Shown here: in pieces, positions 1 to 63,559 of the stretch
Layout of the letters: each line of letters starts with the position of its first letter
Numbering within the stretch: position 1 is the stretch's first letter
Source: Okeania sp. SIO1I7
GTDB taxonomy: Bacteria; Cyanobacteriota; Cyanobacteriia; Cyanobacteriales; Microcoleaceae
Length of the DNA: 63,559 nt
NCBI GenBank assembly: GCA_010672585.1
Contig: JAAHGF010000015.1
Coordinates: forward strand, 220,929 to 284,487
Direction of reading: 5' to 3'
Made by a program: the position numbers and the translations under genes
Notes under the pieces: generated by a model
Told to the model about the DNA's origin: nothing
The model's database searches: none
What the model saw: only the letters and a program-made list of their open reading frames with translations

Positions 1-317
1 AATTTAGCTAGGGCATTTTCAGCAGCAAGTTTTTCTGCCTTTTTTTTACTACAACCTTCACCTTGACCATACTTTATATTATCCACAAATACTTCAGACA
101 AAAAAATAGGTTTATCGTCTGAACCACCACATTTATTAGATTCATATCTAGGAATTTTTTTAATTTCTTCTAATGCCCACTGTTGAAATTTAGCTTTAGT
201 ATCTACTAAATCATTGTCTGGAAAAATTATTTCATCTGCAACAGTCTGAAAATTAAGCCAGCAAGAAGTTTTCCAGAAATTTTCTAAGTTTTGAATTTCC
301 ATCACGATTTGATGCAT
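1..317 (-). CDS. stand-alone double-stranded-RNA-binding domain protein (3' end outside window)
   Basis: Reading the minus strand from ATG 317-315 gives an open frame of about 105 codons that runs off the left edge. A strong ribosome site (AGGAGGG) lies about 5-11 bases upstream of the ATG. Residues about 40-105 match a dsRBD: KFQQWALEEIKKIPRYE, then KCGGSDDKP, GQGEGCSKKKAEKLAAENAL. This closely resembles the C-terminal dsRBD of the RNase III gene just upstream (597-1820 minus), so the two are tandem paralogues, but no RNase III catalytic domain precedes it here. The first 35 residues are not recognised. It may bind dsRNA and assist the neighbouring RNase III (inference). Confidence 0.75.
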   Translation of the reverse strand, partial: MHQIVMEIQNLENFWKTSCWLNFQTVADEIIFPDNDLVDTKAKFQQWALEEIKKIPRYESNKCGGSDDKPIFLSEVFVDNIKYGQGEGCSKKKAEKLAAENALAK

Positions 318-596
318 AATTAAACCCTCCTACTTATAGTAGTTTACTACTCTCTAGAAGTACTTATGTTGATGATTTTAGGGAGTAGGGAAGAGCGAAT
401 AGGAAAAAAATATTTGCCGTATCAGTTGTACCAGATTAATTGCCAAATATGCTGTATTTACAGCAAGCAAATTTTAGGACAGTTAGCTACAGTTAAAAAT
501 TAATCTATAATTCTTATTGCCTATTCTCAGACCCAGTATTCCCTATTCTCTAAAAGCATAAAAATTTGTACCTCCAAGACTCGAAAACTGCTTTAT

Positions 597-1820
597 CTAT
601 ATTAATCTTCTTTGTCTCAACTTAGATAGTGCGTTTTCAGCAGCGCGTTTTTCAGCCTCTTTTTTACTCCCTCCTTGACCTTCGCCATACAGTCTATTAG
701 CTACAAATACCCGAGATATAAAACTTGGTTCATGGTCAGAACCACCACATTTTTCAGTTTTATATCTTGGCACATCTGTACCATTTTTTAATATAAATTC
801 TTGAAATAAACCTTTAGGGTTTTCAATATTAAGAGATTCATTTTCAGGCTCTAAATCAACAGATTTTTCCAGAGCTTTAGCAAAAATTGGTTCTATAAAA
901 TTGCGAACTGCCTCAATACCAGAATCAATATAATAAGCACCAATAACTGCTTCAAAAGTATCACTAAGTAATGAATAATTTTCACGCCCTCCCTGTAATT
1001 CTTCACCCTTACTTAGCAAAATAAATTGTCCGAGGTTTAAATCTATGGCAAATTTTGCTAATTGTTGATTATCCACTAAACTGGAACGTTTTTGAGTCAT
1101 GTCACCTTCTTTCATTTTTGGGTATTTACGATATAGATACTCGCCACTAAGAAAATTTAGCAAAGCATCACCAAGAAATTCTAAACGATTATTATCTTCG
1201 CTTACTTCTGTAGGATTTTCATAAAGATAAGTCCGGTGGATTAAAGCAAGTTGTAAAAGAGAAGCATCTTGGAAAGAAATTTTTTCCAGTAATTCGTTTA
1301 ATTGTTCTCTAATTTGTCTTTCTTCTTCTTCAGAAACAGAATAACTATGAGGAGTTTCACCACGAAATTGTTGTTGAGATAAAAGTCGTAATACTTCTTG
1401 CTTTTCTTTCTCTACTTCCTTCACTTCCTCTGCATTGATAATTTTAAGAATTCGAGTAATATTATCAAGATATCGATAGGTGTCATCTACAGAAAATTGA
1501 GAGCCATGTGCCCAGTCATTTCTGACTTCTATGAGTTCTTCTACTATTAGGAAAAATGCTTTATCTAGTTTGATTTTAAATACTTTATCCCACTGCTTCT
1601 TGATTAATTTTAGTTGTAGAGATACATCTTCAATTAAAGCTTTTTCTATGCTTTTCTTCTTTTTGACCTGTCTGATTTCATCCTTTAATGTCTCTTGTAC
1701 TACTTTTAACCAATTGTCTTGATGAAATTCCTTGATTACATCTTCTATATATGGATATAAATTCTTACTCAAAATATTCAAAGCTTTACCAATTATCTCG
1801 TGCTTATTATGGATAGTCAT
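597..1820 (-). CDS. rnc: HEPN (Swt1-like)-RNase III-dsRBD fusion protein
   Basis: A 407-aa ribonuclease III homologue. The catalytic domain spans about residues 172-320, with signature NRLEFLGDAL (E214, D218) and the second metal-binding pair in SDTFEAVIGA (D287, E290). The dsRBD spans about 333-403. Ordinary bacterial RNase III is about 230 aa. The extra 150 N-terminal residues are helical, with RNDWAHG (R100-H105, the R-x4-H HEPN RNase motif) and a following helix FSVDDTYRYLDNITRIL like Swt1-type HEPN domains. It therefore appears to combine two RNA-cleaving or RNA-binding folds with a dsRBD. It follows the dsRBD-only gene's paralogous relationship (280 bp apart, same strand). It may be an RNA-processing or antiviral variant rather than the housekeeping enzyme. 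Domain calls are from motif recognition. Confidence 0.85.
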   Translation of the reverse strand: MTIHNKHEIIGKALNILSKNLYPYIEDVIKEFHQDNWLKVVQETLKDEIRQVKKKKSIEKALIEDVSLQLKLIKKQWDKVFKIKLDKAFFLIVEELIEVRNDWAHGSQFSVDDTYRYLDNITRILKIINAEEVKEVEKEKQEVLRLLSQQQFRGETPHSYSVSEEEERQIREQLNELLEKISFQDASLLQLALIHRTYLYENPTEVSEDNNRLEFLGDALLNFLSGEYLYRKYPKMKEGDMTQKRSSLVDNQQLAKFAIDLNLGQFILLSKGEELQGGRENYSLLSDTFEAVIGAYYIDSGIEAVRNFIEPIFAKALEKSVDLEPENESLNIENPKGLFQEFILKNGTDVPRYKTEKCGGSDHEPSFISRVFVANRLYGEGQGGSKKEAEKRAAENALSKLRQRRLI

Positions 1821-2164
1821 CTCAAGTCTACTCCTACATTTTTTATAAAATTATATCAACTAATTTTTTTAATTTTCTCGACTAATCTTTGGTTAATAGT
1901 ACTTAATTAAATTTGAACTATAAACTAATAAATAGGTAAGTTTTATCGAAAACCCAGTTAATTTCCCTTTCTAAGATAGAAAAGAAACTGGGTTTCTATA
2001 TTTAGACTTTACCTAAAAACATTTTCCTTGTTCCCAACCAGGAGGATAAAGACTATTACCACGACTATTGTTGCACTTGAAACAACTAAGTCGTAGATTT
2101 TATGGAATCATAACCTCTCTGAAGTTTATTTACAAATTGCGCCAAATTAAATGGAAAATCCTAA

Positions 2165-2623
2165 TTATGCCATTTGTATAAGCCTAGTTTTTACTTCAAA
2201 TAATTCGGGTAGCTTTTGATCTACAAAATAATATTCTTCAGCAACACTAAGTAATTTTTGATTGGCATTCTTTGAGTTAGCAAAAATGATGACTTTTTTA
2301 TCTTTATCTTGCCATTGAAGAACAATATTTTTATAGTCTCCATCTCCAGTAATTAAAATTAAAATGTCAGTAGATGGAGTAGAATTAAGTTCTTTTTCAC
2401 AGTCAGCTATTAATTTTCGATCGACACTCTGTTTTTCTGTTGTAGGAATATCAATACAGTCAAAACCTAGTTCGTATAAACGTTGTTCATTACTTTGATT
2501 TTCCTCTCGCCAATTGCTATATACTCTTTGGCTAGATAAGCTACCATGTAAGTTGGCAAAAGTTTGAACATATCGCGCAAAATAAGGATTGAAACTGTTA
2601 TTAATACGAACGTTTTGATAATC
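2165..2623 (-). pseudogene. NYN-domain (PIN-like) ribonuclease, 5' end lost
   Basis: Minus-strand reading from 2623 gives DYQNVRINNSFNPYFARYV, then SVDRKLIADCEKEL and TDILILITGDGDYKNIV, ending in QMA and a TAA at 2165-2167. These are the conserved blocks of LabA/NYN-type RNases: the N-terminal acidic DYxNV, the central D-K, and the GDGDY segment. An in-frame TAG (2624-2626) sits directly before DYQNV, and no start codon follows until near the end, so the first beta strand and initiation site are missing. It is likely a recently inactivated gene, since the rest of the frame is clean over about 152 codons. A sequencing error is the alternative. Confidence 0.65.
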
Positions 2624-2626
2624 CTA

Positions 2627-3284
2627 ATATAGTGAGATAGAGAAAACTTTACTTTTCATTTTTTTGTTCCAATGAATTTACACAACAGCATCGGAACATC
2701 AGATATCTATCACTAATAGTGAAATAGTGAATTACTCAAAAAAACTCCCCTATCTTGATAGAAACTTCCCAAAAAATAGAAGTCAAGAGTGACAACTAAT
2801 GTCACTGTTGGCTCACTAATAATATTGGGATATTTTTCTACAGGGAATTTCATAAAATGAGCATTACTCAAACTAAATAAGCACTATATTAAGTGGTACT
2901 AGCTTCAGCTAATGTCTCATCAATGGTAAATATATATACTGACTCGTGTATCTCGATTTATAGCTAATTCTTAGTAAACCTAGATGCTTATAAGCATTTA
3001 GTCTCCTAAACTACCTACTTACAAACACCTACCTGTACTAAAGATTAATTACAAATTGAGATATACAAGTGAGTATATACATCTACCACCGATGAGACAG
3101 CAGCCAACAACAGACTATAGATACTAATATTCTATCCTATATTCCAAAGTATAGCAAAGATATAAAATTATTGTCAATAGTTGTCAGATTTATTTTTTGG
3201 ACTAGCCTTCATAGTCATGAATGGGAGGTTGTTCTACTTTTATGTTTTAACTCAGGCACTCCATCTAGCAAACTCACTTTTTTT
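2627..3284. other. gene-free stretch
   Basis: Apart from the inverted repeat at 2908-3104, this AT-rich stretch shows no convincing open frame. The short minus-strand frame over 3215-3445 overlaps the DCC gene in another frame and is not supported. Confidence 0.5.
2908..3104. repeat. 197-bp imperfect palindrome (long inverted repeat, foldback MITE-like)
   Basis: The left arm (from 2908, with TGTCTCATC at about 2913) and the right arm (GATGAGACAG at 3091-3100) are reverse complements over almost their whole length, meeting at about 3006. TTAGTA near 2971 pairs with TACTAA near 3041, and matches continue inward with scattered mismatches. Each arm is about 95 nt. No open frame is present. Transcribed, it would form one long imperfect hairpin. 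Confidence 0.7.
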
Positions 3285-3695
3285 CTACTCAGAGAAAGAA
3301 GCTTTACAACCGAACGGATAGGGTGAATTATAAGTAGTAGAACGCTTACCAAATATTGTATAACGATTATCTCGAATCTGCTCATAAAAGCGATCGCCCA
3401 TCCATTTTGCTCCTGGTAAACCGCGATATGCTGCCACAAAAACATCCCCCACAGGCAAAAGTCGCCCTATTTCTTCCGCTGCATCACTACCTTGCCATCG
3501 ACATTCCGGTGCATTACCATCAATTAAAATCATACCCATTTCGCAATCTTTAGCAGTAATACCAAATTGATTGAGTTTTTCTAAATCTTGCATCGGAATG
3601 TACTCAAATAGCTCACCTTTATCTATACTTTCCAATACCTGCACCAACGTTACACATAAATTGCAGTTGCCGTCATAAATTACGATATAACTCAT
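3285..3695 (-). CDS. DCC-family thiol-disulfide oxidoreductase (DUF393)
   Basis: A 136-aa protein with the family-defining N-terminal motif YDGNCNLC (residues 7-14), a C-x2-C dithiol at the end of a first beta strand, followed by a helix and GELFEYIPMQ. Known family members are small thioredoxin-fold proteins presumed to act on thiols, with mostly unassigned substrates. The length is normal. No operon partner: the next gene upstream is a transposon gene starting beyond 3706. The C-terminal part includes FVAAYRGLPGAKWMGDRFYEQIRDNRYTIF split over about residues 86-115, typical of DCC proteins. Confidence 0.85.
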   Translation of the reverse strand: MSYIVIYDGNCNLCVTLVQVLESIDKGELFEYIPMQDLEKLNQFGITAKDCEMGMILIDGNAPECRWQGSDAAEEIGRLLPVGDVFVAAYRGLPGAKWMGDRFYEQIRDNRYTIFGKRSTTYNSPYPFGCKASFSE

Positions 3696-3704
3696 ACGTC
3701 TTAG

Positions 3705-3790
3705 TTTTATTTTGACATACTCCCGACGTTGCCCTTACGGGACAACGCGGGATTCTTCAGCCTGGGAAACCCTGACCGCTGTTTTAACAG
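3705..3790 (-). ncRNA. right end of the IS200/IS605 element / candidate omega (reRNA) 3' scaffold
   Basis: The minus strand after the tnpB coding region carries a hairpin at 3751-3722: CCCGCGTTG pairs with CAACGTCGGG, with an inner TCCC/GGG. It is followed by AGTATGTCA, the usual layout of an IS605 right end. In TnpB systems this end is the scaffold of the guide RNA, with the guide lying beyond the element end. Identified from structure and position only. Confidence 0.5.
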
Positions 3791-5176
3791 AAGTGATGTC
3801 CTCCTCCTGTGTTGATAACAATCCAACCCACCCCCATCCCCTCCCGGGAGGGGAGCTAGAGGGGTGGGTGAGTTATAGTCTCTGTCTAGTTCTTGTCCTA
3901 AATGTGGACAAGAATGCCAGCGCTGTGATAAGCTTTTAGAAACTTTTCTCAAGCACTCCCAACAATATTGAGACGTACCTTTTGGGTCTACTTTGATAAC
4001 TCGTTTACCCAGTTTCCAAGCCACATACTCTAAAACTTGGATGAATTGACCAAAAGCTGCATCTTGTAAAGACTTATTCAGTCCTGACTTTGCAGATTGG
4101 CCGTTTGGTAAGAACTGACCATTATCTCCTAATTTAGCTTTGCAACGTCGGACTAAATTCGCTATCTGTAGGTCTTCTAAAAATATCACGCTTACATCAC
4201 TAAACAAATGATAAGCAAGTTTGAATTGCCAATCCACACGCTGTCTAGCTATTAATTGATGAAGTTTTGCTATTTTACGTTTGAGAATTTTCCAAGGTTT
4301 TGAATGCTTTTGTTTCTTAGCCAATCTCACCTGTAGTTTAGACAAGCGACGCTCACAGAGCCTGAAAAATTTAGGAACTTCTACAAATTCCCCATCAGAT
4401 GTAACAGCATAGTGCAACAGTCCTAGATCTATACCTTTTGAGTTATCGAGGCTTGGTTGAATTTCTGCAACCTCTACAGGCACTGTCTTATCTTCTATGG
4501 TGAAGCTAATATACCATCCGTCTGCTTCACCGATGACTGTACCTGCCTTAACCTTGAATCCTAATGGTATTGAGCGATTGTATACTAAAGGGACTAAGCC
4601 AATCTTTGGTAAATTTACACAATACCGACCATTGGCATTTTTGATAATGTTGGTATTGGATAACTGAGGATAGCTGAAGGAATTATAGTAATGTTTCCCC
4701 TTGAATTTAGGTCTACCACTGGTTTTACCGTTTTTATCAGGTTTGGTAAAGTTATCCATCGTAGTTTGTACGCGCTGGATCACATCTTGCAATACCTGGG
4801 AGTGCATGGACTTGTATTCAGGGAATAGTTTTTTAGTTTTCCCTAGGTCTGCTAACTGTACTGTTTCCCAAACTACATAACCATTTATTATGTTGGGATG
4901 TTTGTCACCTTTTCTAGTTAGTGGATTACCATTACTGTCTTTTTTTCTGCCATCTCGTGTTTGTATTCTAAATTCAGGAATGTTTTGATAAATCCGCTCT
5001 AATGGTACTACTGAAACATTAAGAGGACAAGAGTTTACTGGTGTGCGCGTAGCTTCAAACCAGTTTAACCTTTCAGCTAAACGGTAATTATATTGCTTTC
5101 TCGCCATGGACAACCAATTAGATATAATCACCTCTTGGGTTTTCTGTGGTTTGAGCTTGTACTTATATTTCAGTAG
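3707..5176 (-). CDS. tnpB: IS200/IS605-family TnpB (OrfB), RNA-guided nuclease, modified C-terminus
   Basis: TnpB-type protein. The natural start is probably MLLKYKYKLKPQKTQ (ATG at 5176); a longer frame reaches 5239 but the extra 21 residues are not TnpB-like. RuvC-like acidic residues are visible in KGIDLGLLHYAV (D), IFLEDLQIANL (E) and LDRDYN (D). The zinc ribbon is CWEC...CPHL, so the fourth cysteine is replaced by leucine. Immediately after DRDYNS a 42-bp GC-rich palindromic repeat (3827-3868) adds PTPLAPLPGGDGGG in frame, so the C-terminal tail is not native. No TnpA is nearby, so it cannot transpose alone. Nuclease activity is doubtful because of the lost cysteine. Confidence 0.75.
   Translation of the reverse strand, partial: LLKYKYKLKPQKTQEVIISNWLSMARKQYNYRLAERLNWFEATRTPVNSCPLNVSVVPLERIYQNIPEFRIQTRDGRKKDSNGNPLTRKGDKHPNIINGYVVWETVQLADLGKTKKLFPEYKSMHSQVLQDVIQRVQTTMDNFTKPDKNGKTSGRPKFKGKHYYNSFSYPQLSNTNIIKNANGRYCVNLPKIGLVPLVYNRSIPLGFKVKAGTVIGEADGWYISFTIEDKTVPVEVAEIQPSLDNSKGIDLGLLHYAVTSDGEFVEVPKFFRLCERRLSKLQVRLAKKQKHSKPWKILKRKIAKLHQLIARQRVDWQFKLAYHLFSDVSVIFLEDLQIANLVRRCKAKLGDNGQFLPNGQSAKSGLNKSLQDAAFGQFIQVLEYVAWKLGKRVIKVDPKGTSQYCWECLRKVSKSLSQRWHSCPHLGQELDRDYNSPTPLAPLPGGDGGGLDCYQHRRRTSLLLKQRSGFPRLKNPALSRKGNVGSMSK
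3827..3868. repeat. 42-bp GC-rich palindromic repeat inside tnpB
   Basis: A CCCACCCC...GGGGTGGG inverted repeat with core CTCCCGGGAG, far more GC-rich than its surroundings. A relative is at 7822-7871, and fragments (GCGGGTGGGT) occur near 20921 and 32995. Its length is a multiple of three, so it keeps the tnpB frame. Confidence 0.7.
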
Positions 5177-5371
5177 CATGGCAGAATCTAGCAGGATTTC
5201 TACACTTGGTATTATAATGGCTGTGTATATAATTGTCAATAGCTATAGCAAACGGAACTATAGGAAAACCGCACACGCTAGCCCGGCTTTCCCATAGGAC
5301 GCTCCCCTTCGGAAGAGCGCGGGACTTCCCGCCGTGGAAGTTAAATACAGTCAAACATTGTAACACCAAAA
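5177..5371. other. left-end region of the first tnpB element
   Basis: Upstream of tnpB there is a GC-rich, hairpin-prone stretch (about 5275-5340, with CTCCCCTTCGGAAGAGCG and GGGACTTCCCGCCGTGGAAG). It is compatible with an IS605 left end plus a small palindromic repeat. The exact element boundary cannot be set by eye. Confidence 0.35.
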
Positions 5372-6286
5372 TTAAAGCTCTACAGGTGCTTCCCCACCTA
5401 ACCTTTCTTCTAATAAAAATCTAAGTACAGACTGAGTTACCAAAACTAAACCTAATCTAGCTTGTGCTAACTGCGGTTTTTTCACCTTCACCTCACCCCA
5501 AATACGACAATGACTGTAAAAATTTTGAAAAGCTACACTGATAGCATCAGCTACTTTTTGCCAATTTATAGGTTTTTTGCTGCTAGAAACACAATAGATA
5601 CGATCTAGAGTAGAAGCAATTTGAGCAATTAATTGATATTCAGCATTATCTAAAAATTGTAATTGCCCATTCGGTTCTTGCCAGGATATAGGTTGAGAAA
5701 TTTGGAACAGCAAAAATTGACCGCTGGTATCTGCATCCGTGGCAGTAAGATTAATTAGGCGATCGCGTATACCCATCCGCAATAACGAACAACAACGAGC
5801 ATGACTATACTGAATTGGAAACAAATTTGTAGTTTCATAAGACTTATAGTCAACACCAACCCTTAATTCTTGTTGCTCAAAAATTAGGGGAAAAGAAGTT
5901 AGATAATGTAACCAGTTAGCGATACTCAAATCAGTTAAATAAAAGTAAATTATCCCAGATGAAATTACCTCAAACTCAAAATTTTCTGTATATTTATTAG
6001 TGTCAGTATTAACTATTTCTCTACAATATTTAACTAACTCAGTCGCAATATATATCGCTGGTTGTTGGCAAACCGAAGCTAATTTCAAAGCGATCGCTGA
6101 CTTGTATACAATTGCTCCATTATTTATAGTTTGATTAATTGGAATTACTTCCTTCTTTTCCCAAACTTTTAATGTCTTTTCATACCTGCAAGACAATTTC
6201 CATTGCTCCTGGTATAAATTTATAGCTTTTTGTAAAATCTGTATAAAATTACACTTGAATGATAATTTTTTCAATATTATTACCAC
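5372..6286 (-). CDS. DALR anticodon-binding-domain protein (ArgRS C-terminal-like), stand-alone
   Basis: A 304-aa protein. The C-terminal half carries PIQYSHARCCSLLRMGI, matching the conserved block of the DALR domain of arginyl-tRNA synthetase, followed by a helical bundle ending LRFLLEERLGG. No HIGH or KMSKS catalytic motifs are present, so it is not a synthetase. The N-terminal half (about 1-140) is not recognised beyond distant resemblance to an Arg-tRNA-synthetase N-domain region. Such free-standing DALR proteins occur in cyanobacteria and their role is unknown; tRNA binding is the obvious hypothesis. It is divergent from the Crp/Fnr gene (167 bp apart) and shares that promoter region. 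Confidence 0.65.
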   Translation of the reverse strand: MVIILKKLSFKCNFIQILQKAINLYQEQWKLSCRYEKTLKVWEKKEVIPINQTINNGAIVYKSAIALKLASVCQQPAIYIATELVKYCREIVNTDTNKYTENFEFEVISSGIIYFYLTDLSIANWLHYLTSFPLIFEQQELRVGVDYKSYETTNLFPIQYSHARCCSLLRMGIRDRLINLTATDADTSGQFLLFQISQPISWQEPNGQLQFLDNAEYQLIAQIASTLDRIYCVSSSKKPINWQKVADAISVAFQNFYSHCRIWGEVKVKKPQLAQARLGLVLVTQSVLRFLLEERLGGEAPVEL

Positions 6287-6452
6287 CTCAAATAAATAAA
6301 ATTTCTCTTGAATATTCAGAATTATATGTATTTTTTGCTACACTGAAACTAAGGATAAAACTGGTATAAGCAGAAAGATAAAAATCTGCTTCTATTCCTT
6401 TTACCAAAATCATTTAAACTTCAGGCCAATTATTACTAAAAGTAAAGTACTA

Positions 6453-7214
6453 ATGCAACTATCATCACATCCAGACCTACCAGAAATGTCACTGAATATG
6501 GAACCCAGCAGCACTTCCGCACCTAGCAGTAGGCCATTTCTTACTTGGCAACTAATTATAGATTGGGCAGAAGAACACTACCGTAGTAGAGCTTTTAGCA
6601 AAGATGAACGTATTCCTGCCCGTCCAGGTTTGCTGTATCTAGTACAAAAAGGGTCAATTCGTTTAGTAGGTAATGCCCACATTAGTGCCAGTCGCAATAA
6701 GTCTAGCAAGTCAAAAACGAGTAATATTTCAGACGAAGCTTTCCTTGGATTTGTTGGTGCTGGTCAACCATTTGAACTGATAGCTCAGTCACCATTTACA
6801 CTTCAAGCTTATGCTCATGCAGAGCAAACAACTGTGCTTTGGATGTATTGGCATGACTTAGATAATTGGCCTCACTTTCGTAGAGAAGTCCTAGATGCCT
6901 TTAGATACCAACATCAACGGAAGCTTCTGTGGCTAAGTACCTTAGGTCAACGTCGCACTATTGACAGATTATTCGGATTTCTGACGCTATTAATTGAAGA
7001 ATATGGGGAACCATGGATCGCCCAAGATAAACCAGAAGTAACAAGTGGTTATTATTTGCCTTGGCCTTTGACCCATGCTCAAATTGGCAGTGCTATTGGT
7101 TCAACCCGTGTAACTGTAACTCGTCTAATGGGTAAATTACGTCAGCAAGGCTTAATATTTATCCAGAATGATAATCTGATTTGTTTGCCAACACAGTCTG
7201 AACAGTCACAATAG
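6453..7214 (+). CDS. Crp/Fnr-family transcriptional regulator
   Basis: A 253-aa regulator. The C-terminal winged helix-turn-helix has the very conserved recognition segment LTHAQIGSAIGSTRVTVTRL (about residues 209-228), near-identical in its core to NtcA (AIGSTRVTVTRL). This suggests a GTA-N8-TAC-like or related target. The N-terminal half (about 30-140) is a cyclic-nucleotide-type beta roll but lacks the canonical cAMP phosphate-binding cassette and has a serine/lysine-rich insert near residue 85, so the effector is unknown. It is not NtcA itself: the N-terminal sequence differs and the protein is longer. It sits alone, divergent from the DALR-domain gene. Confidence 0.85.
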   Translation: MQLSSHPDLPEMSLNMEPSSTSAPSSRPFLTWQLIIDWAEEHYRSRAFSKDERIPARPGLLYLVQKGSIRLVGNAHISASRNKSSKSKTSNISDEAFLGFVGAGQPFELIAQSPFTLQAYAHAEQTTVLWMYWHDLDNWPHFRREVLDAFRYQHQRKLLWLSTLGQRRTIDRLFGFLTLLIEEYGEPWIAQDKPEVTSGYYLPWPLTHAQIGSAIGSTRVTVTRLMGKLRQQGLIFIQNDNLICLPTQSEQSQ

Positions 7215-7948
7215 TTAAAGAATTTTTGGGTAGTTAGTTCTGGGCAATTATTAAACTTGGATATTAATACATATCCAACCATCAATTGCTATTTTGGATA
7301 TTATAATATTATGCTTAAATAGATAATGCTATCTATTAATCTAATTTAGTTAGCCTTAATTATCAGATCAAATGATTTGATTGTCATTGCTTATTACTCT
7401 ATCTCTCTGATGCTAATTTCTGTTCAACGAAGGAATTTTTCTTTTCTTTATTATCTTCTGACAATTAAGTATTTTGATACTTGCCTGTAGCAGAATTTAT
7501 TTATGCACAGTGTGGATATAGAAATAGCAAATATTAAGAACTGCAACAGTAAAGTAAATAGTTGAATATTATGCGTAAAGACTTTACTACACTAAAGTGA
7601 AGCACATTATCGCAGTATAGTTATTAGCTCCAACTAATATATTTATCACGTTCAAGCAGATGGAATTTGACTTTTGGTACTTCCAGAAACCAAAATTAGA
7701 AATATTGAGTCCTTTTAATTAAGCATTATAAAAACTCCTCTTCAGTCTCCCTAGCTCTCCTCCTTGCCAAATAATTTATACCATTTATTAAAAACTTTTC
7801 TACATTTTCTTGAGTAGCAGACCCACCCCTCACCCCTCCCCCTCCCAGGAGGGGAAGTAGGGGAGTAGGAGAATAGTAAACATAAGAATAATTAACATTA
7901 ACTGAGCTGCTAATTAGCAAAAAGGTTATTCTACCTGTGTTAATTACT
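7215..7948. other. gene-free stretch with a GC-rich palindrome
   Basis: No supported gene. It holds the GC-rich repeat at 7822-7871 (CCCACCCCTCACCCC... with core CCTCCCAGGAGG), related to the one inserted in tnpB at 3827-3868. The minus-strand frame through it (7726-7920) is a by-product of the repeat. Confidence 0.5.
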
Positions 7949-8084
7949 TATACCAAATCCGATTACTATAGACCACAATTTATTATTGAAAAAAGCTTGA
8001 TATATATGAATTGTAGTTGAATTATTTGTGGTCTAACTAAAAATTCAAGTGAGAACACTGGAAATGGGGTAGAAATTTGGTATA
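7949..8084. mobile_element. 136-bp MITE-like element with TATACCAAAT inverted ends
   Basis: TATACCAAAT at 7949-7958 is mirrored by ATTTGGTATA at 8075-8084. Inside, TAGACCACAA (7969-7978) is mirrored by TTGTGGTCTA (8026-8035). The size and terminal inverted repeats fit a miniature element. No coding capacity. Confidence 0.5.
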
Positions 8085-8234
8085 TTCCTTCAATATCGCT
8101 TCAATAGAACATTTTTATTATACTTAATCATCCGGACATAATATTAGGACATTTCTCTAATCTCTACTCCCTTACAACCACCATTTATTGTCAAACTCCA
8201 AAAAACGTACTGCTATATATAGCAGTTGTCATTA

Positions 8235-8345
8235 CTGTATTTTGTATATCAAAAGCTTAAAACTCAGACAAAGCAAGATTTTTCCTTCTTCCTTCTCTCC
8301 TAAATAACTAAAGTCTTCTCTCCTAGATAACTAAACCCCTTCTTC
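8235..8345 (-). repeat. interspersed repeat (GAAGGAAAAATCTTG...GTCTGAGTTTTAA family), reverse copy
   Basis: Read on the minus strand this contains GGTTTAGTTATCTAGGAGAG, then GGAAGAAGGAAAAATCTTG and TTGTCTGAGTTTTAAGC. The same order occurs at 35013-35095 and 35950-36240 on the plus strand. At 35954 one segment has been amplified into a 35-bp array. Confidence 0.6.
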
Positions 8346-8399
8346 CTTCTGCTATATAAAACTCTATAGCAACAATTTATTGCTAAATAATCACTACAT

Positions 8400-8841
8400 A
8401 TAGTAGGGGCGTTAACGATAGTTATGCGCTAGCAAACGGCCGTTCCCCTGTACACGGCCGTCAACCCCCTACAAATGGTGTATAATTTCGTCTTTTGCGT
8501 AAGTCCTGCACATAAAACTTTACAAACAAAAGGTTGTCATATTTCATATCAAAGAGAACCGAATATTTTACTTGACACAAAGAAAATGCCCATAATCATA
8601 TCTATAAAATCAAAAAATAAAAAATAAAAAATAGTCAAGATAGAGAAGAATATGATGCTGATCACAAAAGTTTACTCATCTACTTCACTTGACATTAATT
8701 GACTAACTCACCTGATTAAAGTTCAATGACTCACTTTATGAATATCAAAAAATCACCAGTAACTTAATTCATAAGTCACCATAGTAACTAGAAAAAAAGC
8801 AGATAATATAAAAAGTAAAGTCCGCAGTTAAAAGTAAAACA
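8400..8841. other. gene-free stretch with a small GC-rich palindrome
   Basis: At about 8434-8462 ACGGCCGT occurs twice around CCCCTG, and GTAGGGG at 8402 faces CCCCCTAC at 8466, forming a nested hairpin-like repeat. The remainder is AT-rich without a supported frame. Confidence 0.35.
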
Positions 8842-9015
8842 ATGATTATTAAAGACCTCAAGCAAATTATATTTGCTACCACAAGAACCAGCTTAATTGG
8901 TCTTGCTGGTATTACTGAAACTCAACCTGCGACTTTTTCCAGTCTTCTAGGCCAGATAAAATCTGATTTTTTATTAGCTTTTAAATACTCATATTGTAAA
9001 AAAAAAATTTTGTAA
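8842..9015 (+). CDS. possible 57-aa small protein of unknown function
   Basis: ATG at 8842 to TAA at 9013-9015 encodes MIIKDLKQIIFATTRTSLIG... with a basic C-terminus (CKKKIL). It lies 16 bp upstream of the response-regulator gene on the same strand, so it could be a leader or the first gene of a two-gene operon. No family is recognised, and no strong ribosome site is seen. It may be a chance frame. Confidence 0.25.
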   Translation: MIIKDLKQIIFATTRTSLIGLAGITETQPATFSSLLGQIKSDFLLAFKYSYCKKKIL

Positions 9016-9031
9016 AAACTAATTTTTTTCG

Positions 9032-10915
9032 ATGAATAAAGATATAATTAAAGTCCTTTTAATAGAAGATAATCAAGACAATTTTCTTCTGGTATATGAC
9101 TTACTGTCACAGGTAGAATCACCAAAAATATTACTAGACTGGGAAAAGACTTACGAAACAGGATTAACAGTAATGAAAAAAAATCAACATGATATTTGTT
9201 TGCTTGACTATAACTTCGGAGAAACAAAAGGATTAGAAATAATGAAAACCGCAATTAATCTAGGTTGCCAAACCCCAATCGTATTACTCACAGATACAGA
9301 AAATCAAGAATTAGAGATGGATTTAATGAATAAAGGAGTAGCAGATTACTTGAATAAATCAGAAATTAACGAATATACATTAAATCGAATAATTCGCTAT
9401 ACACTTGAGAAGAACCAAAGTTTAAACGCTTTAAAAGAAAGCAAAGCAAAGCTACAAGAAGCACAAAAAATTGCTCATTTAGGGAACTGGGAATATGACT
9501 TAAAGACGCAAAAAATAACTTGGTCAGATGAAGTATTTCGCATTTTTGGTCTCAACCCTAACAGACCAGAACCAACTTATTCAGAATGGCTTGAAATATT
9601 TACTCTCGAAAGCCAACAATTATGGGAGAAAAATGCGATTTTAATCTTAGAAAAGGCAGAAAGTTGTGAATGTGAATATCAAATCATTCGACCAGATGGT
9701 ACATTAAGGTATATTTATACTCAGGCTACTTTAGTCGTAGATAATAACTCAGAACCTATAGGCATATTCGGCACAGTGCTAGATATTACAGAGCGCAAAA
9801 AAGCAGAGTTAGCTGTGCAGGAACTTAGACAAAAAGAGCATTTATTAGGACTCATTCTAGACCGAATTCATCGATCTTTAAATTTGGATGAAATATTAGA
9901 GACTACAGTAGAGTCAGTACGGTTTTTTTTGGAGTGCGACCGCGTCTTAATTTATCGTTTTTTGGAAGAAGGAAAAGGCATCGTAGAAAAAGAATCTGTA
10001 GCAGCAGGTAGCAGTCCAATTTTAGGTAAAATTATTGACGATCCATGTTTCCCAAATACAGATATTATAGAACGGTATAAACAAGGTTATATTAGTATAA
10101 TAGAAGATATTGAAAACCCAGATGTAAACAAATGCCATGCCGATCTACTCAAACAGTTTCAAGTCAAAGCAAGTATGGTATTGCCAATTTTAATTAATCA
10201 AGAAGGGGAAAAACAAGGTTCAGAAACTACTGCATGGGGATTAATAGTAGCTCATCAATGTACTCATAAACGACAATGGCGAATCTCAGACACCGATCTA
10301 TTGAGGCGCTTGGCAACTCAAATAGCGATCGCTATTCAACAAGCTCAACTTTATCATCGTTTAGAAAAACTAAATCAAGAATTAAAGGAAATAGCTTATA
10401 TTGATGGTTTGACAGGAATTTGTAACCGTCGCCACTTTGAAGAAAAACTAGACCAAGAATGGAAAAGATCAACACGGGAGAATACTTCTATGTCAATAAT
10501 TATGGTGGATATAGATTATTTTAAACCCTACAACGATACTTACGGCCATCAGCAGGGAGACAAATGTTTGCAACAGGTAGCTCAAACGATTAGTGCTGCA
10601 GTGAAACGACCAGGAGATTTTGTCGCTCGATATGGGGGAGAAGAGTTTGTGGTTGTACTGCCAAATACTTCCATAGAAGGAGCGCTGAAAGTTGCAGAAA
10701 ATATTAGAACACAAATTGAAGCTTTAAGAATTCCCCATACAGCTTCGGCAGTGAGTAAGTTTGTAACAAGTAGTTTAGGAGTGGCAAATAGTTACTGCTC
10801 TACTGACTCTAATCCTAAAATATTGCTAGAAGCAGCAGATATAGCTCTATACAATGCTAAAAATGCTGGTAGAAATCAAGTTTATATTGATGATTCATGT
10901 ATAAACAATTCGTAG
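9032..10915 (+). CDS. REC-PAS-GAF-GGDEF diguanylate cyclase response regulator
   Basis: 627 aa. An N-terminal receiver (about 6-125) has LLIEDNQD acidic residues, phospho-acceptor D in CLLDYNFG, T in LLTDT and K in LNKSE. A PAS domain with a PAC-like end (about 150-258) ends at VLDITERKKAE. A phytochrome-like GAF domain (about 275-445) has FLECDRVLIYRF and a long insert. The GGDEF domain (about 455-622) has an intact catalytic GGEEF (535-539) and an inhibitory I-site RPGD (526-529). The protein should make cyclic-di-GMP from GTP under phosphorelay and sensory control. GAF chromophore binding is uncertain because no clear bilin cysteine was identified. No histidine kinase is adjacent. This is a common cyanobacterial architecture. 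Confidence 0.92.
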   Translation: MNKDIIKVLLIEDNQDNFLLVYDLLSQVESPKILLDWEKTYETGLTVMKKNQHDICLLDYNFGETKGLEIMKTAINLGCQTPIVLLTDTENQELEMDLMNKGVADYLNKSEINEYTLNRIIRYTLEKNQSLNALKESKAKLQEAQKIAHLGNWEYDLKTQKITWSDEVFRIFGLNPNRPEPTYSEWLEIFTLESQQLWEKNAILILEKAESCECEYQIIRPDGTLRYIYTQATLVVDNNSEPIGIFGTVLDITERKKAELAVQELRQKEHLLGLILDRIHRSLNLDEILETTVESVRFFLECDRVLIYRFLEEGKGIVEKESVAAGSSPILGKIIDDPCFPNTDIIERYKQGYISIIEDIENPDVNKCHADLLKQFQVKASMVLPILINQEGEKQGSETTAWGLIVAHQCTHKRQWRISDTDLLRRLATQIAIAIQQAQLYHRLEKLNQELKEIAYIDGLTGICNRRHFEEKLDQEWKRSTRENTSMSIIMVDIDYFKPYNDTYGHQQGDKCLQQVAQTISAAVKRPGDFVARYGGEEFVVVLPNTSIEGALKVAENIRTQIEALRIPHTASAVSKFVTSSLGVANSYCSTDSNPKILLEAADIALYNAKNAGRNQVYIDDSCINNS

Positions 10916-11634
10916 GAGCAAAAGCAAGAAATTCATTTAGTCATACAGGTAGTCCTGTAGATATAGTGATAAAATTACGGTGAAGCGATATAGCTAGCGA
11001 TTAGCTGCCGCACTTGCTCTGCCAACGCTTGATTATAATCAAGAATAAAATATGTGCTACGCACCCAAATGATTTTCTAAAAAATTAGAAAAAAATAAAG
11101 TTTTCCTGACTAAGTTAGAAATTCTAGCCACGTAAAGTATTATTTAATCTTTCTATTGGGACTTACACAACTTAATAAGCAAAATTAGACTATAATACTT
11201 GTCAACCAATAATGATTTGACGTCGAAGCTCTGTGAAGGTCAAAGAAACAACTCCTGTCGCTATACCTCCTTTACAGGACTACCAAAAAATTTAGTTTGG
11301 CAATAATTTTTGATTTTTCAGTATTGATCAGTATTTATTCATAGCAGTAAGGTTGATAGACAATATGTGCAACTCCTCAACATCTCAACTAATATCATGT
11401 TCGGTTGAATACTTATAAATAACTGTTGTGAGAAGTCAGTCCTCAGTCCTCAGTCCTCAGGAGGGAAGAAAGGAGGAATACATAGAAAATATTGGAGAAA
11501 AGCATTGATAATTTCAGTATTTCTTTGGTACTGTCGCTACCCGGAGTCCTTAAATTTTATTATAACTGACCCGTCCGAACATGATATAAGATAATTGCTA
11601 TGATGCTAATCCTAGTAATCAGAAAAATTGACTT
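10916..11634. other. gene-free stretch with repeat debris
   Basis: No supported gene. At about 11283-11335 there is a degraded copy of the control-region repeat (TTTAGTTTGGCAATA, then TTTTTCAGTATTGA) otherwise found at 13527-13870 and 16188-16465. A composite repeat begins at 11392. Confidence 0.5.
11392..11480 (-). repeat. CCGGACATGATAT-type composite repeat, reverse copy
   Basis: ATATCATGTTCGGTTGAATA followed by CTTATAAATAA, then direct repeats of AGTCCTC and GGAGGGAAGAAAGGAGG. Read on the minus strand this is the order seen at 20846-20985 and 61690-61810. Confidence 0.55.
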
Positions 11635-12518
11635 ATGCCTGGTCAGATTATTAATTCTCCAAAATAATTAAATCTTTTTAATATTGAAAAATCTATTAAT
11701 TTACAAATATATGAGCATCGTTTCACTTTCAAGTTATTGATGGTCTCCAGGGTGATTTTGATATTCAAAAGGTAAAATTATCGCCAGATATTTTGTTTAA
11801 TGGTAGTATTCCAGTATCTAGAAATAGATTTCATAAAAATGATGAATTGAATGATTTTTTTGTTTTTTGTGATACGAGAAATGGTCATACAACTATTCAT
11901 TCTTGGGAGCTTATCAAGACAACTAAAAGAGAAAGGTTGATTTGTGAAACTATTCTCAAAAATAGACGGAAAAAAAGTACGTTCATTAATGGATAATTGA
12001 TAATTACCTCTCCCTAAAAGGGAGAGGATTGACAAATAAGGAAAAAAAATAAATTTTTTCCCTTAAAAGGGGAGGCCTTTAACCCGAATTATTTAATTAT
12101 TTAATTATTTAATTATTAATTATTCGGCAAAAAAAATGGTAATCCTTTATATTTTAAAAATTTATCTGAGTTAATAGATAATTTGCAAATTCAAGAGTTA
12201 CATAATTTGGTGGAGAAGAAAATTATTCGTTATATTGCGGAACAGGGTTATGAATTTGTCAATTATAAAAATTCATCGGGAATTAATGGCATATATAGAA
12301 TATTTTTACCTCATTCTGAGATTGTGCTGACCTTAACTGCTACAGGTACAAAAGATTTTATAGCTACGGTATCGATTAATGAGGAAACTCCAGAGGAGTA
12401 TAAGTCTTTATTTATCAAGGAAATTTATCGGCAGAAAAAGTATAGGTATATAACTGCAAAAGACTGTGGGAAGTTACAAGGTTTTCCTAGTTGGTTTAGA
12501 GCCCATAGTAGAGAGAAT
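11635..12518 (+). pseudogene. cytosine-C5 DNA methyltransferase remnant (first tandem copy)
   Basis: It aligns with the intact gene at 13899-15287 but is destroyed in three ways. An early TAA comes 11 codons after ATG 11635. About 550 bp is deleted at about 11733, joining the start region to ...CAAGTTATTGATGG, so motifs I, IV (PCQ), VI and VIII are absent. A MITE of about 145 bp lies at 11982-12126. The last segment (about 12180-12518) still encodes the region around HSEIVLTLTATGTKD and KDCGKLQGFPSWFRAHSREN before homology stops. It is the left copy of a roughly 2.3-kb tandem duplication. Confidence 0.85.
11982..12126 (+). mobile_element. MITE, GATAATT/TTATTCGG family, copy A (short form)
   Basis: It interrupts the methyltransferase remnant between GTACG and GGCAAAAAA; the intact copy reads GTACGGTAAAAAA here. 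The ends are TTCATTAAT and AATTATTCGG. The inside has GATAATT heptamers, CCTCTCCCTAAAAGGGAGAGG, CCCTTAAAAGGGGAGG and a TTAATTA tract. Related copies are at 32580, 44408, 44815 and 45828. Confidence 0.8.
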
Positions 12519-12817
12519 CAAGAAAATTATCTCCACTTTTTAAAGAACCATCTGAGACAGAATCTCTAGATAAGGTTGAAGGAAAAGTTATCAAACTTGA
12601 ATGGGGAGAAGAAGATCAAAAAGGACGAGTAACTATCATTACATCCATCAAGGAAAAGACACAAGAATCAGAAATAGTAATTGAGTTAAATCGTGCAGAC
12701 TATAAAAAAGCTTTTGAAGCTAATCTGAACCAAAGTCTAATTATTTGTAGTGGAAATTTGATTGAAGAAAAAAATCAATTAATTATCCGTAATGTTTGTA
12801 GTTTTACTATTGAGTGA
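12519..12817 (+). pseudogene. C-terminal fragment of an unidentified protein
   Basis: The methyltransferase homology stops abruptly at about 12518. In a shifted frame (12524-12817) about 97 clean codons follow: KLSPLFKEPSETESL, VEGKVIKLEWGEEDQKGRV, IELNRADYKKAFEANLNQSL, ending RNVCSFTIE and TGA. The composition looks like a real protein tail, alternating beta strands of an OB- or Sm-like kind, but I do not recognise the family. No start codon is available. It marks foreign DNA joined to the duplication. Confidence 0.45.
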
Positions 12818-13017
12818 AAAATTGTCAATCTAAATTTATAGAAGCGATCGCTCACCTACTCTCAAAAAATAATTTTGAGGAAGTTTGGCACTGCCACAAA
12901 TATCGGAATTATTTTCATAACAATCTGCAATGTCAGCCTAAAAATCAAAGAAGCCAACACCGAACACTATATATATACGGAGACAAATCTAGTTAAGCTA
13001 AAAAACCAGAGTCAAAG

Positions 13018-13524
13018 CTAACCAAAGCCTTGAGGTTTGTCTTCCTCCAGTTCTACGTCTTGGAAAAACTTACGAATAATTTCAACTTCAGGCTCTGTCT
13101 CAATCCACAGACGAGCGCCACCTGCTTGACTTCTGTTAGGTTTATGAGGTCGATAGACGATTTTGCAATTTCCCAGAATTTCTACTTCGTGGCAGCGATG
13201 GTTTTTGCCTCCTTGTTTGACAGATATTGCTGGTAAAGATGTACCGTGGTCTCGGTTATAGTCAATTTCTTTGCGCAGCACATGGATAAAAGTATTGCCT
13301 GTACGGAATCCTTTATTCCAAGTACCTTGAGGACCTCGACGACCAGGGGTAATTTCTGGCATTCCCCGACTATTTAAGGGAATTATCCAGAACCGTTTAA
13401 CTTTTCTGGCTCCTTTGAGACGACCTTGCCTCAAAAGTAACCTGAGTCTAGCAGTAGAAATATTTAGAAGAAATGCTGCTTCTGTTGTACCAACTTTATC
13501 TGGTTCAGTATTTGTATCTGTCAT
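13018..13524 (-). CDS. HTH (excisionase/MerR-like) DNA-binding protein, copy A
   Basis: 168 aa, starting at MTDTNTEPDKVGTTEAAFL (ATG 13524). A longer frame to 13749 reads through the repeat region and is rejected because the paralogue at 15679-16185 starts at the same methionine. Residues about 10-50 are an excisionase-type winged helix (TTEAAFLLNISTARLRLLLR, then GRLKGARKVKRFWIIP). The remainder is basic and then acidic at the C-terminus (ELEEDKPQGFG). It is convergent with the methyltransferase remnant and divergent from the intact methyltransferase at 13899, with two 174-bp repeats between. That placement suggests a controller of the methyltransferase promoter (inference). Confidence 0.7.
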   Translation of the reverse strand: MTDTNTEPDKVGTTEAAFLLNISTARLRLLLRQGRLKGARKVKRFWIIPLNSRGMPEITPGRRGPQGTWNKGFRTGNTFIHVLRKEIDYNRDHGTSLPAISVKQGGKNHRCHEVEILGNCKIVYRPHKPNRSQAGGARLWIETEPEVEIIRKFFQDVELEEDKPQGFG

Positions 13525-13526
13525 AA

Positions 13527-13870
13527 ACTGTTTCGGAATATATAAAGTATAAACTAAATAACTTAAACTGGATAACCATTTACCATCAAACCACAAAGGA
13601 TTGAATTTGGCAATATTTGATTTTTCAGTATTGACTTTAATAGTAATCTTAGTAGGAAATTTCACAATTACCCAAAATCTCAATTTAAGATCATAGCTAT
13701 ACTGTTTCGGAATATATAAAGGATGAACTAAATAATTATTTACCATCAAACTACAAAGGATTTAGTTTGGCAATACTTGATTTTTCAGTATTGACTTAAT
13801 AATCGTAATCTTAGTGGAAAATTTTACAATTATTCAAAATCTCAACTGAAGATAATTGCTATGATGCTAA
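13527..13870. repeat. two tandem ~174-bp control-region repeats between HTH gene A and the methyltransferase
   Basis: Unit 1 starts at 13527 and unit 2 at 13701, both with ACTGTTTCGGAATATATAAA. Shared internal blocks are TTTACCATCAAAC, ACAAAGGATT, TTTGGCAATA, GATTTTTCAGTATTGACTT and CAAAATCTCAA. The same blocks recur at 16188-16465 and in part at about 11283. Confidence 0.8.
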
Positions 13871-13898
13871 TCCTAGTAATAATCAGAAAAATTGACTT
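13855..13898 (+). promoter_or_regulatory. candidate promoter of the intact methyltransferase
   Basis: TTGCTATGAT at 13856-13865 gives a TATGAT -10 hexamer about 33 bp before ATG 13899. The same sequence precedes the remnant copy (about 11595-11604). No good -35 is visible, which would fit an activator-dependent promoter overlapping the repeats. Confidence 0.35.
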
Positions 13899-15287
13899 AT
13901 GTCTGGTCAAATAATTAATTCTTCAACTCAATTAAGCTTTTTTAATCTTGAGAAACCTATTAATTTACAAATATATGAACATCGCTTCACTTTTATAGAT
14001 TTATTTGCTGGGATTGGCGGATTTAGAATTCCTCTAGAAGAATTAGGAGGTAAATGTTTAGGATATTCAGAAATTAACTCTGATGCGATGAAGGTTTATC
14101 AGCAAAACTTTCTGAATGGATATATCAATAATGATGAAAAATATCTGGGAGATATTACTAAAGTTTCTAAGCTGCCTTGGCAAGTCAATCTGATAGTTGG
14201 TGGAGTTCCTTGTCAACCTTGGTCTGTAGCTGGAAAATTAAGAGGTTTTGACGATCATAGAGGAAAACTTTGGTTTGATACTATAAGAGTTGTGGAGGAA
14301 AATCAACCTGAAGCTTTTATCTTTGAAAATGTTAGAGGGTTAATTAGTCCGGTTAATCAAAAGTCATTTGAATTAATTATTCAGCAGTTTGAAAAGATTG
14401 GTTATCGTGTCTATTACAAATTACTTAATTCTGCTGATTTTGGATTGCCTCAAAATAGAGAACGAGTTTTTATTGTCGGGATTAGGAAAGATTTAGATAT
14501 AGATAATTTCCATTTTCCCGAACCATTGAATATTCAAACTAAACTTTTTCAAGTTATTGATGGTCTCCAGGCTAATTTTGATATTCAAAAGGCAAAATTA
14601 TCACCAGATGTTTTGTTTAATGGTAGTATTCCAGTCTCTAGAAATAAATTTCAGAAAAATGATGAGTTGAATGATTTTTTTGTTTTTTGTGATACGAGAA
14701 ATGGTCATACAACTATTCATTCTTGGGATATTATCCAGACAACTAAAAGGGAAAAGTTGATTTGTGAAACTATTCTCAAAAATAGACGCAAAAAAAAGTA
14801 CGGTAAAAAAGATGGTAATCCTTTATCTTTAGCAGATTTGTCTGAATTAATAGATAATTTGCAAATTCAAGAGTTGAATAATTTGGTGGAGAAGAAAATT
14901 ATTCGTTATGTTGAAAAACAGGGTTATGAATTTGTCAACTCTAAAAATTCATCGGGAATTAATGGCATATATAGAATGTTTTTACCTCATTCTGAGATTG
15001 TGCCGACCTTAACTGCTACAGGTACAAAAGATTGTATAGCTACGGTTTCTATTAATGCGGAAACTCCAGAGGAGTATAAGTCTTTATTTATCAAGGAAAT
15101 TTGTCGGCAGAAAAAGTATAGGTATATAACTGCAAAAGACTGTGGGAAGTTACAAGGTTTTCCTAGTTGGTTTAGAGCGCATAGTAGGGAGAATATTGCT
15201 AAGAAACAATTCGGAAATGCTGTGTCTATTCCAGTTGTTTATTATTTGGCTAAGTCTTTACTTAGGTCGGTAGGTTTTTTTGATTAG
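13899..15287 (+). CDS. DNA (cytosine-5)-methyltransferase, Dcm family
   Basis: 462 aa with all ordered C5-methyltransferase motifs. Motif I is FIDLFAGIGGFRIPL (SAM binding), IV is GGVPCQPWSVAG (catalytic Cys), VI is FENVRGL and VIII is QNRERVFIVG. A target-recognition region follows (about 210-370), then IX/X ending KKQFGNAVSIPVVYYLAKSL. It transfers methyl to C5 of cytosine in an unknown duplex site. It is the intact right-hand copy of a tandem duplication, divergent from HTH gene A and convergent with HTH gene B. No adjacent classical endonuclease is recognised; the 347-aa gene at 16467 is the best candidate partner. Confidence 0.92.
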   Translation: MSGQIINSSTQLSFFNLEKPINLQIYEHRFTFIDLFAGIGGFRIPLEELGGKCLGYSEINSDAMKVYQQNFLNGYINNDEKYLGDITKVSKLPWQVNLIVGGVPCQPWSVAGKLRGFDDHRGKLWFDTIRVVEENQPEAFIFENVRGLISPVNQKSFELIIQQFEKIGYRVYYKLLNSADFGLPQNRERVFIVGIRKDLDIDNFHFPEPLNIQTKLFQVIDGLQANFDIQKAKLSPDVLFNGSIPVSRNKFQKNDELNDFFVFCDTRNGHTTIHSWDIIQTTKREKLICETILKNRRKKKYGKKDGNPLSLADLSELIDNLQIQELNNLVEKKIIRYVEKQGYEFVNSKNSSGINGIYRMFLPHSEIVPTLTATGTKDCIATVSINAETPEEYKSLFIKEICRQKKYRYITAKDCGKLQGFPSWFRAHSRENIAKKQFGNAVSIPVVYYLAKSLLRSVGFFD

Positions 15288-15678
15288 ATTCAACCTCGGA
15301 TTAGAGTTTTTTTAATACTTACAACTTCAAATTTTGCCAGTATCTAGAAGAAGCAATTCTGGCAAAGGAAAATCGGAATTACAGAAAACTCCAGAATAGT
15401 TTTTGACGCCGAAAATTTTCAGGTAAAGGTAGCCATCCCATCTATATACTTATGATTTATAAGGTTGGGGGAGAAAAATTGCTAGAAAAATATGATAGAT
15501 AGAGGCGATCGCTCGCCTAACTAAAAAAATAATTTTGAGGAGGGTTAGCACTGCCACAAATATCGGAATTATTTCCATAACAATCTGCAATGTCAGCCTA
15601 AAAATCAAAGAAGCCAACACCGAATACTATAGATTATGAGGAGAAAAATCCAGTTAAGCTAAAAAATCAGATTTAGAG
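15288..15678. other. gene-free stretch, 3' flank of duplicated unit
   Basis: From about 15504 (GCGATCGCTCGCCTAA) to 15680 this matches 12843-13020, including GGCACTGCC/GCACTGCC and CAATCTGCAATGTCAGCC. It is therefore the second copy of the spacer between the converging genes, without a conserved frame. It may serve as a bidirectional terminator region. Confidence 0.5.
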
Positions 15679-16185
15679 CTAACCAAAATCTTGAGGTTTG
15701 TCTTCCTCCAGTTCTACATCTGCGAAATATTTGCGAATAATTTCAACATCAGGCTCTACCTCAATCCACAAGCGGGCACCACCTGCTTGACTTCTGTTAG
15801 GTTTATGAGGTCGATAGACGATTTTGCAATTTCCCAGAATTTCTACTTCGTGGCAGCGATGGTTTTTGCCTCCTTGTTTCACAGATATGGCGGGTTTTGA
15901 TGTGCCGTTGTCTCGGTTATAGTCAATTTCTCTTCGTAGCACATGGATAAAAGTATTGCCTGTACGAAATCCTTTATTCCAAGTTCCTTGAGGGCCTCGA
16001 CTACCAGGGGTAATTTCTGGCATTCCCCGACTATTTAAGGGAATTATCCAGAACCGTTTAACTTTTCTGGCTCCTTTGAGACGACCTTGCCTCAAAAGTA
16101 ACCTGAGTCTAGCAGTAGAAATATTTAGAAGAAATGCTGCTTCTGTTGTACCAACTTTATCTGGTTCAGTATTTGTATCTGTCAT
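15679..16185 (-). CDS. HTH (excisionase/MerR-like) DNA-binding protein, copy B
   Basis: 168 aa, nearly identical to copy A (13018-13524). It shares the same start MTDTNTEPDKV and the same HTH block (TTEAAFLLNISTARLRLLLR), with a few C-terminal substitutions (EVEPDVEIIRKYFADVE). It is convergent with the intact methyltransferase and divergent from the 347-aa gene at 16467, across another pair of control repeats. The coding sequence is better conserved between the copies than the spacer DNA, which implies both are functional. Role as a transcriptional controller is inferred from the HTH and the divergent layout. An excisionase-type architectural role is the alternative. Confidence 0.7.
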   Translation of the reverse strand: MTDTNTEPDKVGTTEAAFLLNISTARLRLLLRQGRLKGARKVKRFWIIPLNSRGMPEITPGSRGPQGTWNKGFRTGNTFIHVLRREIDYNRDNGTSKPAISVKQGGKNHRCHEVEILGNCKIVYRPHKPNRSQAGGARLWIEVEPDVEIIRKYFADVELEEDKPQDFG

Positions 16186-16187
16186 AA

Positions 16188-16465
16188 ACTGTTTCGGAAC
16201 ATATTAAGGATAAACTGGATAACCACTTACCATCAAACCACAAAGGATTGAATTTGGAAATATTTGATTTTCTAGTATTGACTTTAATAGTAATCTTAGT
16301 AGGAGATTTTATAATTACCCAAAATCTCAACTTAAGATAATTGCTATACAGTTTCGGAGCATATCAAAGATAAACTCGGATAACTATTTACCATTAAACC
16401 ATAGAGGATTTCACTTGGTAAATAATTTTTGATTTTCCAGTATTGATTTATATAGGAAGAGATTA
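16188..16465. repeat. control-region repeats between HTH gene B and the 347-aa gene
   Basis: One full unit starts at 16188 (ACTGTTTCGG) and a second, more diverged unit at 16348 (ACAGTTTCGG). They carry the same ordered blocks as 13527-13870, including CAGTATTGACTTTAATAG. The second unit runs into the ribosome site AGGAAGAG (16454-16461) of the next gene. Confidence 0.75.
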
Positions 16466-16466
16466 G

Positions 16467-17510
16467 ATGTCAAGGGAAAAGTTAATTGTAGACCCAGGTT
16501 TTGTGCATCACCGAAAGATACTAACAATTTTACAAGAACAAGGTTCGAGAATTATTAATCAAGAAATTAGGTCAATACCACCAACCACCCCTGAATGGCA
16601 TAAAAGAGTGTTAATTGACCAGATATACACAAGAATATTGATCGAATTCTGTAGGGTAAATGAAATTAAGACTCTTGAAGAGATTCTTCTGGAAAAACGT
16701 GGTAGGCTTTTCTGCTCAATCGTTAAGCTTAAACCTTGTCAGAAAATATATGAAAAGGGTGAAAATGACCGTATTGTTTTAGAGCCTGAAGCATTTGAAG
16801 GAAGTGAATTAACTTTAGAATTACATATAACTTTAGGTCATGTAACAGCAAGTACATTAAAAGCAGAACTCGAATGCGGTGGTAATTTTGCCGTAATAGC
16901 TGAATATTTTGCCTCAAAAGATAATAAATTGATCTTTCATCCTCTAGTAATAGGCTTTCCTTACATACAGGATATTGAAACAGGTGAACCGTCTTGGACT
17001 TTATACAGCGACTTTTACAATCTCTATATTGAAGACTTTGATGAATTCTCGAAAGTAAAAGAACAAGATATGCCTGAGGACTTTAAGGAAATGAAGCAGA
17101 TTAAAGAAAGTCTTTTTAAGGCTGCCTTGGGGAAAATTCTCTCGGAGTCTACCCCTAAAGACTGGGGTGGCGAAACTTCAGACTTTACAACTTCCCATCT
17201 ACACTACCAAGGGAAACGTCTTAGAGCAGCATTTTTACTAAAAGGACCCGCTAAGTTCACTCCAATGACTATTAAACACTTGGGTAAGAATGGAGACCAA
17301 ATTATTAGGCTGGCTAAAGAACCAGTTGACATATTGATTGTTCAACACTGTCACGACATTACATCCTCAGTTATCGAAATGTTGAAAATTTTTGCAACAC
17401 AGCCTTCCAATCCAAGGTATTATTGCCTTCTGGATGGCAGAGAATCTCTAAGATTGTTAGAGGCTTACGACCTGAAAAAGTGGGCACTTAATGAATCTAA
17501 AAAAGGATAA
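16467..17510 (+). CDS. unknown 347-aa protein; possible restriction-type effector linked to the Dcm/HTH module
   Basis: Family not recognised with confidence. The ATG at 16467 has AGGAAGAG 6 bp upstream. The C-terminal third is the most motif-like: KDWGGETSDF (231-240), RLRAAFLLKG (251-260), then LGKNGDQIIRL and VDILIVQHCHDI (288-298). An acidic cluster (E236, D239) about 20 residues before AAFLLKG could be a diverged PD-(D/E)xK core, and the final strand-helix-strand looks alpha/beta. No signal peptide or membrane segment is seen. It is divergent from HTH gene B and shares control repeats with the methyltransferase, so co-regulation is likely. Nuclease function is inference only. Confidence 0.6.
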   Translation: MSREKLIVDPGFVHHRKILTILQEQGSRIINQEIRSIPPTTPEWHKRVLIDQIYTRILIEFCRVNEIKTLEEILLEKRGRLFCSIVKLKPCQKIYEKGENDRIVLEPEAFEGSELTLELHITLGHVTASTLKAELECGGNFAVIAEYFASKDNKLIFHPLVIGFPYIQDIETGEPSWTLYSDFYNLYIEDFDEFSKVKEQDMPEDFKEMKQIKESLFKAALGKILSESTPKDWGGETSDFTTSHLHYQGKRLRAAFLLKGPAKFTPMTIKHLGKNGDQIIRLAKEPVDILIVQHCHDITSSVIEMLKIFATQPSNPRYYCLLDGRESLRLLEAYDLKKWALNESKKG

Positions 17511-17621
17511 TAATCCTATTATTTTATTTAAAGATGATGAAACTCAAAACTAGATTTTAGTTATAGTTTCTGTTTTCCCTTTTTTTCTTCTTACTTTACT
17601 ATTGCCTACTTTCCAAAACAA

Positions 17622-18077
17622 ATGCCCCTAATACTGCCCCCCAATCACTTCCAAAAAATTTCCACCCATGCAGAAACAGCTTACCCAAATGAATGTTGCG
17701 GTCTAATATTAGGTAGGCAAAACCAACAGACAAAAACAGTCATGGAAGTCTGGCCTGCTGAAAATGCCTGGCAAACAGAAGCAGATGAATATTGGCCGGA
17801 ACAAAAAGATTTTACAGAAGAACGAAGATATGCAATCCCCCCAGAACTAATGCTGAAAGCAATGAAATATGGAAGAGAACGCTACCTCTCCATCATTGGT
17901 ATCTATCATTCTCACCCAGACCATTCAGCCATCCCTTCAGAATTTGACCGTACCTACGCCTGGCCAGAATATTCCTATATCATTCTATCCGTCCAAAAAG
18001 GCAAAACTATTGACTTTCTCTGTTGGTCTCTTGACCACAACCATCAATTTCAATCAGAAGAAATAATTAAAAGATAG
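17622..18077 (+). CDS. JAMM/M67-family metallopeptidase (Mov34/MPN/PAD-1)
   Basis: 151 aa. The zinc-binding JAMM signature is complete: an upstream glutamate (NECCGLILG) and HSHPDHSAIPSEFD, giving H-x-H-x7-S-x2-D. Known bacterial relatives remove sulfur-carrier or ubiquitin-like adducts, as Mec+ does for CysO-cysteine. It lies 105 bp upstream of a MoeB/ThiF-type activating enzyme with a rhodanese domain on the same strand, so the pair probably acts in sulfur transfer through a ubiquitin-like sulfur carrier. No carrier gene (ThiS/MoaD-like) is visible in this window. Confidence 0.88.
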   Translation: MPLILPPNHFQKISTHAETAYPNECCGLILGRQNQQTKTVMEVWPAENAWQTEADEYWPEQKDFTEERRYAIPPELMLKAMKYGRERYLSIIGIYHSHPDHSAIPSEFDRTYAWPEYSYIILSVQKGKTIDFLCWSLDHNHQFQSEEIIKR

Positions 18078-18182
18078 GCAACTTGATGTATTGCAGGTTT
18101 AATTTAGATAATTTTGGCAAAATATTAACCATACTTGTCAAACAATACTATCTACTAGAAAAATATCTAGGCCGAAATTGTC

Positions 18183-19355
18183 ATGTTAAATCCGAATCTG
18201 GAACAAGTCCAGTTAAATACAGAAGAGTATCAACGTTATTCGCGCCATTTAATTTTACCGGAAGTAGGATTAGATGGTCAGAAACGTCTTAAGGCAGCCA
18301 GTGTTCTATGTATTGGTACTGGCGGTCTTGGTTCCCCACTATTGTTATATCTAGCAGCAGCAGGAATTGGAAATATTGGAATTGTAGATTTTGATATTGT
18401 GGATCATTCCAACCTGCAACGACAGGTTATTCATGGAACATCTTGGGTAGGTAAGCCAAAAATTGAGTCTGCCAAAAATCGGATTCACGAAATTAACCCC
18501 CACTGTCAAGTTGACCTTTACGAGACCAGGCTAAGTTCAGAAAATGCCCTCGACATTCTTAAATCCTATGATGTAGTTGTCGATGGTACTGATAATTTCC
18601 CGACTCGTTACTTGGTTAATGATGCTTGTGTTCTTCTGAATAAACCTAATGTCTATGGTTCAATTTTCCGTTTTGAAGGTCAGGCAACTGTCTTTAATTA
18701 TGAAGGTGGACCTAACTACCGCGACCTCTACCCCGAACCCCCGCCTCCAGGAATGGTACCTTCCTGTGCAGAGGGTGGTGTTTTAGGAATTTTGCCGGGA
18801 ATGATTGGAGTTATCCAAGCGACAGAAACTATCAAAATTGTTTTGGGTCAAGGTACAACTCTCAGTGGTAGATTGTTACTTTATAATTCCTTGGATATGA
18901 CTTTCCGGGAATTGAAACTGCGTCCTAATCCAGTACGACCAGTGATTGAAAAGTTGATTGATTATGAGCAGTTTTGTGGCATTCCTCAAGCTAAAGCACA
19001 GGAGACAGAAAATAAGATGGCTATTCCAGAAATGACGGTTCAAGATTTGAAGCAATTATTGGATAGTGGGGCAGATGATTTTGTCTTAGTTGACGTGCGG
19101 AACCCGCACGAATATGAAATTGCTCAGATTCCTGGGTCTGTGTTAGTGCCGTTGCCAGACATTGAGCAGGGTGATGGTGTGACAAAGGTTAAGGAATTAA
19201 TGAATGGTCATCGCTTAATTGCTCATTGTAAAATGGGTGGGCGATCGGCTAAAGCGTTAGGTATTCTGAAGGAGGCTGGTATTGAGGGTACTAATCTCAA
19301 AGGTGGAATTACTGCCTGGAGTCAGGAAATAGATTCTTCTGTGCCTCAATATTGA
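18183..19355 (+). CDS. moeB: MoeB/ThiF-type adenylyltransferase with C-terminal rhodanese domain
   Basis: 390 aa. The N-terminal adenylating domain (about 1-250) has the nucleotide-binding loop GTGGLGSPLLLYLAAAG, IVDFDIVDHSNLQRQ, and the DGTDNFPTRYLVND block. The rhodanese domain (about 285-385) has active-site loop CKMGGRSAKA with Cys, and DVRNPHEYEIA. It should adenylate the C-terminal glycine of a MoaD/ThiS-like carrier and pass sulfur from the rhodanese persulfide. The zinc CxxC pairs usual in MoeB are not evident, as in many cyanobacterial MoeB-rhodanese proteins. It follows the JAMM protease gene. Confidence 0.9.
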   Translation: MLNPNLEQVQLNTEEYQRYSRHLILPEVGLDGQKRLKAASVLCIGTGGLGSPLLLYLAAAGIGNIGIVDFDIVDHSNLQRQVIHGTSWVGKPKIESAKNRIHEINPHCQVDLYETRLSSENALDILKSYDVVVDGTDNFPTRYLVNDACVLLNKPNVYGSIFRFEGQATVFNYEGGPNYRDLYPEPPPPGMVPSCAEGGVLGILPGMIGVIQATETIKIVLGQGTTLSGRLLLYNSLDMTFRELKLRPNPVRPVIEKLIDYEQFCGIPQAKAQETENKMAIPEMTVQDLKQLLDSGADDFVLVDVRNPHEYEIAQIPGSVLVPLPDIEQGDGVTKVKELMNGHRLIAHCKMGGRSAKALGILKEAGIEGTNLKGGITAWSQEIDSSVPQY

Positions 19356-19523
19356 GGTAGCACTCAGCACTCAGCTATTAGCAATCAGCTTCTAGTTGCC
19401 TGTATAATGGGGGTTTGAATCCCCCATAAAAGGTGCACCACTAATTTTTTCAAATATAGTGGGGGTTAGTAACTGTTGGCTAAAATCTGGTATTATCTAT
19501 AAAAATATGGGATTATCTGTTTT

Positions 19524-20737
19524 ATGCTACTTGGATTTAAAACTGAACTACATCCGAATAATCAGCAGAAAACCTTACTGGCTAAACACGCTGGTGTTGC
19601 AAGGCACGCCTGGAATTGGGGATTATGGCTAACTAGAAACATCCTTAATCACAATTCCAACAATCCTTCAGGTAAACTTAAATTTCCGACTGCGATTGAT
19701 TTGCATAAACTATTGGTAGCAATGGTTAAACCTAATAACTATTGGTACTATGAAGTTTCTAAATGCGCTCCGTATGGATGCTTTGAGGTATTTATTAGAC
19801 GCTTGGAAACGAAGATTCAGCAAAGTGTCTGGTCAACCTAAATTCAAGAAGAAAGGTAGAGATGATAGTTTTACTTTAGATGGCTCAATTACAGTAGATT
19901 TTAATCGTATAAAACTACCTAGAATTGGATGGGTAAAAACTTTTGAGTTCTTACCTGATAATATTAACCCCAAGTCTGTAACTATTAGTAGAAAAGCAAG
20001 CTGTTGGTTTGTGAGCTTTAAGGTAGAAACTATACCTCAAAATACTGAGAAATCAGTGGATGTAGTTGGTGTAGATTTAGGTATAAAATCTCTAGCGACC
20101 TTATCCACTGGTGAAGTTTTTGTTGGCGCTAAGTCTTATAGAAAGTTAGAAGCAAAACTTTCTCGGTTGCAATATCTGAACCGACATCAAACTAAGTTCT
20201 CTAGCAATTGGAAGAAGGCTCAACTCAAGATAGCTAAACTACATAGGAAAATAGCTAATATCAGAAAGGATACATTGCACAAGCTAACTACTTACTTGGC
20301 TAAAAACCACAGCCAGATAGTAATAGAAGACTTAAATGTATCAGGAATGATGGCAAATCACAAGCTAGCTAAGGCTGTTGGCGACATGGGTTTTTATGAA
20401 TTCAGAAGACAGTTAGAGTACAAGTGTGAGTTATATGGTTCTAAGTTAATCATTGTTGATAGATGGTTTCCTAGTTCTAAAACTTGCAGTAGGTGTGGAA
20501 CTGTTAAAGAGTCTCTGTCTTTATCGGAGCGTGTATTCAACTGTGAACACTGCAATTTTAGCTGTGATTGCTCCGCAACGCTAGCGCGAACGAGACTTAA
20601 ATGGAGCGTTAAATTTAGCTATGGCGGTCAGTTAGCTCCGCAACGCTAACGCGTTTCGCGCCAGCGTTGCGAAGCAAACGACCGTGACAGCTTGTGGACT
20701 GGATAACGCCGACGTTGCCAGATTGAAGCAAGAATAG
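19524..20737 (+). pseudogene. tnpB: IS200/IS605-family tnpB, frameshifted and insertion-disrupted
   Basis: The N-terminal part is MLLGFKTELHPNNQQKTLL. A frameshift at about 19773-19779, after WYYEVSKCAP, moves the reading to the next frame (ALRYLLDAWKRRFSK onward). RuvC residues are visible in VGVDLGIKSLATL and IVIEDLNVSGM. The zinc ribbon is CSRCG...CEHC. At 20569-20590 a 22-bp repeat is inserted directly after TGTGAT. Removing it restores CDRDLN, the block with the last catalytic Asp; with it the frame is lost. A second related repeat interrupts about 20632-20680. Remaining tail codons end at TAG 20735-20737. No longer functional. Confidence 0.85.
20569..20590. repeat. 22-bp short repeat inserted in tnpB
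   Basis: It begins TGCTCCGCAACGCTAGCG. Related sequence follows at about 20633-20678 (GCTCCGCAACGCTAACG and GCCAGCGTTGCGAAGC) and inside the MITE at about 32750-32800. It is a small GC-rich palindromic repeat unlike the AT-rich surroundings. Confidence 0.75.
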
Positions 20738-21147
20738 AACAGATTATTTATAGAAAATCATAGATTTATATAGATAATCATAGGTTTCTAAGAACGGATT
20801 TAAATCCTTGATTTTTTTTAGCGCTCTAGCTAAATGCTGTTTTTAGTGATGAAAAAAACTTTTTCCTCTTTTTCCTTCTTTTTCCCTCCTGACTCCTGAC
20901 TTCCCTTCCTGGGATAGACCCGCGGGTGGGTAGACTCCTGAGGACTCCCTTATTATTTATAACTATTTAACCGGACATGATATTAATTGACTATTTTTTC
21001 ACTAGACATCTCCAAGAATAAAAAATCAAATTAATTTTCGTACATAAATCATTAATTATTTCCGCCTACTCTGTAGGGACGTTGCATACAACGTCCCTAC
21101 TACTCCCTCTTTTGGAGGAGATGTCTATTAAGTAAAAGAAGACAAAT
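20738..21147. other. gene-free stretch with a composite repeat and a GTAGGGACG palindrome
   Basis: 20846-20985 is a composite repeat: TTAGTGATGAAAAAA, a CT-rich tract, CTCCTGACTCC, then TTATTTATAACTATTTAACC and GGACATGATATTA. 21073-21100 is a 28-bp palindrome, GTAGGGACGTTG mirrored by CAACGTCCCTAC. The same palindrome type is at 23271-23298. Confidence 0.6.
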
Positions 21148-22458
21148 TTAATCTTCTAATTCCTCAACTAATTTTGGAACTCCTGCAGTTAATACTTCAT
21201 TTCCTTCTGCGGTAACTAAAACATCATCCTCAATTCTCACTCCAATTCCACGCCAACGTTCATCTACTTCTGGTTGCCCTTCAACTGGTTTAATATTCGG
21301 ACCTATATAAATACCAGGTTCCACAGTTAAAACTTGCCCCGGTTGTAAATTTTGAGGGTTTTCTCCCCACTGATAAACACCCACATCATGTACATCCAAA
21401 CCTAACCAATGTCCAGTTCTGTGCATATATAAATGCTTATATTTTTCCTTTTCAATTATTTCGTCAATATTACCTTTTAACAATTTTAAATCAATCAAAC
21501 CTTCCACTAATACTCGTACTGCTGTATCGTGAAATTGTTTATAAGGATTTCCTGGTTTTACTTCAGCAATTGCTGCTTGTTGCGCTCTTAAAACCAACTC
21601 ATAAATAATCTTTTGTTCCGGTGTAAATTTTCCACTGATAGGAAAAGTCCGAGTAATATCAGAATTATAATAATTGTAGGCAGCTCCAGCATCAATTAAC
21701 AACAAATCATTTTCTTGCATTTGCCGATTATTTTCTATGTAATGAAGAATGCAAGAATTAGCACCAGAAGCAACAATAGAAGGATAAGCAGGAGTCGCTC
21801 CATTACGAGAAAAAATATACTCTATTTCAGCTTGAATTTGATATTCAAACTGCCCCGCTTTGGCAAACTTCATTGCATAATTATGAGCATCAACAGCAAT
21901 ATCAGCAGCTTTGCGCATTTGTTCTAATTCCGCAGTACTTTTCAGCAAACGCATCGGATGCAAAACTGTCCCCACATCTTGAATAGCGATCGGTCCTGTA
22001 CCAGTTTTCGGATAGACCCGAATCAAATTTTGCCAATGTCGAAGAATTGTATCATTAAAGTGGCGATCGCGTCCCAAACGATAGTAAATTTTATCTGCCT
22101 TTTTCAAATATCCAGGCAATTTTTCATTCAATTCATTAATAGGAAAAGTCTCATCAGCACCATATAATTCCTTAGCAGCTTCCACACCAGTACGATAACC
22201 ACTCCAAGTTTCTTTTTCCGGGTCTTTTGGTCGGACAAACAAAATAAATTTATGTTCTTCATGGTGTGGTGCAATAACTGCTACTGCCTCCGGTTCATTA
22301 AAACCTGTTAAATAAAAAAAATCACTATCTTGACGATACGCATATTCTACATCATTGTGCATGACAGCCATTGGCGCACTTCTAAATATAGCTGTACCAT
22401 TGCCAATTTTTGCCATTAATTGTTCGCGTCGTTGTTGATATTCTGAGTAATTTGTCAT
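21148..22458 (-). CDS. pepP: Xaa-Pro aminopeptidase (aminopeptidase P)
   Basis: 436 aa, normal for the family. It has an N-terminal AMP_N domain (about 1-135, with DSDFFYLTGFNEPEAVAV) and a pita-bread M24 domain. Metal ligands are visible: D in LLIDAGAAYNYYNSDITRTF (two Asp), H in HRTGHWLGLDVHD, E in LTVEPGIYIG and E in GVRIEDDVLV. It releases N-terminal residues preceding proline and is cytoplasmic with a di-manganese site. Monocistronic by appearance. Confidence 0.93.
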   Translation of the reverse strand: MTNYSEYQQRREQLMAKIGNGTAIFRSAPMAVMHNDVEYAYRQDSDFFYLTGFNEPEAVAVIAPHHEEHKFILFVRPKDPEKETWSGYRTGVEAAKELYGADETFPINELNEKLPGYLKKADKIYYRLGRDRHFNDTILRHWQNLIRVYPKTGTGPIAIQDVGTVLHPMRLLKSTAELEQMRKAADIAVDAHNYAMKFAKAGQFEYQIQAEIEYIFSRNGATPAYPSIVASGANSCILHYIENNRQMQENDLLLIDAGAAYNYYNSDITRTFPISGKFTPEQKIIYELVLRAQQAAIAEVKPGNPYKQFHDTAVRVLVEGLIDLKLLKGNIDEIIEKEKYKHLYMHRTGHWLGLDVHDVGVYQWGENPQNLQPGQVLTVEPGIYIGPNIKPVEGQPEVDERWRGIGVRIEDDVLVTAEGNEVLTAGVPKLVEELED

Positions 22459-22672
22459 GGTTTATTTGTTATTAGTTAGAAGTAAAAAGTTACCAGGAAG
22501 AAGTTAGAAAGAGAGGATTTTATCTGTCCAAGGAAATAAATAAAATCAACTTAGCTCTAATACCAAATTATTTGTGTTAAGCAACTCTTGCAGTTATTAA
22601 CGCAAATAAAAATAACAGTTATTTTAGAATAAAATTATAATGCAAGATTAACCTAACTTGTCAAAAATATTT

Positions 22673-23041
22673 ATGGACAAACTCAAAAATTTATTAGCCC
22701 CGGCTCTACTAACAGCAGGCACTGTTCTTTTTTCTAGCAACGCTCACGCTATGACCTGCTATAATGCAGTACGTATCGTGTCACAACGGCTTTCTGCTAT
22801 AAATGAAAATATTTATCAAACTCAGATAACCAATTATCCACTTGTTCCTCCACCAAAATCGGTGCTGGAATCGGCTTTGAACTATGCTAAGATTGTTAAG
22901 GATCGATGCCCAGTAGAAGCTAGCAATTCAAATCTCTCTCGCTTAATGAATACTGGATACTACTTCTTGAATAATGCGTCATTTGAAGTGCCAACCCCCA
23001 CCATAGCTCCTCCCATTAAACCAATAGGTAGTGGCCTATAG
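22673..23041 (+). CDS. secreted 122-aa protein of unknown function
   Basis: The frame can be opened at TTG 22658, but ATG 22673 gives a clean signal peptide: MDKLKNLLAPALLTAGTVLF then SSNAHA with predicted cleavage before MTCYNA. The mature part has two cysteines (MTCYN and KDRCP) that could form a disulfide, a central helical region, and a proline-rich tail (PTPTIAPPIKP). The family is not recognised. Export to the periplasm or beyond is the only supportable statement. Confidence 0.65.
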   Translation: MDKLKNLLAPALLTAGTVLFSSNAHAMTCYNAVRIVSQRLSAINENIYQTQITNYPLVPPPKSVLESALNYAKIVKDRCPVEASNSNLSRLMNTGYYFLNNASFEVPTPTIAPPIKPIGSGL

Positions 23042-23507
23042 AGATCGTAGTATAAAATCCAGATAATTACTATATCCAAGCCATTGCCACAGTCACAGAT
23101 TAGAAGAAAGCAATCTCAGGGGTTTAGGAGATTGCTTCCTATCGTCGCAATGACAAATTTTCAACTGTTTTATATATAAAACCAGAGACTAGAAACGCTG
23201 AAGTTTATTTTTTTCATCTTCTGACAACATTTTCCAGATTGGTGAATCATGTCATCACAACCAAAAATTTGTAGGGACGTTCCATGGAACGTCCCTACTT
23301 TTGTCTACCAAACAGAAACCTGCTTGAGTGCGTAAGTTCTGTTAAATTAAAATCCAGAAACTTAACTACTAGCTATCAGCTTTTAGCAGCTCTTAAAGTC
23401 CGCTGCTTCTATAAGCAGAATTGTTTAGAAGAGGTTTAACCCCTTCTAAAGGTTAAAAAAATAATCTTGCTGACCGCTGATAGCTGACCGCTGAAGTGCT
23501 TCTTTAA
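23042..23507. other. gene-free stretch with two small repeats
   Basis: 23271-23298 is a 28-bp palindrome (GTAGGGACGTTCCA mirrored by TGGAACGTCCCTAC). About 23370-23500 holds GCTATCAGC/GCTGATAGC-type short repeats and a hairpin, TTAGAAGAGGTTTAACCCC facing TTCTAA. No supported frame. Confidence 0.5.
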
Positions 23508-25394
23508 TTACATGATTGGAACATAAGTTTCTTTTTCTGGAACATTAGTGTACTCAGCCACAATTTGTCGGAACTCATCACCATCAATAGTTTCTTTCTC
23601 AATGAGCAAATCAACTAAACGATCTATAACAACCCGGTGATCACGCATTATATTACAAGCGTGTTCATAACAATGTTCAACAATAGTGCGAACTTGATCG
23701 TCAATACGAGAAGCGATCTCATCGGAATATTCTGAACGAGTCATTAGGTCGCGACCCAAAAACACCTCACTTTGTTGAGTTTCCAGAGACATCGGACCGA
23801 GATCGGACATACCATAACGAGTCACCATTTGACGTGCCATCCCTGTAACCTGTTGGAGGTCATTACCAGCACCAGTTGTCACCTCAGCATCACCAAAAAT
23901 AACTTTCTCAGCAGCGCGACCACCAAGAGCACCAGTAATACGAGCCAAAATTTGTGACCTGGAGATTAAACCTTGGTCTTCACTAGGCATAAACCAGGTG
24001 AGACCACGAGCTTGACCACGGGGAATCAAAGTGACTTTTTGCACTGGGTCATGGTCTTTGATCAAAGTACCAACAATCGCATGACCAATTTCGTGATAAC
24101 CAATTAATCGCTTGCTCTTACCATCCATGAGTGGAGTTCCTTCCATACCTGCGACAACCCGGTCTACAGCATCATCAATTTCCGGCATAGTAATTGCTTC
24201 TTTACGACGACGAGCAGTGAGAATTGCAGCTTCATTCAACAAGTTAGCCAAATCTGCACCTGTAAAACCAGGAGTACGACGAGCGATCGCATCTAGAGAT
24301 ACTTCTTCACTGATCTTTTTGTTGCGAGCGTGAACTTCCAGAATTGACAAACGACCTTTAATATCTGGAGCATCAACACCAACTTGACGGTCAAACCTAC
24401 CTGGACGTAATAATGCAGAATCTAATACATCAGGGCGGTTAGTAGCAGCAATAATAATGATACCAGTGTTACCCTCAAAACCATCCATCTCTGTCAACAA
24501 CTGGTTAAGAGTTTGTTCCCTTTCATCATTACCACCACCGATACCAGCACCACGTTGTCTACCCACCGCATCAATTTCATCAATAAAGATAATACAGGGA
24601 GCATTTTCCTTAGCTTTTTTGAATAAGTCGCGAACGCGGGAAGCACCCACACCCACAAACATTTCCACAAATTCCGAACCAGAAATACTGAAAAATGGAA
24701 CACCAGCTTCACCAGCGATCGCCTTGGCCAACAAAGTTTTACCAGTTCCCGGAGGGCCAACCAACAGCACACCTTTAGGAATTCGCGCTCCCACCGCAGT
24801 AAATCTTTCTGGTTTTTTCAAGAAAGTCACAACCTCTTGTAATTCTTCCTTGGCCTCATCAACTCCAGCCACATCATCAAACAGTACACCTGTCTTCGCC
24901 TCCATGGAGAAGCGGGCCTTAGACTTACCAAAATTCATTGCTTGTCCAGGGCCACCAGGAACATTACTGGAGCGACGGAAGAGGAAAAATAGACCGACAA
25001 TCAATAAAACTGGGAAAACCAAATTCCCTAATAAGCCCCATATCGCCCCTTCATTGCGTGGAGGATGACTGTCAAAGCTGATATTTGCTTCTCGCAGACG
25101 AGAAATTAGGTCTGGGGAATTGGCTGGTAAATCTACTCGTAATCGTTGGACCCGATTATCTAGTTCTGGATCGACTGCTTCAACAATAGCTGTACGGCCA
25201 CCTTCATAAAGGTCTACGCTTGTAATTCGTTCCGCTTGTAAGTAGTCCAAGAATCGACCATAGCTCATTCGGGTACTGGCGGTATTGCTACCCATGTTTG
25301 CTACTGTTGGAGAAAATGCTCCTTGCCAGACAAAAAAACCGATGACTAGAGCTGGTAAGCTCCAAAGTACAATTGTTCTCCAAGAAATTTTCAT
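23508..25394 (-). CDS. ftsH: ATP-dependent zinc metalloprotease FtsH
   Basis: 628 aa, typical for FtsH. The N-terminus has a membrane segment (about 7-23) and a second (about 115-137) flanking a lumenal/periplasmic domain. The AAA module has Walker [20 protein letters not shown], Walker [13 protein letters not shown] and second region of homology [20 protein letters not shown]. The protease has zinc site HEIGH (434-438) and the third ligand in the [15 protein letters not shown] region. It is a membrane-anchored hexamer degrading damaged membrane proteins; cyanobacterial homologues turn over photosystem II D1, and which paralogue this is cannot be assigned. A candidate structured RNA lies about 95 bp upstream. 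Confidence 0.96.
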
Positions 25395-25454
25395 AAATTA
25401 TTGGCCTCTTTTAGTAAAATTGAATTGAAATAGATAGTGTGATTTTTTACACTC

Positions 25455-25484
25455 TTGACATCTTTACCCACCTAGTTTGATTAA
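25455..25484 (+). promoter_or_regulatory. candidate promoter for the structured RNA
   Basis: TTGACA (25455-25460) matches the -35 consensus. TTTGAT (25476-25481) is a weak -10 at 15-bp spacing. This would start transcription near 25487, at the base of the predicted stem. Confidence 0.3.
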
Positions 25485-25486
25485 AA

Positions 25487-25665
25487 GCGGAGAGTCCCAA
25501 GTATTACTATTTGGGTTTCTGTGGCCTCTTCCAGAGGAGCTTTCCTACTGAATGTTAGGCAAAGGCTGAGAATGCATCTGCCTTCTTTGGGGTAGACCAT
25601 TTCAGGTCTAAAGGTTTGCTCCATAGGTAAGCTAGGGCGGTCTTGGGATTCTCCCATCAGCTACT
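25487..25665 (+). ncRNA. candidate structured RNA of ~180 nt, 6S-RNA-like outline
   Basis: GGAGAGTCCCAAG (about 25489-25501) pairs with CTTGGGATTCTCC (about 25651-25663) as a 13-bp closing stem with one G-U. Inside are several hairpins: CCTCTTCCAGAGG, AAGGC with GCCTT around 25563-25585, and AGACCATTTCAGGTCT. The stretch is more GC-rich than its flanks and has no open frame. Length and closing stem fit 6S RNA, but the family is not proven. The minus strand (an ftsH leader) is the alternative. Confidence 0.4.
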
Positions 25666-26611
25666 GGCACTGACACCGCTAGTCCAGCTGCCAAGAAATA
25701 CTCATAATCTTAACTAAATGTAACTTAACAATAGACATTAGGGCAACTACTTGGACTTCCAGAACAAATCTCCTGGCATTGAAACAAATAAATTAGGGGA
25801 CTAGAAATTCCTGTAGAGTTATCCCCAATGTAAGTAATCTGAGGCTAGGGTTAGCAACATATATATTGAGGATAGAATACTGAAATTCTCTGTTTTGATG
25901 AGAAAATAAGTGAAGGGTATTATCAAGAATATTAAGAAGGAAGTATTAATTTAAGGTTAAATCCCTATTAAATCCCTAAATGAATTAAGTAATTTTGTCA
26001 GAAGTAGGGGATTACTCTAGTTCCCTAGAGGTTTCACTAACCTAAGAAGTGAAGTGAGGCACGGTCAAAAAATCAACTTTTTTCCTCTTCCTTTTCTTTT
26101 GTATGTGCTAAAGATTTTTAACTTAAGATGCTAAGTTCATGGAAAGTTATTTTAATTAACTTAGAAATTCTTATAACAATTTCTGCAAAGTGTCATTAAC
26201 TTGTTTAATTAATGAAGGGAGCTTCGTGAAACGAAGCTTTAATCATAATTTTGATCGGACTAATATCTAATATTATATTTAGTTAGCTATATGTCCTCGG
26301 CTCAAAAGAACAGGTTTGACCAAAAAGCTATCTGGAGGAAGTCTGAAAATCTCCACTTTTCATATAGAAGAAGGTCTCACACCTGATATGGGAATCTCCC
26401 CCTACTACAGAAGTGAAGGTGTAAAAGTACAGAGTGTGTATTCTCCATCTTGACATGGAAATTCTGAAGGTACTGTACCTCTACCTTCTATGTTAATTTT
26501 ATTCAGCGATTTTATTCGCTTAATGCCGTAGGTCTTAATTCATCTATAAACTTAGGATTTTTAACAACGGCAGTATTTTGATTTAAAAGTTTAGTGAGGT
26601 AATACAGCCTA
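25666..26611. other. long gene-free upstream region of the ParM-like gene
   Basis: No supported gene in nearly 950 bp. A short perfect hairpin, GCTTCGTGAAACGAAGC (26221-26237) followed by TTTAATC, could be a terminator. The last 300 bp have several short inverted repeats (for example GGAGGAAGTC, CTGAAAATCTCC) and may hold a 5' leader or centromere-like sites for the actin-like system. Confidence 0.4.
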
Positions 26612-27706
26612 ATGGTTATTAAAAAGCCAGCAGCAGCAGCAATGCTGACCCAGAAATCACCTAGTGTCGGTCAAAAAACAATCCTTAGTGTGGACTTAGG
26701 ACGGACAGCTAGTAAAGCTTGTGTTAGTCGGACTCCAAATGGTGTAGTTTTTATTCCAGCTAATGTCAAACAATTAAGTTTAGAACAAGTCAGATCGGGT
26801 AATTTTGAGTCTAAACCTACAGACCCACTATTAGATATGTGGCTAGAATATCAAGGCTCTGGATATGCTGTAGGTCAGTTGGCTGCTGATTTCGGGGCCA
26901 ATCTATTCGGTGATGAACGCTCTTTTGCCAAGTCCAAAGTCGAGGATGCTCTCATTAAAATTTTGGCCTGTGCTGGTTATTTTCAGCTCAAGGGCGAATT
27001 TTCAGTTGTGATGGGTTTACCATTTTATTCCCAAGAGCAATTTGAAAAGGAAAAGGAACAGATTGTTAGTCAATTACAATGTCCTCATAAAATGTCTTAT
27101 CGAGGTAGCGAACCTATCGAAATTAGAATTAATAAGGTTTGGGTCATGCCAGAGGGATATGGTAGCTTGTTATGGTGTGAAGCTAACAATGGCAAGGAAT
27201 TTCAGCCAGAGTTACCCAAACTATCTCTTGCTGTTGTTGATATTGGCCATCAAACTACAGATTTCTTAATGGTAGACCGTTTTCGGTTTGCTAGAGCTGC
27301 TTCTAAGAGTGAACCTTTTGCCATGAGCCAATTTTATGAAGATGTTGCTTCTAAGATTGAGGGAGCAGATGCTCAGTCTTTGTATTTGCTAGAAGCAGTC
27401 CATAAACCAGAAGGCCAGCGTTCCTATCGTCCCAGAGGAGCGACAAAACCGATTAATCTTGATGGTGTGGTCCCTGAGTTGCGTAAGGTTTTTGCGGCTA
27501 AACTCTGTGACCGTTTGATTAAGTGGCTACCAGAAAGGGTGACAGATGTTGTTATGACTGGCGGTGGTGCAGATTTTTTCCAGGAAGATTTGGAAAGGTT
27601 ATTACAGGAGGCAGGTCTCAATGCTCATTTAGCTCAACCACCTAGAGAGGCAAATGCTCTGGGACAATATATTTATGGAGAGGCTCAACTAGCAATATCT
27701 AGATAA
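26612..27706 (+). CDS. ParM/StbA-like actin-fold ATPase
   Basis: 364 aa. Actin-fold signatures: phosphate-1 ILSVDLGRTASKACVSR (D at about 28), phosphate-2 LAVVDIGHQTTDFLMV, and adenosine motif DVVMTGGGADFF. The N-terminal roughly 22 residues (VIKKPAAAAMLTQKS) are a low-complexity extension. Such proteins polymerise with ATP and push plasmids apart or organise DNA. The gene downstream (28094) encodes a small helical/coiled-coil protein in a plausible ParR-like adaptor position, after a 39-bp hairpin. A plasmid origin or a chromosomal Alp-type filament are both possible. Confidence 0.8.
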   Translation: MVIKKPAAAAMLTQKSPSVGQKTILSVDLGRTASKACVSRTPNGVVFIPANVKQLSLEQVRSGNFESKPTDPLLDMWLEYQGSGYAVGQLAADFGANLFGDERSFAKSKVEDALIKILACAGYFQLKGEFSVVMGLPFYSQEQFEKEKEQIVSQLQCPHKMSYRGSEPIEIRINKVWVMPEGYGSLLWCEANNGKEFQPELPKLSLAVVDIGHQTTDFLMVDRFRFARAASKSEPFAMSQFYEDVASKIEGADAQSLYLLEAVHKPEGQRSYRPRGATKPINLDGVVPELRKVFAAKLCDRLIKWLPERVTDVVMTGGGADFFQEDLERLLQEAGLNAHLAQPPREANALGQYIYGEAQLAISR

Positions 27707-28029
27707 GTTTTAAAAAGCATTTTCTGACGGAATGCTCCGCAAACAGCATTTCAGCAATCAGCGTTTCCTAGGTCATGCTACGCAAACAGCTTTGCGTTAA
27801 GGGGATGAGCAACCCAAGCTTGGACGTTCCGGAATGCTCCGCAAACAGATACCATTATCTATGCACTGCCTTTTTAGGCTGATAGCTGATAGCTAGTTAA
27901 CATTACAAACATATTTGAGGTTGTACAATCTAAGCAATTTTACATGGCCCCAGGTGCTAAAATCCAGTTGATAATTGAGTATAGCACTGAGTTCCTGTGT
28001 AGTTTTTCTAGGTCTGGAAGTAAAAAATA
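27707..28029. other. spacer with AATGCTCCGCAAACAG repeats
   Basis: GGAATGCTCCGCAAACAG occurs at about 27730 and 27832, with a variant CATGCTACGCAAACAG at about 27775. The same short motif, in either orientation, occurs near 30015, 34192 and 45108. No gene is seen. Confidence 0.5.
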
Positions 28030-28068
28030 ACGGGGGTACAGTAGAAAATAAATTTTCTCTGTCCCCGT
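28030..28068. promoter_or_regulatory. hairpin upstream of the coiled-coil partner gene
   Basis: ACGGGG (28030-28035) pairs with CCCCGT (28063-28068), and ACAG with CTGT, with a 2-base bulge and an AT-rich loop. It lies 25 bp before ATG 28094. It could be an attenuator, an operator or a centromere-like site; no T-run follows on either strand. Confidence 0.4.
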
Positions 28069-28093
28069 GTTAAATTAACATAAATATTACCTG

Positions 28094-28669
28094 ATGCTTT
28101 GGGAAAAAAATCAGAAAAAAGATGTCTTTTTTACCGAAGAGGCAGCAGATAGGCAATTATTGGCAGCTATAGAAAAAGAGTTAAATTCTCACAAATATCG
28201 AACTTTTAGCAATCTTTGTAAACAAGCTCTATGGCAATTTTTGGATGTATCTTCATCATCGACAGAATTAGCTCAATCTGCGTCAAATTTACAACGGTTA
28301 GAACACCGAATTTATGAGAAGCTTACAAAACATTTTTCTGAGTTAGAAACAAAATTGGTTTCTGAAGAATTGAAGACACCTAATAACACAGTTCAATCTA
28401 ATGAAAATGAGTTGAAAAAACACTTGAATCAATTGCATCAACAGTTGACTCAAATCCAAGTGAATTTAGATGCTAAATTAATCGAAGTTATGGAGACTTT
28501 TAAGGCAGAGTTGTCACAGATAGAAATACCTATTACTAAATCAGCTCAAGAAGATTTAGAAGAATTAACTCCTACTAAACCAACAGAAGAAGATTTATCT
28601 GTTAAAGAATCAAAAACGGATGCAGATCCTTTATTGCAGCGCTTAAGTTCTCTAATAGAAGAGTTCTAA
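28094..28669 (+). CDS. helical, coiled-coil protein; possible ParR-like adaptor of the actin-fold ATPase
   Basis: 191 aa. The N-terminal 55 residues (FTEEAADRQLLAAIEKELNS, FSNLCKQALWQFLDV) resemble a ribbon-helix-helix or plasmid-partition DNA-binding module: a short strand-like start followed by two helices. Residues about 65-150 are strongly heptad-like (LNQLHQQLTQIQVNLDAKL). The tail is acidic, with LLQRLSSLIEEF at the extreme C-terminus, where ParR proteins contact ParM (known for that family). No database family is assigned. The partner role is inferred from position 388 bp downstream of the ParM-like gene and from this layout. Confidence 0.6.
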   Translation: MLWEKNQKKDVFFTEEAADRQLLAAIEKELNSHKYRTFSNLCKQALWQFLDVSSSSTELAQSASNLQRLEHRIYEKLTKHFSELETKLVSEELKTPNNTVQSNENELKKHLNQLHQQLTQIQVNLDAKLIEVMETFKAELSQIEIPITKSAQEDLEELTPTKPTEEDLSVKESKTDADPLLQRLSSLIEEF

Positions 28670-29038
28670 TTAATTATGTTTCAATATACCTTTATTCGTA
28701 ACAATAACTTTTACCAGTTTTAGCGAGTAATGGCAAAGAAGAGAGAAGAGAGAAAAAAAAGAAACTAATGATAGAGATTAAGTAACAAATTAAGATTGGA
28801 GAAACTCTCGATCTACATAATTTGCCAATTTCCTGTTCATAGCATTCTTTTTGATGATTGGTATTAAGAGGCAGAAAAATAATTTTAGAGACTATTTTAG
28901 AATGCTTTTCTTCTTGACATAATTTCTAGTGGACTTGATTATTAAAAATGATTAATAAATTATCAATAAAGTAAAAATAATTGTTAGGTATTTGCACTGT
29001 ATTATTCATAATTAACAAAAATTAGTTAGTATATTACC
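28670..29038. other. gene-free stretch
   Basis: AT-rich, between the ends of two converging genes. No repeat or hairpin with a clear T-run was recognised. Confidence 0.4.
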
Positions 29039-29623
29039 TTAAACTTTAGTTAGTACAAATACATTGCCTTGATTGCCTCTTCCAATGCGTAAATCTTCAT
29101 CTAAATATGTAATATCTAACCATCCCTTTTGTTCTCGGTTTTGTATATTAAAATCAACAGCAGTAAATTTTTTTCCTGATTCTATTTCGGCAATTAATTT
29201 ATTAGGTGATTGATAACCTATTAAACTCTGTAAACCTAAAATTGAACGATTAAATTTAACATTTACTCGCTTTTCGGACACAGCTTCAAACTGAGCAACA
29301 ACACTAACTATTCCTTCTAAAAAAGGCAAACCAGATACTTCAGCAATATTATAGACTGCTGTATCTTGGACTCGGATACATTGATAAATCTCCCCTAGTT
29401 TCAGGAAAGGAAAACTATCAATGCGTAGTAATTCTTGACTGGTAGTATAAAGTAATCGCCAATTGCCATTTAATAGTTCTTTTGCTTCTAAGGGACAAGG
29501 GTTTGGATTATAATCTTCTACTTGAGCGATCGCTGCTAGAATTACTTGTTGGTCATATTTATTTGCTAGTAAACCACGATTTTTGCCTGTAAGTGTCTCT
29601 ATTAATCTGGATTTATAAATCAT
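29039..29623 (-). CDS. PAP/fibrillin (plastid-lipid-associated) family protein
   Basis: 194 aa. Fibrillin blocks are visible: LLNGNWRLLYTTSQELL, LGEIYQCI, and the C-terminal lipocalin-like end WLDITYLDEDLRIGRGNQGN followed by VFVLTK. In cyanobacteria and plastids these proteins associate with thylakoid membranes and lipids and help in photoprotection. It is soluble, without a signal peptide. Normal size for a cyanobacterial fibrillin. Alone, with no operon partners. Confidence 0.88.
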   Translation of the reverse strand: MIYKSRLIETLTGKNRGLLANKYDQQVILAAIAQVEDYNPNPCPLEAKELLNGNWRLLYTTSQELLRIDSFPFLKLGEIYQCIRVQDTAVYNIAEVSGLPFLEGIVSVVAQFEAVSEKRVNVKFNRSILGLQSLIGYQSPNKLIAEIESGKKFTAVDFNIQNREQKGWLDITYLDEDLRIGRGNQGNVFVLTKV

Positions 29624-30301
29624 AATTCTTGTTTATTGTCAATCTGCGTTGATTCTAAGCTGACAATTTTCTTTATATTGCAGAAGAAGAAAATTTCAAA
29701 AACATTCTTAGGGTATCCGGGTCTTAAGCAATTTTAACGATATCCTTAATAGTAGCAAAAAATTTAGATAAGCTTACGACTGGGATTGATTTTACTTTGT
29801 TTGAATGAATCTAAAAATTTTATATTTTAGATTATTTTTAGGTGCAACATTATCCATCTTGCTTCTTTACTAAACCTCTTAAGTTCTCTTATCCCTGGTG
29901 GGGATGGGTTTAATACCTCACTTTATATCATTTCCGGTTGAATACTTATAAATAAGTAAGAGAGTAGGGAGCGGGGATAATAGTGAGAATAGGAAGATTT
30001 GCCCTGTGTAATGAGGAATGCTCCGGACATGATATTACAGGGGGTGCCAATGGGATTTGGTGGGGTTATCATTTCCATCCACCGCATTCTCACTCATTTA
30101 TTGACTACTGACTACTTTTTCAAGATTTGATGCAAGTAAATTCATCTAATCTGTTAAACAAGGACAGGAAAAACATTTATATATATTATTTGCTGGCAAA
30201 TTTCAAACAAAATCCCCTAAAATCCAATAGACCGGATAGAGGAGATGAGTAAATCTAAAGATATTAGGATAAACTTACTAAAATTCCTTGACTGAGGATA
30301 T
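29624..30301. other. gene-free stretch with a composite repeat
   Basis: 29925-29956 is a reverse copy of the CCGGACATGATAT repeat (ATATCATTTCCGGTTGAATA, CTTATAAATAAG). About 30013-30030 has GGAATGCTCCGGACATGATA, a fusion of two repeat motifs. No supported gene. The promoter of the repeat-protein gene presumably lies in the last 150 bp. Confidence 0.5.
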
Positions 30302-31264
30302 ATGGAAGAAAAACAACAAACAAACAACCCGTCACAACCTGTAGTGCCACAGAATACTACGGTACAGGAAACAGTAAATCCACAACCTGTAGTGCCACAG
30401 AATACTACGGTACAGGAGACAGTAAATCCACAACCTGTAGTGCCACAGAATACTACGGTACAGGAGACAGTAAATCCACAACCTGTAGTGCCACAGAATA
30501 CTACGGTACAGGAGACAGTAAATCCACAACCTGTAGTGCCACAGAATACTACGGTACAGGAGACAGTAAATCCACAACCTGTAGTGCCACAGAATACTAC
30601 GGTACAGGAGACAGTAAATCCACAACCTGTAGTGCCACAGAATACTACGGTGCAGGAGACAGTAAATCCACAACCTGTAGTACCACAGAATACTACGGTG
30701 CAGGAGACAGTAAATCCACAACCTGTAGTGCCACAGAATACTACGGTGCAGGAGACAGTAAATCCACAACCTGTAGTGCCACAGAATACTACGGTACAGG
30801 AGACAGTAAATCCACAACCTGTAGTGCCACAGAATACTACGGTACAGGAGACAGTAAATCCACAACCTGTAGTGCCACAGAATACTACGGTACAGGAGAC
30901 AGTAAATCCACAACTACAGGTTGTGTCACCAAGTATGGTGGAGGCAAAGGTAGAACAACCAGTAGAAAAACAAGTAGGAGTTATTAGTCGTAGAAATAAC
31001 CAATCTCAGTCACAACCAGTTCTAGTTTACAACCCTTCCCTGCTTCTAATACCTCGCCATGAACCGGCAGATGTAATTCCTACCCAACGGGACTCATCTA
31101 TAGTGGACTGGTTAGAAACATCAGGCAGAATGTTACCTAGAGATCCTGCAGAATCAGACAATTATCTAGAAGAGGAAGAGGAAATCTCAGAATTGATAGC
31201 TGTAGATGACAATTTTAGTGATGATGATGTTTTAGAAGGAAATGCCGATGACTCTGGTGAATAG
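30302..31264 (+). CDS. repeat protein: twelve 16-residue repeats plus acidic C-terminus
   Basis: 320 aa. Residues 12-203 are exactly twelve copies of QPVVPQNTTVQETVNP, identical at protein level. After an unrelated linker (LQVVSPSMVEAKVEQPVEKQ) comes a basic patch, then a C-terminal region with DVIPTQRDSSIVDWLETSGR and a strongly acidic tail (YLEEEEEISE, DDNFSDDDVLEGNADD). No signal peptide or membrane segment. The family is not recognised. The repeat is proline/threonine-rich and probably disordered, a spacer or binding array. It is 135 bp upstream of mraY on the same strand, possibly co-transcribed; the acidic C-terminus could be the conserved functional part. Confidence 0.7.
   Translation: MEEKQQTNNPSQPVVPQNTTVQETVNPQPVVPQNTTVQETVNPQPVVPQNTTVQETVNPQPVVPQNTTVQETVNPQPVVPQNTTVQETVNPQPVVPQNTTVQETVNPQPVVPQNTTVQETVNPQPVVPQNTTVQETVNPQPVVPQNTTVQETVNPQPVVPQNTTVQETVNPQPVVPQNTTVQETVNPQPVVPQNTTVQETVNPQLQVVSPSMVEAKVEQPVEKQVGVISRRNNQSQSQPVLVYNPSLLLIPRHEPADVIPTQRDSSIVDWLETSGRMLPRDPAESDNYLEEEEEISELIAVDDNFSDDDVLEGNADDSGE
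30335..30910 (+). repeat. 12 x 48-bp coding tandem repeat
   Basis: Twelve 48-bp units start with CAACCTGTAGTGCCACAG. The units differ only at a few silent sites, for example CAGGAAACA in unit 1 and GTGCAGGAG in three consecutive central units. That near-identity points to recent or ongoing expansion. Confidence 0.95.
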
Positions 31265-31270
31265 ATATTT

Positions 31271-31312
31271 TTAATAATTAATAATTAATAATTAATAATT
31301 AATAATTAATTA
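31271..31312 (+). repeat. heptamer tandem repeat (TTAATAA)
   Basis: About six consecutive 7-bp units (AATAATT phase) lie just after the repeat-protein stop codon. Confidence 0.85.
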
Positions 31313-31399
31313 CCAAAAAGCTATTCAGTTAAAAGTTGAATTTGATAATTATTTAATCAAACCTAAAGTATCAAAAAGTGTGTGTGGAGGAGATTTTTT

Positions 31400-32485
31400 A
31401 TGCAAAATAAGCTAATTTTTCGCAAATCTATTGCTTTATCGGGAGAAAATTTATTCTTGGGTCTGGGTTTAGGATTAAGCTCTTTTGCCCTAATTTTAGA
31501 CAGCATGGCTAATCGAATTATCGGTATAGAATCTCTGAGCTTACCTCTAATTCTATGTGGTCTAGCAACTGCAAGTTTGGGGTATTGGGTTATACCCATG
31601 CTGAGAAGACTTAAAGCTGGACAAATAATCCGGGAGGATGGCCCCCAAGCTCATCTACAAAAAGCAGGTACTCCAACTATGGGAGGCATATTTTTTGTAC
31701 CAGTAGGAGTAGCGATCGCCCTGTTATTATCTAAATTTCATCCAGATGTCATGGCAGTATCCGCAATGACCCTAGCTTACGGTTTTATTGGTTTGCTGGA
31801 TGATTGGAGAATTTTGCAACGTAAGTCTAATAAGGGAATATCTCCGAAAATGAAATTGGCTTTGCAGGTGGGTTTTGCAATGCTATTTTGTGGATGGCTA
31901 GCATGGAGTCAACCTAGTACAGTTACTAATATTGCTTTACCATTTGGTCTACAATTATCTTTAGGGTTACTATTTTGGCCTCTGGCAGGTTTTGTTTTAG
32001 TTGCAGAAAGTAATGCGACAAATCTTACGGATGGCGTTGATGGTTTGATGGGAGGTTTGGGAGCAGTTGCTTTTTTAGGGTTAGCTGCTTATTTAGCTCC
32101 TACTGCTCCGGAGTTAATGATTTTTTGTGCTTGTATGAGTGGTAGTTGTCTCGGTTTTGTTGCTCATAACCGCAATCCTGCTAAGGTGTTTATGGGTGAT
32201 ACAGGGTCGTTAGCTTTGGGTGGAAGTTTAGCTGCAGTTGCTCTACTAACTAATACTTTATGGATATTATTAATTCTTAGTGTGATTTTTTTAATAGAAA
32301 CTCTTTCGGTTATTGCTCAAGTGGGTTATTACAAGGCAACAAAAAGACCAGATGGTGTAGGTAAGCGCTTATTTAAAATGGCTCCTTTTCATCATCATTT
32401 AGAATTATCTGGTTGGTCGGAAACTCAAGTGGTGGGATGTTTTTACTCAGTTAGTGCAATTTTGGCTAGCTTGTGTTTATTTTAA
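31400..32485 (+). CDS. mraY: phospho-N-acetylmuramoyl-pentapeptide-transferase MraY
   Basis: 361 aa from ATG 31400, preceded by GGAGGAG (31386-31392). The frame could open at GTG 31382, but that lies before the ribosome site. It is a polytopic membrane protein with about ten hydrophobic segments. MraY signatures: TPTMGGIFFVPVG, AYGFIGLLDDWRI (DD), AESNATNLTDGVDGLMGG (active-site Asp region), FMGDTGSLALGG, and KMAPFHHHLELSGWSE. It transfers phospho-MurNAc-pentapeptide to undecaprenyl phosphate, making lipid I in peptidoglycan synthesis. No other mur genes are adjacent. Confidence 0.96.
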   Translation: MQNKLIFRKSIALSGENLFLGLGLGLSSFALILDSMANRIIGIESLSLPLILCGLATASLGYWVIPMLRRLKAGQIIREDGPQAHLQKAGTPTMGGIFFVPVGVAIALLLSKFHPDVMAVSAMTLAYGFIGLLDDWRILQRKSNKGISPKMKLALQVGFAMLFCGWLAWSQPSTVTNIALPFGLQLSLGLLFWPLAGFVLVAESNATNLTDGVDGLMGGLGAVAFLGLAAYLAPTAPELMIFCACMSGSCLGFVAHNRNPAKVFMGDTGSLALGGSLAAVALLTNTLWILLILSVIFLIETLSVIAQVGYYKATKRPDGVGKRLFKMAPFHHHLELSGWSETQVVGCFYSVSAILASLCLF

Positions 32486-32579
32486 AAAAAAGGAGTCAGT
32501 CCTCAGGAGTTAGGAGTCAGGAGGGAAGAAAGAAGACCGGGAAAAGGAGAAAGTTTTTTTTATCACTAATAGACATCTG
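32486..32579 (-). repeat. partial composite repeat
   Basis: GGAGTCAGTCCTCAGGAG, then GGAGGGAAGAAAGAAG and a tract ending TTTTTTTTATCACTAA. Read in reverse this is the first half of the composite repeat at 20846 and 61690. It abuts MITE copy B. Confidence 0.5.
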
Positions 32580-32930
32580 TTCATTAATTGATAATGGATA
32601 ATTGATAATTGATAATTACCTCGGGTTTTAACCGTTATGGAATTGAATATCAGGAGATATTATTTCTTCTCTTGGTCGATGGTCGGACAGCGAAAAGACC
32701 TCGCCATCCCACCCAACGGGTGCGCTCCGAAGAGAGAACTCCGTTCCGCTGTCGCGTTTCGCGTCAGCGTTGCGTTACGCCAGTTTTGCGAAGCAAAAGC
32801 AAACGACCGCTGTCTTGGTCGATTGGATATGGCGAGGGGACCTCGCCATCCCTCGACCGCTTTTTTCCCCTTAAAAGGGGAGGCTTCAAGGAGCGAATTA
32901 TTTAATTATTAATTATTAATTATTTGGTAA
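32580..32930 (+). mobile_element. MITE, GATAATT/TTATTCGG family, copy B (long form, with internal palindromic insertions)
   Basis: It starts TTCATTAATTGATAATGG with GATAATT heptamers and TTACCTC, includes TTATTTCTTCTCTTGGTCGA, and ends CTTAAAAGGGGAGGC then TTAATTATTAATTATT and TGG. A GC-rich insert (about 32720-32815) carries GCGTTTCGCGTCAGCGTTGC-type repeats. Frames across it (32609-32912) are artefacts of the repeat. Confidence 0.75.
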
Positions 32931-33095
32931 AAATCAAAAATAAAATCAATTATTATCCATAAATTATCAATTATTCCCCTTCTGGGAGGCCCCCCGCGGG
33001 TGGGTTGCCTGTTGCCAGATTGTTACCTGTTCCCTCTTTTCTAAAGATGTCTAATTATCCGGACATGATATAAATTATTAATTGAAAAACCGATC
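32931..33095 (+). other. spacer with repeat fragments upstream of the glycosyltransferase gene
   Basis: CCCCCCGCGGGTGGGTTGCC (about 32987-33006) is a fragment of the GC-rich repeat. TCCGGACATGATATAA (about 33059) is a CCGGACATGATAT copy just 20 bp before ATG 33096. Confidence 0.5.
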
Positions 33096-34022
33096 ATGAC
33101 AAAAGTTTCGGTAATTGTACCAATTTATAATGGTGAGAAAGATTTGCCAGACTTGATAGAATGTCTGCGGTCGCAAACCTATCCTGCTGACCAAGTAGAG
33201 TATTTACTTGTGGATAATAATAGTGGCGATCGCAGTAAGTCAGTAATTGAAGCAGCAGCACGGTCAAGTCAAATTAAAATTTGTCTAGTTACTGAAAATA
33301 AAATTCAAAGTTCCTATGCTGCTCGCAATGCTGGTATTCGTGCTGCTAGTAGCGAGATATTTGCTTTCACTGATGGTGACTGTCGTCCTCAACCTCAATG
33401 GTTAGAAAATTTAATTCAGCCATTTTCTGACTCTAATATTGGTATTGTCGTGGGAGAAATACTTGCTTTACCTGGGGATAGTTTATTAGAGAAATATGCA
33501 GATAAACAAGATACTCTTTCTCAAAAACATACTTTGGCTAATTCATTTTGTCCTTATGGTCAAACTGCTAATTTAGCAATTAGAAAGCAAGCATTTGTAG
33601 AGGTAGGATTATTTCGCCCTTACTTAACAACGGGTGGAGATGCTGATATTTGTTGGCGTATTTTACGAGAAACATCTTATCAGTTTAAGTTTGTAGAAAA
33701 TGCAGTAGTTAAACATCGTCATCGTTCAACTTGGAAAGATTTACAAAGTCAATGGCGTAGGTATGGAAAGTCAAATAAATATTTGCATGAACTCCATGGT
33801 GTTGATTTAATGCGAGAGTTGAAAACAAAGGAATATGTTTATCGTTTGAGTAGATGGTTATTAAAAGAGTTGCCTCTAACAACGATGAAAATAATATCAG
33901 GTAAGGCAGAATTGGTAGAGTTGTTTGATACTCCTATTGGTTTGTTCAATGGTAGGGCAAGAATTATTGGTCAAAAGGAAGCAAAATTATCAGATGAAGC
34001 GCGAAAAATTGAAAGATTTTAA
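33096..34022 (+). CDS. GT2-family glycosyltransferase
   Basis: 308 aa. GT-A fold family 2: SVIVPIYNGEKDLPDLIECL at the N-terminus, then YLLVDNNSGD (nucleotide binding) and IFAFTDGDCRPQPQWLENL with the DxD-type DGD metal motif. GGDADICWRILRE is the catalytic-base region, followed by KHRHRSTWKDLQSQW. No transmembrane segments are predicted. It should transfer a sugar to a polysaccharide or lipid acceptor, with unknown specificity. No glycan operon surrounds it. Confidence 0.9.
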   Translation: MTKVSVIVPIYNGEKDLPDLIECLRSQTYPADQVEYLLVDNNSGDRSKSVIEAAARSSQIKICLVTENKIQSSYAARNAGIRAASSEIFAFTDGDCRPQPQWLENLIQPFSDSNIGIVVGEILALPGDSLLEKYADKQDTLSQKHTLANSFCPYGQTANLAIRKQAFVEVGLFRPYLTTGGDADICWRILRETSYQFKFVENAVVKHRHRSTWKDLQSQWRRYGKSNKYLHELHGVDLMRELKTKEYVYRLSRWLLKELPLTTMKIISGKAELVELFDTPIGLFNGRARIIGQKEAKLSDEARKIERF

Positions 34023-34129
34023 GTAAGCATTCAGCAGTCAGCCATCAGCTATCAGCTATTACTTTTAGTTTAGGATAAAAGCTTTATTAATTTTCTTACT
34101 ACAAAAGTTGCTTCCCTTGTCCTTAAAGT
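34023..34129 (+). repeat. interspersed repeat (GTAAGCATTCAGC...GCTTTTATCC family), forward copy
   Basis: GTAAGCATTCAGCAGTCAGC, then TTTAGTTTAGGATAAAAGC and TTAATTTTCTTACTACAAAA. It is the reverse complement of 58672-58776, nearly base for base. Confidence 0.7.
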
Positions 34130-34545
34130 CTATTTTAATTTAAACAAGGAGAGAATCTTGTTGCTAATAGCTGACAGCTAATAGCTGTTTGCGCAGCATT
34201 CTGTAGGAAATGCTTACGATTTTAGTCTAATTTTTTTCTATGGAATTTCATTACTAAGGGTGTTTTAATTATCTATTTTTATAGAAGCTATTATCATTGC
34301 TTATCTAGCTAATTGGGAGTCAGATTTCAAAGATGAAGGATGAAATTTTGAGCAAAATATAGATGTTTAAAATAGTTTAGTTGATAAATATCTAACTAAT
34401 TAAATTTGTTATTTTCCTACAGGCTGTATTGTGATATTATTACTGATACTTACTCCATTAATAATAGTGGCAGGTAAGCTCAATTGAATCTGTTTAAAAC
34501 AGGCCAAAATTTGATACACAATCTAACCAAATAGGAGATAATAAC
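34130..34545. other. gene-free stretch
   Basis: It begins with GCTAATAGCTGACAGCTAAT-type short repeats and a TTTGCGCAGCATTCTGTAGG motif (about 34190). The rest is AT-rich, with no supported frame. Confidence 0.4.
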
Positions 34546-34917
34546 ATGAAAAACTTGACTGTTGATAGTAAGAAGAACTGTTTATTAGTAGACAAAGCAT
34601 GGATGGAAAACCTCCAGAAAGAGGCTGCATCTGCAAGTTTAGAACCTGGTATGTATGTTTTGCGGATTAAGAGTGGAGCATTTAGCTATGGTAGTGGTAT
34701 GAGTGCTGAACCATTTGTGTTGCTCTGGATATATGGTGGAAAATTTGTTAACTTGAAGACAAATGTTGAAACTTCAGCTACATGGTCTTCTTTAAATGGA
34801 TATGATGATACGATTACATTGGAAGTTAAAGAGACAATTACGGTTAGTGCTTTGTTACTGGATGTTTATGAAGAAGATAATTCTGGTGAAATTGTTGTGT
34901 CTATTTTGGATGCGTAA
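34546..34917 (+). CDS. 123-aa beta-rich protein of unknown function
   Basis: MKNLTVDSKKNCLLVDKAW start, preceded by TAGGAGATAATAAC (AGGAGA about 10 bp upstream). The composition predicts an all-beta protein: GMYVLRIKSGAFSYG, PFVLLWIYGGKFVNL, DTITLEVKETITVSALLLD, then VYEEDNSGEIVVSI. The ending (a strand-turn with DxxEEDNSGE before a final strand) recalls calcium-dependent lectin-like beta sandwiches such as PA-IL, but this is a weak resemblance. No signal peptide. Isolated gene. Confidence 0.6.
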   Translation: MKNLTVDSKKNCLLVDKAWMENLQKEAASASLEPGMYVLRIKSGAFSYGSGMSAEPFVLLWIYGGKFVNLKTNVETSATWSSLNGYDDTITLEVKETITVSALLLDVYEEDNSGEIVVSILDA

Positions 34918-35350
34918 ATCATCAGTTTAATATTGGCTATTTTGTCAAAAAATTAGTAATAAATTTGACGTGATCGCTCTCTTAATTACTGAGGTGGGCG
35001 ATCGTTTCTGTTGATTTTGAAGGAAGAAGGAAGAAGGAAGAAGGAAGAAGGAAAAATCTTGTGTTGTTTGAGTTTTATCCTTTTGATCTGTCCGTGCTTT
35101 TTCCTTCGACTACTATACTCAAAACTTTGTTATACTTACAACCCACATTCCGCACCACAAAATGTAGCATATTTACCGGACTTGATATACTTGATATAAT
35201 AGGTGTTCGCTTTTTCAATAATTTAAGTAATTTAAGTGAGCGATCGCTTATTTGTTAGGTAAGGAATTAGGAGTGATTTTTCCTGGTTTTAATTAATCAA
35301 ATAAACCTGATATTTCCTATCTATAATTTAGGAAGTATCTCCATTTCTTT
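34918..35350. other. gene-free stretch with GGAAGAA heptamers
   Basis: About 35018-35053 has five or so GGAAGAA units, followed by GGAAAAATCTTGTGTTGTTT and GAGTTTTATCCTTTTGAT, the same repeat family as 8235-8345 and 35950-36240. ACCGGACTTGATATA is at about 35175. Short frames here are repeat artefacts. Confidence 0.6.
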
Positions 35351-35848
35351 TCAAGACTGTAAATTTTTTAATATTTTATTTGCTAAAGAGCCAAAAGATT
35401 GACCTAATTGTTTTTTCAAACGCCATCTTTGAAAAGCTTGTTCATATTCTTCTCCTTCAATTTGAAAAGTTTTCCAGGCATCTAAAGCTAACCATAATCC
35501 CCACAATAATAAAATTGGTAAAGACCAGGAAAGAGTATGAGCAGTTACTAAATTCAGCAACAGTAAAAATGAATTTACAATGCCATATTTAATCAAACTT
35601 TGCTTGAATTTTTCTCTACGAACTTGATTAAAAACTTGTTTTTCCTGAAACTCACTCCGGTGGGAAAGCCATTCTTGTTCTGCTGCTGCTAAGTCTTCTG
35701 GAGAAATACCCATCTCATGAGCAATTTCTAATACTTGTGCTCTGGTTAGTTCCCCTCCTTCAGAGCGACGTGCTAGGGCAATTTGCAGAATTTGTTGGGC
35801 ATCGTCTTGAGCATAAGTTTGGGTAATTTGGTTTTGTGGGTTTGTCAT
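35351..35848 (-). CDS. 2TM-domain protein
   Basis: 165 aa. A soluble helical N-terminus (about 15-60, ARRSEGGELTRAQVLEIAHE, a SHOCT-like or DnaJ-like helical pair) is followed by the 2TM region. That region has KFKQSLIKYGIVNSFLLLLN (first membrane segment about 88-105) and LSWSLPILLLWGLWLALDAW (second, about 107-127), then a charged helix. This arrangement is the 2TM family, inner-membrane proteins of unknown role, sometimes found on kinases. Isolated gene. Confidence 0.75.
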   Translation of the reverse strand: MTNPQNQITQTYAQDDAQQILQIALARRSEGGELTRAQVLEIAHEMGISPEDLAAAEQEWLSHRSEFQEKQVFNQVRREKFKQSLIKYGIVNSFLLLLNLVTAHTLSWSLPILLLWGLWLALDAWKTFQIEGEEYEQAFQRWRLKKQLGQSFGSLANKILKNLQS

Positions 35849-35953
35849 AATTTTATTGCTTAATTTTTAGAATTATTTCTATCATATATTCTAGCTTGCT
35901 ATAGATATCAAAGAATAACAATAGTAGATTCCTGTCCTGTCAATAGGAGAGAA

Positions 35954-36198
35954 GCAAGAAGGAAAGTGTTTCGTTATCTAGGATAAAAGCAAGAAGGAAA
36001 GTGTTTAGTTATCTAGGATAAAAGCAAGAAGGAAAGTGTTTAGTTATCTAGGATAAAAGCAAGAAGGAAAGTGTTTAGTTATCTAGGATAAAAGCAAGAA
36101 GGAAAGTGTTTAGTTATCTAGGATAAAAGCAAGAAGGAAAGTGTTTAGTTATCTAGGATAAAAGCAAGAAGGAAAGTGTTTAGTTATCTAGGAGAGAA
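35954..36198 (+). repeat. 7 x 35-bp tandem array
   Basis: Seven units of exactly 35 bp start with GCAAGAAGGAAAGTGTTTAG (first unit TTTCG). The array lies 108 bp upstream of the DUF262 gene. It has no spacers, so it is not CRISPR. The unit is derived from the interspersed repeat also at 8235-8345. Confidence 0.95.
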
Positions 36199-36305
36199 GG
36201 AAAAATCTGATGTTGTCTGAGTTTTAAACTTTTGATAGGTCTTAACCTTTCCTTTGACTGTTATAATATACTTTTCGCTTTAAACAAACTACTTAAAACA
36301 AAAAT

Positions 36306-37403
36306 ATGCCACCAAAGTCGAAAGCTACTAACAGTAAACCAAGAATAACTAACGCACAAAAAGAGGCTGCTGAAGCTGAGATTAGGGAAAAACAAAAACC
36401 TGTTGATTATCAAACGAAAGAGTATCCAGTAGAAGTTATTGTTCAGAAATATATGGAAGGAAGAGATGATGATACTAATGAGTTATTTATTCCTGATTAT
36501 CAAAGAGAGATGATTTGGGAAGAAAAAAGGCAGTCAAAATTTATTGAATCTGTACTTCTAGGATTACCAATACCTCCTATATTTGTTGCTGATATTTATG
36601 AGCGAGAAAATGATTTAGGACGTTTAGAAATAGTAGATGGTACACAGCGCATCCGAGCTTTATCTATATTCTCTAATAATGAACTGACTTTAGAAGGATT
36701 AAAAAAATTAGAAAAGCTTAATAATTTCACTTTTGCAGATTTACCACTTGCTCGTCAAAGACGTTTCAATAGAACTACAATTCGGATGATTCAACTAACA
36801 GAAAAAGCGGATGAGGAAGTACGACGAGATATGTTTGAAAGAATTAATACTGGTAGTATTGTTTTAAACGATATGGAAAAACGTAGAGGTATACAACGCG
36901 GACCTTTTCTTAATTTTATCGATCAATTATCAGAAAATACCAAATTTAGAAAGTTATGTCCGTTTTCTGAAGCTCTGGTTAAGAGGCGCGAACCTCAAGA
37001 ATTTGTGTTGCGTTTTTTCGCATATCTAAATAATTATCAGAATTTTGGAGAACAAGTAAATTTATTCTTAAATGATTACTTAGAAAAAAACAACAAGGAT
37101 GGTAATTTTGACCGAGATAAAATGGAAGGTGAATTTGAATCAATGCTAGATTTTGTAGAAAAGCATTTTCCTTATGGATTTAGGAAAGGTAAAAACAATA
37201 AATCAGTTCCCAGAATTAGATTTGAGGCAATTTCTGTAGGTACTGCACTTGCTTTAAGAAAAAGGAAAAACCTTAAACCAAAATCAATGGAATGGCTAAA
37301 TTCACCAGAATTTAAAGAATATACTACCTCTGATTCTAGCAATTCTAGACCGAAAGTTATTCGACGGATTGAATATGTGCGCGACCAACTATTAGCTAAA
37401 TAA
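36306..37403 (+). CDS. DUF262 (ParB/GmrSD-N-like) protein
   Basis: 365 aa. The DUF262 core is ELFIPDYQREMIWEEKRQSK, LGLPIPPIFVADI, and LEIVDGTQRIRALSIF (the DGQQR-type motif, here DGTQR), followed by MFERINTGSIVLNDMEKRRG. This fold is related to ParB/Srx and is the N-terminal nuclease/NTPase-like half of GmrSD-type modification-dependent restriction proteins. The C-terminal HNH (DUF1524) domain of full GmrSD is absent. It overlaps the HEPN gene by one base (TAATG at 37401-37405), so they are translationally coupled. A convergent cytosine methyltransferase follows. Confidence 0.85.
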   Translation: MPPKSKATNSKPRITNAQKEAAEAEIREKQKPVDYQTKEYPVEVIVQKYMEGRDDDTNELFIPDYQREMIWEEKRQSKFIESVLLGLPIPPIFVADIYERENDLGRLEIVDGTQRIRALSIFSNNELTLEGLKKLEKLNNFTFADLPLARQRRFNRTTIRMIQLTEKADEEVRRDMFERINTGSIVLNDMEKRRGIQRGPFLNFIDQLSENTKFRKLCPFSEALVKRREPQEFVLRFFAYLNNYQNFGEQVNLFLNDYLEKNNKDGNFDRDKMEGEFESMLDFVEKHFPYGFRKGKNNKSVPRIRFEAISVGTALALRKRKNLKPKSMEWLNSPEFKEYTTSDSSNSRPKVIRRIEYVRDQLLAK

Positions 37404-38080
37404 TGACAAGCATATTATTTCAAGATTTTAAGGAACGCTCTAAAGAAGTAAGTAAGTATTTTTTTTTCCTCAAGAATTTAGAGCAAGGAACTATTAAATT
37501 GGCAATGGAAGGTAACGGAAAACAAAAAATTAAGGAAATTGATTCTGAGTTAATAAAAACTCTGAAAGCAAGTACTTTTTTACTGCTTTACAATTTAGTA
37601 GAATCCACCATGAGAAATGCTATTGAAGCCATATTTGATGAACTGCAAAGTCAAGGTATACCCTTCGACAAAATTAGACCGGAATTAAAGAAAATTGTTC
37701 TGCATAATCTAAAGCGAAGAAATCCCGATAAAGTTTTTCAAAAAATTGTAGATATCTCTCTTGATATTATTAAGGCTGGATTTAATAAAGAAGAACTATT
37801 TTCGGGAAATATAGATGCTCAAAAGATTAAAACAACAGCTAAGGAATATGGATTTTCTGCAAAAACAAAAACTGATAGTAGTGATTTATTGACAGTAAAG
37901 GATAACAGAAATGATTTAGCACATGGCATTAAATCTTTTGCTGAGGTAGGAAAGGAGAAAAGTGCTGACGAACTAATAGAAATTAAAAATAAAGTAGTAA
38001 AATATCTGAGGCAGATTCTCGAAAATATTGAAATATATATAGATAATCAGGAGTATTTAGACTCAACAAATATTCCCTAA
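37403..38080 (+). CDS. MAE_28990/MAE_18760-like HEPN nuclease
   Basis: 225 aa, all helical. The HEPN RNase motif is R-x4-H in VKDNRNDLAHGIKSFAEVG (R170, H175). The flanking pattern (TFLLLYNLVESTMRNAIEAI in the N-terminal half, and a terminal helix VKYLRQILENIEIYID) matches HEPN proteins of the MAE_28990 type that accompany DUF262 and DNA methylase genes in cyanobacterial restriction-like loci (known for that family). It starts inside the DUF262 stop codon. Probably an RNA-cleaving effector held in check by its partner (inference). Confidence 0.85.
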   Translation: MTSILFQDFKERSKEVSKYFFFLKNLEQGTIKLAMEGNGKQKIKEIDSELIKTLKASTFLLLYNLVESTMRNAIEAIFDELQSQGIPFDKIRPELKKIVLHNLKRRNPDKVFQKIVDISLDIIKAGFNKEELFSGNIDAQKIKTTAKEYGFSAKTKTDSSDLLTVKDNRNDLAHGIKSFAEVGKEKSADELIEIKNKVVKYLRQILENIEIYIDNQEYLDSTNIP

Positions 38081-38366
38081 CTTCTTTGCTGAAACAGCAT
38101 TTACAATCAAACTTCCTATATGGGTAAAAACAACAGGTTAAGTAGCAGTAAAAAAATTGGTATTTTTTCAAGTTGGCAAGAATTCAGTTTCCTTAAATAA
38201 TTTAGCTCATGGCATTAAATCTTTTGCCGAGGTAGGAAAAGATAAAAGTGCTGACGAACTAATAGAAATTAAAAATAAAGTAGTAAAATATCTGAGGCAA
38301 ATTATCGAAAATATTGAAATTTATATAAATAATAGAGAATATTTAGACTCAACAAATATTCCCTAA
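38081..38366 (+). pseudogene. duplicated junction: 3' fragments of the methyltransferase and HEPN genes
   Basis: 38100-38200 is a degraded copy of the methyltransferase 3' end (AACAGCATTTACAATCAAAC versus AACAGCATTTCCAATCAAAC at 38427). 38197-38366 is a near-identical copy of the HEPN 3' end (ATTTAGCTCATGGCATTAAA onward, ending SADELIEIKNKVVKYLRQI and LDSTNIP). The order shows a tandem duplication of about 286 bp spanning the convergent stop codons. The HEPN piece retains LAHG but not its arginine. Not a functional gene. Confidence 0.85.
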
Positions 38367-39424
38367 CTTCTTTGCTGAATATGATTGAGAATACTTTTAC
38401 CCACCACCTCACCTAACTTTACAGGAACAGCATTTCCAATCAAACGCCCTATTTTGGTAAAAGCAAATGATTCATTAGGAGGAAAAAATTGGTATTTTTC
38501 AGGGAAAGTTTGCAATAATGCCGCTTCCCTCAGAGATATTGCCCTATCTTGTTTGGGGTGTCCAAATCGACCATTGCCAAAACCAAAGCACTGAGTCGTT
38601 ATAGTTGGACCTGGACTATCCCACTCCATCCTACCGTAAACTGATGAATATGACTTACCACTACTCTTAGTATGACATTTAGCAATCAAATCTTCTGGCC
38701 AATCTCGCCAACTTCCCCCTGGTTTAGAAGCACGGATACGACGGAGATTGAGCGCTGAAAGTTTACTGCATTGATGAAGTGGGTCAGTTTTGGATGATTC
38801 ACCAGTCTTCAGAGGTTCTAGATGATAAATAGTCTTTCTTACAGTTTCATAATTATCGCGATCGTGAGTAGGAGGAATTAGATCAATCTCGCCAAACTTC
38901 GAGGCAAAAAATACTAACCGTCTACGAGTTTGAGGTACACCGTAATCTTGGCAGTTAACCTCATAGAAGGTGATAAAATATTTTAACCTTTTGAGTTTAA
39001 TAATAAATTTCTCAAAAACTTCGTGTTGTTGTAACTGTGGCACATTTTCCATAGTCACAATATCTGGCATACATTCCTTAACAATACGAGCAAAATCATC
39101 AAGAAGTTTCCATTTTGAAGAGTGATAGAACGACCTTCCGCTGGCGCGATCGCTGTAACGTCTTGAATAATTAGAAAATGGTTGGCACGGAGCGCATCCA
39201 GCGATAACTTTAATATGGTCTTCTGGAAAATGCTTTACTAAATCAACACCCTTAATCTCTTCAACACTTTTGAGTATAAACTCAGCTTTGTTATTATACT
39301 TGTAAGGAAACTCACATACAGGGTCAATATCATAACCAACATTTACACGAAGACCAGCTTTTCGGAGACCGTGAGTTAGACCACCCGCTCCGCAAAATAA
39401 GTCTACTGCGGAAATGTTAACCAT
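38363..39424 (-). CDS. DNA (cytosine-5)-methyltransferase, Dcm family
   Basis: 353 aa. Motif I is AVDLFCGAGGLTHGLRKAGL, IV is AGCAPCQPFSNYSRR (catalytic Cys), VI is VTMENVPQL, VIII is PQTRRRLVFFASK, and IX/X ends IGRLIGNAVPVKLGEVVGKS. Between VIII and IX the target-recognition part includes LRRIRASKPGGSWRDWP and YGRMEWDSPGPTITTQ, the family's usual layout. It is convergent with the DUF262-HEPN pair, with the duplicated fragment between. Together they look like a restriction-modification-type locus in which the methylase protects self DNA. Confidence 0.93.
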   Translation of the reverse strand: MVNISAVDLFCGAGGLTHGLRKAGLRVNVGYDIDPVCEFPYKYNNKAEFILKSVEEIKGVDLVKHFPEDHIKVIAGCAPCQPFSNYSRRYSDRASGRSFYHSSKWKLLDDFARIVKECMPDIVTMENVPQLQQHEVFEKFIIKLKRLKYFITFYEVNCQDYGVPQTRRRLVFFASKFGEIDLIPPTHDRDNYETVRKTIYHLEPLKTGESSKTDPLHQCSKLSALNLRRIRASKPGGSWRDWPEDLIAKCHTKSSGKSYSSVYGRMEWDSPGPTITTQCFGFGNGRFGHPKQDRAISLREAALLQTFPEKYQFFPPNESFAFTKIGRLIGNAVPVKLGEVVGKSILNHIQQRS

Positions 39425-39757
39425 TATCTACCTCTAAAAATTTCATATAAATCAACCTTATATTATAACTGTGCCAAGTCACTAATTTCAAGCATAAATA
39501 TAAATAGACATCTCCACCAAATGAGGGAGTAGGAAGTAGGGAGTAGGGAGTAGGGGGAAATAATTAATGATTTATGTATGATAATTGATTTTATTTTTGA
39601 TTATTGGAGATGTCTAATAAGAGCGAGTCTAATTAGAGGATAATTAGAAAACTCGCTCATGTAAATTAGTAGTTTTTCTTGGCTTTGTACAATCTTAGTT
39701 AAATCTCCATTCAATTGAACCTAAAATTTAAAACCTACAACTTTATTCAACAATCTT
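39425..39757. other. gene-free stretch with GGAGTAG heptamers
   Basis: About 39533-39560 has GGAGTAG-type heptamers. TAGACATCTCCACCAAATGA (about 39508) faces TTTGATTATTGGAGATGTCT (about 39593), so about 39508-39612 looks like a small inverted-repeat element with TAGACATCTCC ends. Confidence 0.5.
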
Positions 39758-39959
39758 AATCTCGTCAACGACCAGAACGAAGAGTACTAATAATTAACCA
39801 CAACCCAAGAAAACTTGCTATTGCTGATAACTGATAACTGATAACTGTATTTACTCTCGCTAACGACCAGAACGAAGAGTACTAATAATTAACCACAACC
39901 CAAGAAAACTTGCTACTGCTGATAACTGATAACTGATAACTGATAACTAATAACTGTAT
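39758..39959 (-). repeat. two extra copies of the ABC1-kinase gene 3' end
   Basis: CAACGACCAGAACGAAGAGT onward to AACCCAAGAAAACTTGCTA occurs at about 39765 and 39859. Both match the true 3' end of the kinase gene at about 39969. Each copy is followed by TGATAAC heptamers and CTGTATTTACTCTC. The units are about 95-110 bp. Confidence 0.85.
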
Positions 39960-41627
39960 TTACTCTCTCCAACGACCAGAACGAAGAATACTAATAATTA
40001 ACCACAACCCAAGAAAACTTGCTACTGCAAATAAAGCTTCACTTAACACAGATAACTGACTACTTTGAGAACCCGCAGTTACAATAGCAGCACCAATAAT
40101 TAATGAACCTACAACAACACTAAAAGATAGTCTATTAGCTGACTTATCTACACTAATAGCCAAAGGTTCAATATCCTTTAAAGTCAAATTCCACTTCAAT
40201 GTTTCAGAAGTCACTCTATCTAGAAGTAAATCTAGTTGACGAGGCGACTCCAAAGACAAATTCTTCACATCAATAGCTGTTCTTAATAATGTTTGAACCG
40301 GGTCTTCCCCTAATAACTGTCGCCGAAATAGATCCGTCATTAATGGCTTAATCTCATCCAAAAGATTAAGTTGAGGATAGAAACTACGAGCTACACCTTC
40401 CAAATTTGCTAAAGTTTTGGAATACAAACCCAAATTACTCGGCAACTTAATTCTGTTATTACGACACAATTGTAATATGTCATAAAAAACTTCAGAAAAA
40501 TTGATTTCAGCCAAACTCAGATTATAATATTTACGCAGCATCTTGCTATACTCATTTTCCACCTTAGCTAAGTTTGGTGGTTGAGCAACTTCTGCCATTT
40601 GTAGAGTTAACTGAGTACATCTTTGAGCATCTAGATCGACGATCGCTAATAATAATTCCGTTAAATTCTGCTGACTGCGTGGATCGAGGCGACCAACCAT
40701 TCCACAGTCTAGTAGAGCAATACGTCCATCTTCCAGATAAAATATGTTCCCAGGATGAGGATCAGCGTGAAAAAAACCATTGATATAAAACTGTTGAAAG
40801 AAAGCACGACATAATAATGTGGAGAGTGCTTGCTTTTCTGCATCTACATCCCCATTATTGTTAATGCCTTTGACCTTCGCTGATAAGATAGGTTTACCAT
40901 TTAGCCATTCGAGAACTAATATTTTCGGAGTTGTTAGTTCCCAATATACTTTCGGAAGCATTATTTGCTTGGGGTCAAACCACTTACTGGTAGATAAGTC
41001 TCGACGTAGTTCATCGGTATAACCAGCTTCCTTAGTGAAATCAAGTTCAGCTTTCAGAGCAACACTAAACTCTTCCGCAAGAGAAACTATATCGTAGTCA
41101 TTGCCAAAATCTGTAAATGAGACTAATTCAGCTAAACTTTTTAGCAGGGATGTGTCTTTGTCAATTATTCTGTCAATACCTGGACGTTGAACTTTTAGAG
41201 CTACTTCTGTACCGTCTTTTAAGGTCGCTTTATAAGTTTGAGCGATGGAACCCGCTGCTACACACTCAGTATTAATATCTCTAAATATTTCTTCTAGAGG
41301 TTGGGATAACTGTTGACGAATTAAGATTTCCACTTCTGACCAAGGTACTGCTGGTACATTGGCCTGCAAACTTGACAAGGTGTCAATATAGTCTGCTGGT
41401 AATAGGTCTGGACGGGTACTGAGTAGCTGGCCGAGTTTTACATATACTGGGCCTAAATCTACCAGAATATTGCGTAGAACTTCTGGTGTTGGTATGTCTG
41501 GTTCGCCAGTTTTGCCCCCTGTCAGAAGGGTTTTCATGTAGCCCCAACCATTACGGAAGACAATTTCGACTATTTCAGCTCGGCGAGAATTAGTTGCTGT
41601 CAGGCTAGATAACACGGGGCCTCCCAA
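39960..41627 (-). CDS. ABC1/AarF/UbiB-family atypical kinase
   Basis: 555 aa. ABC1K landmarks: the KxGQ motif in VDLGPVYVKLGQLLSTRPDL, the alanine-rich loop AAGSIAQTYKATLKDG, VALKVQRPG (lysine) and EWLNGKP. The catalytic HADPHPGNIFYLEDGRIALLD loop (split here as HADPHPGN and ALLDCGMVG) is also present. The C-terminus has two hydrophobic segments (about 500-550). Known relatives regulate quinone and tocopherol lipid metabolism in cyanobacteria and chloroplasts. Its 3' end is duplicated twice just downstream, which suggests local slippage or recombination. Confidence 0.93.
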   Translation of the reverse strand: MGGPVLSSLTATNSRRAEIVEIVFRNGWGYMKTLLTGGKTGEPDIPTPEVLRNILVDLGPVYVKLGQLLSTRPDLLPADYIDTLSSLQANVPAVPWSEVEILIRQQLSQPLEEIFRDINTECVAAGSIAQTYKATLKDGTEVALKVQRPGIDRIIDKDTSLLKSLAELVSFTDFGNDYDIVSLAEEFSVALKAELDFTKEAGYTDELRRDLSTSKWFDPKQIMLPKVYWELTTPKILVLEWLNGKPILSAKVKGINNNGDVDAEKQALSTLLCRAFFQQFYINGFFHADPHPGNIFYLEDGRIALLDCGMVGRLDPRSQQNLTELLLAIVDLDAQRCTQLTLQMAEVAQPPNLAKVENEYSKMLRKYYNLSLAEINFSEVFYDILQLCRNNRIKLPSNLGLYSKTLANLEGVARSFYPQLNLLDEIKPLMTDLFRRQLLGEDPVQTLLRTAIDVKNLSLESPRQLDLLLDRVTSETLKWNLTLKDIEPLAISVDKSANRLSFSVVVGSLIIGAAIVTAGSQSSQLSVLSEALFAVASFLGLWLIISILRSGRWRE

Positions 41628-42253
41628 TGATTGGATTGATGTTTGTTTTACCTATAGGGACAATTTAATATATCTAAATATTAGGATAACGTCGATCGGA
41701 AGCTGATGCATTGTGAGTAACTTTAATTTCAGCGATAGACTTTTTTTTACCTTATCTATAATGACTTTTAAGCATTTTATCCGAAATAAAATGTATCAGT
41801 TATCAGTAAATAAAAACTTTTGACTTTTTATTTTTAACTTTTGTCTGAATAAATAGTATCTATTTTGACAGCAAGAAAACTATAAATTACACAAATTTCT
41901 GCTTTACATTATTCCCAAAGTTCTTTATATTTATTTTATAATTAATAAAGATATTGTAGTCAGGAACCCAAGGACTAAAGTTCAAAGACTTGGACAGACT
42001 GCTCGAAGTCTTTGCCAGCCAGCACCTGACTAACCTTAGACCTTTGCAGTTTAAGTTATAGGTCAGTGTTAAAGTTCCTATTTTGAGATGCTCTGCCAGT
42101 GCCATCCTCTAGAACTCAATGGTTAAACAGGCATAGTGGGTTAAGCCAGTACCTTTGACATAGTACCGACCTATAGCATTATCATTTCGGCTGCCTATCT
42201 TTATTTATCCCCTAGCTAAAGCTAAGGGTTTACAAATTACTGAAGTATTTTAG
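41628..42253. other. gene-free stretch between kinase and 88-aa gene
   Basis: A 72-codon minus frame (41887-42105) has unusual composition and no ribosome site, so I do not support it. The stretch 41955-42180 is less AT-rich than its surroundings and has small inverted repeats (AAAGACTTGGACAGACTG, CGAAGTCTTT). It could be a structured leader or a degraded gene, but nothing definite is seen. Confidence 0.35.
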
Positions 42254-42520
42254 ATGAATAATATAGAATCTATCGCAATTGAACGGTTTCAGACTCAGAG
42301 TCCTATAGATTTAGACAGTTGTCAGTTAAACCGCGAGTTAGTTGGGTCTAGGGTAGTAATGGTGATTGACTGCCCATCTACGGAAAAGTGCCATCAACTT
42401 TGGCGCGATCGCTACCTATTAATGCGTCGGTGTTTAGATTTATGGTTAGCTCATCAAATTGTAATTAGTTATAAGGGACATCCTTACGGCCGTACTCCAA
42501 TGCGTCAATCTTTAGCCTGA
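42254..42520 (+). CDS. small cyanobacterial-type protein of unknown function (88 aa)
   Basis: MNNIESIAIERFQTQSPIDL, with a compact central part VVMVIDCPSTEKCHQLWRDR, then LLMRRCLDLWLAHQIVISYK and GHPYGRTP. Codon use resembles the flanking genes, and a GCGATCGC octamer lies inside. There are no membrane segments. A plausible terminator hairpin follows about 70 bp downstream. I recognise no functional domain; the length and composition resemble conserved short cyanobacterial proteins. Confidence 0.55.
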   Translation: MNNIESIAIERFQTQSPIDLDSCQLNRELVGSRVVMVIDCPSTEKCHQLWRDRYLLMRRCLDLWLAHQIVISYKGHPYGRTPMRQSLA

Positions 42521-42590
42521 TTATTTTTTGAGTTAGATTATATTTATAGCAATTTTCATACTGATGAGGCGCTATATAAATCATAACTGG

Positions 42591-42623
42591 CGGTGCGCAG
42601 TGACGCACCGTTATTATTTTTTG
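42591..42623 (+). terminator. candidate Rho-independent terminator after the 88-aa gene
   Basis: CGGTGCG (42591-42597) and CGCACCG (42604-42610) form a 7-bp stem with a 6-base loop, followed by TTATTATTTTTTG. Confidence 0.6.
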
Positions 42624-43252
42624 TCAAATTTTAGTTAGAAATAATTTTGTTAAAAATTTGAAATTATTACTATTAGGGAATAGGGAATAGGGAATAGGGA
42701 ATAGGGAATAGGAAATAAAATATACTTTTGTATTTGAGCAGTCAATATAAAAATAATTTTTCCTAACTATTTAAACTGACTATCAAATATACAATTCATT
42801 TTCTTTGACTACTTAGTAAAAATATATAAATAAAAGTTGAACTAACTAAGTTTTGGATGTACTTTCTTAAACTAACGTTTATTCAAAGCTTATTTCTGGT
42901 CGCTATATCGCGATGATTATTACTATAAATCAGGAATCTAGTTGTGAGAATTGAGATGTTCCTTAAAAGTATAGAATATAGCAATTATTATATTCATATA
43001 ATTTGTTTTTTTTCTTCTTCTCTATTCCCTGTTCCCTGTTCCCTAAAAGTTAGCAATATCTCACAACTCAAGTCATATTGCTATATATAATTACTCAAAG
43101 TTTATTCTAAATAATAAATACTCAAAAAGATAGTAGTGTTAAATAATTTGTCAAAAATTCAAGCATATAGATAAAAAGTATGAAATTGTTACTGATAACT
43201 GATAACTGAAATGACCCATTTTTCCTAATTTCAAGATATTCCAAGATATTTT
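42624..43252. other. gene-free stretch upstream of the McrB-like gene, with heptamers
   Basis: About 42675-42715 has GGGAATA heptamers (about five units). 43187-43215 has TGATAAC units followed by TGAAATGACC, which recurs at about 44710-44735. No supported frame, so the GTPase gene has no N-terminal domain hidden upstream. Confidence 0.55.
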
Positions 43253-44338
43253 ATGCACAACGAAAATATAACTGCTAAACCTATTCAAAAAATTTTATTT
43301 GGCAGTCCAGGTACAGGCAAAAGTTATAAAGTGCGAGAGATAGCAACTAATTCGTTGGGAATTAAATGGCATGAACAAACAAAATCATTAGAAAACACAA
43401 TTAAAACAGTCTTTCATCCTGAATATACTTATGCTGATTTTGTCGGAAAATTATTGCCACAAACTATCGGCAGTTCGGTTATATATAAATTTTATCAAGG
43501 TCATTTTTTACGAGCATTAGGATTAGCTTACAAAAATTTAATTAATAATAGTAATGAGAATGTGCTATTAGTAATTGATGAATTAAACCGAGGTAATGCT
43601 GCTGCTATATTCGGTCCGATTTTTCAATTATTAGATAGAGAAACAGATAATTGGTCAACTTATGATGTCAATTTATCAGAGTTAGAAATAGTGGCTTTGT
43701 TAGGTTCGATGGGGTATGATGCTCAAACAACTGATAAAAATATACAAGTGGATGGAAGTAATTTTGATGTTTTTTGTAAGATGACAAAGATGAATTTAGA
43801 AATGAGTAATAATCAGGATGGTTTAAGGGTCTTAGAAAATTTGACAAGTCAGAGAATTTCTATTCCTAGAAATTTATCGATTATTGCTACGATTAATACT
43901 TCGGATGAGTCGATTTATTATTTAGATAGTGCTTTCAAACGGAGATGGGATTGGGAATATGTGGATGTGCCTGGTTATGGAATAGAAAAAATTAAAGATA
44001 TAGCGATTGAGGGTAGGGATGAGAAATGGGTTTCTTTTGTGAATAAGTTGAATGATTTTATTAAGGTAAATCATCATCTAATTCGCCGCATTGAAGATAA
44101 ACAAATTGGGGTTTGGTTTTTGAAGTCTGAAGATAATCAAGTTACTAAAGAATCTATAGAAAATAAGTTAATGTTTTATCTGTGGGATAGTGTATTTCCT
44201 AGAGATAGAATACCTTTGGAAGATTTATTATCAAAAGGAGATAAACAAAGTATTAAATTAATTACATATTCTGATTTTATTGCTTTATCTGATGATTTTA
44301 TTGATGCGATTATTTCTTGTGAATGGTTGACTTTTTAA
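43253..44338 (+). CDS. McrB-like AAA+ GTPase (restriction motor subunit)
   Basis: 361 aa. Walker A FGSPGTGKSYK (16-26), HPEYTYADFVGKLLPQ, Walker B VLLVIDELNRGN (104-115), and the McrB-type signature TINTSDES (214-220, the MNTADRS motif in E. coli McrB), with arginines in DSAFKRRWDWEYVDVPGYG. McrB proteins hydrolyse GTP to power a DNA-cleaving McrC partner. Here the AAA module begins at residue 10, so the usual N-terminal DNA-recognition domain is missing. The nuclease partner is the 615-aa gene at 46114, separated by 1.8 kb of inserted repeats. Confidence 0.88.
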   Translation: MHNENITAKPIQKILFGSPGTGKSYKVREIATNSLGIKWHEQTKSLENTIKTVFHPEYTYADFVGKLLPQTIGSSVIYKFYQGHFLRALGLAYKNLINNSNENVLLVIDELNRGNAAAIFGPIFQLLDRETDNWSTYDVNLSELEIVALLGSMGYDAQTTDKNIQVDGSNFDVFCKMTKMNLEMSNNQDGLRVLENLTSQRISIPRNLSIIATINTSDESIYYLDSAFKRRWDWEYVDVPGYGIEKIKDIAIEGRDEKWVSFVNKLNDFIKVNHHLIRRIEDKQIGVWFLKSEDNQVTKESIENKLMFYLWDSVFPRDRIPLEDLLSKGDKQSIKLITYSDFIALSDDFIDAIISCEWLTF

Positions 44339-44407
44339 CTGATTTTATTTTTGGCTGTTTATAGAGGATATTTAATGCAGGAAAAGGCAGAAGAGAAAAG
44401 CATAGAG

Positions 44408-44616
44408 TTCAATAATTTAGAATTTAGAATTTAGAATTTAGAATTTAGAATTTAGAATTCAGAATTCAGAATTACCTCTCCTTGAAAAGAAGAGGATTGG
44501 GTTAAAAGGAATTTTTTTCTTCTCTTGGTCGATTGGATATGGCGAGGAGACCTCGCCATCCGGAGACCGCTTTTTTATCCATGAATGGAGAGGCTTTATA
44601 GCTTAATTTTTCGGTA
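44408..44616 (+). mobile_element. MITE, TTATTCGG family, copy C
   Basis: AATTTAG heptamers (about seven) lead into TTACCTCTCCTTGAAAAG, then TTCTTCTCTTGGTCGATTGG, CGAGGAGACCTCG, TGGAGAGGC and TTTTTCGGTAA. It has the same order as copies B and E but a different heptamer. Confidence 0.75.
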
Positions 44617-44814
44617 AGATTTTCAACCAGATTTAGTATTATAAAAATTGTTACTTAATTTGCTCGTAATTTCTTTAAAATTTTCTCGATCGCTTGAGTT
44701 TTTTTACAACTGATAACTGATAACTGAAATGACCTGTTTTAGGAGATTTGGTGGTAACAATTACCCAATTATTAGAAACCAGTAATTAAAGATATCGTTG
44801 GCAGTAGTTTTATC

Positions 44815-45196
44815 GATAAATTGTGGTTTAAAGCCTCCCATTTTAAGGAGAAAAAGAAAAAAATTTTCCTTTGAGTCAATCCTCTTCTTTTCAAGGAGAG
44901 GTAATTATTAATTATTAATTAGGGTTTGCTGAATAAATCTCAAAAAATTGATATATAAAGGTTTTAGTCTTTTTATGTCTGGAAAAAGTACCTGCTTTTC
45001 AGCTCTTCATCGTCAAAAAGGAGCGCATTTTGGGCAAGAGTTGGGCAGAAAATCAAGGGACGATTATTCTGACTAACTCCTCTATAATTCCCATTCCTTC
45101 TGTTTGCGGAGCATTCCGTAGGAAATTCTGGATTCTGGATTCTGACTCCTATCCTTACCACTCATACTTTTTCAGCAAACCCTAATTATTAATTGT
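44815..45196 (-). mobile_element. MITE, TTATTCGG family, copy D (reverse, short form), split by another MITE
   Basis: Reading in reverse: TTAATAATTACCTCTCC, AAAAGAAGAGGATTGACTC, CTCCTTAAAATGGGAGGC. Its heptamer end is interrupted at 44920/45185 by the GGGTTTGCTGA element. Confidence 0.65.
44921..45184. mobile_element. 264-bp MITE with AGGGTTTGCTGA inverted ends
   Basis: AGGGTTTGCTGA (44921-44932) is mirrored by TCAGCAAACCCT (45173-45184). It sits inside the TTAATTA tract of copy D, with AATTATTAATT on both sides. It has no transposase gene; the ends resemble those of larger IS elements that could mobilise it. The 62-codon minus frame inside is not supported. Confidence 0.75.
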
Positions 45197-45540
45197 TGAA
45201 ACTTCTCTGAATTGAATTTAAAGGTAGTTGAAATGTTGTCAAATTTATTCAATAAATTAAAGTGAAAATGATTTGCTCTGATGGGGATAATCATGGCGCT
45301 CTACTACTGCCAGGTGCAATAATTCTTATATTTTTTGTTGATACTAACTCTTGCCGTTGTTCGTGTAGTTTTATTGCTTGTATCTAATAATTTTTCTTTT
45401 TATTCATACTTAATTCTCAGTAAACGTTGTGATCGAATTGAGGATGACTGTGGATATGTTCTAATATACTGCTCATAATTTCTAGACCAAAATAAGATTT
45501 TTGATTATTAGACCGCTATTTATTTTTAGGAGAGGTCTAG

Positions 45541-45731
45541 TGGCTTTGTTGCGTATGTCGCAATAGGAGTTTTTGCTTAGTTTGATATTTTGGTAGTCGG
45601 TGGTTTTGTTGCGTATGTCGCAATAGGAGTTTTTGCTTAGTTTGATATTTTGGTAGTCGGTGGTTTTGTTGCGTATGTCGCAATAGGAGTTTTTGCTTAG
45701 TTTGATATTTTGGCAGTCGGTGGTTTTGTTG
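45541..45731 (+). repeat. 3.2 x 60-bp tandem repeat
   Basis: Three 60-bp units start TGGCTTTGTTGCGTATGTCG or TGGTTTTGTTGCGTATGTCG and are almost identical, plus the first 11 bases of a fourth. Each carries TTGCG(N)4TCGCAA, a small palindrome. Confidence 0.95.
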
Positions 45732-45827
45732 TGGATAAATTAAGAAGCGAAGAAGAAATTAATGTTTTGGTTTTATAATCACTAATTATCTGAGTTTAAT
45801 ATTAGTCTCTAAATTTATTGCCCTAGT

Positions 45828-46055
45828 TTACCGAATAATTAATAATTAATAATTAAATAATTCAGGTTTAAAGCCTCCCCTTTTAAGGGGAAAAAAGTGG
45901 TCGTTAGCGCAGCTTCCCGTAGGGTGGGATGGATGGGTTTCCTAACCATATCCAATCGACCAAGAGAAGAAATAATATTTCCTTATATTCAATTCTGTAA
46001 CGGTTTTAACCAGAGGTAATTATCAATTATCCATTATCAATTATCAATTAATGAA
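45828..46055 (-). mobile_element. MITE, TTATTCGG family, copy E (reverse, long form)
   Basis: TTTACCGAATAATT at the left and AATTAATGAA at the right. Inside are CCCCTTTTAAGGGG, CCAATCGACCAAGAGAAGAA and GAGGTAATTATCAATTATCC. It is the reverse complement of copy B in order. It ends about 58 bp before the nuclease gene. Confidence 0.8.
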
Positions 46056-46113
46056 TTCTTCCTTACTTCCCTCTCTCCTAGATAACTAAACACTTTCTTC
46101 CTTCCTCATAAAA

Positions 46114-47961
46114 ATGATAAATTTTGCCGAATTAAAGCCTAGAGTTAACACTAAATATTCTTTTGTCGGCATTGAAAAAAAGGGAGGTCAGTTAATCTTT
46201 CATTTACCTAAAGGATTCACTCAAAATGACCCGAATCTTAATAAATTTGACTTTAAATGTGAATTATTTTTCAAGCTCTATAAAGTTCTGAAAATTGTGC
46301 AAAATATTTATCAAGAAAAAGGATATTTGCAGAAAAATATCAAAATTAATGACCGCGATGGTGTATTAAAACAGGAAGCAGGAAAAGAAGTTATCATAAA
46401 CGATAATCAAGAAAGTATTTTTTATAGCAAACTTGATGCCTTAGATAATATTTTAGATGTCTACGATGAGTTGAAAATATTAGCACTTGTCTCTCGTCTT
46501 AGTAAATCTGAAACTATAGACTATAGTAAAATTCATCGTTATCTTCACAAATCTACTTTCCTGAATAATGGTGCTATTTTTATTGACTCTATTGATATAC
46601 CTCGCCAACAAATATCTTATGAAGCTTCTGATATTGTGGCAATGTATTGTTATATATTTACTGAGATTAAACAAAAATTAGGCGAAAATGTTAATCCAGA
46701 AATTTCTGCTCTATCTGCTAGGTTTCGGCAAAAGTATATTGGGTATGAATATAGTCTGTTTAGCGAAGACCATTTTTCCTTAATCATCAATACTTTGAGG
46801 GATGCTTTAGAAACAATTGATAACTATACAGCGTTAAAAGATATAGATTATTGGGATTTTTATGATGCAGTTGAGAAATTTTTATTTGGGGAATTGGATG
46901 ATGTAGAAGATGGCAAAATATGGGGATTTAATAATTTTCATAGTGTTTGGGAGGGAATGTGTTTAACTTATCTGCTCAGATACACAAATCCATGTTTTGT
47001 CTGTTATCTGAATAGCCGATATATTGCTTCAGAAATAATTGCTCATTTGAATTACAAAAATAGAATTATTGATTTGAGTAAGATTTTTCATGTCAACGGC
47101 AAAGATATTTTTCCCGATGCTGTAATTATTTCATTTAATACTAAAAATAATCGCTCAAACTCCACACTTCCAAATTTAATCCCACCTACAACTTCATATA
47201 AAATTGAAAAAGTTAAAAATTGGAATGACTTATATTATTACACAACCTTCAAATGCAATAAATATCAATTAAAAATTGCCCTTCTTAATCAAAACCCAGA
47301 ACTAGAAAACCATACTTTTAACGAGTTGGCTAAATTCTGCAAACTTGAGGGAGATACACTGATAGTTAACTCCTTGCCAAATCAGTTTTATTCTTATTGG
47401 GAAATTTTAGATGACTTTAGTCTCGAACAACTACAAATGATGGAAAATTTGAATCACATATTTTATCTAGCTCTTAAATTTGGCATATTATCTGCCGATA
47501 GATTTTTTCAACGGTTTATTGATTATGTTTTGGGGTCTGAATATCTCCTTAAAGACAACATATTTTATCTGTCTCTCTTTCGGGATAAAGATAGACTCCG
47601 CTCTCTCAAAGAAATCAATCAAAGCTTTAGTAATTTCCTAAATAAAATTATGAATAAAATCTCTATTCAGGTGATTGATATTAAATATGCCAACTTTGAT
47701 TATTATCTGAACCCAGGAAACCGAGAGGAAGTTAAAAGTCGAAGTGTTAGAAAACAATTTGTCTATGAGTATTTGATTCAAAATTATCTGGAAAATTATC
47801 AAAGTACTGTTAAAAATTGGAGTATTAATAGTGAATTTTGGCTGCCTACTTACAGAAAAAATTTACCAGTTCTTACTCCTGGTACTAAATATATGGATGA
47901 TTATGTGAAATTAATGGGGGTTAATATTGTGAAAGTTATTGATAGTTATATTCAGGGATAA
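46114..47961 (+). CDS. LlaJI/McrC-type restriction endonuclease subunit
   Basis: 615 aa. FNNFHSVWEGMCLTYLL (about 272-288) and GKDIFPDAVI (329-338) give the nuclease entry motifs (E280, PD with D335). The second half of a PD-(D/E)xK core is QVIDIKYANFDYY (D522, K524), followed by VRKQFVYEYLIQNY (Q548), as in McrC/LlaJI nucleases. About 185 residues separate the two halves, an unusually long insert containing a helical segment. It should cut DNA together with the McrB-like GTPase encoded at 43253. The N-terminal 250 residues are not recognised and may bind DNA or the GTPase. No linked LlaJI methylases are seen. Confidence 0.75.
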   Translation: MINFAELKPRVNTKYSFVGIEKKGGQLIFHLPKGFTQNDPNLNKFDFKCELFFKLYKVLKIVQNIYQEKGYLQKNIKINDRDGVLKQEAGKEVIINDNQESIFYSKLDALDNILDVYDELKILALVSRLSKSETIDYSKIHRYLHKSTFLNNGAIFIDSIDIPRQQISYEASDIVAMYCYIFTEIKQKLGENVNPEISALSARFRQKYIGYEYSLFSEDHFSLIINTLRDALETIDNYTALKDIDYWDFYDAVEKFLFGELDDVEDGKIWGFNNFHSVWEGMCLTYLLRYTNPCFVCYLNSRYIASEIIAHLNYKNRIIDLSKIFHVNGKDIFPDAVIISFNTKNNRSNSTLPNLIPPTTSYKIEKVKNWNDLYYYTTFKCNKYQLKIALLNQNPELENHTFNELAKFCKLEGDTLIVNSLPNQFYSYWEILDDFSLEQLQMMENLNHIFYLALKFGILSADRFFQRFIDYVLGSEYLLKDNIFYLSLFRDKDRLRSLKEINQSFSNFLNKIMNKISIQVIDIKYANFDYYLNPGNREEVKSRSVRKQFVYEYLIQNYLENYQSTVKNWSINSEFWLPTYRKNLPVLTPGTKYMDDYVKLMGVNIVKVIDSYIQG

Positions 47962-47990
47962 TTAACTACATGCCTTGATTTTAATTAAGG

Positions 47991-48890
47991 ATTTAGCGAT
48001 CGCTTTTCCATTTTACTGTTTTGATTATGGGCTGCTTTTTTTGCGTTGAATAAAAAGTCATGCGTAGGGACGAACAACCCCCAACTATACTTAGACTATC
48101 ATCATTTTTTCCCAGGTGCAATGAGAAATCCTGCATTTTTCCTGGTGCTTTTTGCAATGAAAATTGTGGCTTCAAACTTAGGTGTCTGGGAATGACGAAA
48201 TGAGTGGCGAGGGTCGAATTTTGGTGATTATATTTGGCGATCGCTTTTCTATATTACTGTTTTGATTATGGGCTGCTTTTTGCGTTGAACAAAAAGTCAT
48301 GCGTAGGGACGAACAACCCCCAACTATACTTAGACTATCATCATTTTTTCCCAGGTGCAATGAGAAATCCTGCATTTTTTTCTGGGGCTTTGTGTAATGA
48401 AGTTTGTGGCTTCAAACTTGGGTGCTTGGGAATGACCAGATGAGTGGCGAGGGTCGAGTTTTAGTCATCTATTTAGCGATCGCTTTTCCATATTAGTGTG
48501 TTGATGGTGAGCTGCTTTTTTTGCGTTGAACAAAAAGTCATGCGTAGGGGCGAGCGATACCTAACTATACTTATAATATCACCGTTTTTTCTCATGTGCA
48601 ATGAAAAATCCTAAATTTTTGGTGCTTCGTGTAATGACAGTTGTGGGTTCAAACTTTGGTGTCTGGGAATAACGAGATGAGTGGTGAGGGTCGAATTTTA
48701 CTCATCTATATTACGATTAGCGATCGCTTTTCCATTTTACTGTGTTGATTATGAGCTGCTTTTTTTGTGTTGAATAAAAAGTCATGCGTAGGGGCGAACA
48801 AACCCCAATAACACTTATACTATCACCATTTTTTTTCATGTGCAATGAGAAATCCAACCTTTTTTTGGTGCTTAGTGTAATGAAAAATGA
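47991..48890. repeat. 3.7 x ~241-bp degenerate tandem array
   Basis: GCGATCGCTTTTC marks unit starts at 47996, 48237, 48476 and 48720. Each unit has GTTGAATAAAAAGTCATGCG or a variant, then TAGGGACGAACAACCCC, CAATGAGAAATCCTGC and TGAGTGGCGAGGGTCGA. Short minus frames recur in each unit but are not conserved in length. The last unit is truncated. Confidence 0.9.
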
Positions 48891-48977
48891 GCGATCGCCA
48901 AGGAGCTTAACTGCAAAAATCACTACACACTTTGTAGGAGAAACAAGGAAATATCAATAATTTAGCCTTCTTTGTTA

Positions 48978-49196
48978 TTACTTCCCAATAGCTTTGATTA
49001 ATTTGACTGCTGAAATTGTACCTACATAAATAATAATAGACAAACCAACAGCGCTAGAAATTAACAAACCAGCTTCTCGATGCACAACGATAAAATTTAT
49101 AGTTCGGTCAGCTACGCAAGGCCATGTAGAACAAATTTCAGTATTTGATTGTTCTTGCTCTTTGATTTTTTGGTTGGATAAGATTTGATTATTCAT
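48978..49196 (-). CDS. possible small membrane protein (72 aa)
   Basis: The start is chosen at MNNQILSNQKIKEQEQSN (ATG 49196); a longer frame reaches 49229. One hydrophobic stretch near the C-terminus, LLISSAVGLSIIIYVGTISA, followed by VKLIKAIGK, fits a single-pass membrane protein. Two cysteines (CSTWPC) precede it. It is divergent from the HTH-NACHT gene (about 120 bp between starts). Small membrane proteins beside STAND/NACHT genes can be effectors or accessories, but no function can be assigned. Confidence 0.4.
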   Translation of the reverse strand: MNNQILSNQKIKEQEQSNTEICSTWPCVADRTINFIVVHREAGLLISSAVGLSIIIYVGTISAVKLIKAIGK

Positions 49197-49315
49197 AGAA
49201 ATAATTTTTAACTCTACTATTAACAGCATGAACCAGAATTTAAGGTACTTAGTCTAAGTAAAAGTCAGAGTTATGTTAAAGTTTGTCAAAGTTGTAAAAG
49301 TTGATTTTTTCAGTT

Positions 49316-51646
49316 ATGGGTAGATCGCTTAGAGCATCTGAGGAGGGCGTTCAAAAAGTTAAAAATGCTCTGAAACGTTTGGGGTGGAAACAACAGGGTT
49401 TAGCAACTAGAGTTGGATGTTCCCGTCAAACTATTTCTAGTTTTCTGAAGAGAAATCGAATTTCTTGTGAAATTTTTGAATCTATTTGCTCTGAATTGGG
49501 TTTGACTATAGAAGAAGTTGCTGAGATAGAGTCGAAGAATATCAATAATTTGGACCTAAAAGTACGGGAAATTATTGAGTCTATTATCCGCGACCGATGT
49601 GGCACAATGCGGATTTTTGATATGACTCAACCCATTGGGTTAAATGATATTTATACTCATGTGAACATCCTAGAAAAAATTACGGCACGCCGACGTAAAT
49701 CAATTAATGAATTATTGCAAGAATGTGAATCTGGAAAGTTGGAAGGTTGGGTATTTGGAAAAATTACAGAGAAAAGATTTCCAGGAATTGAGGCAGTAGA
49801 AAAATATCGGAAGTTAATGATTTGGGGGAACCCAGGAGCGGGTAAAACTACTTTTTTAAAATATATAGCTATTCAATGTATAGAAGGGAATTTTTTATCT
49901 GACTATTTACCTATATTTTTGACTCTGAGAGATTTTGCTGAAGTTGCGGATAAACAGGGAATTTTAGAATATATTCATCAGGAATTTTTGCCAAGTTTGC
50001 CGAGACAAGAAAGTTCTTTACAAGAAATAATTAGGGAAGGCAGGGCAATAATTTTATTTGATGGTTTGGATGAGGTGAGGGAGGTAAATGTGGAGGGTGT
50101 TATTAGGAAAATTCGTGATTTTTCCGATCGATATCCAGCTAATCATTTTATTATTACTTGTCGAATAGCAGCGAGAGAATATACGTTTGATAAGTTCACT
50201 GAGGTTGAGGTTGCTGATTTTGATGATGAACAAATATCGAAGTTTGCTAATAATTGGTTTGAAAATAAGTCTGTTAAACCTGAATATTTTCTGGAACAGG
50301 CACGAGAAAATAAGAGAGTTTTGGAGCTAGCGACAAATCCTTTATTATTGACTCTTTTATGTTTGGAATTTGAGGAGTCTGGAGATTTTCCGGCAAATCG
50401 TTCTGAGTTATATAAGGAAGGATTAGATGCACTTTTAAAAAAATGGGATGCCAAGCGTGGAATTCAACGTCATCAAGTTTATGGGAAATTATCGCCTCAA
50501 CGGAAGGAAGATTTATTAAGTAAAATTGCTTGGATTACTTTTGAGAATGGAGAGCTTTTCTTTAAACAGAAAGTAGCTGAGAAATATATCACTGATTATA
50601 TTTGTAATTTGCCTGGAGCTAATACTGATGAGGAAGCTTTACAGGTGGATAGTGAAGTGGTTTTGCGTTCTATAGAATCTCAGCATGGGTTATTAGTTGA
50701 ACGTGCTAAAAGTGTTTATTCTTTTTCCCATTTGACTTTTCACGAATATTTTACTGCTAGGGAAATTGTTATTGGTAAAAATTCTTCGGAGGAGGCGTTG
50801 AAAGGTTTAGTTAGTCATCTCACTGACTATCGTTGGCAAGAGGTATTTTTATTGGCTGTTGGAATGTCTTCTAATGCTGATGGTTTGTTGTTGTTAATGA
50901 AGGAAAAGGTAGATGGGATTTTAAGTGGAGATGAAAAATTGCAGGGTTTTTTGAGATGGGTAAATGAAAAGTCTCTTATCTGTGATGTTTCGGTAAAACC
51001 TTTGTATATTCGAGTTGCATTCTTTTTCATTGAATGTTTCTATAGTGTTCAATTTTTTTTCCTAGATAAAGCTTCAAAATTAACTGAAGAATCTGAGCTT
51101 AGGAATCTTGGATATCTTCATCAAGAGTTTATAGATAGTTTTAAGAAGACGAGTATTTTTTGGAACGATTTGATGTTTGAAAAAAAGTTAAAACGCTCTA
51201 GCTTTATGGGCGATATAGAATTATATACATTGTTAGCTTCGGTAAAAATACCTTCTCAGCCCAATCCTGGAACAAAAAATATAATTGATAGTATTATTGA
51301 CTATCCAATAGACTTAGAATTTAAGCAAGAATTATTAAAACTAAAATCTGAAGTACCAGATTTTAACCAGTCAATGGAAAAATTTAATGAGTGGTTGAAA
51401 ACTAATGGTCAAGCTTATAGTGATAAATTAAGAAAATTAATAATTAAATATGGCAATATTTGTCACGATTGGCACTTTAACTATGAGCAGCGTTTTACCT
51501 TGAGGGATTATTATTATGCCAATGCATTACTTTTTAATTGCCTCAACAGTGATTGTTATGTCAGCCGAGAAGTTAGACAAGAAATAGAAAACACATTGTT
51601 ATTACCAATTTCTGAAATACAAAAACGCAACACAGCAAGTCTCTAG
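49316..51646 (+). CDS. HTH-NACHT NTPase (STAND family, bNACHT-like)
   Basis: 776 aa from ATG 49316; the frame also opens at TTG 49301. An N-terminal XRE-type HTH (about 8-70) has KQQGLATRVGCSRQTISSFL. The NACHT ATPase (about 165-420) has Walker A WGNPGAGKTTFLKYIA and Walker B RAIILFDGLDEVREV, then FIITCRIAA and TNPLLLTLLC. The helical region following includes YSFSHLTFHEYFTAREI. The C-terminus (YGNICHDWHFNYEQRF, then YANALLFNCLNSDCYVS) resembles the NCH2 helical domain of cyanobacterial NACHT proteins. Bacterial NACHT proteins protect against phages (known for bNACHT). Whether the HTH autoregulates or senses DNA is open. Confidence 0.9.
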   Translation: MGRSLRASEEGVQKVKNALKRLGWKQQGLATRVGCSRQTISSFLKRNRISCEIFESICSELGLTIEEVAEIESKNINNLDLKVREIIESIIRDRCGTMRIFDMTQPIGLNDIYTHVNILEKITARRRKSINELLQECESGKLEGWVFGKITEKRFPGIEAVEKYRKLMIWGNPGAGKTTFLKYIAIQCIEGNFLSDYLPIFLTLRDFAEVADKQGILEYIHQEFLPSLPRQESSLQEIIREGRAIILFDGLDEVREVNVEGVIRKIRDFSDRYPANHFIITCRIAAREYTFDKFTEVEVADFDDEQISKFANNWFENKSVKPEYFLEQARENKRVLELATNPLLLTLLCLEFEESGDFPANRSELYKEGLDALLKKWDAKRGIQRHQVYGKLSPQRKEDLLSKIAWITFENGELFFKQKVAEKYITDYICNLPGANTDEEALQVDSEVVLRSIESQHGLLVERAKSVYSFSHLTFHEYFTAREIVIGKNSSEEALKGLVSHLTDYRWQEVFLLAVGMSSNADGLLLLMKEKVDGILSGDEKLQGFLRWVNEKSLICDVSVKPLYIRVAFFFIECFYSVQFFFLDKASKLTEESELRNLGYLHQEFIDSFKKTSIFWNDLMFEKKLKRSSFMGDIELYTLLASVKIPSQPNPGTKNIIDSIIDYPIDLEFKQELLKLKSEVPDFNQSMEKFNEWLKTNGQAYSDKLRKLIIKYGNICHDWHFNYEQRFTLRDYYYANALLFNCLNSDCYVSREVRQEIENTLLLPISEIQKRNTASL

Positions 51647-52455
51647 TTATAAACATCCTTTAATTCCAGCAAAATCTCAATCAAAATCCAACTCCAAAAT
51701 TGGCAATGTTTTCTTGAACTAAGAATTCATATAGGGAGAATGTGGGAGGCATAGGTTGAGTAATATACAGGAAAGTTCAGGAAAATTTTCACTTACTAAC
51801 TCCTTCTTTTTCCACTGACTTATCTGCCAGTCTTAAATAATTTTCATCTCAATTCTGTACGTCGCCAATCAGAGAGTTCCCCTACCTAAATCTTTCTTGA
51901 TAGACTTTTCTCGATTTACTCAAAACGAAAAAATCCAGAAATAGAGCGATCGCTCCAAAGAATTATAGTATAACCAAATAATCAGAAAACTATTACTACT
52001 TTTCGTTTTACTTTTTCAGAACATTGCAAAGTAACTTTCAAAAATAGAACTAAATCGCGATCGCTCGATATAGCTTTGACTAATCAAATCAGCTTTTAAT
52101 ATTATTTATCTAAATCAAAGTACCCTAATTTTCCCCAAATTATTACAAAATATTTCACGAGCTTGCGTTGTTTCAGCGATTTGGTACATAGTTTGTACAT
52201 CAGGTATTGTGCCAATGTTGTGCTTAAACCTAAGAAGAGACTCTTCAATACAAGGCTACAACCCAGTATTTTCGTTAATAGCACCTCAAATCTGCCAATT
52301 TTCAGCCGAGAGATATAACCTCAAAAAAAACAAATTTTGAACAAGTACAAAAGTACCTCTGCAATAAGGAGGTTTGAAATATGGAATATTCTATTTTTTT
52401 TATTTCATTTATTAAAAAGCTGATAGCTGATAGCTGACGGCTGATAGCTTACTTT
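51647..52455. other. gene-free stretch
   Basis: There are several GCGATCGC octamers (for example about 51945) and a GCTGATAGC cluster at 52420-52450. The minus frame 52102-52284 encodes QYLMYKLCTKSLKQRK-like text, with an alternative frame IPDVQTMYQIAETTQARE. This is probably a degraded gene fragment, not a gene. Confidence 0.4.
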
Positions 52456-54495
52456 CTACCAATTAAATTTCATCCCCAAAAATGTTTCTAAACGCTGATT
52501 ATGAGGTTGAAAATAATCATTTAATTTTTGTCGAAGTGATTCACTAATAGAAGAATAAGAACCAGCATTTAATTTTGGATAGTCTGGTATTTGATAATCT
52601 GGCAAATCTAGAAAGTCGAAAACTTGCTTCATGGTAGTTGCCGAGTCACGATAAAAGTATTCACTTTTCAAAATTAGTAATTGTTCTCTAGGGAAAATAG
52701 CCAACCATTTCTTGAGGAATTCTACATATACCCCAGAAGCTATATAATCTCCTGCAAAATTCCAATAATTAGGATGAGAAATTTTGCTGAGTTTTTCAAG
52801 TTGAGAGTTAATAGCTACTTCACAAGAACGAAATTCTTTATTTAAACGTACTTGATGATAGTAATGAGAAATTGCTCGATCGACAGGATTTCTCATAATC
52901 AGAATTAGCTTGGTTTTGGGAAAAAAATGAAAGATTCTACAGGGAGCATATTGAGCATCAAAATAGGTAGTACTTGCTTCTCCAGTTAGAAATTTTTTTG
53001 ACTCTGAAATGGGAGGGAAATGTGCTTGATACCAATCTATACCTCTATGGAAATTGAAAGACCAAAAATGTATTTCTTTTTTGATGGCAGGTAAGACTTG
53101 GGGATGTTGAGTTATATAGCTATAAAGAGAGGTGGTTCCTCCTTTGCCTACTCCAATAATTAGAAAGTTGGCTTCGGATAATTTTTCTGAATTCCAGTGT
53201 TGGTTAACAAAGGTGGGATGGGTTTTATAAATATAATTTTTAGAGGCTGTTTGATAATATTTTATCGCTTCATTAATTCTGTCTACTTGAGTTAAAGCTT
53301 CTGCTAAGTTTAGGTAAGTGGAAACTGAATTATTTTGATTTTCAATCAGTTTCTGAAATAAATTTACTGTCTCCTCAAGTTTGCCTAGTTTTTCAAAAGT
53401 TTCCCAGAGACGAGTATCAGACCACCAAGCAAAATCAGGATTAATTTCTATGGCACGATGATAGGCAATGGAAGCTTCCAACCATTTTTGTTGTTGGGTT
53501 AAAGCTAATCCTAGATAATAGTAAGATTGGCTATCTCGTTTAGTTTCCACAGCAGCATAATATGAGTTTAAATCTTGTTCTAGTTGAATTTTTTGCCGTA
53601 ATATTTTCTCTAATTCCCGAAAGATATCTATTTGATATTTACTAGGGAATATTTCTCGCAACATATAATAGATAATGATGGCTCCATAAATCTGATTTGC
53701 TTGTGCTAAAGCTGTTCCTAATTTTAGGTATAGTTCTGGATTTTCTCTGATGAGATATAGTGCTTTTTGATAAATAGGATATTGGTCTGTATTTTTAATA
53801 GCTTGACAATAATAATTGATAGTTTCATCTAAATTTGATTGAGAAAGTTGGGCAAAAGCATCTCCTAACTGTAGGTGCATCCAAGGTAAATCCGGTCTAA
53901 CTTGAGCAACCTCCAAATAAGTAGCGATCGCTTCATCTAATTTTTTTTGTTTAAGTAAAACATCTCCCAGACATTGGCGATACCAAACTACTTCTGGATT
54001 TAGTTTTATTGCTTGACGATATGCTATTTCTGCTGCTTCTAGTTTACCAATTTGAAAGAGAATATCTGCTAATTTTTGATGAGTACCTTTAAGTTCTGGT
54101 TTGAGTTGAATTGCTGTTTGATAAGAAACAATGGCTTGCTCAAATTCTCCAACATTAACCAGTGCTTCTCCTAATTTATTGTAATCCCAATAACTATCAG
54201 GATTAATTTTAATAATTTGACGGTAAGCAACCACAGCTTCTGAGTATTTTTCTAGTTTAATTAGGGCATTTCCTAAGTTATGGTAAGACCAGGGAAAATC
54301 AGGATTTAGTTTGATGGCTTGACGGTAAGCTGTAATAGCTTCATCCCACTTTTGTAGTTTAGTCAAAGCTTGTCCTAATTTATAGTAAGACCAAGAAAAA
54401 TTTGGGTTAAGCTTTATTGCTTGATGGTAGGCATTAACGGCTTTATCCCACTGTTGTTGTTCGAGAAATTTTTCTCCTAATTCGTAGTAATTCAT
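52456..54495 (-). CDS. TPR-sulfotransferase fusion protein
   Basis: 679 aa from ATG 54495; TTG 54510 is a weaker start. Residues about 5-430 are around eleven TPRs of 34 residues (WDEAITAYRQAIKLNPDF type). The sulfotransferase domain (about 443-679) has 5'-phosphosulfate loop IIGVGKGGTTSLYSYITQHP and 3'-phosphate motif LIMRNPVDRAISHYYHQ. It uses PAPS to sulfate an acceptor, by analogy a carbohydrate, with the TPR part as scaffold or acceptor recognition, as in OGT-like enzymes. No signal peptide, so cytosolic. First of three similar genes on this strand, interrupted from the next by a tnpB element. Confidence 0.9.
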   Translation of the reverse strand: MNYYELGEKFLEQQQWDKAVNAYHQAIKLNPNFSWSYYKLGQALTKLQKWDEAITAYRQAIKLNPDFPWSYHNLGNALIKLEKYSEAVVAYRQIIKINPDSYWDYNKLGEALVNVGEFEQAIVSYQTAIQLKPELKGTHQKLADILFQIGKLEAAEIAYRQAIKLNPEVVWYRQCLGDVLLKQKKLDEAIATYLEVAQVRPDLPWMHLQLGDAFAQLSQSNLDETINYYCQAIKNTDQYPIYQKALYLIRENPELYLKLGTALAQANQIYGAIIIYYMLREIFPSKYQIDIFRELEKILRQKIQLEQDLNSYYAAVETKRDSQSYYYLGLALTQQQKWLEASIAYHRAIEINPDFAWWSDTRLWETFEKLGKLEETVNLFQKLIENQNNSVSTYLNLAEALTQVDRINEAIKYYQTASKNYIYKTHPTFVNQHWNSEKLSEANFLIIGVGKGGTTSLYSYITQHPQVLPAIKKEIHFWSFNFHRGIDWYQAHFPPISESKKFLTGEASTTYFDAQYAPCRIFHFFPKTKLILIMRNPVDRAISHYYHQVRLNKEFRSCEVAINSQLEKLSKISHPNYWNFAGDYIASGVYVEFLKKWLAIFPREQLLILKSEYFYRDSATTMKQVFDFLDLPDYQIPDYPKLNAGSYSSISESLRQKLNDYFQPHNQRLETFLGMKFNW

Positions 54496-54639
54496 CTCTA
54501 AGTTTCCCAATTAAATGTCATATATAAGTTTGATTCTAATTGAGGAATTTTAGTCATCTATATCTAGTTTCCTAGTTAAATTTCATATATTAAGTCTGAT
54601 TCTAAGTTGTGAATTTCAGCTTGAGAGAAATATCTCAAT

Positions 54640-56060
54640 TTGTGAAGTTCTCTCCCGTTAAATCAGAGATTATAACGGGGCTTCTAAAACAGAGATAATT
54701 GAATCCAAATTTCAGAAGTTTCTTGCCTCACAGGCTGACTAACGTCTAAGCCTCCACAAGCAGACAAGATGATACCCACCTCGTTTAATGCTTTATTTAA
54801 TATGTTGATTGCTGCATTCTCGTCCCTATCTAAAACTGTTCCACATTTAGGACAAGAATGAGTTCTCACTGATAAAGTTTTAGGTACTTTTTGACCACAA
54901 TTACTACAATTTTGTGATGTATTGTGAGGATTAACTTTAATCACATGAACACCGCGTTTGACCGCCACTGCATTCAATTTTTCAATAAAAGCTCCCCAAG
55001 CTACATCGTAAATTGATTTTGAGAGTTTAGTATTTTTAGCTAAACCTTTTATATTAAGGTCTTCTACAGCAATTAAATCATACTCTTTAACTAATGTATG
55101 AGCAGTTTTATAATGAAAATCTTCTCTTTGTCTAGCAATATGTTGATGTAATTTAGCTATTCTATTTTGAGCCTTTTTCCAGTTATTTGACCCAATTTCT
55201 TTTCTACATACTTTTCTTTGCTTTCTTGCTAAATTAGATTGAGACTTTCTATAAAATTTAGGAACAGAAACAGTCTCACCAGTATTAGTAGTTAAAAATT
55301 CTTTTAATCCTACATCAATACCTACAGCAGTTTTGATGTTCTCTGTAGGAATTAGATTAGGAACTGACTTATCTTCCAGGCTAAAACTTACATAATAGCC
55401 ATCAGCTTTTTTGGTTATAGTTGCAGTTTTAATTGTCCAACCTTCTGGAATAGGTCTATGAAATATTACGGGAATAGTACCCAACCTACTAATAATAATT
55501 TGCTTACCATCAAATTTAACTGCTGCTTTAGAATGATTAACTCTACTAAAACAGAAAGACCTTAACTTTCCTGATTTTTTGAATTTTGGTCGTCCTCCAC
55601 GTTTACCGGTTTTATCAGGTATTAACCAACGTTTCCAAGCTTTATCTAGTCTTTGTAAGTTGATTTGCTGAACTTCGGAATAAATTTCTTTGTAATCAGG
55701 AAAGAGAATTTTTGTTTGTTTAAGTGCTGACTGCTGAAAATAATAATCTGGTTTGCTAGAAATCTCACCAATAGGGCATGATACTATTGAGCATCGGTCC
55801 ATTTGACACCTGGTTCTATTGAACCAGTCTAACCTTTGCCCTAGGGCATAATTCCAATGCCTCCTTAACAGCTCTAGCCAATAATCAATTTTGGCTGATT
55901 GTTCAGAAGTAGGCTTAATTTTGTAGCAATGAGTAATTATCATAATTCTTATACTACTCTTTACTGCTATATTTGAAAATCAATCGACACCTCCACAAAG
56001 CAAGCTGTCGGCAATTCCCCTCCCGTTAAATCAGAGATTATAATGGGAGACCCCTTGCCG
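54640..56060 (-). mobile_element. IS200/IS605-type tnpB element with matching end hairpins
   Basis: CTCCCGTTAAATCAGAGATT (about 54645-54680) and the same string at about 56022 flank tnpB. Both are followed by ATAACGGG or ATAATGGG, giving CTCCCGTTA...TAACGGG hairpins at both ends. No tnpA is present. The right-end copy overlaps the expected guide-RNA scaffold of TnpB. It separates two paralogous TPR-sulfotransferase genes without interrupting either. Confidence 0.75.
54684..55943 (-). CDS. tnpB: TnpB (OrfB), apparently intact
   Basis: 419 aa, MIITHCYKIKPTSEQSAKID start. It has all three RuvC acidic sites: VGIDVGLKEFLTTN (D), LIAVEDLNIKGLAKN (E) and LDRDENAAINIL (D). The zinc ribbon is complete (CSNCGQKVPKTL, CPKCG). 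Length and order match functional TnpB nucleases, which cut DNA next to a transposon-specific TAM using an omega RNA from the element's right end. Compared with the copies at 3707 and 19524, this one shows no frameshift or insert. Confidence 0.9.
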   Translation of the reverse strand: MIITHCYKIKPTSEQSAKIDYWLELLRRHWNYALGQRLDWFNRTRCQMDRCSIVSCPIGEISSKPDYYFQQSALKQTKILFPDYKEIYSEVQQINLQRLDKAWKRWLIPDKTGKRGGRPKFKKSGKLRSFCFSRVNHSKAAVKFDGKQIIISRLGTIPVIFHRPIPEGWTIKTATITKKADGYYVSFSLEDKSVPNLIPTENIKTAVGIDVGLKEFLTTNTGETVSVPKFYRKSQSNLARKQRKVCRKEIGSNNWKKAQNRIAKLHQHIARQREDFHYKTAHTLVKEYDLIAVEDLNIKGLAKNTKLSKSIYDVAWGAFIEKLNAVAVKRGVHVIKVNPHNTSQNCSNCGQKVPKTLSVRTHSCPKCGTVLDRDENAAINILNKALNEVGIILSACGGLDVSQPVRQETSEIWIQLSLF

Positions 56061-56194
56061 AATCTAGTTGGAAATTTGATAGTTTAGCAAATTCAGAAAA
56101 TCAAATACTCCTTCAATCATAGTTGTGGGATAAATTAAGAACTTTACCCCACTGTTTTTATCGAAATTTTTCTCCTAACTCTGAGTCATCCATC
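56061..56194. other. spacer between element end and next sulfotransferase gene
   Basis: At about 56160-56195 the minus strand reads RWMTQS-like text overlapping the start-region motif CGAGAAATTTTTCTCC seen at the 5' end of the neighbouring gene. It is probably a fragment left from recombination between paralogues. Short; no gene. Confidence 0.3.
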
Positions 56195-58441
56195 TCAATT
56201 TTCCCAGTTAAATATCACCTCTAAATATTCTTCTAATTTTTGATTATGAGGTCGAAAGAAGTTGGTCAATTTTTGATGCAGTGATTTACTGATAGGGGGA
56301 TAGGAACCTAAATTTAATTTCTTATAGTCGGGAACTTTATAATTTGGCAGACCGAGAAAATTAAATACTCGTTTCATAATGGTTGTTGGAGTTTGATAAA
56401 ATTCTTCTGTGGGCAAAATTAGAATTTGTTCTTTCGGAAATATTCTCATCCAATTGTGGATAAAATCTATGTATATTCCAGTGCCTAAATAATATAATTC
56501 ATGATGCCAATAATTGGTGTCTAAGGGAGAATTTTTATAAATAATTTGCCAATTTTCTAATTCTTGATTTAATGCTGTTTCTAAAGAACGATTTTCTCTA
56601 TTTATCCTTCGCCAATGATAGTAGTGAGAAATAGCTCTATCTACAGGGTTTCTCAACATAATGATTAATTTGATTTTGGGAAAGTAATTAAATATTCTGT
56701 CTGGTGCTTCCCAATTTCCTAAATAACTAGGACTTGCTTCTCCAGTGATTAAATTTTGATGGTTTGGAATGGCAGGAAAATGAGAGAGATACCAATTTAT
56801 TCCTTTGTCAAAATTCATCGACCAAAAATTTATTTCTTTGACAACAGGGGATAAAATTTGAGGATGTTGGATGAGATAACTAAATAAGGAGGTAGTTCCT
56901 CCTTTTCCTACTCCAATAATTAGAAAGTTAGGATTTTGAATATCTGTCAAATTCAACTGTTTTTGGTAAAGGGAGGGGTAAGATTTTAAAGTTTGTTGGT
57001 AACAAGCAGTTTGGTAACAAATAATTGCTTCATCTATTTGATTCTGTTTTGTCAGAATTTCTCCGAGATTTATATAGGACAAATATGAATCTGGATTTTG
57101 CTGAATAAATTGTCGGTATAAATTGACTACTTCATCTAATTTTCCGCAGCGTTCTAAAGTGTGCCATAAATTATAATTTGACCAGGATAATTCAGGGTTA
57201 AGTTCCACAGCGCGCAGATAAACAATAGCAGCTTCATCCCACTTTTGTTGTTGAATAAAAGCATCTCCTAAAAATTGATAAATTTCCGAAATATTAGGTT
57301 GAATAGAAATAGCTCTTTGATAAGAGGTGATCGCTTCATCTAATCTTTGTTGTTTTACTAGGGTATTTCCTAGATAATTCCATAGCCAATAGTTATGAGG
57401 ATTTTTTTCAATTTCTTGGCGGTAGATATTTTCTGTTTTTTCCCATTTATCTTGTTTGAGAAACAAATTCCATAAACATAAATGAGGTCTATCTATTTCT
57501 GGATTAAGTTCTATTGCTTTTAAGTAACTGGTAATTGCTTGGTCTGATTTTCCTGTGATTTCTAGAACATCTCCTAATGAATTATAAGACCAATAATAGT
57601 TAGGATTAATTTCTATGGCACGACGGTATACTGCTATGGCTTCTTCCCAATTTTCTAATTTTACTAAAGTATCTGCTAATGAGTTATGAGACCAATAAGA
57701 ATTAGGATTAATTTTGATGGCTTGATGATATTTGGCAATGGCTTCTGTTTCTCTTTGTTGTTTAAATAAAACTTCTCCTAAATTATGGTGAGCAGAGTAA
57801 ATATTGGGATTAATTTCTATGGCTTTTTGCAGAGTAGTCTCAGCTTGGTCTAATTTAGCTAATTTAATTAAAGTTTCTCCTAATTTATTGTGAGACCAGT
57901 AGGAATTAGGATTAATTTTTATAGCTTTTTGGTAGGCAGTTACCGCTTCATGTAAATTATCTTGTTGAGTCAGTGCTTCTCCTAATTTTTCGTAAGACAA
58001 ATAAAAATCAGGATTCAGTTTAATTGTTTGTCTAAATGCTGTAGTTGCTAAATCCCATTTTGATAGTTGAATAAAGCTCTCTCCTAGTTTCTGATATGAC
58101 CAAGAAAAATCAGGGTTAAGTTCTATAGCACGTTGATATGCTGTGACAGCTTTTCCCCACTGTTGAAGTTGCATTAAAGCTTCTCCTAATTTGTGATGAA
58201 ACCAGGAAAAATTAGGATTAAGTTGAATGGCATTTTGGTAAATAGTAATAGCCTGTGAAAAATTTCCTTGTTGCAGGTAAATATCTCCCAATTTTTGGTA
58301 AATTCCCCAATGTTCAGGTTGAAGTTCTATAATTTTTTCATAACAGGCGATCGCTTGTTCTATTTGACCTTGGGATATATAAGTTTCTGCCTGTTTTTGG
58401 TTTTGTAATACTATTATTTGTAAGTCTGTATTTGAGAACAT
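56195..58441 (-). CDS. TPR-sulfotransferase fusion protein
   Basis: 748 aa. About thirteen TPRs (residues about 10-480, for example YWSHNKLGETLIKLAKLDQA) precede a sulfotransferase domain (about 505-748). That domain has FLIIGVGKGGTTSLFSYLIQ (5'-PSB) and LIIMLRNPVDRAISHYYHW (3'-PB). It is paralogous to the genes at 52456 and 58780, with the same architecture. Presumably sulfates cell-surface or extracellular carbohydrate using PAPS; specificity unknown. Acidic and lysine-rich helices are typical of TPRs. Start MFSNTDLQIIVLQNQ; no signal peptide. Confidence 0.9.
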   Translation of the reverse strand: MFSNTDLQIIVLQNQKQAETYISQGQIEQAIACYEKIIELQPEHWGIYQKLGDIYLQQGNFSQAITIYQNAIQLNPNFSWFHHKLGEALMQLQQWGKAVTAYQRAIELNPDFSWSYQKLGESFIQLSKWDLATTAFRQTIKLNPDFYLSYEKLGEALTQQDNLHEAVTAYQKAIKINPNSYWSHNKLGETLIKLAKLDQAETTLQKAIEINPNIYSAHHNLGEVLFKQQRETEAIAKYHQAIKINPNSYWSHNSLADTLVKLENWEEAIAVYRRAIEINPNYYWSYNSLGDVLEITGKSDQAITSYLKAIELNPEIDRPHLCLWNLFLKQDKWEKTENIYRQEIEKNPHNYWLWNYLGNTLVKQQRLDEAITSYQRAISIQPNISEIYQFLGDAFIQQQKWDEAAIVYLRAVELNPELSWSNYNLWHTLERCGKLDEVVNLYRQFIQQNPDSYLSYINLGEILTKQNQIDEAIICYQTACYQQTLKSYPSLYQKQLNLTDIQNPNFLIIGVGKGGTTSLFSYLIQHPQILSPVVKEINFWSMNFDKGINWYLSHFPAIPNHQNLITGEASPSYLGNWEAPDRIFNYFPKIKLIIMLRNPVDRAISHYYHWRRINRENRSLETALNQELENWQIIYKNSPLDTNYWHHELYYLGTGIYIDFIHNWMRIFPKEQILILPTEEFYQTPTTIMKRVFNFLGLPNYKVPDYKKLNLGSYPPISKSLHQKLTNFFRPHNQKLEEYLEVIFNWEN

Positions 58442-58451
58442 AATTCTAGAG

Positions 58452-58484
58452 GTGTCATTTCAGTTATCAGTTATCAGTTATCAG
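58452..58484. repeat. TTATCAG heptamer tract
   Basis: AGTTATC units (ATTTCAGTTATCAGTTATCA onward), the reverse of TGATAACTGATAAC at 39828, 43187 and 44710. Confidence 0.75.
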
Positions 58485-58507
58485 TACCTCTGCCTGTTTA
58501 AAGGAGA

Positions 58508-58666
58508 GTAAGCATTCAGCTATTAGCTGTCAGCTCTCAGTTATTATGAGGGGGTTTTAATGAATATAGGCTTTAAAGTCAGCTTTTATAGTAAGTATAA
58601 ATTCTGACTCAATTAGTAAAGCTTTTATCTAAAACTAAAAGCAATAGCTGATGGCTGAATGTTTAC
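58508..58666. repeat. interspersed repeat with GTAAGCATTCAGC inverted ends
   Basis: GTAAGCATTCAGC at 58508-58520 and GCTGAATGTTTAC at 58654-58666, with TTAGTAAAGCTTTTATCTAA inside. It is the same family as 58672-58776 and 34023-34129, directly adjacent and in a tandem-like pair. Confidence 0.7.
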
Positions 58667-58671
58667 ATTTA

Positions 58672-58776
58672 AGTTTAAAGGCAAGGGAGGCCACTTTTGC
58701 AGTAAGACAATTAATAAAGCTTTTATCCTAAACTAAAAGCAATAGCTGATAGCTGATGGCTGACAGCTGAATGCTT
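58672..58776 (-). repeat. interspersed repeat, GTAAGCATTCAGC family
   Basis: Minus-strand GTAAGCATTCAGCTGTCAGC, then GCTTTTAGTTTAGGATAAAA and GCTTTATTAATTGTCTTACT. The forward copy is at 34023-34129. It ends three bases from the stop codon of the 902-aa gene. Confidence 0.7.
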
Positions 58777-58779
58777 ACA

Positions 58780-61488
58780 TTATTCCCAATTAAACTTCAT
58801 ACCTAAATATGCTTCAAGTTTTTGATTATAGGGTTGAAAATAATTACTTAGACTCTGGTGAATTGATTGGGGAAGAGTAGGATAAGAGCCAGAATTTAAT
58901 TTCTGATAATTTTTGAGTTGATGTTTAGGTAAATCTAGAAAGTTAAAAACTTTTTCCATGATAGTTGCTGGGTCTTGATAAAAGTCTTCGCTTCTCAAAA
59001 TGAGGAATTGTTTTCTGGGAAAAATAGTCATCCATTTTTTGATAAATTCTACATAAACTCCATAACTTATATAGTAAGAGATATGATTCCAGTAAGCTTG
59101 CTCAAGAGTAGATTCAGACATTTGCTGAAGTCTCTCTAACTGGAAATATATTGCTTCTGATAAAGATTTATTTTCCATCTTCGATCTGACTTCGTGATAA
59201 TAGTGAGAAATTGCTCTATCTACTGGGTTTCGCAAAATTATAATCAACTTTATTTTGGGGAAAATACTAAATAGTCGTGTCGGGGTCTGCCAACTATTAA
59301 TATAGGTAGGAGTTGCTTCTCCTGTTATAAATTTTGTTCCTTTTGGAATGGGAGGAAAATGAGCTAAGTACCAATTTATTCCTTTGTCAAAATGTCTCGA
59401 CCAAAAATATATTTCTTTTTTAATGGCAGGTAAAACTTGGGGATGTTGAGTGAGATAGTTATATAGAGAAGTAGTGCCACTTTTGCCAGTGCCAATAATT
59501 ATAAAGTTAGGATTTGTTACTTGTTCTTGATGCCAATATTTTTTCACGAAATTGGGATGAGATTTTAAAGTTTGCTCGTAACAAGCAGTACGATAAGAGG
59601 CAACTGCTGCGTCAATTTTACCTTGCTCACTGAGAACTTCTCCTAGGTTTAAGTGAGATAAAACGGAGTGTGGTTTCTTTTGAATAATTTGATGGTAAAA
59701 ACTTACTACTTCATCAAGCTTATCGGACTGTTTTAAGTAATTCCAGAAACGATTATAAGACCAGTTAATTTCTGGGTTTAACTTGATGGCTTTGAGGAAA
59801 GCTAGACTTGCTTGTTCTAATTCTTCTTGTCGAGTCAGAGCTATGGCTAAATCATAGTAATATTTAGAAGATTTTGGGTTTTGTTCGATAGTTTTACGAC
59901 ATCTTTCTACTTCTAGTTCTAACTCTAATTTTTTCTCTAAAGTTTTCTGAAGTTGATTTGTAATTTCTTGGTCATTTACTTTCAGTTGCAGAGCCATATT
60001 ATAAATAATGATTGCCCCTTTATATTTTTCTTTTTTGCTGAGGGAATTTCCTAAATATAGATATAAATCTGGATTTCGCGGTAAATGAAGCACTAATTTA
60101 GAATTAATTATCTCTGTCCGGTCGTTTTGAAGTGCAGAACAATAATAGTTAATTTTCTCTTCTAAATTACTTTGGGATATTTGTGCGAATGCTTCTCCTA
60201 GTGTCTGATATATCCAAGGCATATTTTTTTCCATATTTAATGAAATTAAAAAGGTGAATATTGCTTGATTCCACCTTTTTAATTTCATTAAAATTTCTCC
60301 GATATTGTTATAAGACCAAGGTACGTCTGGTTTTAATTTTATAGCTTCTATATAACTATCAACTACTGCTTCTAATTTTCCTTGTTTTTGTAATATATCT
60401 GCTAATTGATGATAATTTTCTCTTTGATTTGGTTGAAGTTTGATTAAGGTTTCATAACAAGCGATCGCTTCTGGATAAATCTCAATTTTTCTGTTTTTTT
60501 CTACTTCAGCTATTTTAACTAATGTTGCTGCTAATTTACTATAAGCCAAATAAGAGTTAGGGTTGATTTTAATAATTTGACGGTAGACTGCTACTGCTTC
60601 TGACCATTTTTCAAGTTTGACTAAAGCTTCACCTAAATTATAGTAAGCCACATCTATATTAGGTTCTATTTCTATTGCTCGGCGATAAGTTGTTACTGCT
60701 TCGGAGCATTTTGATAATTGCATTAAAGCATCCCCTAAATTTTTGTGGGGCAAATATAAATCTGGCTTTAATTCAGTAGTACGACGATAAACTTTAACAG
60801 CTTCCTCCCATTTTTCTAGCTGCATAAAAGCTGTGCCTAATTTTTGGTAAGACCAAGGAAAATCTGGATTTAGTTCAATAAATTTGCTGTAGGCAATGAC
60901 AGCTTCATCCCATTTTTCTAATTGCAGGAATGCCTCTCCTAATTTATGGAAAGACCAGGGAAATTTTGGATTTAGTTCTGTAGCTTTTTGATATGCAATG
61001 ACAGCTTCATCCCATTTTTTTAATTGCAGGAATGCCTCTCCTAATTTATGGAAAGACCAGGGAAATTTTGGATTTAGTTCTGTAGCTTTTTGATATGCAA
61101 TGACAGCTTCATCCCATTTTTTTAATTGTAAGAATGCTTCTCCTAATTTGTGATGAATTTCTGCTTGGTTTGGGTTTAACTGAATTGCTCGATCGTAACT
61201 CTCAATTGCGGCTTGCCATTCTTGTTGTTGAGAAGATAAATTACCTAAATTAATATGAGCTTCTACTAAGTTAGAATTTATGGCGATCGCTTGTTGATAA
61301 TTTTCTTTTGCTAAGTCTAATTTTTCCATTGTTTCTAGCACTTTTCCCAAGGTATTGTAGGCGGGGGAAAAGTCTGATTGTATCTCTATTACTTGGTTAC
61401 ATAGCTTGTGTGATGTTTCTAATTTTCCTCGTTCTAGATATAATTCTGCCTGTTGATATAAATCTAGTGCAAATTTTTTTTTATTCAT
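58780..61488 (-). CDS. TPR-sulfotransferase fusion protein, longest copy
   Basis: 902 aa. About seventeen TPRs precede a sulfotransferase domain (about 665-902) with FIIIGTGKSGTTSLYNYLTQ (5'-PSB) and LIIILRNPVDRAISHYYHE (3'-PB). Three consecutive repeats near the N-terminus (LKKWDEAVIAYQKATELNPK type, about residues 110-215) are near-identical in DNA at exact 102-bp spacing (60921, 61023, 61125). That indicates recent TPR duplication. A possible coiled region (about 515-540) has LEKKLELELEVERCRK. PAPS-dependent sulfation of an unknown acceptor is inferred from the family. Confidence 0.9.
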   Translation of the reverse strand: MNKKKFALDLYQQAELYLERGKLETSHKLCNQVIEIQSDFSPAYNTLGKVLETMEKLDLAKENYQQAIAINSNLVEAHINLGNLSSQQQEWQAAIESYDRAIQLNPNQAEIHHKLGEAFLQLKKWDEAVIAYQKATELNPKFPWSFHKLGEAFLQLKKWDEAVIAYQKATELNPKFPWSFHKLGEAFLQLEKWDEAVIAYSKFIELNPDFPWSYQKLGTAFMQLEKWEEAVKVYRRTTELKPDLYLPHKNLGDALMQLSKCSEAVTTYRRAIEIEPNIDVAYYNLGEALVKLEKWSEAVAVYRQIIKINPNSYLAYSKLAATLVKIAEVEKNRKIEIYPEAIACYETLIKLQPNQRENYHQLADILQKQGKLEAVVDSYIEAIKLKPDVPWSYNNIGEILMKLKRWNQAIFTFLISLNMEKNMPWIYQTLGEAFAQISQSNLEEKINYYCSALQNDRTEIINSKLVLHLPRNPDLYLYLGNSLSKKEKYKGAIIIYNMALQLKVNDQEITNQLQKTLEKKLELELEVERCRKTIEQNPKSSKYYYDLAIALTRQEELEQASLAFLKAIKLNPEINWSYNRFWNYLKQSDKLDEVVSFYHQIIQKKPHSVLSHLNLGEVLSEQGKIDAAVASYRTACYEQTLKSHPNFVKKYWHQEQVTNPNFIIIGTGKSGTTSLYNYLTQHPQVLPAIKKEIYFWSRHFDKGINWYLAHFPPIPKGTKFITGEATPTYINSWQTPTRLFSIFPKIKLIIILRNPVDRAISHYYHEVRSKMENKSLSEAIYFQLERLQQMSESTLEQAYWNHISYYISYGVYVEFIKKWMTIFPRKQFLILRSEDFYQDPATIMEKVFNFLDLPKHQLKNYQKLNSGSYPTLPQSIHQSLSNYFQPYNQKLEAYLGMKFNWE

Positions 61489-61815
61489 TTTATTTAATCT
61501 TTTTAAAGTCGCTAATTTTCATTAATATTGGCTTATATAGCAATATGATTTTAGTTGTGAGATATTGGAGACTTTTGTTTTAAGTATGGAGGGAATAGGG
61601 AATAGGTATGGAGGGAAAAAACGAATACATAAGAATAAGATAACTACTATATTCAAAGACTTTCCATATACAAACCCTAATTAGTGATCAAAAAACTTCT
61701 TCCTTTTCCTCCTCTTATTTCTTGCTTCTTTCTTCCCTCCTGACTCCTGAGAACTGACTCCTGGCTCCTCAGTCATTTTATTTATAAGTAATCAACCGGA
61801 CATAATATTATTCAA
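61489..61815. other. spacer with composite repeat
   Basis: About 61690-61810: TTAGTGATCAAAAAACTTC, CT-rich tract, CTCCTGACTCCTGAGAACTG, CTGGCTCCTCAGTC, TTTATAAGTAATCAACCGGA and CATAATATTA. It is the plus-strand copy of the composite repeat at 20846. GGAATAGGGAATAGG heptamers are at about 61592. No gene. Confidence 0.6.
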
Positions 61816-63559
61816 CTAAATTCCTGCTAACTCTAGAATTTTTAATAGCCGTTTAATATTAACAATAATATCTGGTCTCCACTGACTTTTATTTGAATTA
61901 TAACTTTCAAAATCTTGACCAATTAAGTGGTAGTGTAACAAGCCACATATATTACTAATTTGCCAGTATATAGAATTAATAAATTTTGGAGAAAAAATTT
62001 CAATTACTTTAGTTCCTGGACTGCAAAATACTAGGTTTGTAAGTCCTGCACCATGAGGAGAAATTACTACTTTAGCGCCAGCCATAAGTGATGCTTGTTC
62101 CGCTACTGAAATTGATTCTAAAGTAACAGTAACAAAACCAAACTTTCCCAGTAGACTAACTACCTCTTCTTCATTAACTATTCTCCGGTATGGTGTCAGT
62201 TTCCGACTAATATATATACGTTCTTTTTTGCTAGGTAATTTACCAAGATTTTCGGCGTTTAAAAATAAACTTCTTAAAAAATCACAACCCCATTTTGTTA
62301 TCCTAATGCTACCTTGTTTAGTCATTAGTGAAGGAACCACTAATTTGCGAGCTTTTATATTGGGAAACAACTGAGCTTCTATTAATTTTTCCGGAGGTAT
62401 TTTCAAAGCTTGTATGCTCTCTTTTTGAAACTTTTTACTACAGTTAGTAAAAACAAACTTATCTATGATAGGCATAAAATTATTTCTGCGTAACAAGTCT
62501 AACCTGACAAATATATCAAACATCCAGTGGAAATAATTATTTATTCCCAGATTTACTGGTAAAAAAGCTACGGTTCCATTGATGTTGTAAACTGGCGGTA
62601 ATTTGGAAGAAGATATCATTATTTCAGCACAACCTGTGGAAATATCTCTTACTAATTTATTGTCTGAAGTAATAACTGCTGTTGTTCCTAAATCAACACA
62701 TCCTCTTCCGTCTACGACTATTGCTACAAAAGTTGCTGCTAATTTTGCTTTTTTGCTTTGAAAACTTGGATGAATTTGTGATTCAATTGTTTGAGATGCT
62801 GATAGATTTACATGACTGGACTCTGAGACTTTTTTCTTAGTAATATTAGTTTGTGGGGAATCTGAAGTAATTTCCCAATCTTGTGTTAAATTGAAAAATT
62901 TTTCTAGCCAGTTTCTGGGTAATTTTTGCTGAGAATTCCAGAGTCGAGCTTGATTGTGACGACCTTGTTTTTTCAAGATATATGCTATATTTTGGTGAAC
63001 ATTCTCAATGTCTGGCTTCATTTTCAATGCTTCAATTAAACAGGGTATTGCTTCAGAAAAATTCTGTTTTTGGACATAAGTATTGCCTAATGCTGCATAA
63101 TGCCAACAAGAGTTGGGATTAATTTCTATGGCTTTTTGATAATTATAAATTGCTTCATCTAATAATCCTTTTTCTTGTAAAGCGTCTGCTAATCTTCTGT
63201 GAAATAAATGATTATTTGCTTCTAACTCTATAGCATGACGGTAAGCAATTATTGCTTCATTCCACTTGGTTAATTTCCTTAGTGTTTCTCCTAAGTTGTA
63301 ATATGACCAAGAAAATTTTGGATTAATTTCTATGGCTTTTTGATAACTAGCAACTGCTTCATCTAATAAACCTTTTTGTTGTAAAGCGTCTGCTAATCTT
63401 CTGTGAAATAAATGATTATTTGCTTCTAACTCTATAGCATGACGGTAAGCAATTATTGCTTCATCACACTTGGTTAATTTTCTCAGTGCTTCTCCTAAGT
63501 TGTAATATGACCAAGAAAATTTTGGATTGATTTCTATGGCTGTTTGATAATTATAAATT
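61816..63559 (-). CDS. TPR-GT61 (DUF563) glycosyltransferase, N-terminus outside window
   Basis: The frame is open from the right edge (no start codon inside the window; an internal ATG at 63027 is not the start) to a stop at 61816, giving about 580 residues. TPRs come first (FSWSYYNLGEALRKLTKCDE, LEANNHLFHRRLADALQ), then a linker. The GT61 domain has NNYFHWMFDIFVRLDLLR, ERIYISRKL and VVISPHGAGLTNLVFCSPG. GT61 enzymes add xylose, arabinose or GlcNAc. The 204-bp unit (68 aa, two TPRs) is repeated at 63181 and 63385, nearly exact. It is the fourth TPR enzyme of the cluster and pairs glycosyl transfer with sulfation. Confidence 0.85.
   Translation of the reverse strand, partial: IYNYQTAIEINPKFSWSYYNLGEALRKLTKCDEAIIAYRHAIELEANNHLFHRRLADALQQKGLLDEAVASYQKAIEINPKFSWSYYNLGETLRKLTKWNEAIIAYRHAIELEANNHLFHRRLADALQEKGLLDEAIYNYQKAIEINPNSCWHYAALGNTYVQKQNFSEAIPCLIEALKMKPDIENVHQNIAYILKKQGRHNQARLWNSQQKLPRNWLEKFFNLTQDWEITSDSPQTNITKKKVSESSHVNLSASQTIESQIHPSFQSKKAKLAATFVAIVVDGRGCVDLGTTAVITSDNKLVRDISTGCAEIMISSSKLPPVYNINGTVAFLPVNLGINNYFHWMFDIFVRLDLLRRNNFMPIIDKFVFTNCSKKFQKESIQALKIPPEKLIEAQLFPNIKARKLVVPSLMTKQGSIRITKWGCDFLRSLFLNAENLGKLPSKKERIYISRKLTPYRRIVNEEEVVSLLGKFGFVTVTLESISVAEQASLMAGAKVVISPHGAGLTNLVFCSPGTKVIEIFSPKFINSIYWQISNICGLLHYHLIGQDFESYNSNKSQWRPDIIVNIKRLLKILELAGI
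63130..63540 (-). repeat. two ~204-bp coding repeats (two TPRs each)
   Basis: AGCGTCTGCTAATCTTCTG occurs at 63181 and 63385, exactly 204 bp apart, with nearly every flanking base shared. Confidence 0.9.

Follow-up and report, generated by a model that had tools for sequence, protein, structure and literature searches.

A 63,559-nucleotide stretch of DNA from Okeania sp. SIO1I7, referred to here as the window, carries two genes for a helix-turn-helix (HTH) protein, each preceded by repeated control DNA, and one of them lies divergent from an intact DNA cytosine-5 methylase gene (Table 1). The question raised by this locus is whether the HTH protein is the controller of the methylase, as the original prediction proposed, or whether the repeats that it adjoins belong to something larger.

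Table 1. Features of the locus, with positions counted from the first letter of the window.
Feature	Position	Strand	Remarks
Solo fragment of A-type control repeat, to the left of the methylase remnant	11284..11328	.	Repeat D15; matches the HTH control DNA of G002 and G004 at 88.9-93.3%
Methylase remnant	11588..12518	+	~553 bp deleted, 144-bp insert at 11978-12121, 3' end missing; from alignment to copy 2
PDC-M02B C-terminal remnant (candidate defence gene)	12514..12817	+	85% identity with the last part of L083 500-1690
3' flank of HTH unit	12838..13017	-	Repeats D2, D8, D19; common to HTH genes elsewhere; second copy at ~15499-15678
HTH gene copy B, 168 aa	13018..13524	-	
Paired control repeats, HTH copy B to methylase	13525..13862	.	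Repeats D4-D7; A-type sites 13527-13539 and 13701-13713
Intact DNA cytosine-5 methylase, 462 aa	13899..15287	+	Pfam PF00145 (DNA_methylase, E 6.9e-83), NCBIfam dcm
HTH gene copy A, 168 aa	15679..16185	-	Xis/MerR-like HTH at ~residues 9-62; phrog_8676-like domain at 77-152
Paired control repeats, HTH copy A to ORF347	16186..16454	.	A-type sites 16188-16200 and 16348-16360
ORF347, divergent neighbour of HTH copy A	16467..17510	+	No match in family searches
60-bp tandem array, 3.2 copies	45540..45731	.	Repeat unit contains TTGCG-N5-CGCAA, resembling the site upstream of the SAQR/STQR-type HTH gene in L031

The two copies of the ~2.3-kb repeat align in blocks with identities of 92.6% (719 nt), 93.4% (394), 93.8% (256) and 87.6% (145), which bears out the predicted duplicated stretch with two HTH genes, one intact methylase and one broken one. 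Compared with copy 2, the first methylase was correctly described as broken, having an internal deletion, an insert and a missing 3' end; the deleted part corresponds to ~13993-14547 of copy 2, inside the conserved domain. Both HTH genes are intact, as had been claimed, with 168 codons each; their proteins are 95% identical and dN/dS between the genes is 0.18. The divergent layout was also confirmed, each HTH gene facing the next gene away across paired ~160-bp control repeats. Within a pair the repeats are spaced ~160 bp apart, and in the window a 44-nt core occurs four times and blocks of 100 nt and 63 nt three times each. A sigma-70-like promoter was looked for upstream of either window HTH gene and none was found, and a search of positions 8900-20000 with Rfam at the gathering threshold yielded zero known RNA matches.

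The repeat exists, but it is not the plain tandem duplication of a methylase/HTH pair that had been proposed, and we have ruled out that simple scenario. The broken methylase is joined to the end of PDC-M02B, whose C-terminal part sits between the remnant and the HTH gene (the related L083 500-1690 matches PADLOC PDC-M02B at E 3.5e-154), and the remnant is absent from genome G002. The predicted order of remnant, spacer and HTH gene requires correction accordingly. A second correction is that the ~190 bp 3' of each HTH gene is part of the HTH unit, since it travels with HTH genes to places where no methylase is seen. In G002 the order is HTH-methylase-HTH, with the second HTH gene representing only residues 68-168, and this does not support a maintained two-to-one dosage of regulator and methylase.

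What, then, is the HTH protein? Within this Okeania-type genome it gives 27 matches, and five related genomes give 22-43. As judged from sequence, the two window genes belong to a large family of paralogues that encode two-domain proteins. The N-terminal part matches HTH_17 and excisionase families and its predicted fold is nearest to that of lambda Xis, in a structural comparison that covers mainly residues 6-62. The C-terminal domain matches the phage protein phrog_8676 (E 5.8e-11, residues 77-152 on profile positions 7-85 of 91), and relatives are encoded at 41 viral loci; by these matches the second domain is small and is found in phages as a protein of its own. Searched against the PDB by sequence, the family profile had no match at E up to 1, and a single HTH protein gave weak matches only, the best being uS3 at E 0.059. 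No plasmid relatives were found at E 1e-5, and seven weak ones appeared at E up to 10 (best 0.7).

Directly 5' of the start codon, most genes of the family, including some from distant cyanobacteria, carry an 18-bp palindrome of the type AACTNT-N6-ANAGTT. The outer part is common and the inner bases vary by subfamily, changing together with the recognition-helix region of the HTH. The outer consensus, which was derived from the same promoters that were used to test it, fails in 13 of 71 promoters; going by the scores, the four SAQR/STQR-type promoters (L027, L028, L031 and L033) are all among these. Taken singly, 2 of 27 promoters reached p < 0.05 against random windows, and one of these two has its palindrome at another place. 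In window copy B the site is imperfectly palindromic, with 5 of 9 pairs, and G011 has A-type HTH genes and no strict A site. Exact C-type sites were found, among the places listed, only before HTH genes. The palindrome is likely to be the binding site of the HTH protein.

These palindromes are found again throughout the genome, with 118 S, 56 B and 31 A sites for three subfamilies. They fall largely in tandem arrays or, for one type, also in a MITE-like element of ~90 bp. The array units, 52-157 bp long, form 13-14 families that are alike only in the palindrome, although two of 14 array groups (L254 and L265) look similar by eye. In these arrays, which were selected for holding the motif, the palindrome is about five-fold less variable than the rest, with lower variation in 26 of 27 arrays. 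A rank control on 21 arrays gave a mean of 0.19, versus 0.5 expected, with three arrays at 0.50-0.53 and one at 0.96. The palindromes are confined to genomes with at least eight HTH matches (8 of the 29 searched); palindrome-bearing and palindrome-free genomes are related to one another, so that the eight cannot be counted as independent events. The reversed B control gave one site in G002 and two in G016. In viral contigs the S palindrome was seen in 2 stretches and a more degenerate B pattern in 38. Searches among open-licence papers, covering the three palindromes, Okeania HTH proteins, tandem and noncoding repeats of Trichodesmium and the MITE end, turned up no description of such a system.

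As a whole, these results favor the reading that the Xis/MerR-like proteins are palindrome binders that keep their own genes repressed and cover the matching arrays, to which we assign a probability of roughly 0.6. A symmetric HTH dimer would bind the palindrome and, at the start region of its own gene, would block transcription, resulting in negative autoregulation. On arrays, several dimers would load side by side to form a nucleoprotein cluster that would organise intergenic DNA and titrate the regulator. The window contains two A-type units, each consisting of control repeats, HTH gene and 3' flank, placed among defence-type genes. A more ambitious version, which we offer tentatively, is a protein-satellite system of tens of paralogous Xis-like proteins in which each HTH subfamily reads its own 18-bp palindrome, serving both as autoregulatory operator and as conserved array box. 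The family would thereby mark and organise the repeat-rich DNA between genes in these large cyanobacterial genomes. As part of the same tentative proposal, many of the tandem arrays may have arisen independently around that box.

It might be argued that the palindromes are ordinary repeats (MITE cores, products of satellite slippage or RNA hairpins) unrelated to the HTH protein, and that the promoter copies are chance insertions. The S-type singletons lend some weight to this argument. All 13 of the S sites read outside larger arrays (L235-L247) lie in one ~90-bp element whose ends read AGGACTTACGCA/TGCGTAAGTCCT or nearly so; this element is short and non-coding, has terminal inverted repeats and occurs in many places, as expected of a MITE; part of the palindrome spread is therefore transposition. 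One such MITE lies upstream of the HTH gene L022. However, chance insertion accounts poorly for a site just 5' of the ATG across paralogues and distant genomes, for unrelated units that share the palindrome, for its lower variation, or for its restriction to HTH-rich genomes, and we regard this explanation as improbable.

Slightly less probable still is a role of the HTH protein as a recombinase, or as a helper, working on the palindromes to spread or amplify them, much as has been proposed for TnpA-REP and REP sequences, with the A-type unit as a mobile module of ~0.95 kb. The A-type units are alike from ~-267 to +700 across different sites and their placement differs between species; palindromes are found in both arrays and the MITE, and the gene start is tandemly duplicated in several HTH copies (L023, L026, L009 and the window). 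Against this, inspection by eye of family alignments A1 and A3 revealed no conserved His-x-His of the HuH motif. Both flanks are retained between species at 26 of 38 non-A loci, so that most HTH copies look fixed. At lepB-pyrC, the one place examined in detail, there is no clean empty site, since this genome has an IS605-type tnpB there and the sequence differs in both G003 and G010. Near nadC, the flank upstream failed to align.

Returning to the methylase, A-type sites lie between it and the HTH gene, the divergent arrangement also occurs in two other species (L082 and L114/L074), and some neighbours are of defence type (PDC-M02 in the window, a NERD protein in L067). Relatives of the methylase accompany 7 of 122 HTH loci, a redundant set with flanks of 1.5-5 kb in which the seven represent four places, and none was found at the other 25 HTH loci of this genome within ~5 kb (less at contig ends). 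The controller reading fails on this point, because HTH homologues occur without methyltransferase neighbours, the case that the original prediction had itself named as refuting. No restriction enzyme was recognised among the window genes tested with Pfam, NCBIfam and PADLOC, ORF347 matching no family; the latter is present in 2 of 8 genomes searched and partial in Hydrocoleum L069. With no restriction enzyme recognised, few methylase neighbours and an Xis/MerR-type HTH with an extra domain, a restriction-modification controller that uses the repeats to set the timing or the level of methylase expression is very unlikely, and we rejected it as the main reading. What stands of that proposal is a protein of DNA-binding type whose upstream repeats contain a conserved site, as is usual for autoregulated genes. 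The HTH protein probably does not serve as a switch reserved for the adjacent methylase; the methylase and ORF347 may instead be neighbours that A-type sites possibly affect, rather than dedicated partners.

Okeania-type cyanobacteria have large, repeat-rich genomes, and we know of no explanation for the upkeep of these repeats. If palindrome binding by the HTH proteins is correct, the set of paralogues and palindromes would give genomic repeats a protein partner. It would also allow the recognition code of Xis/MerR-like HTH domains to be studied in naturally occurring variants, since the inner site bases change with the recognition-helix region.

The predicted N-terminal winged HTH fold is like those of RacA, BldC and lambda Xis. 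RacA is described as binding as a symmetric dimer, with which a short conserved palindromic site would agree, whereas BldC binds direct repeats (PMC5859096). The present family differs from all three in its phrog_8676-like C-terminal domain, its 22-43 paralogues in Okeania genomes and its several palindrome types in tandem arrays. REP and TnpA-REP (RAYT) are a further case in which a protein family occurs together with a short extragenic palindrome in many and often tandem copies, tnpA-REP itself being described as mostly single-copy (PMC8266576). High-copy extragenic palindromes are the shared feature; here the aligned family shows no conserved HuH motif, there are tens of paralogues, and the 18-bp palindrome is also at the start of the family's own genes. 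The controller (C) proteins of restriction-modification systems are small Xre-type HTH proteins, and the present family has a different HTH type, no recognised restriction enzyme and mostly no methylase neighbours. Controllers of the C.Kpn2I type are reported to be small DNA-binding proteins with sites near or in their own gene, at times divergent from the methylase (PMC6237814). Intergenic short tandem repeats such as TAACTGA, some just upstream of start codons, are described in cyanobacteria and Beggiatoaceae (PMC4679880). Those are 7-bp repeats without a matched protein family, whereas the present units are 52-157 bp long and have an 18-bp palindrome in common with the HTH promoters. In its logic, the protein-satellite proposal has an analogue in CENP-B and its box in eukaryotic satellites.

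The 18-bp palindrome of the paralogous, probably Xis/MerR-like HTH family is conserved at HTH gene starts and in tandem arrays, is less variable there, and co-occurs with the family. In A-type genes a long conserved upstream stretch ends in GTTCCGRAAYAGTT beside the ATG, and the matching position holds AACTANNACGTNNTAGTT in the B subfamily (STGR-type helix), AACTATTGTCCAAYAGTT in the S subfamily (SRQR) and AACTATAGTGCTATAGTA in the C subfamily (CCQR). Perfect palindromes also stand at HTH gene starts in distant genomes (AACTATTGCGCAATAGTT in locus L041, AACTCTAGCGCTAGAGTT in L088). Scored for symmetry and for AACTNT-N6-ANAGTT, a consensus derived from the very promoters scored, 58 of 71 non-redundant promoters lie at or above the 95th percentile of mononucleotide-shuffled promoters; the 13 below it include all four of the SAQR/STQR type, and individual promoters, taken alone, are mostly not significant. 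The site of HTH copy B in the window has 5 of 9 palindrome pairs, and the A pattern with up to two mismatches yields 10 matches within the window where 3.4 would be expected; the control repeats account for four of the 10. The 5' end of an HTH gene, with its palindrome, is tandemly duplicated in the window and in loci L023, L026 and L009, in different subfamilies.

Genome-wide counts, covering the S, B and A types, gave 118 S sites (41 forward, 77 reverse), 56 B sites (self-complementary pattern, one strand counted) and 31 A sites in the genome that holds the window (G000), against 0 matches of the reversed control pattern for each type. S and B sites are present in 8 of 29 genomes and A sites in 6, presences that are not independent events since the genomes share kinship. 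Every one of these genomes has 8 or more HTH matches; in each of the 21 that lack S and B sites the number of HTH matches is zero or one. The reversed B control occurs once in genome G002, twice in G016 and in none of the remaining genomes. Strict A sites were not found in G011, though A-type HTH genes are present, nor in G010, where the best HTH match is 67% identical. Counted by eye, 60 of 100 listed S/C-type sites have another within 300 bp, 43 of 50 listed B sites are grouped, and 24 of the 31 A sites fall in three arrays.

For the arrays, stretches were picked for the palindrome sites they contain, 18 in G000 and 20 in G001-G004. Their units form 14 groups (6 B, 4 S, 4 A) with no similarity detected outside the palindrome, or 13 when L265, by eye similar to L254 reversed, is counted with it as one. 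Of the 27 arrays that comprise four or more whole units, 26 have palindrome columns less variable than the rest (mean variation 0.011 versus 0.060; Wilcoxon p = 8e-7, for arrays every one of which was selected for the motif and which, in related species, are not independent). Ranked against equal-length stretches of its own unit, the palindrome has a mean rank of 0.19 in 21 arrays, where 0.5 is expected, and of 0.05 in the seven of G000; three arrays rank at 0.50-0.53 and a fourth at 0.96. Outside larger arrays, all 13 readable S sites (L235-L247 of G000, the first in contig order) lie in one kind of MITE-like element of ~90 bp, with the S palindrome central and ends AGGACTTACGCA/TGCGTAAGTCCT or close variants. 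The 60-bp window array carries TTGCGTATGTCGCAA in each full unit and TTGCG-N5-CGCAA in each of its three units (0.02 expected), a form that also precedes the HTH gene of L031.

Coordinates of the features discussed
Feature	Coordinates	Strand	Details
Window	G000:C17:220929-284487	forward	
Broken methylase, copy 1	11588-12518		
HTH copy B	13018-13524	minus	
Methylase, copy 2	13899-15287		cytosine-5
HTH copy A	15679-16185	minus	
ORF347	16467-17510		
Tandem array	30333-30914		48 bp x 12.1
Tandem array	35944-36193		35 bp x 7.1
Tandem array	45540-45731		60 bp x 3.2
Tandem array	47991-48884		239 bp x 3.7
PDC-M02A (DUF4365) and PDC-M02B	L083:500-2187		complete
ORF347 homologue, G002	L062:2008-3052		broken into two frames
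tnpB locus L110	G000:C25:62500-66300		IS605-type, 406 aa

Judged by the HTH protein, the named relatives closest to the window's genome are Okeania MAGs and Okeania hirsuta. The window does contain the repeat of the original prediction. Blocks of the two copies are 87.6-93.8% identical, far above chance for lengths of 145-719 nt. The two HTH genes, intact as claimed, are under purifying selection (dN/dS 0.18), and the second methylase is intact and the first broken (~553 bp gone within the conserved domain, 144 bp gained, the end lost). The proposed plain duplication of a methylase/HTH module fails: the broken methylase is separated from HTH copy B by the C-terminal portion of PDC-M02B, which PADLOC lists as a candidate defence gene. 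G002 has, in sequence, a GGDEF gene, a PDC-M02B remnant, an HTH gene (residues 68-168 only found), the methylase, another HTH gene and ORF347, and the methylase remnant is absent from this version of the row. In L083 the complete PDC-M02 pair of candidate defence genes is convergent with the adjoining A-type HTH gene, and L114 (G004) and L082 have the divergent HTH/methylase part in common. From these layouts, therefore, the common arrangement is a defence-type gene row with A-type HTH units in between, the first 'methylase' being one of two remnants fused together. In L110, tnpB lies between a pyrC-like gene and lepB, a place where other Okeania species have an A-type HTH gene.

The divergent HTH/methylase layout recurs in L114 and L082, and it favors reading the HTH protein as a controller. 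Against this, with the window methylase as query, a relative appears in 7 of 122 HTH-search loci (redundant, with flanks of ~1.5 to 5 kb), at four places: L062/L113, L082, L069 and L050/L074/L114. In the other 25 HTH loci of G000 no relative of this methylase was found, and we consider a controller role very improbable.

We favor instead, at a probability of about 0.6, an explanation in which HTH proteins would bind their cognate palindromes, presumably as symmetric dimers, negatively autoregulate their own genes and load on the arrays, where the bound protein may have a structural or titrating role. Viral loci L163-L203 encode a stand-alone, highly conserved phage protein of ~75-100 aa, phrog_8676 (IHVNQH...GPCKIVY...CGAKVWIETE), which resembles the C-terminal domain of the HTH proteins. 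According to PMC5859096, RacA binds DNA as a symmetric dimer, and BldC forms head-to-tail oligomers on direct repeats. Among known cases in which a protein family goes together with extragenic palindromes, TnpA-REP and REP (PMC8266576) come closest, but the HuH motif is not conserved in the HTH family.
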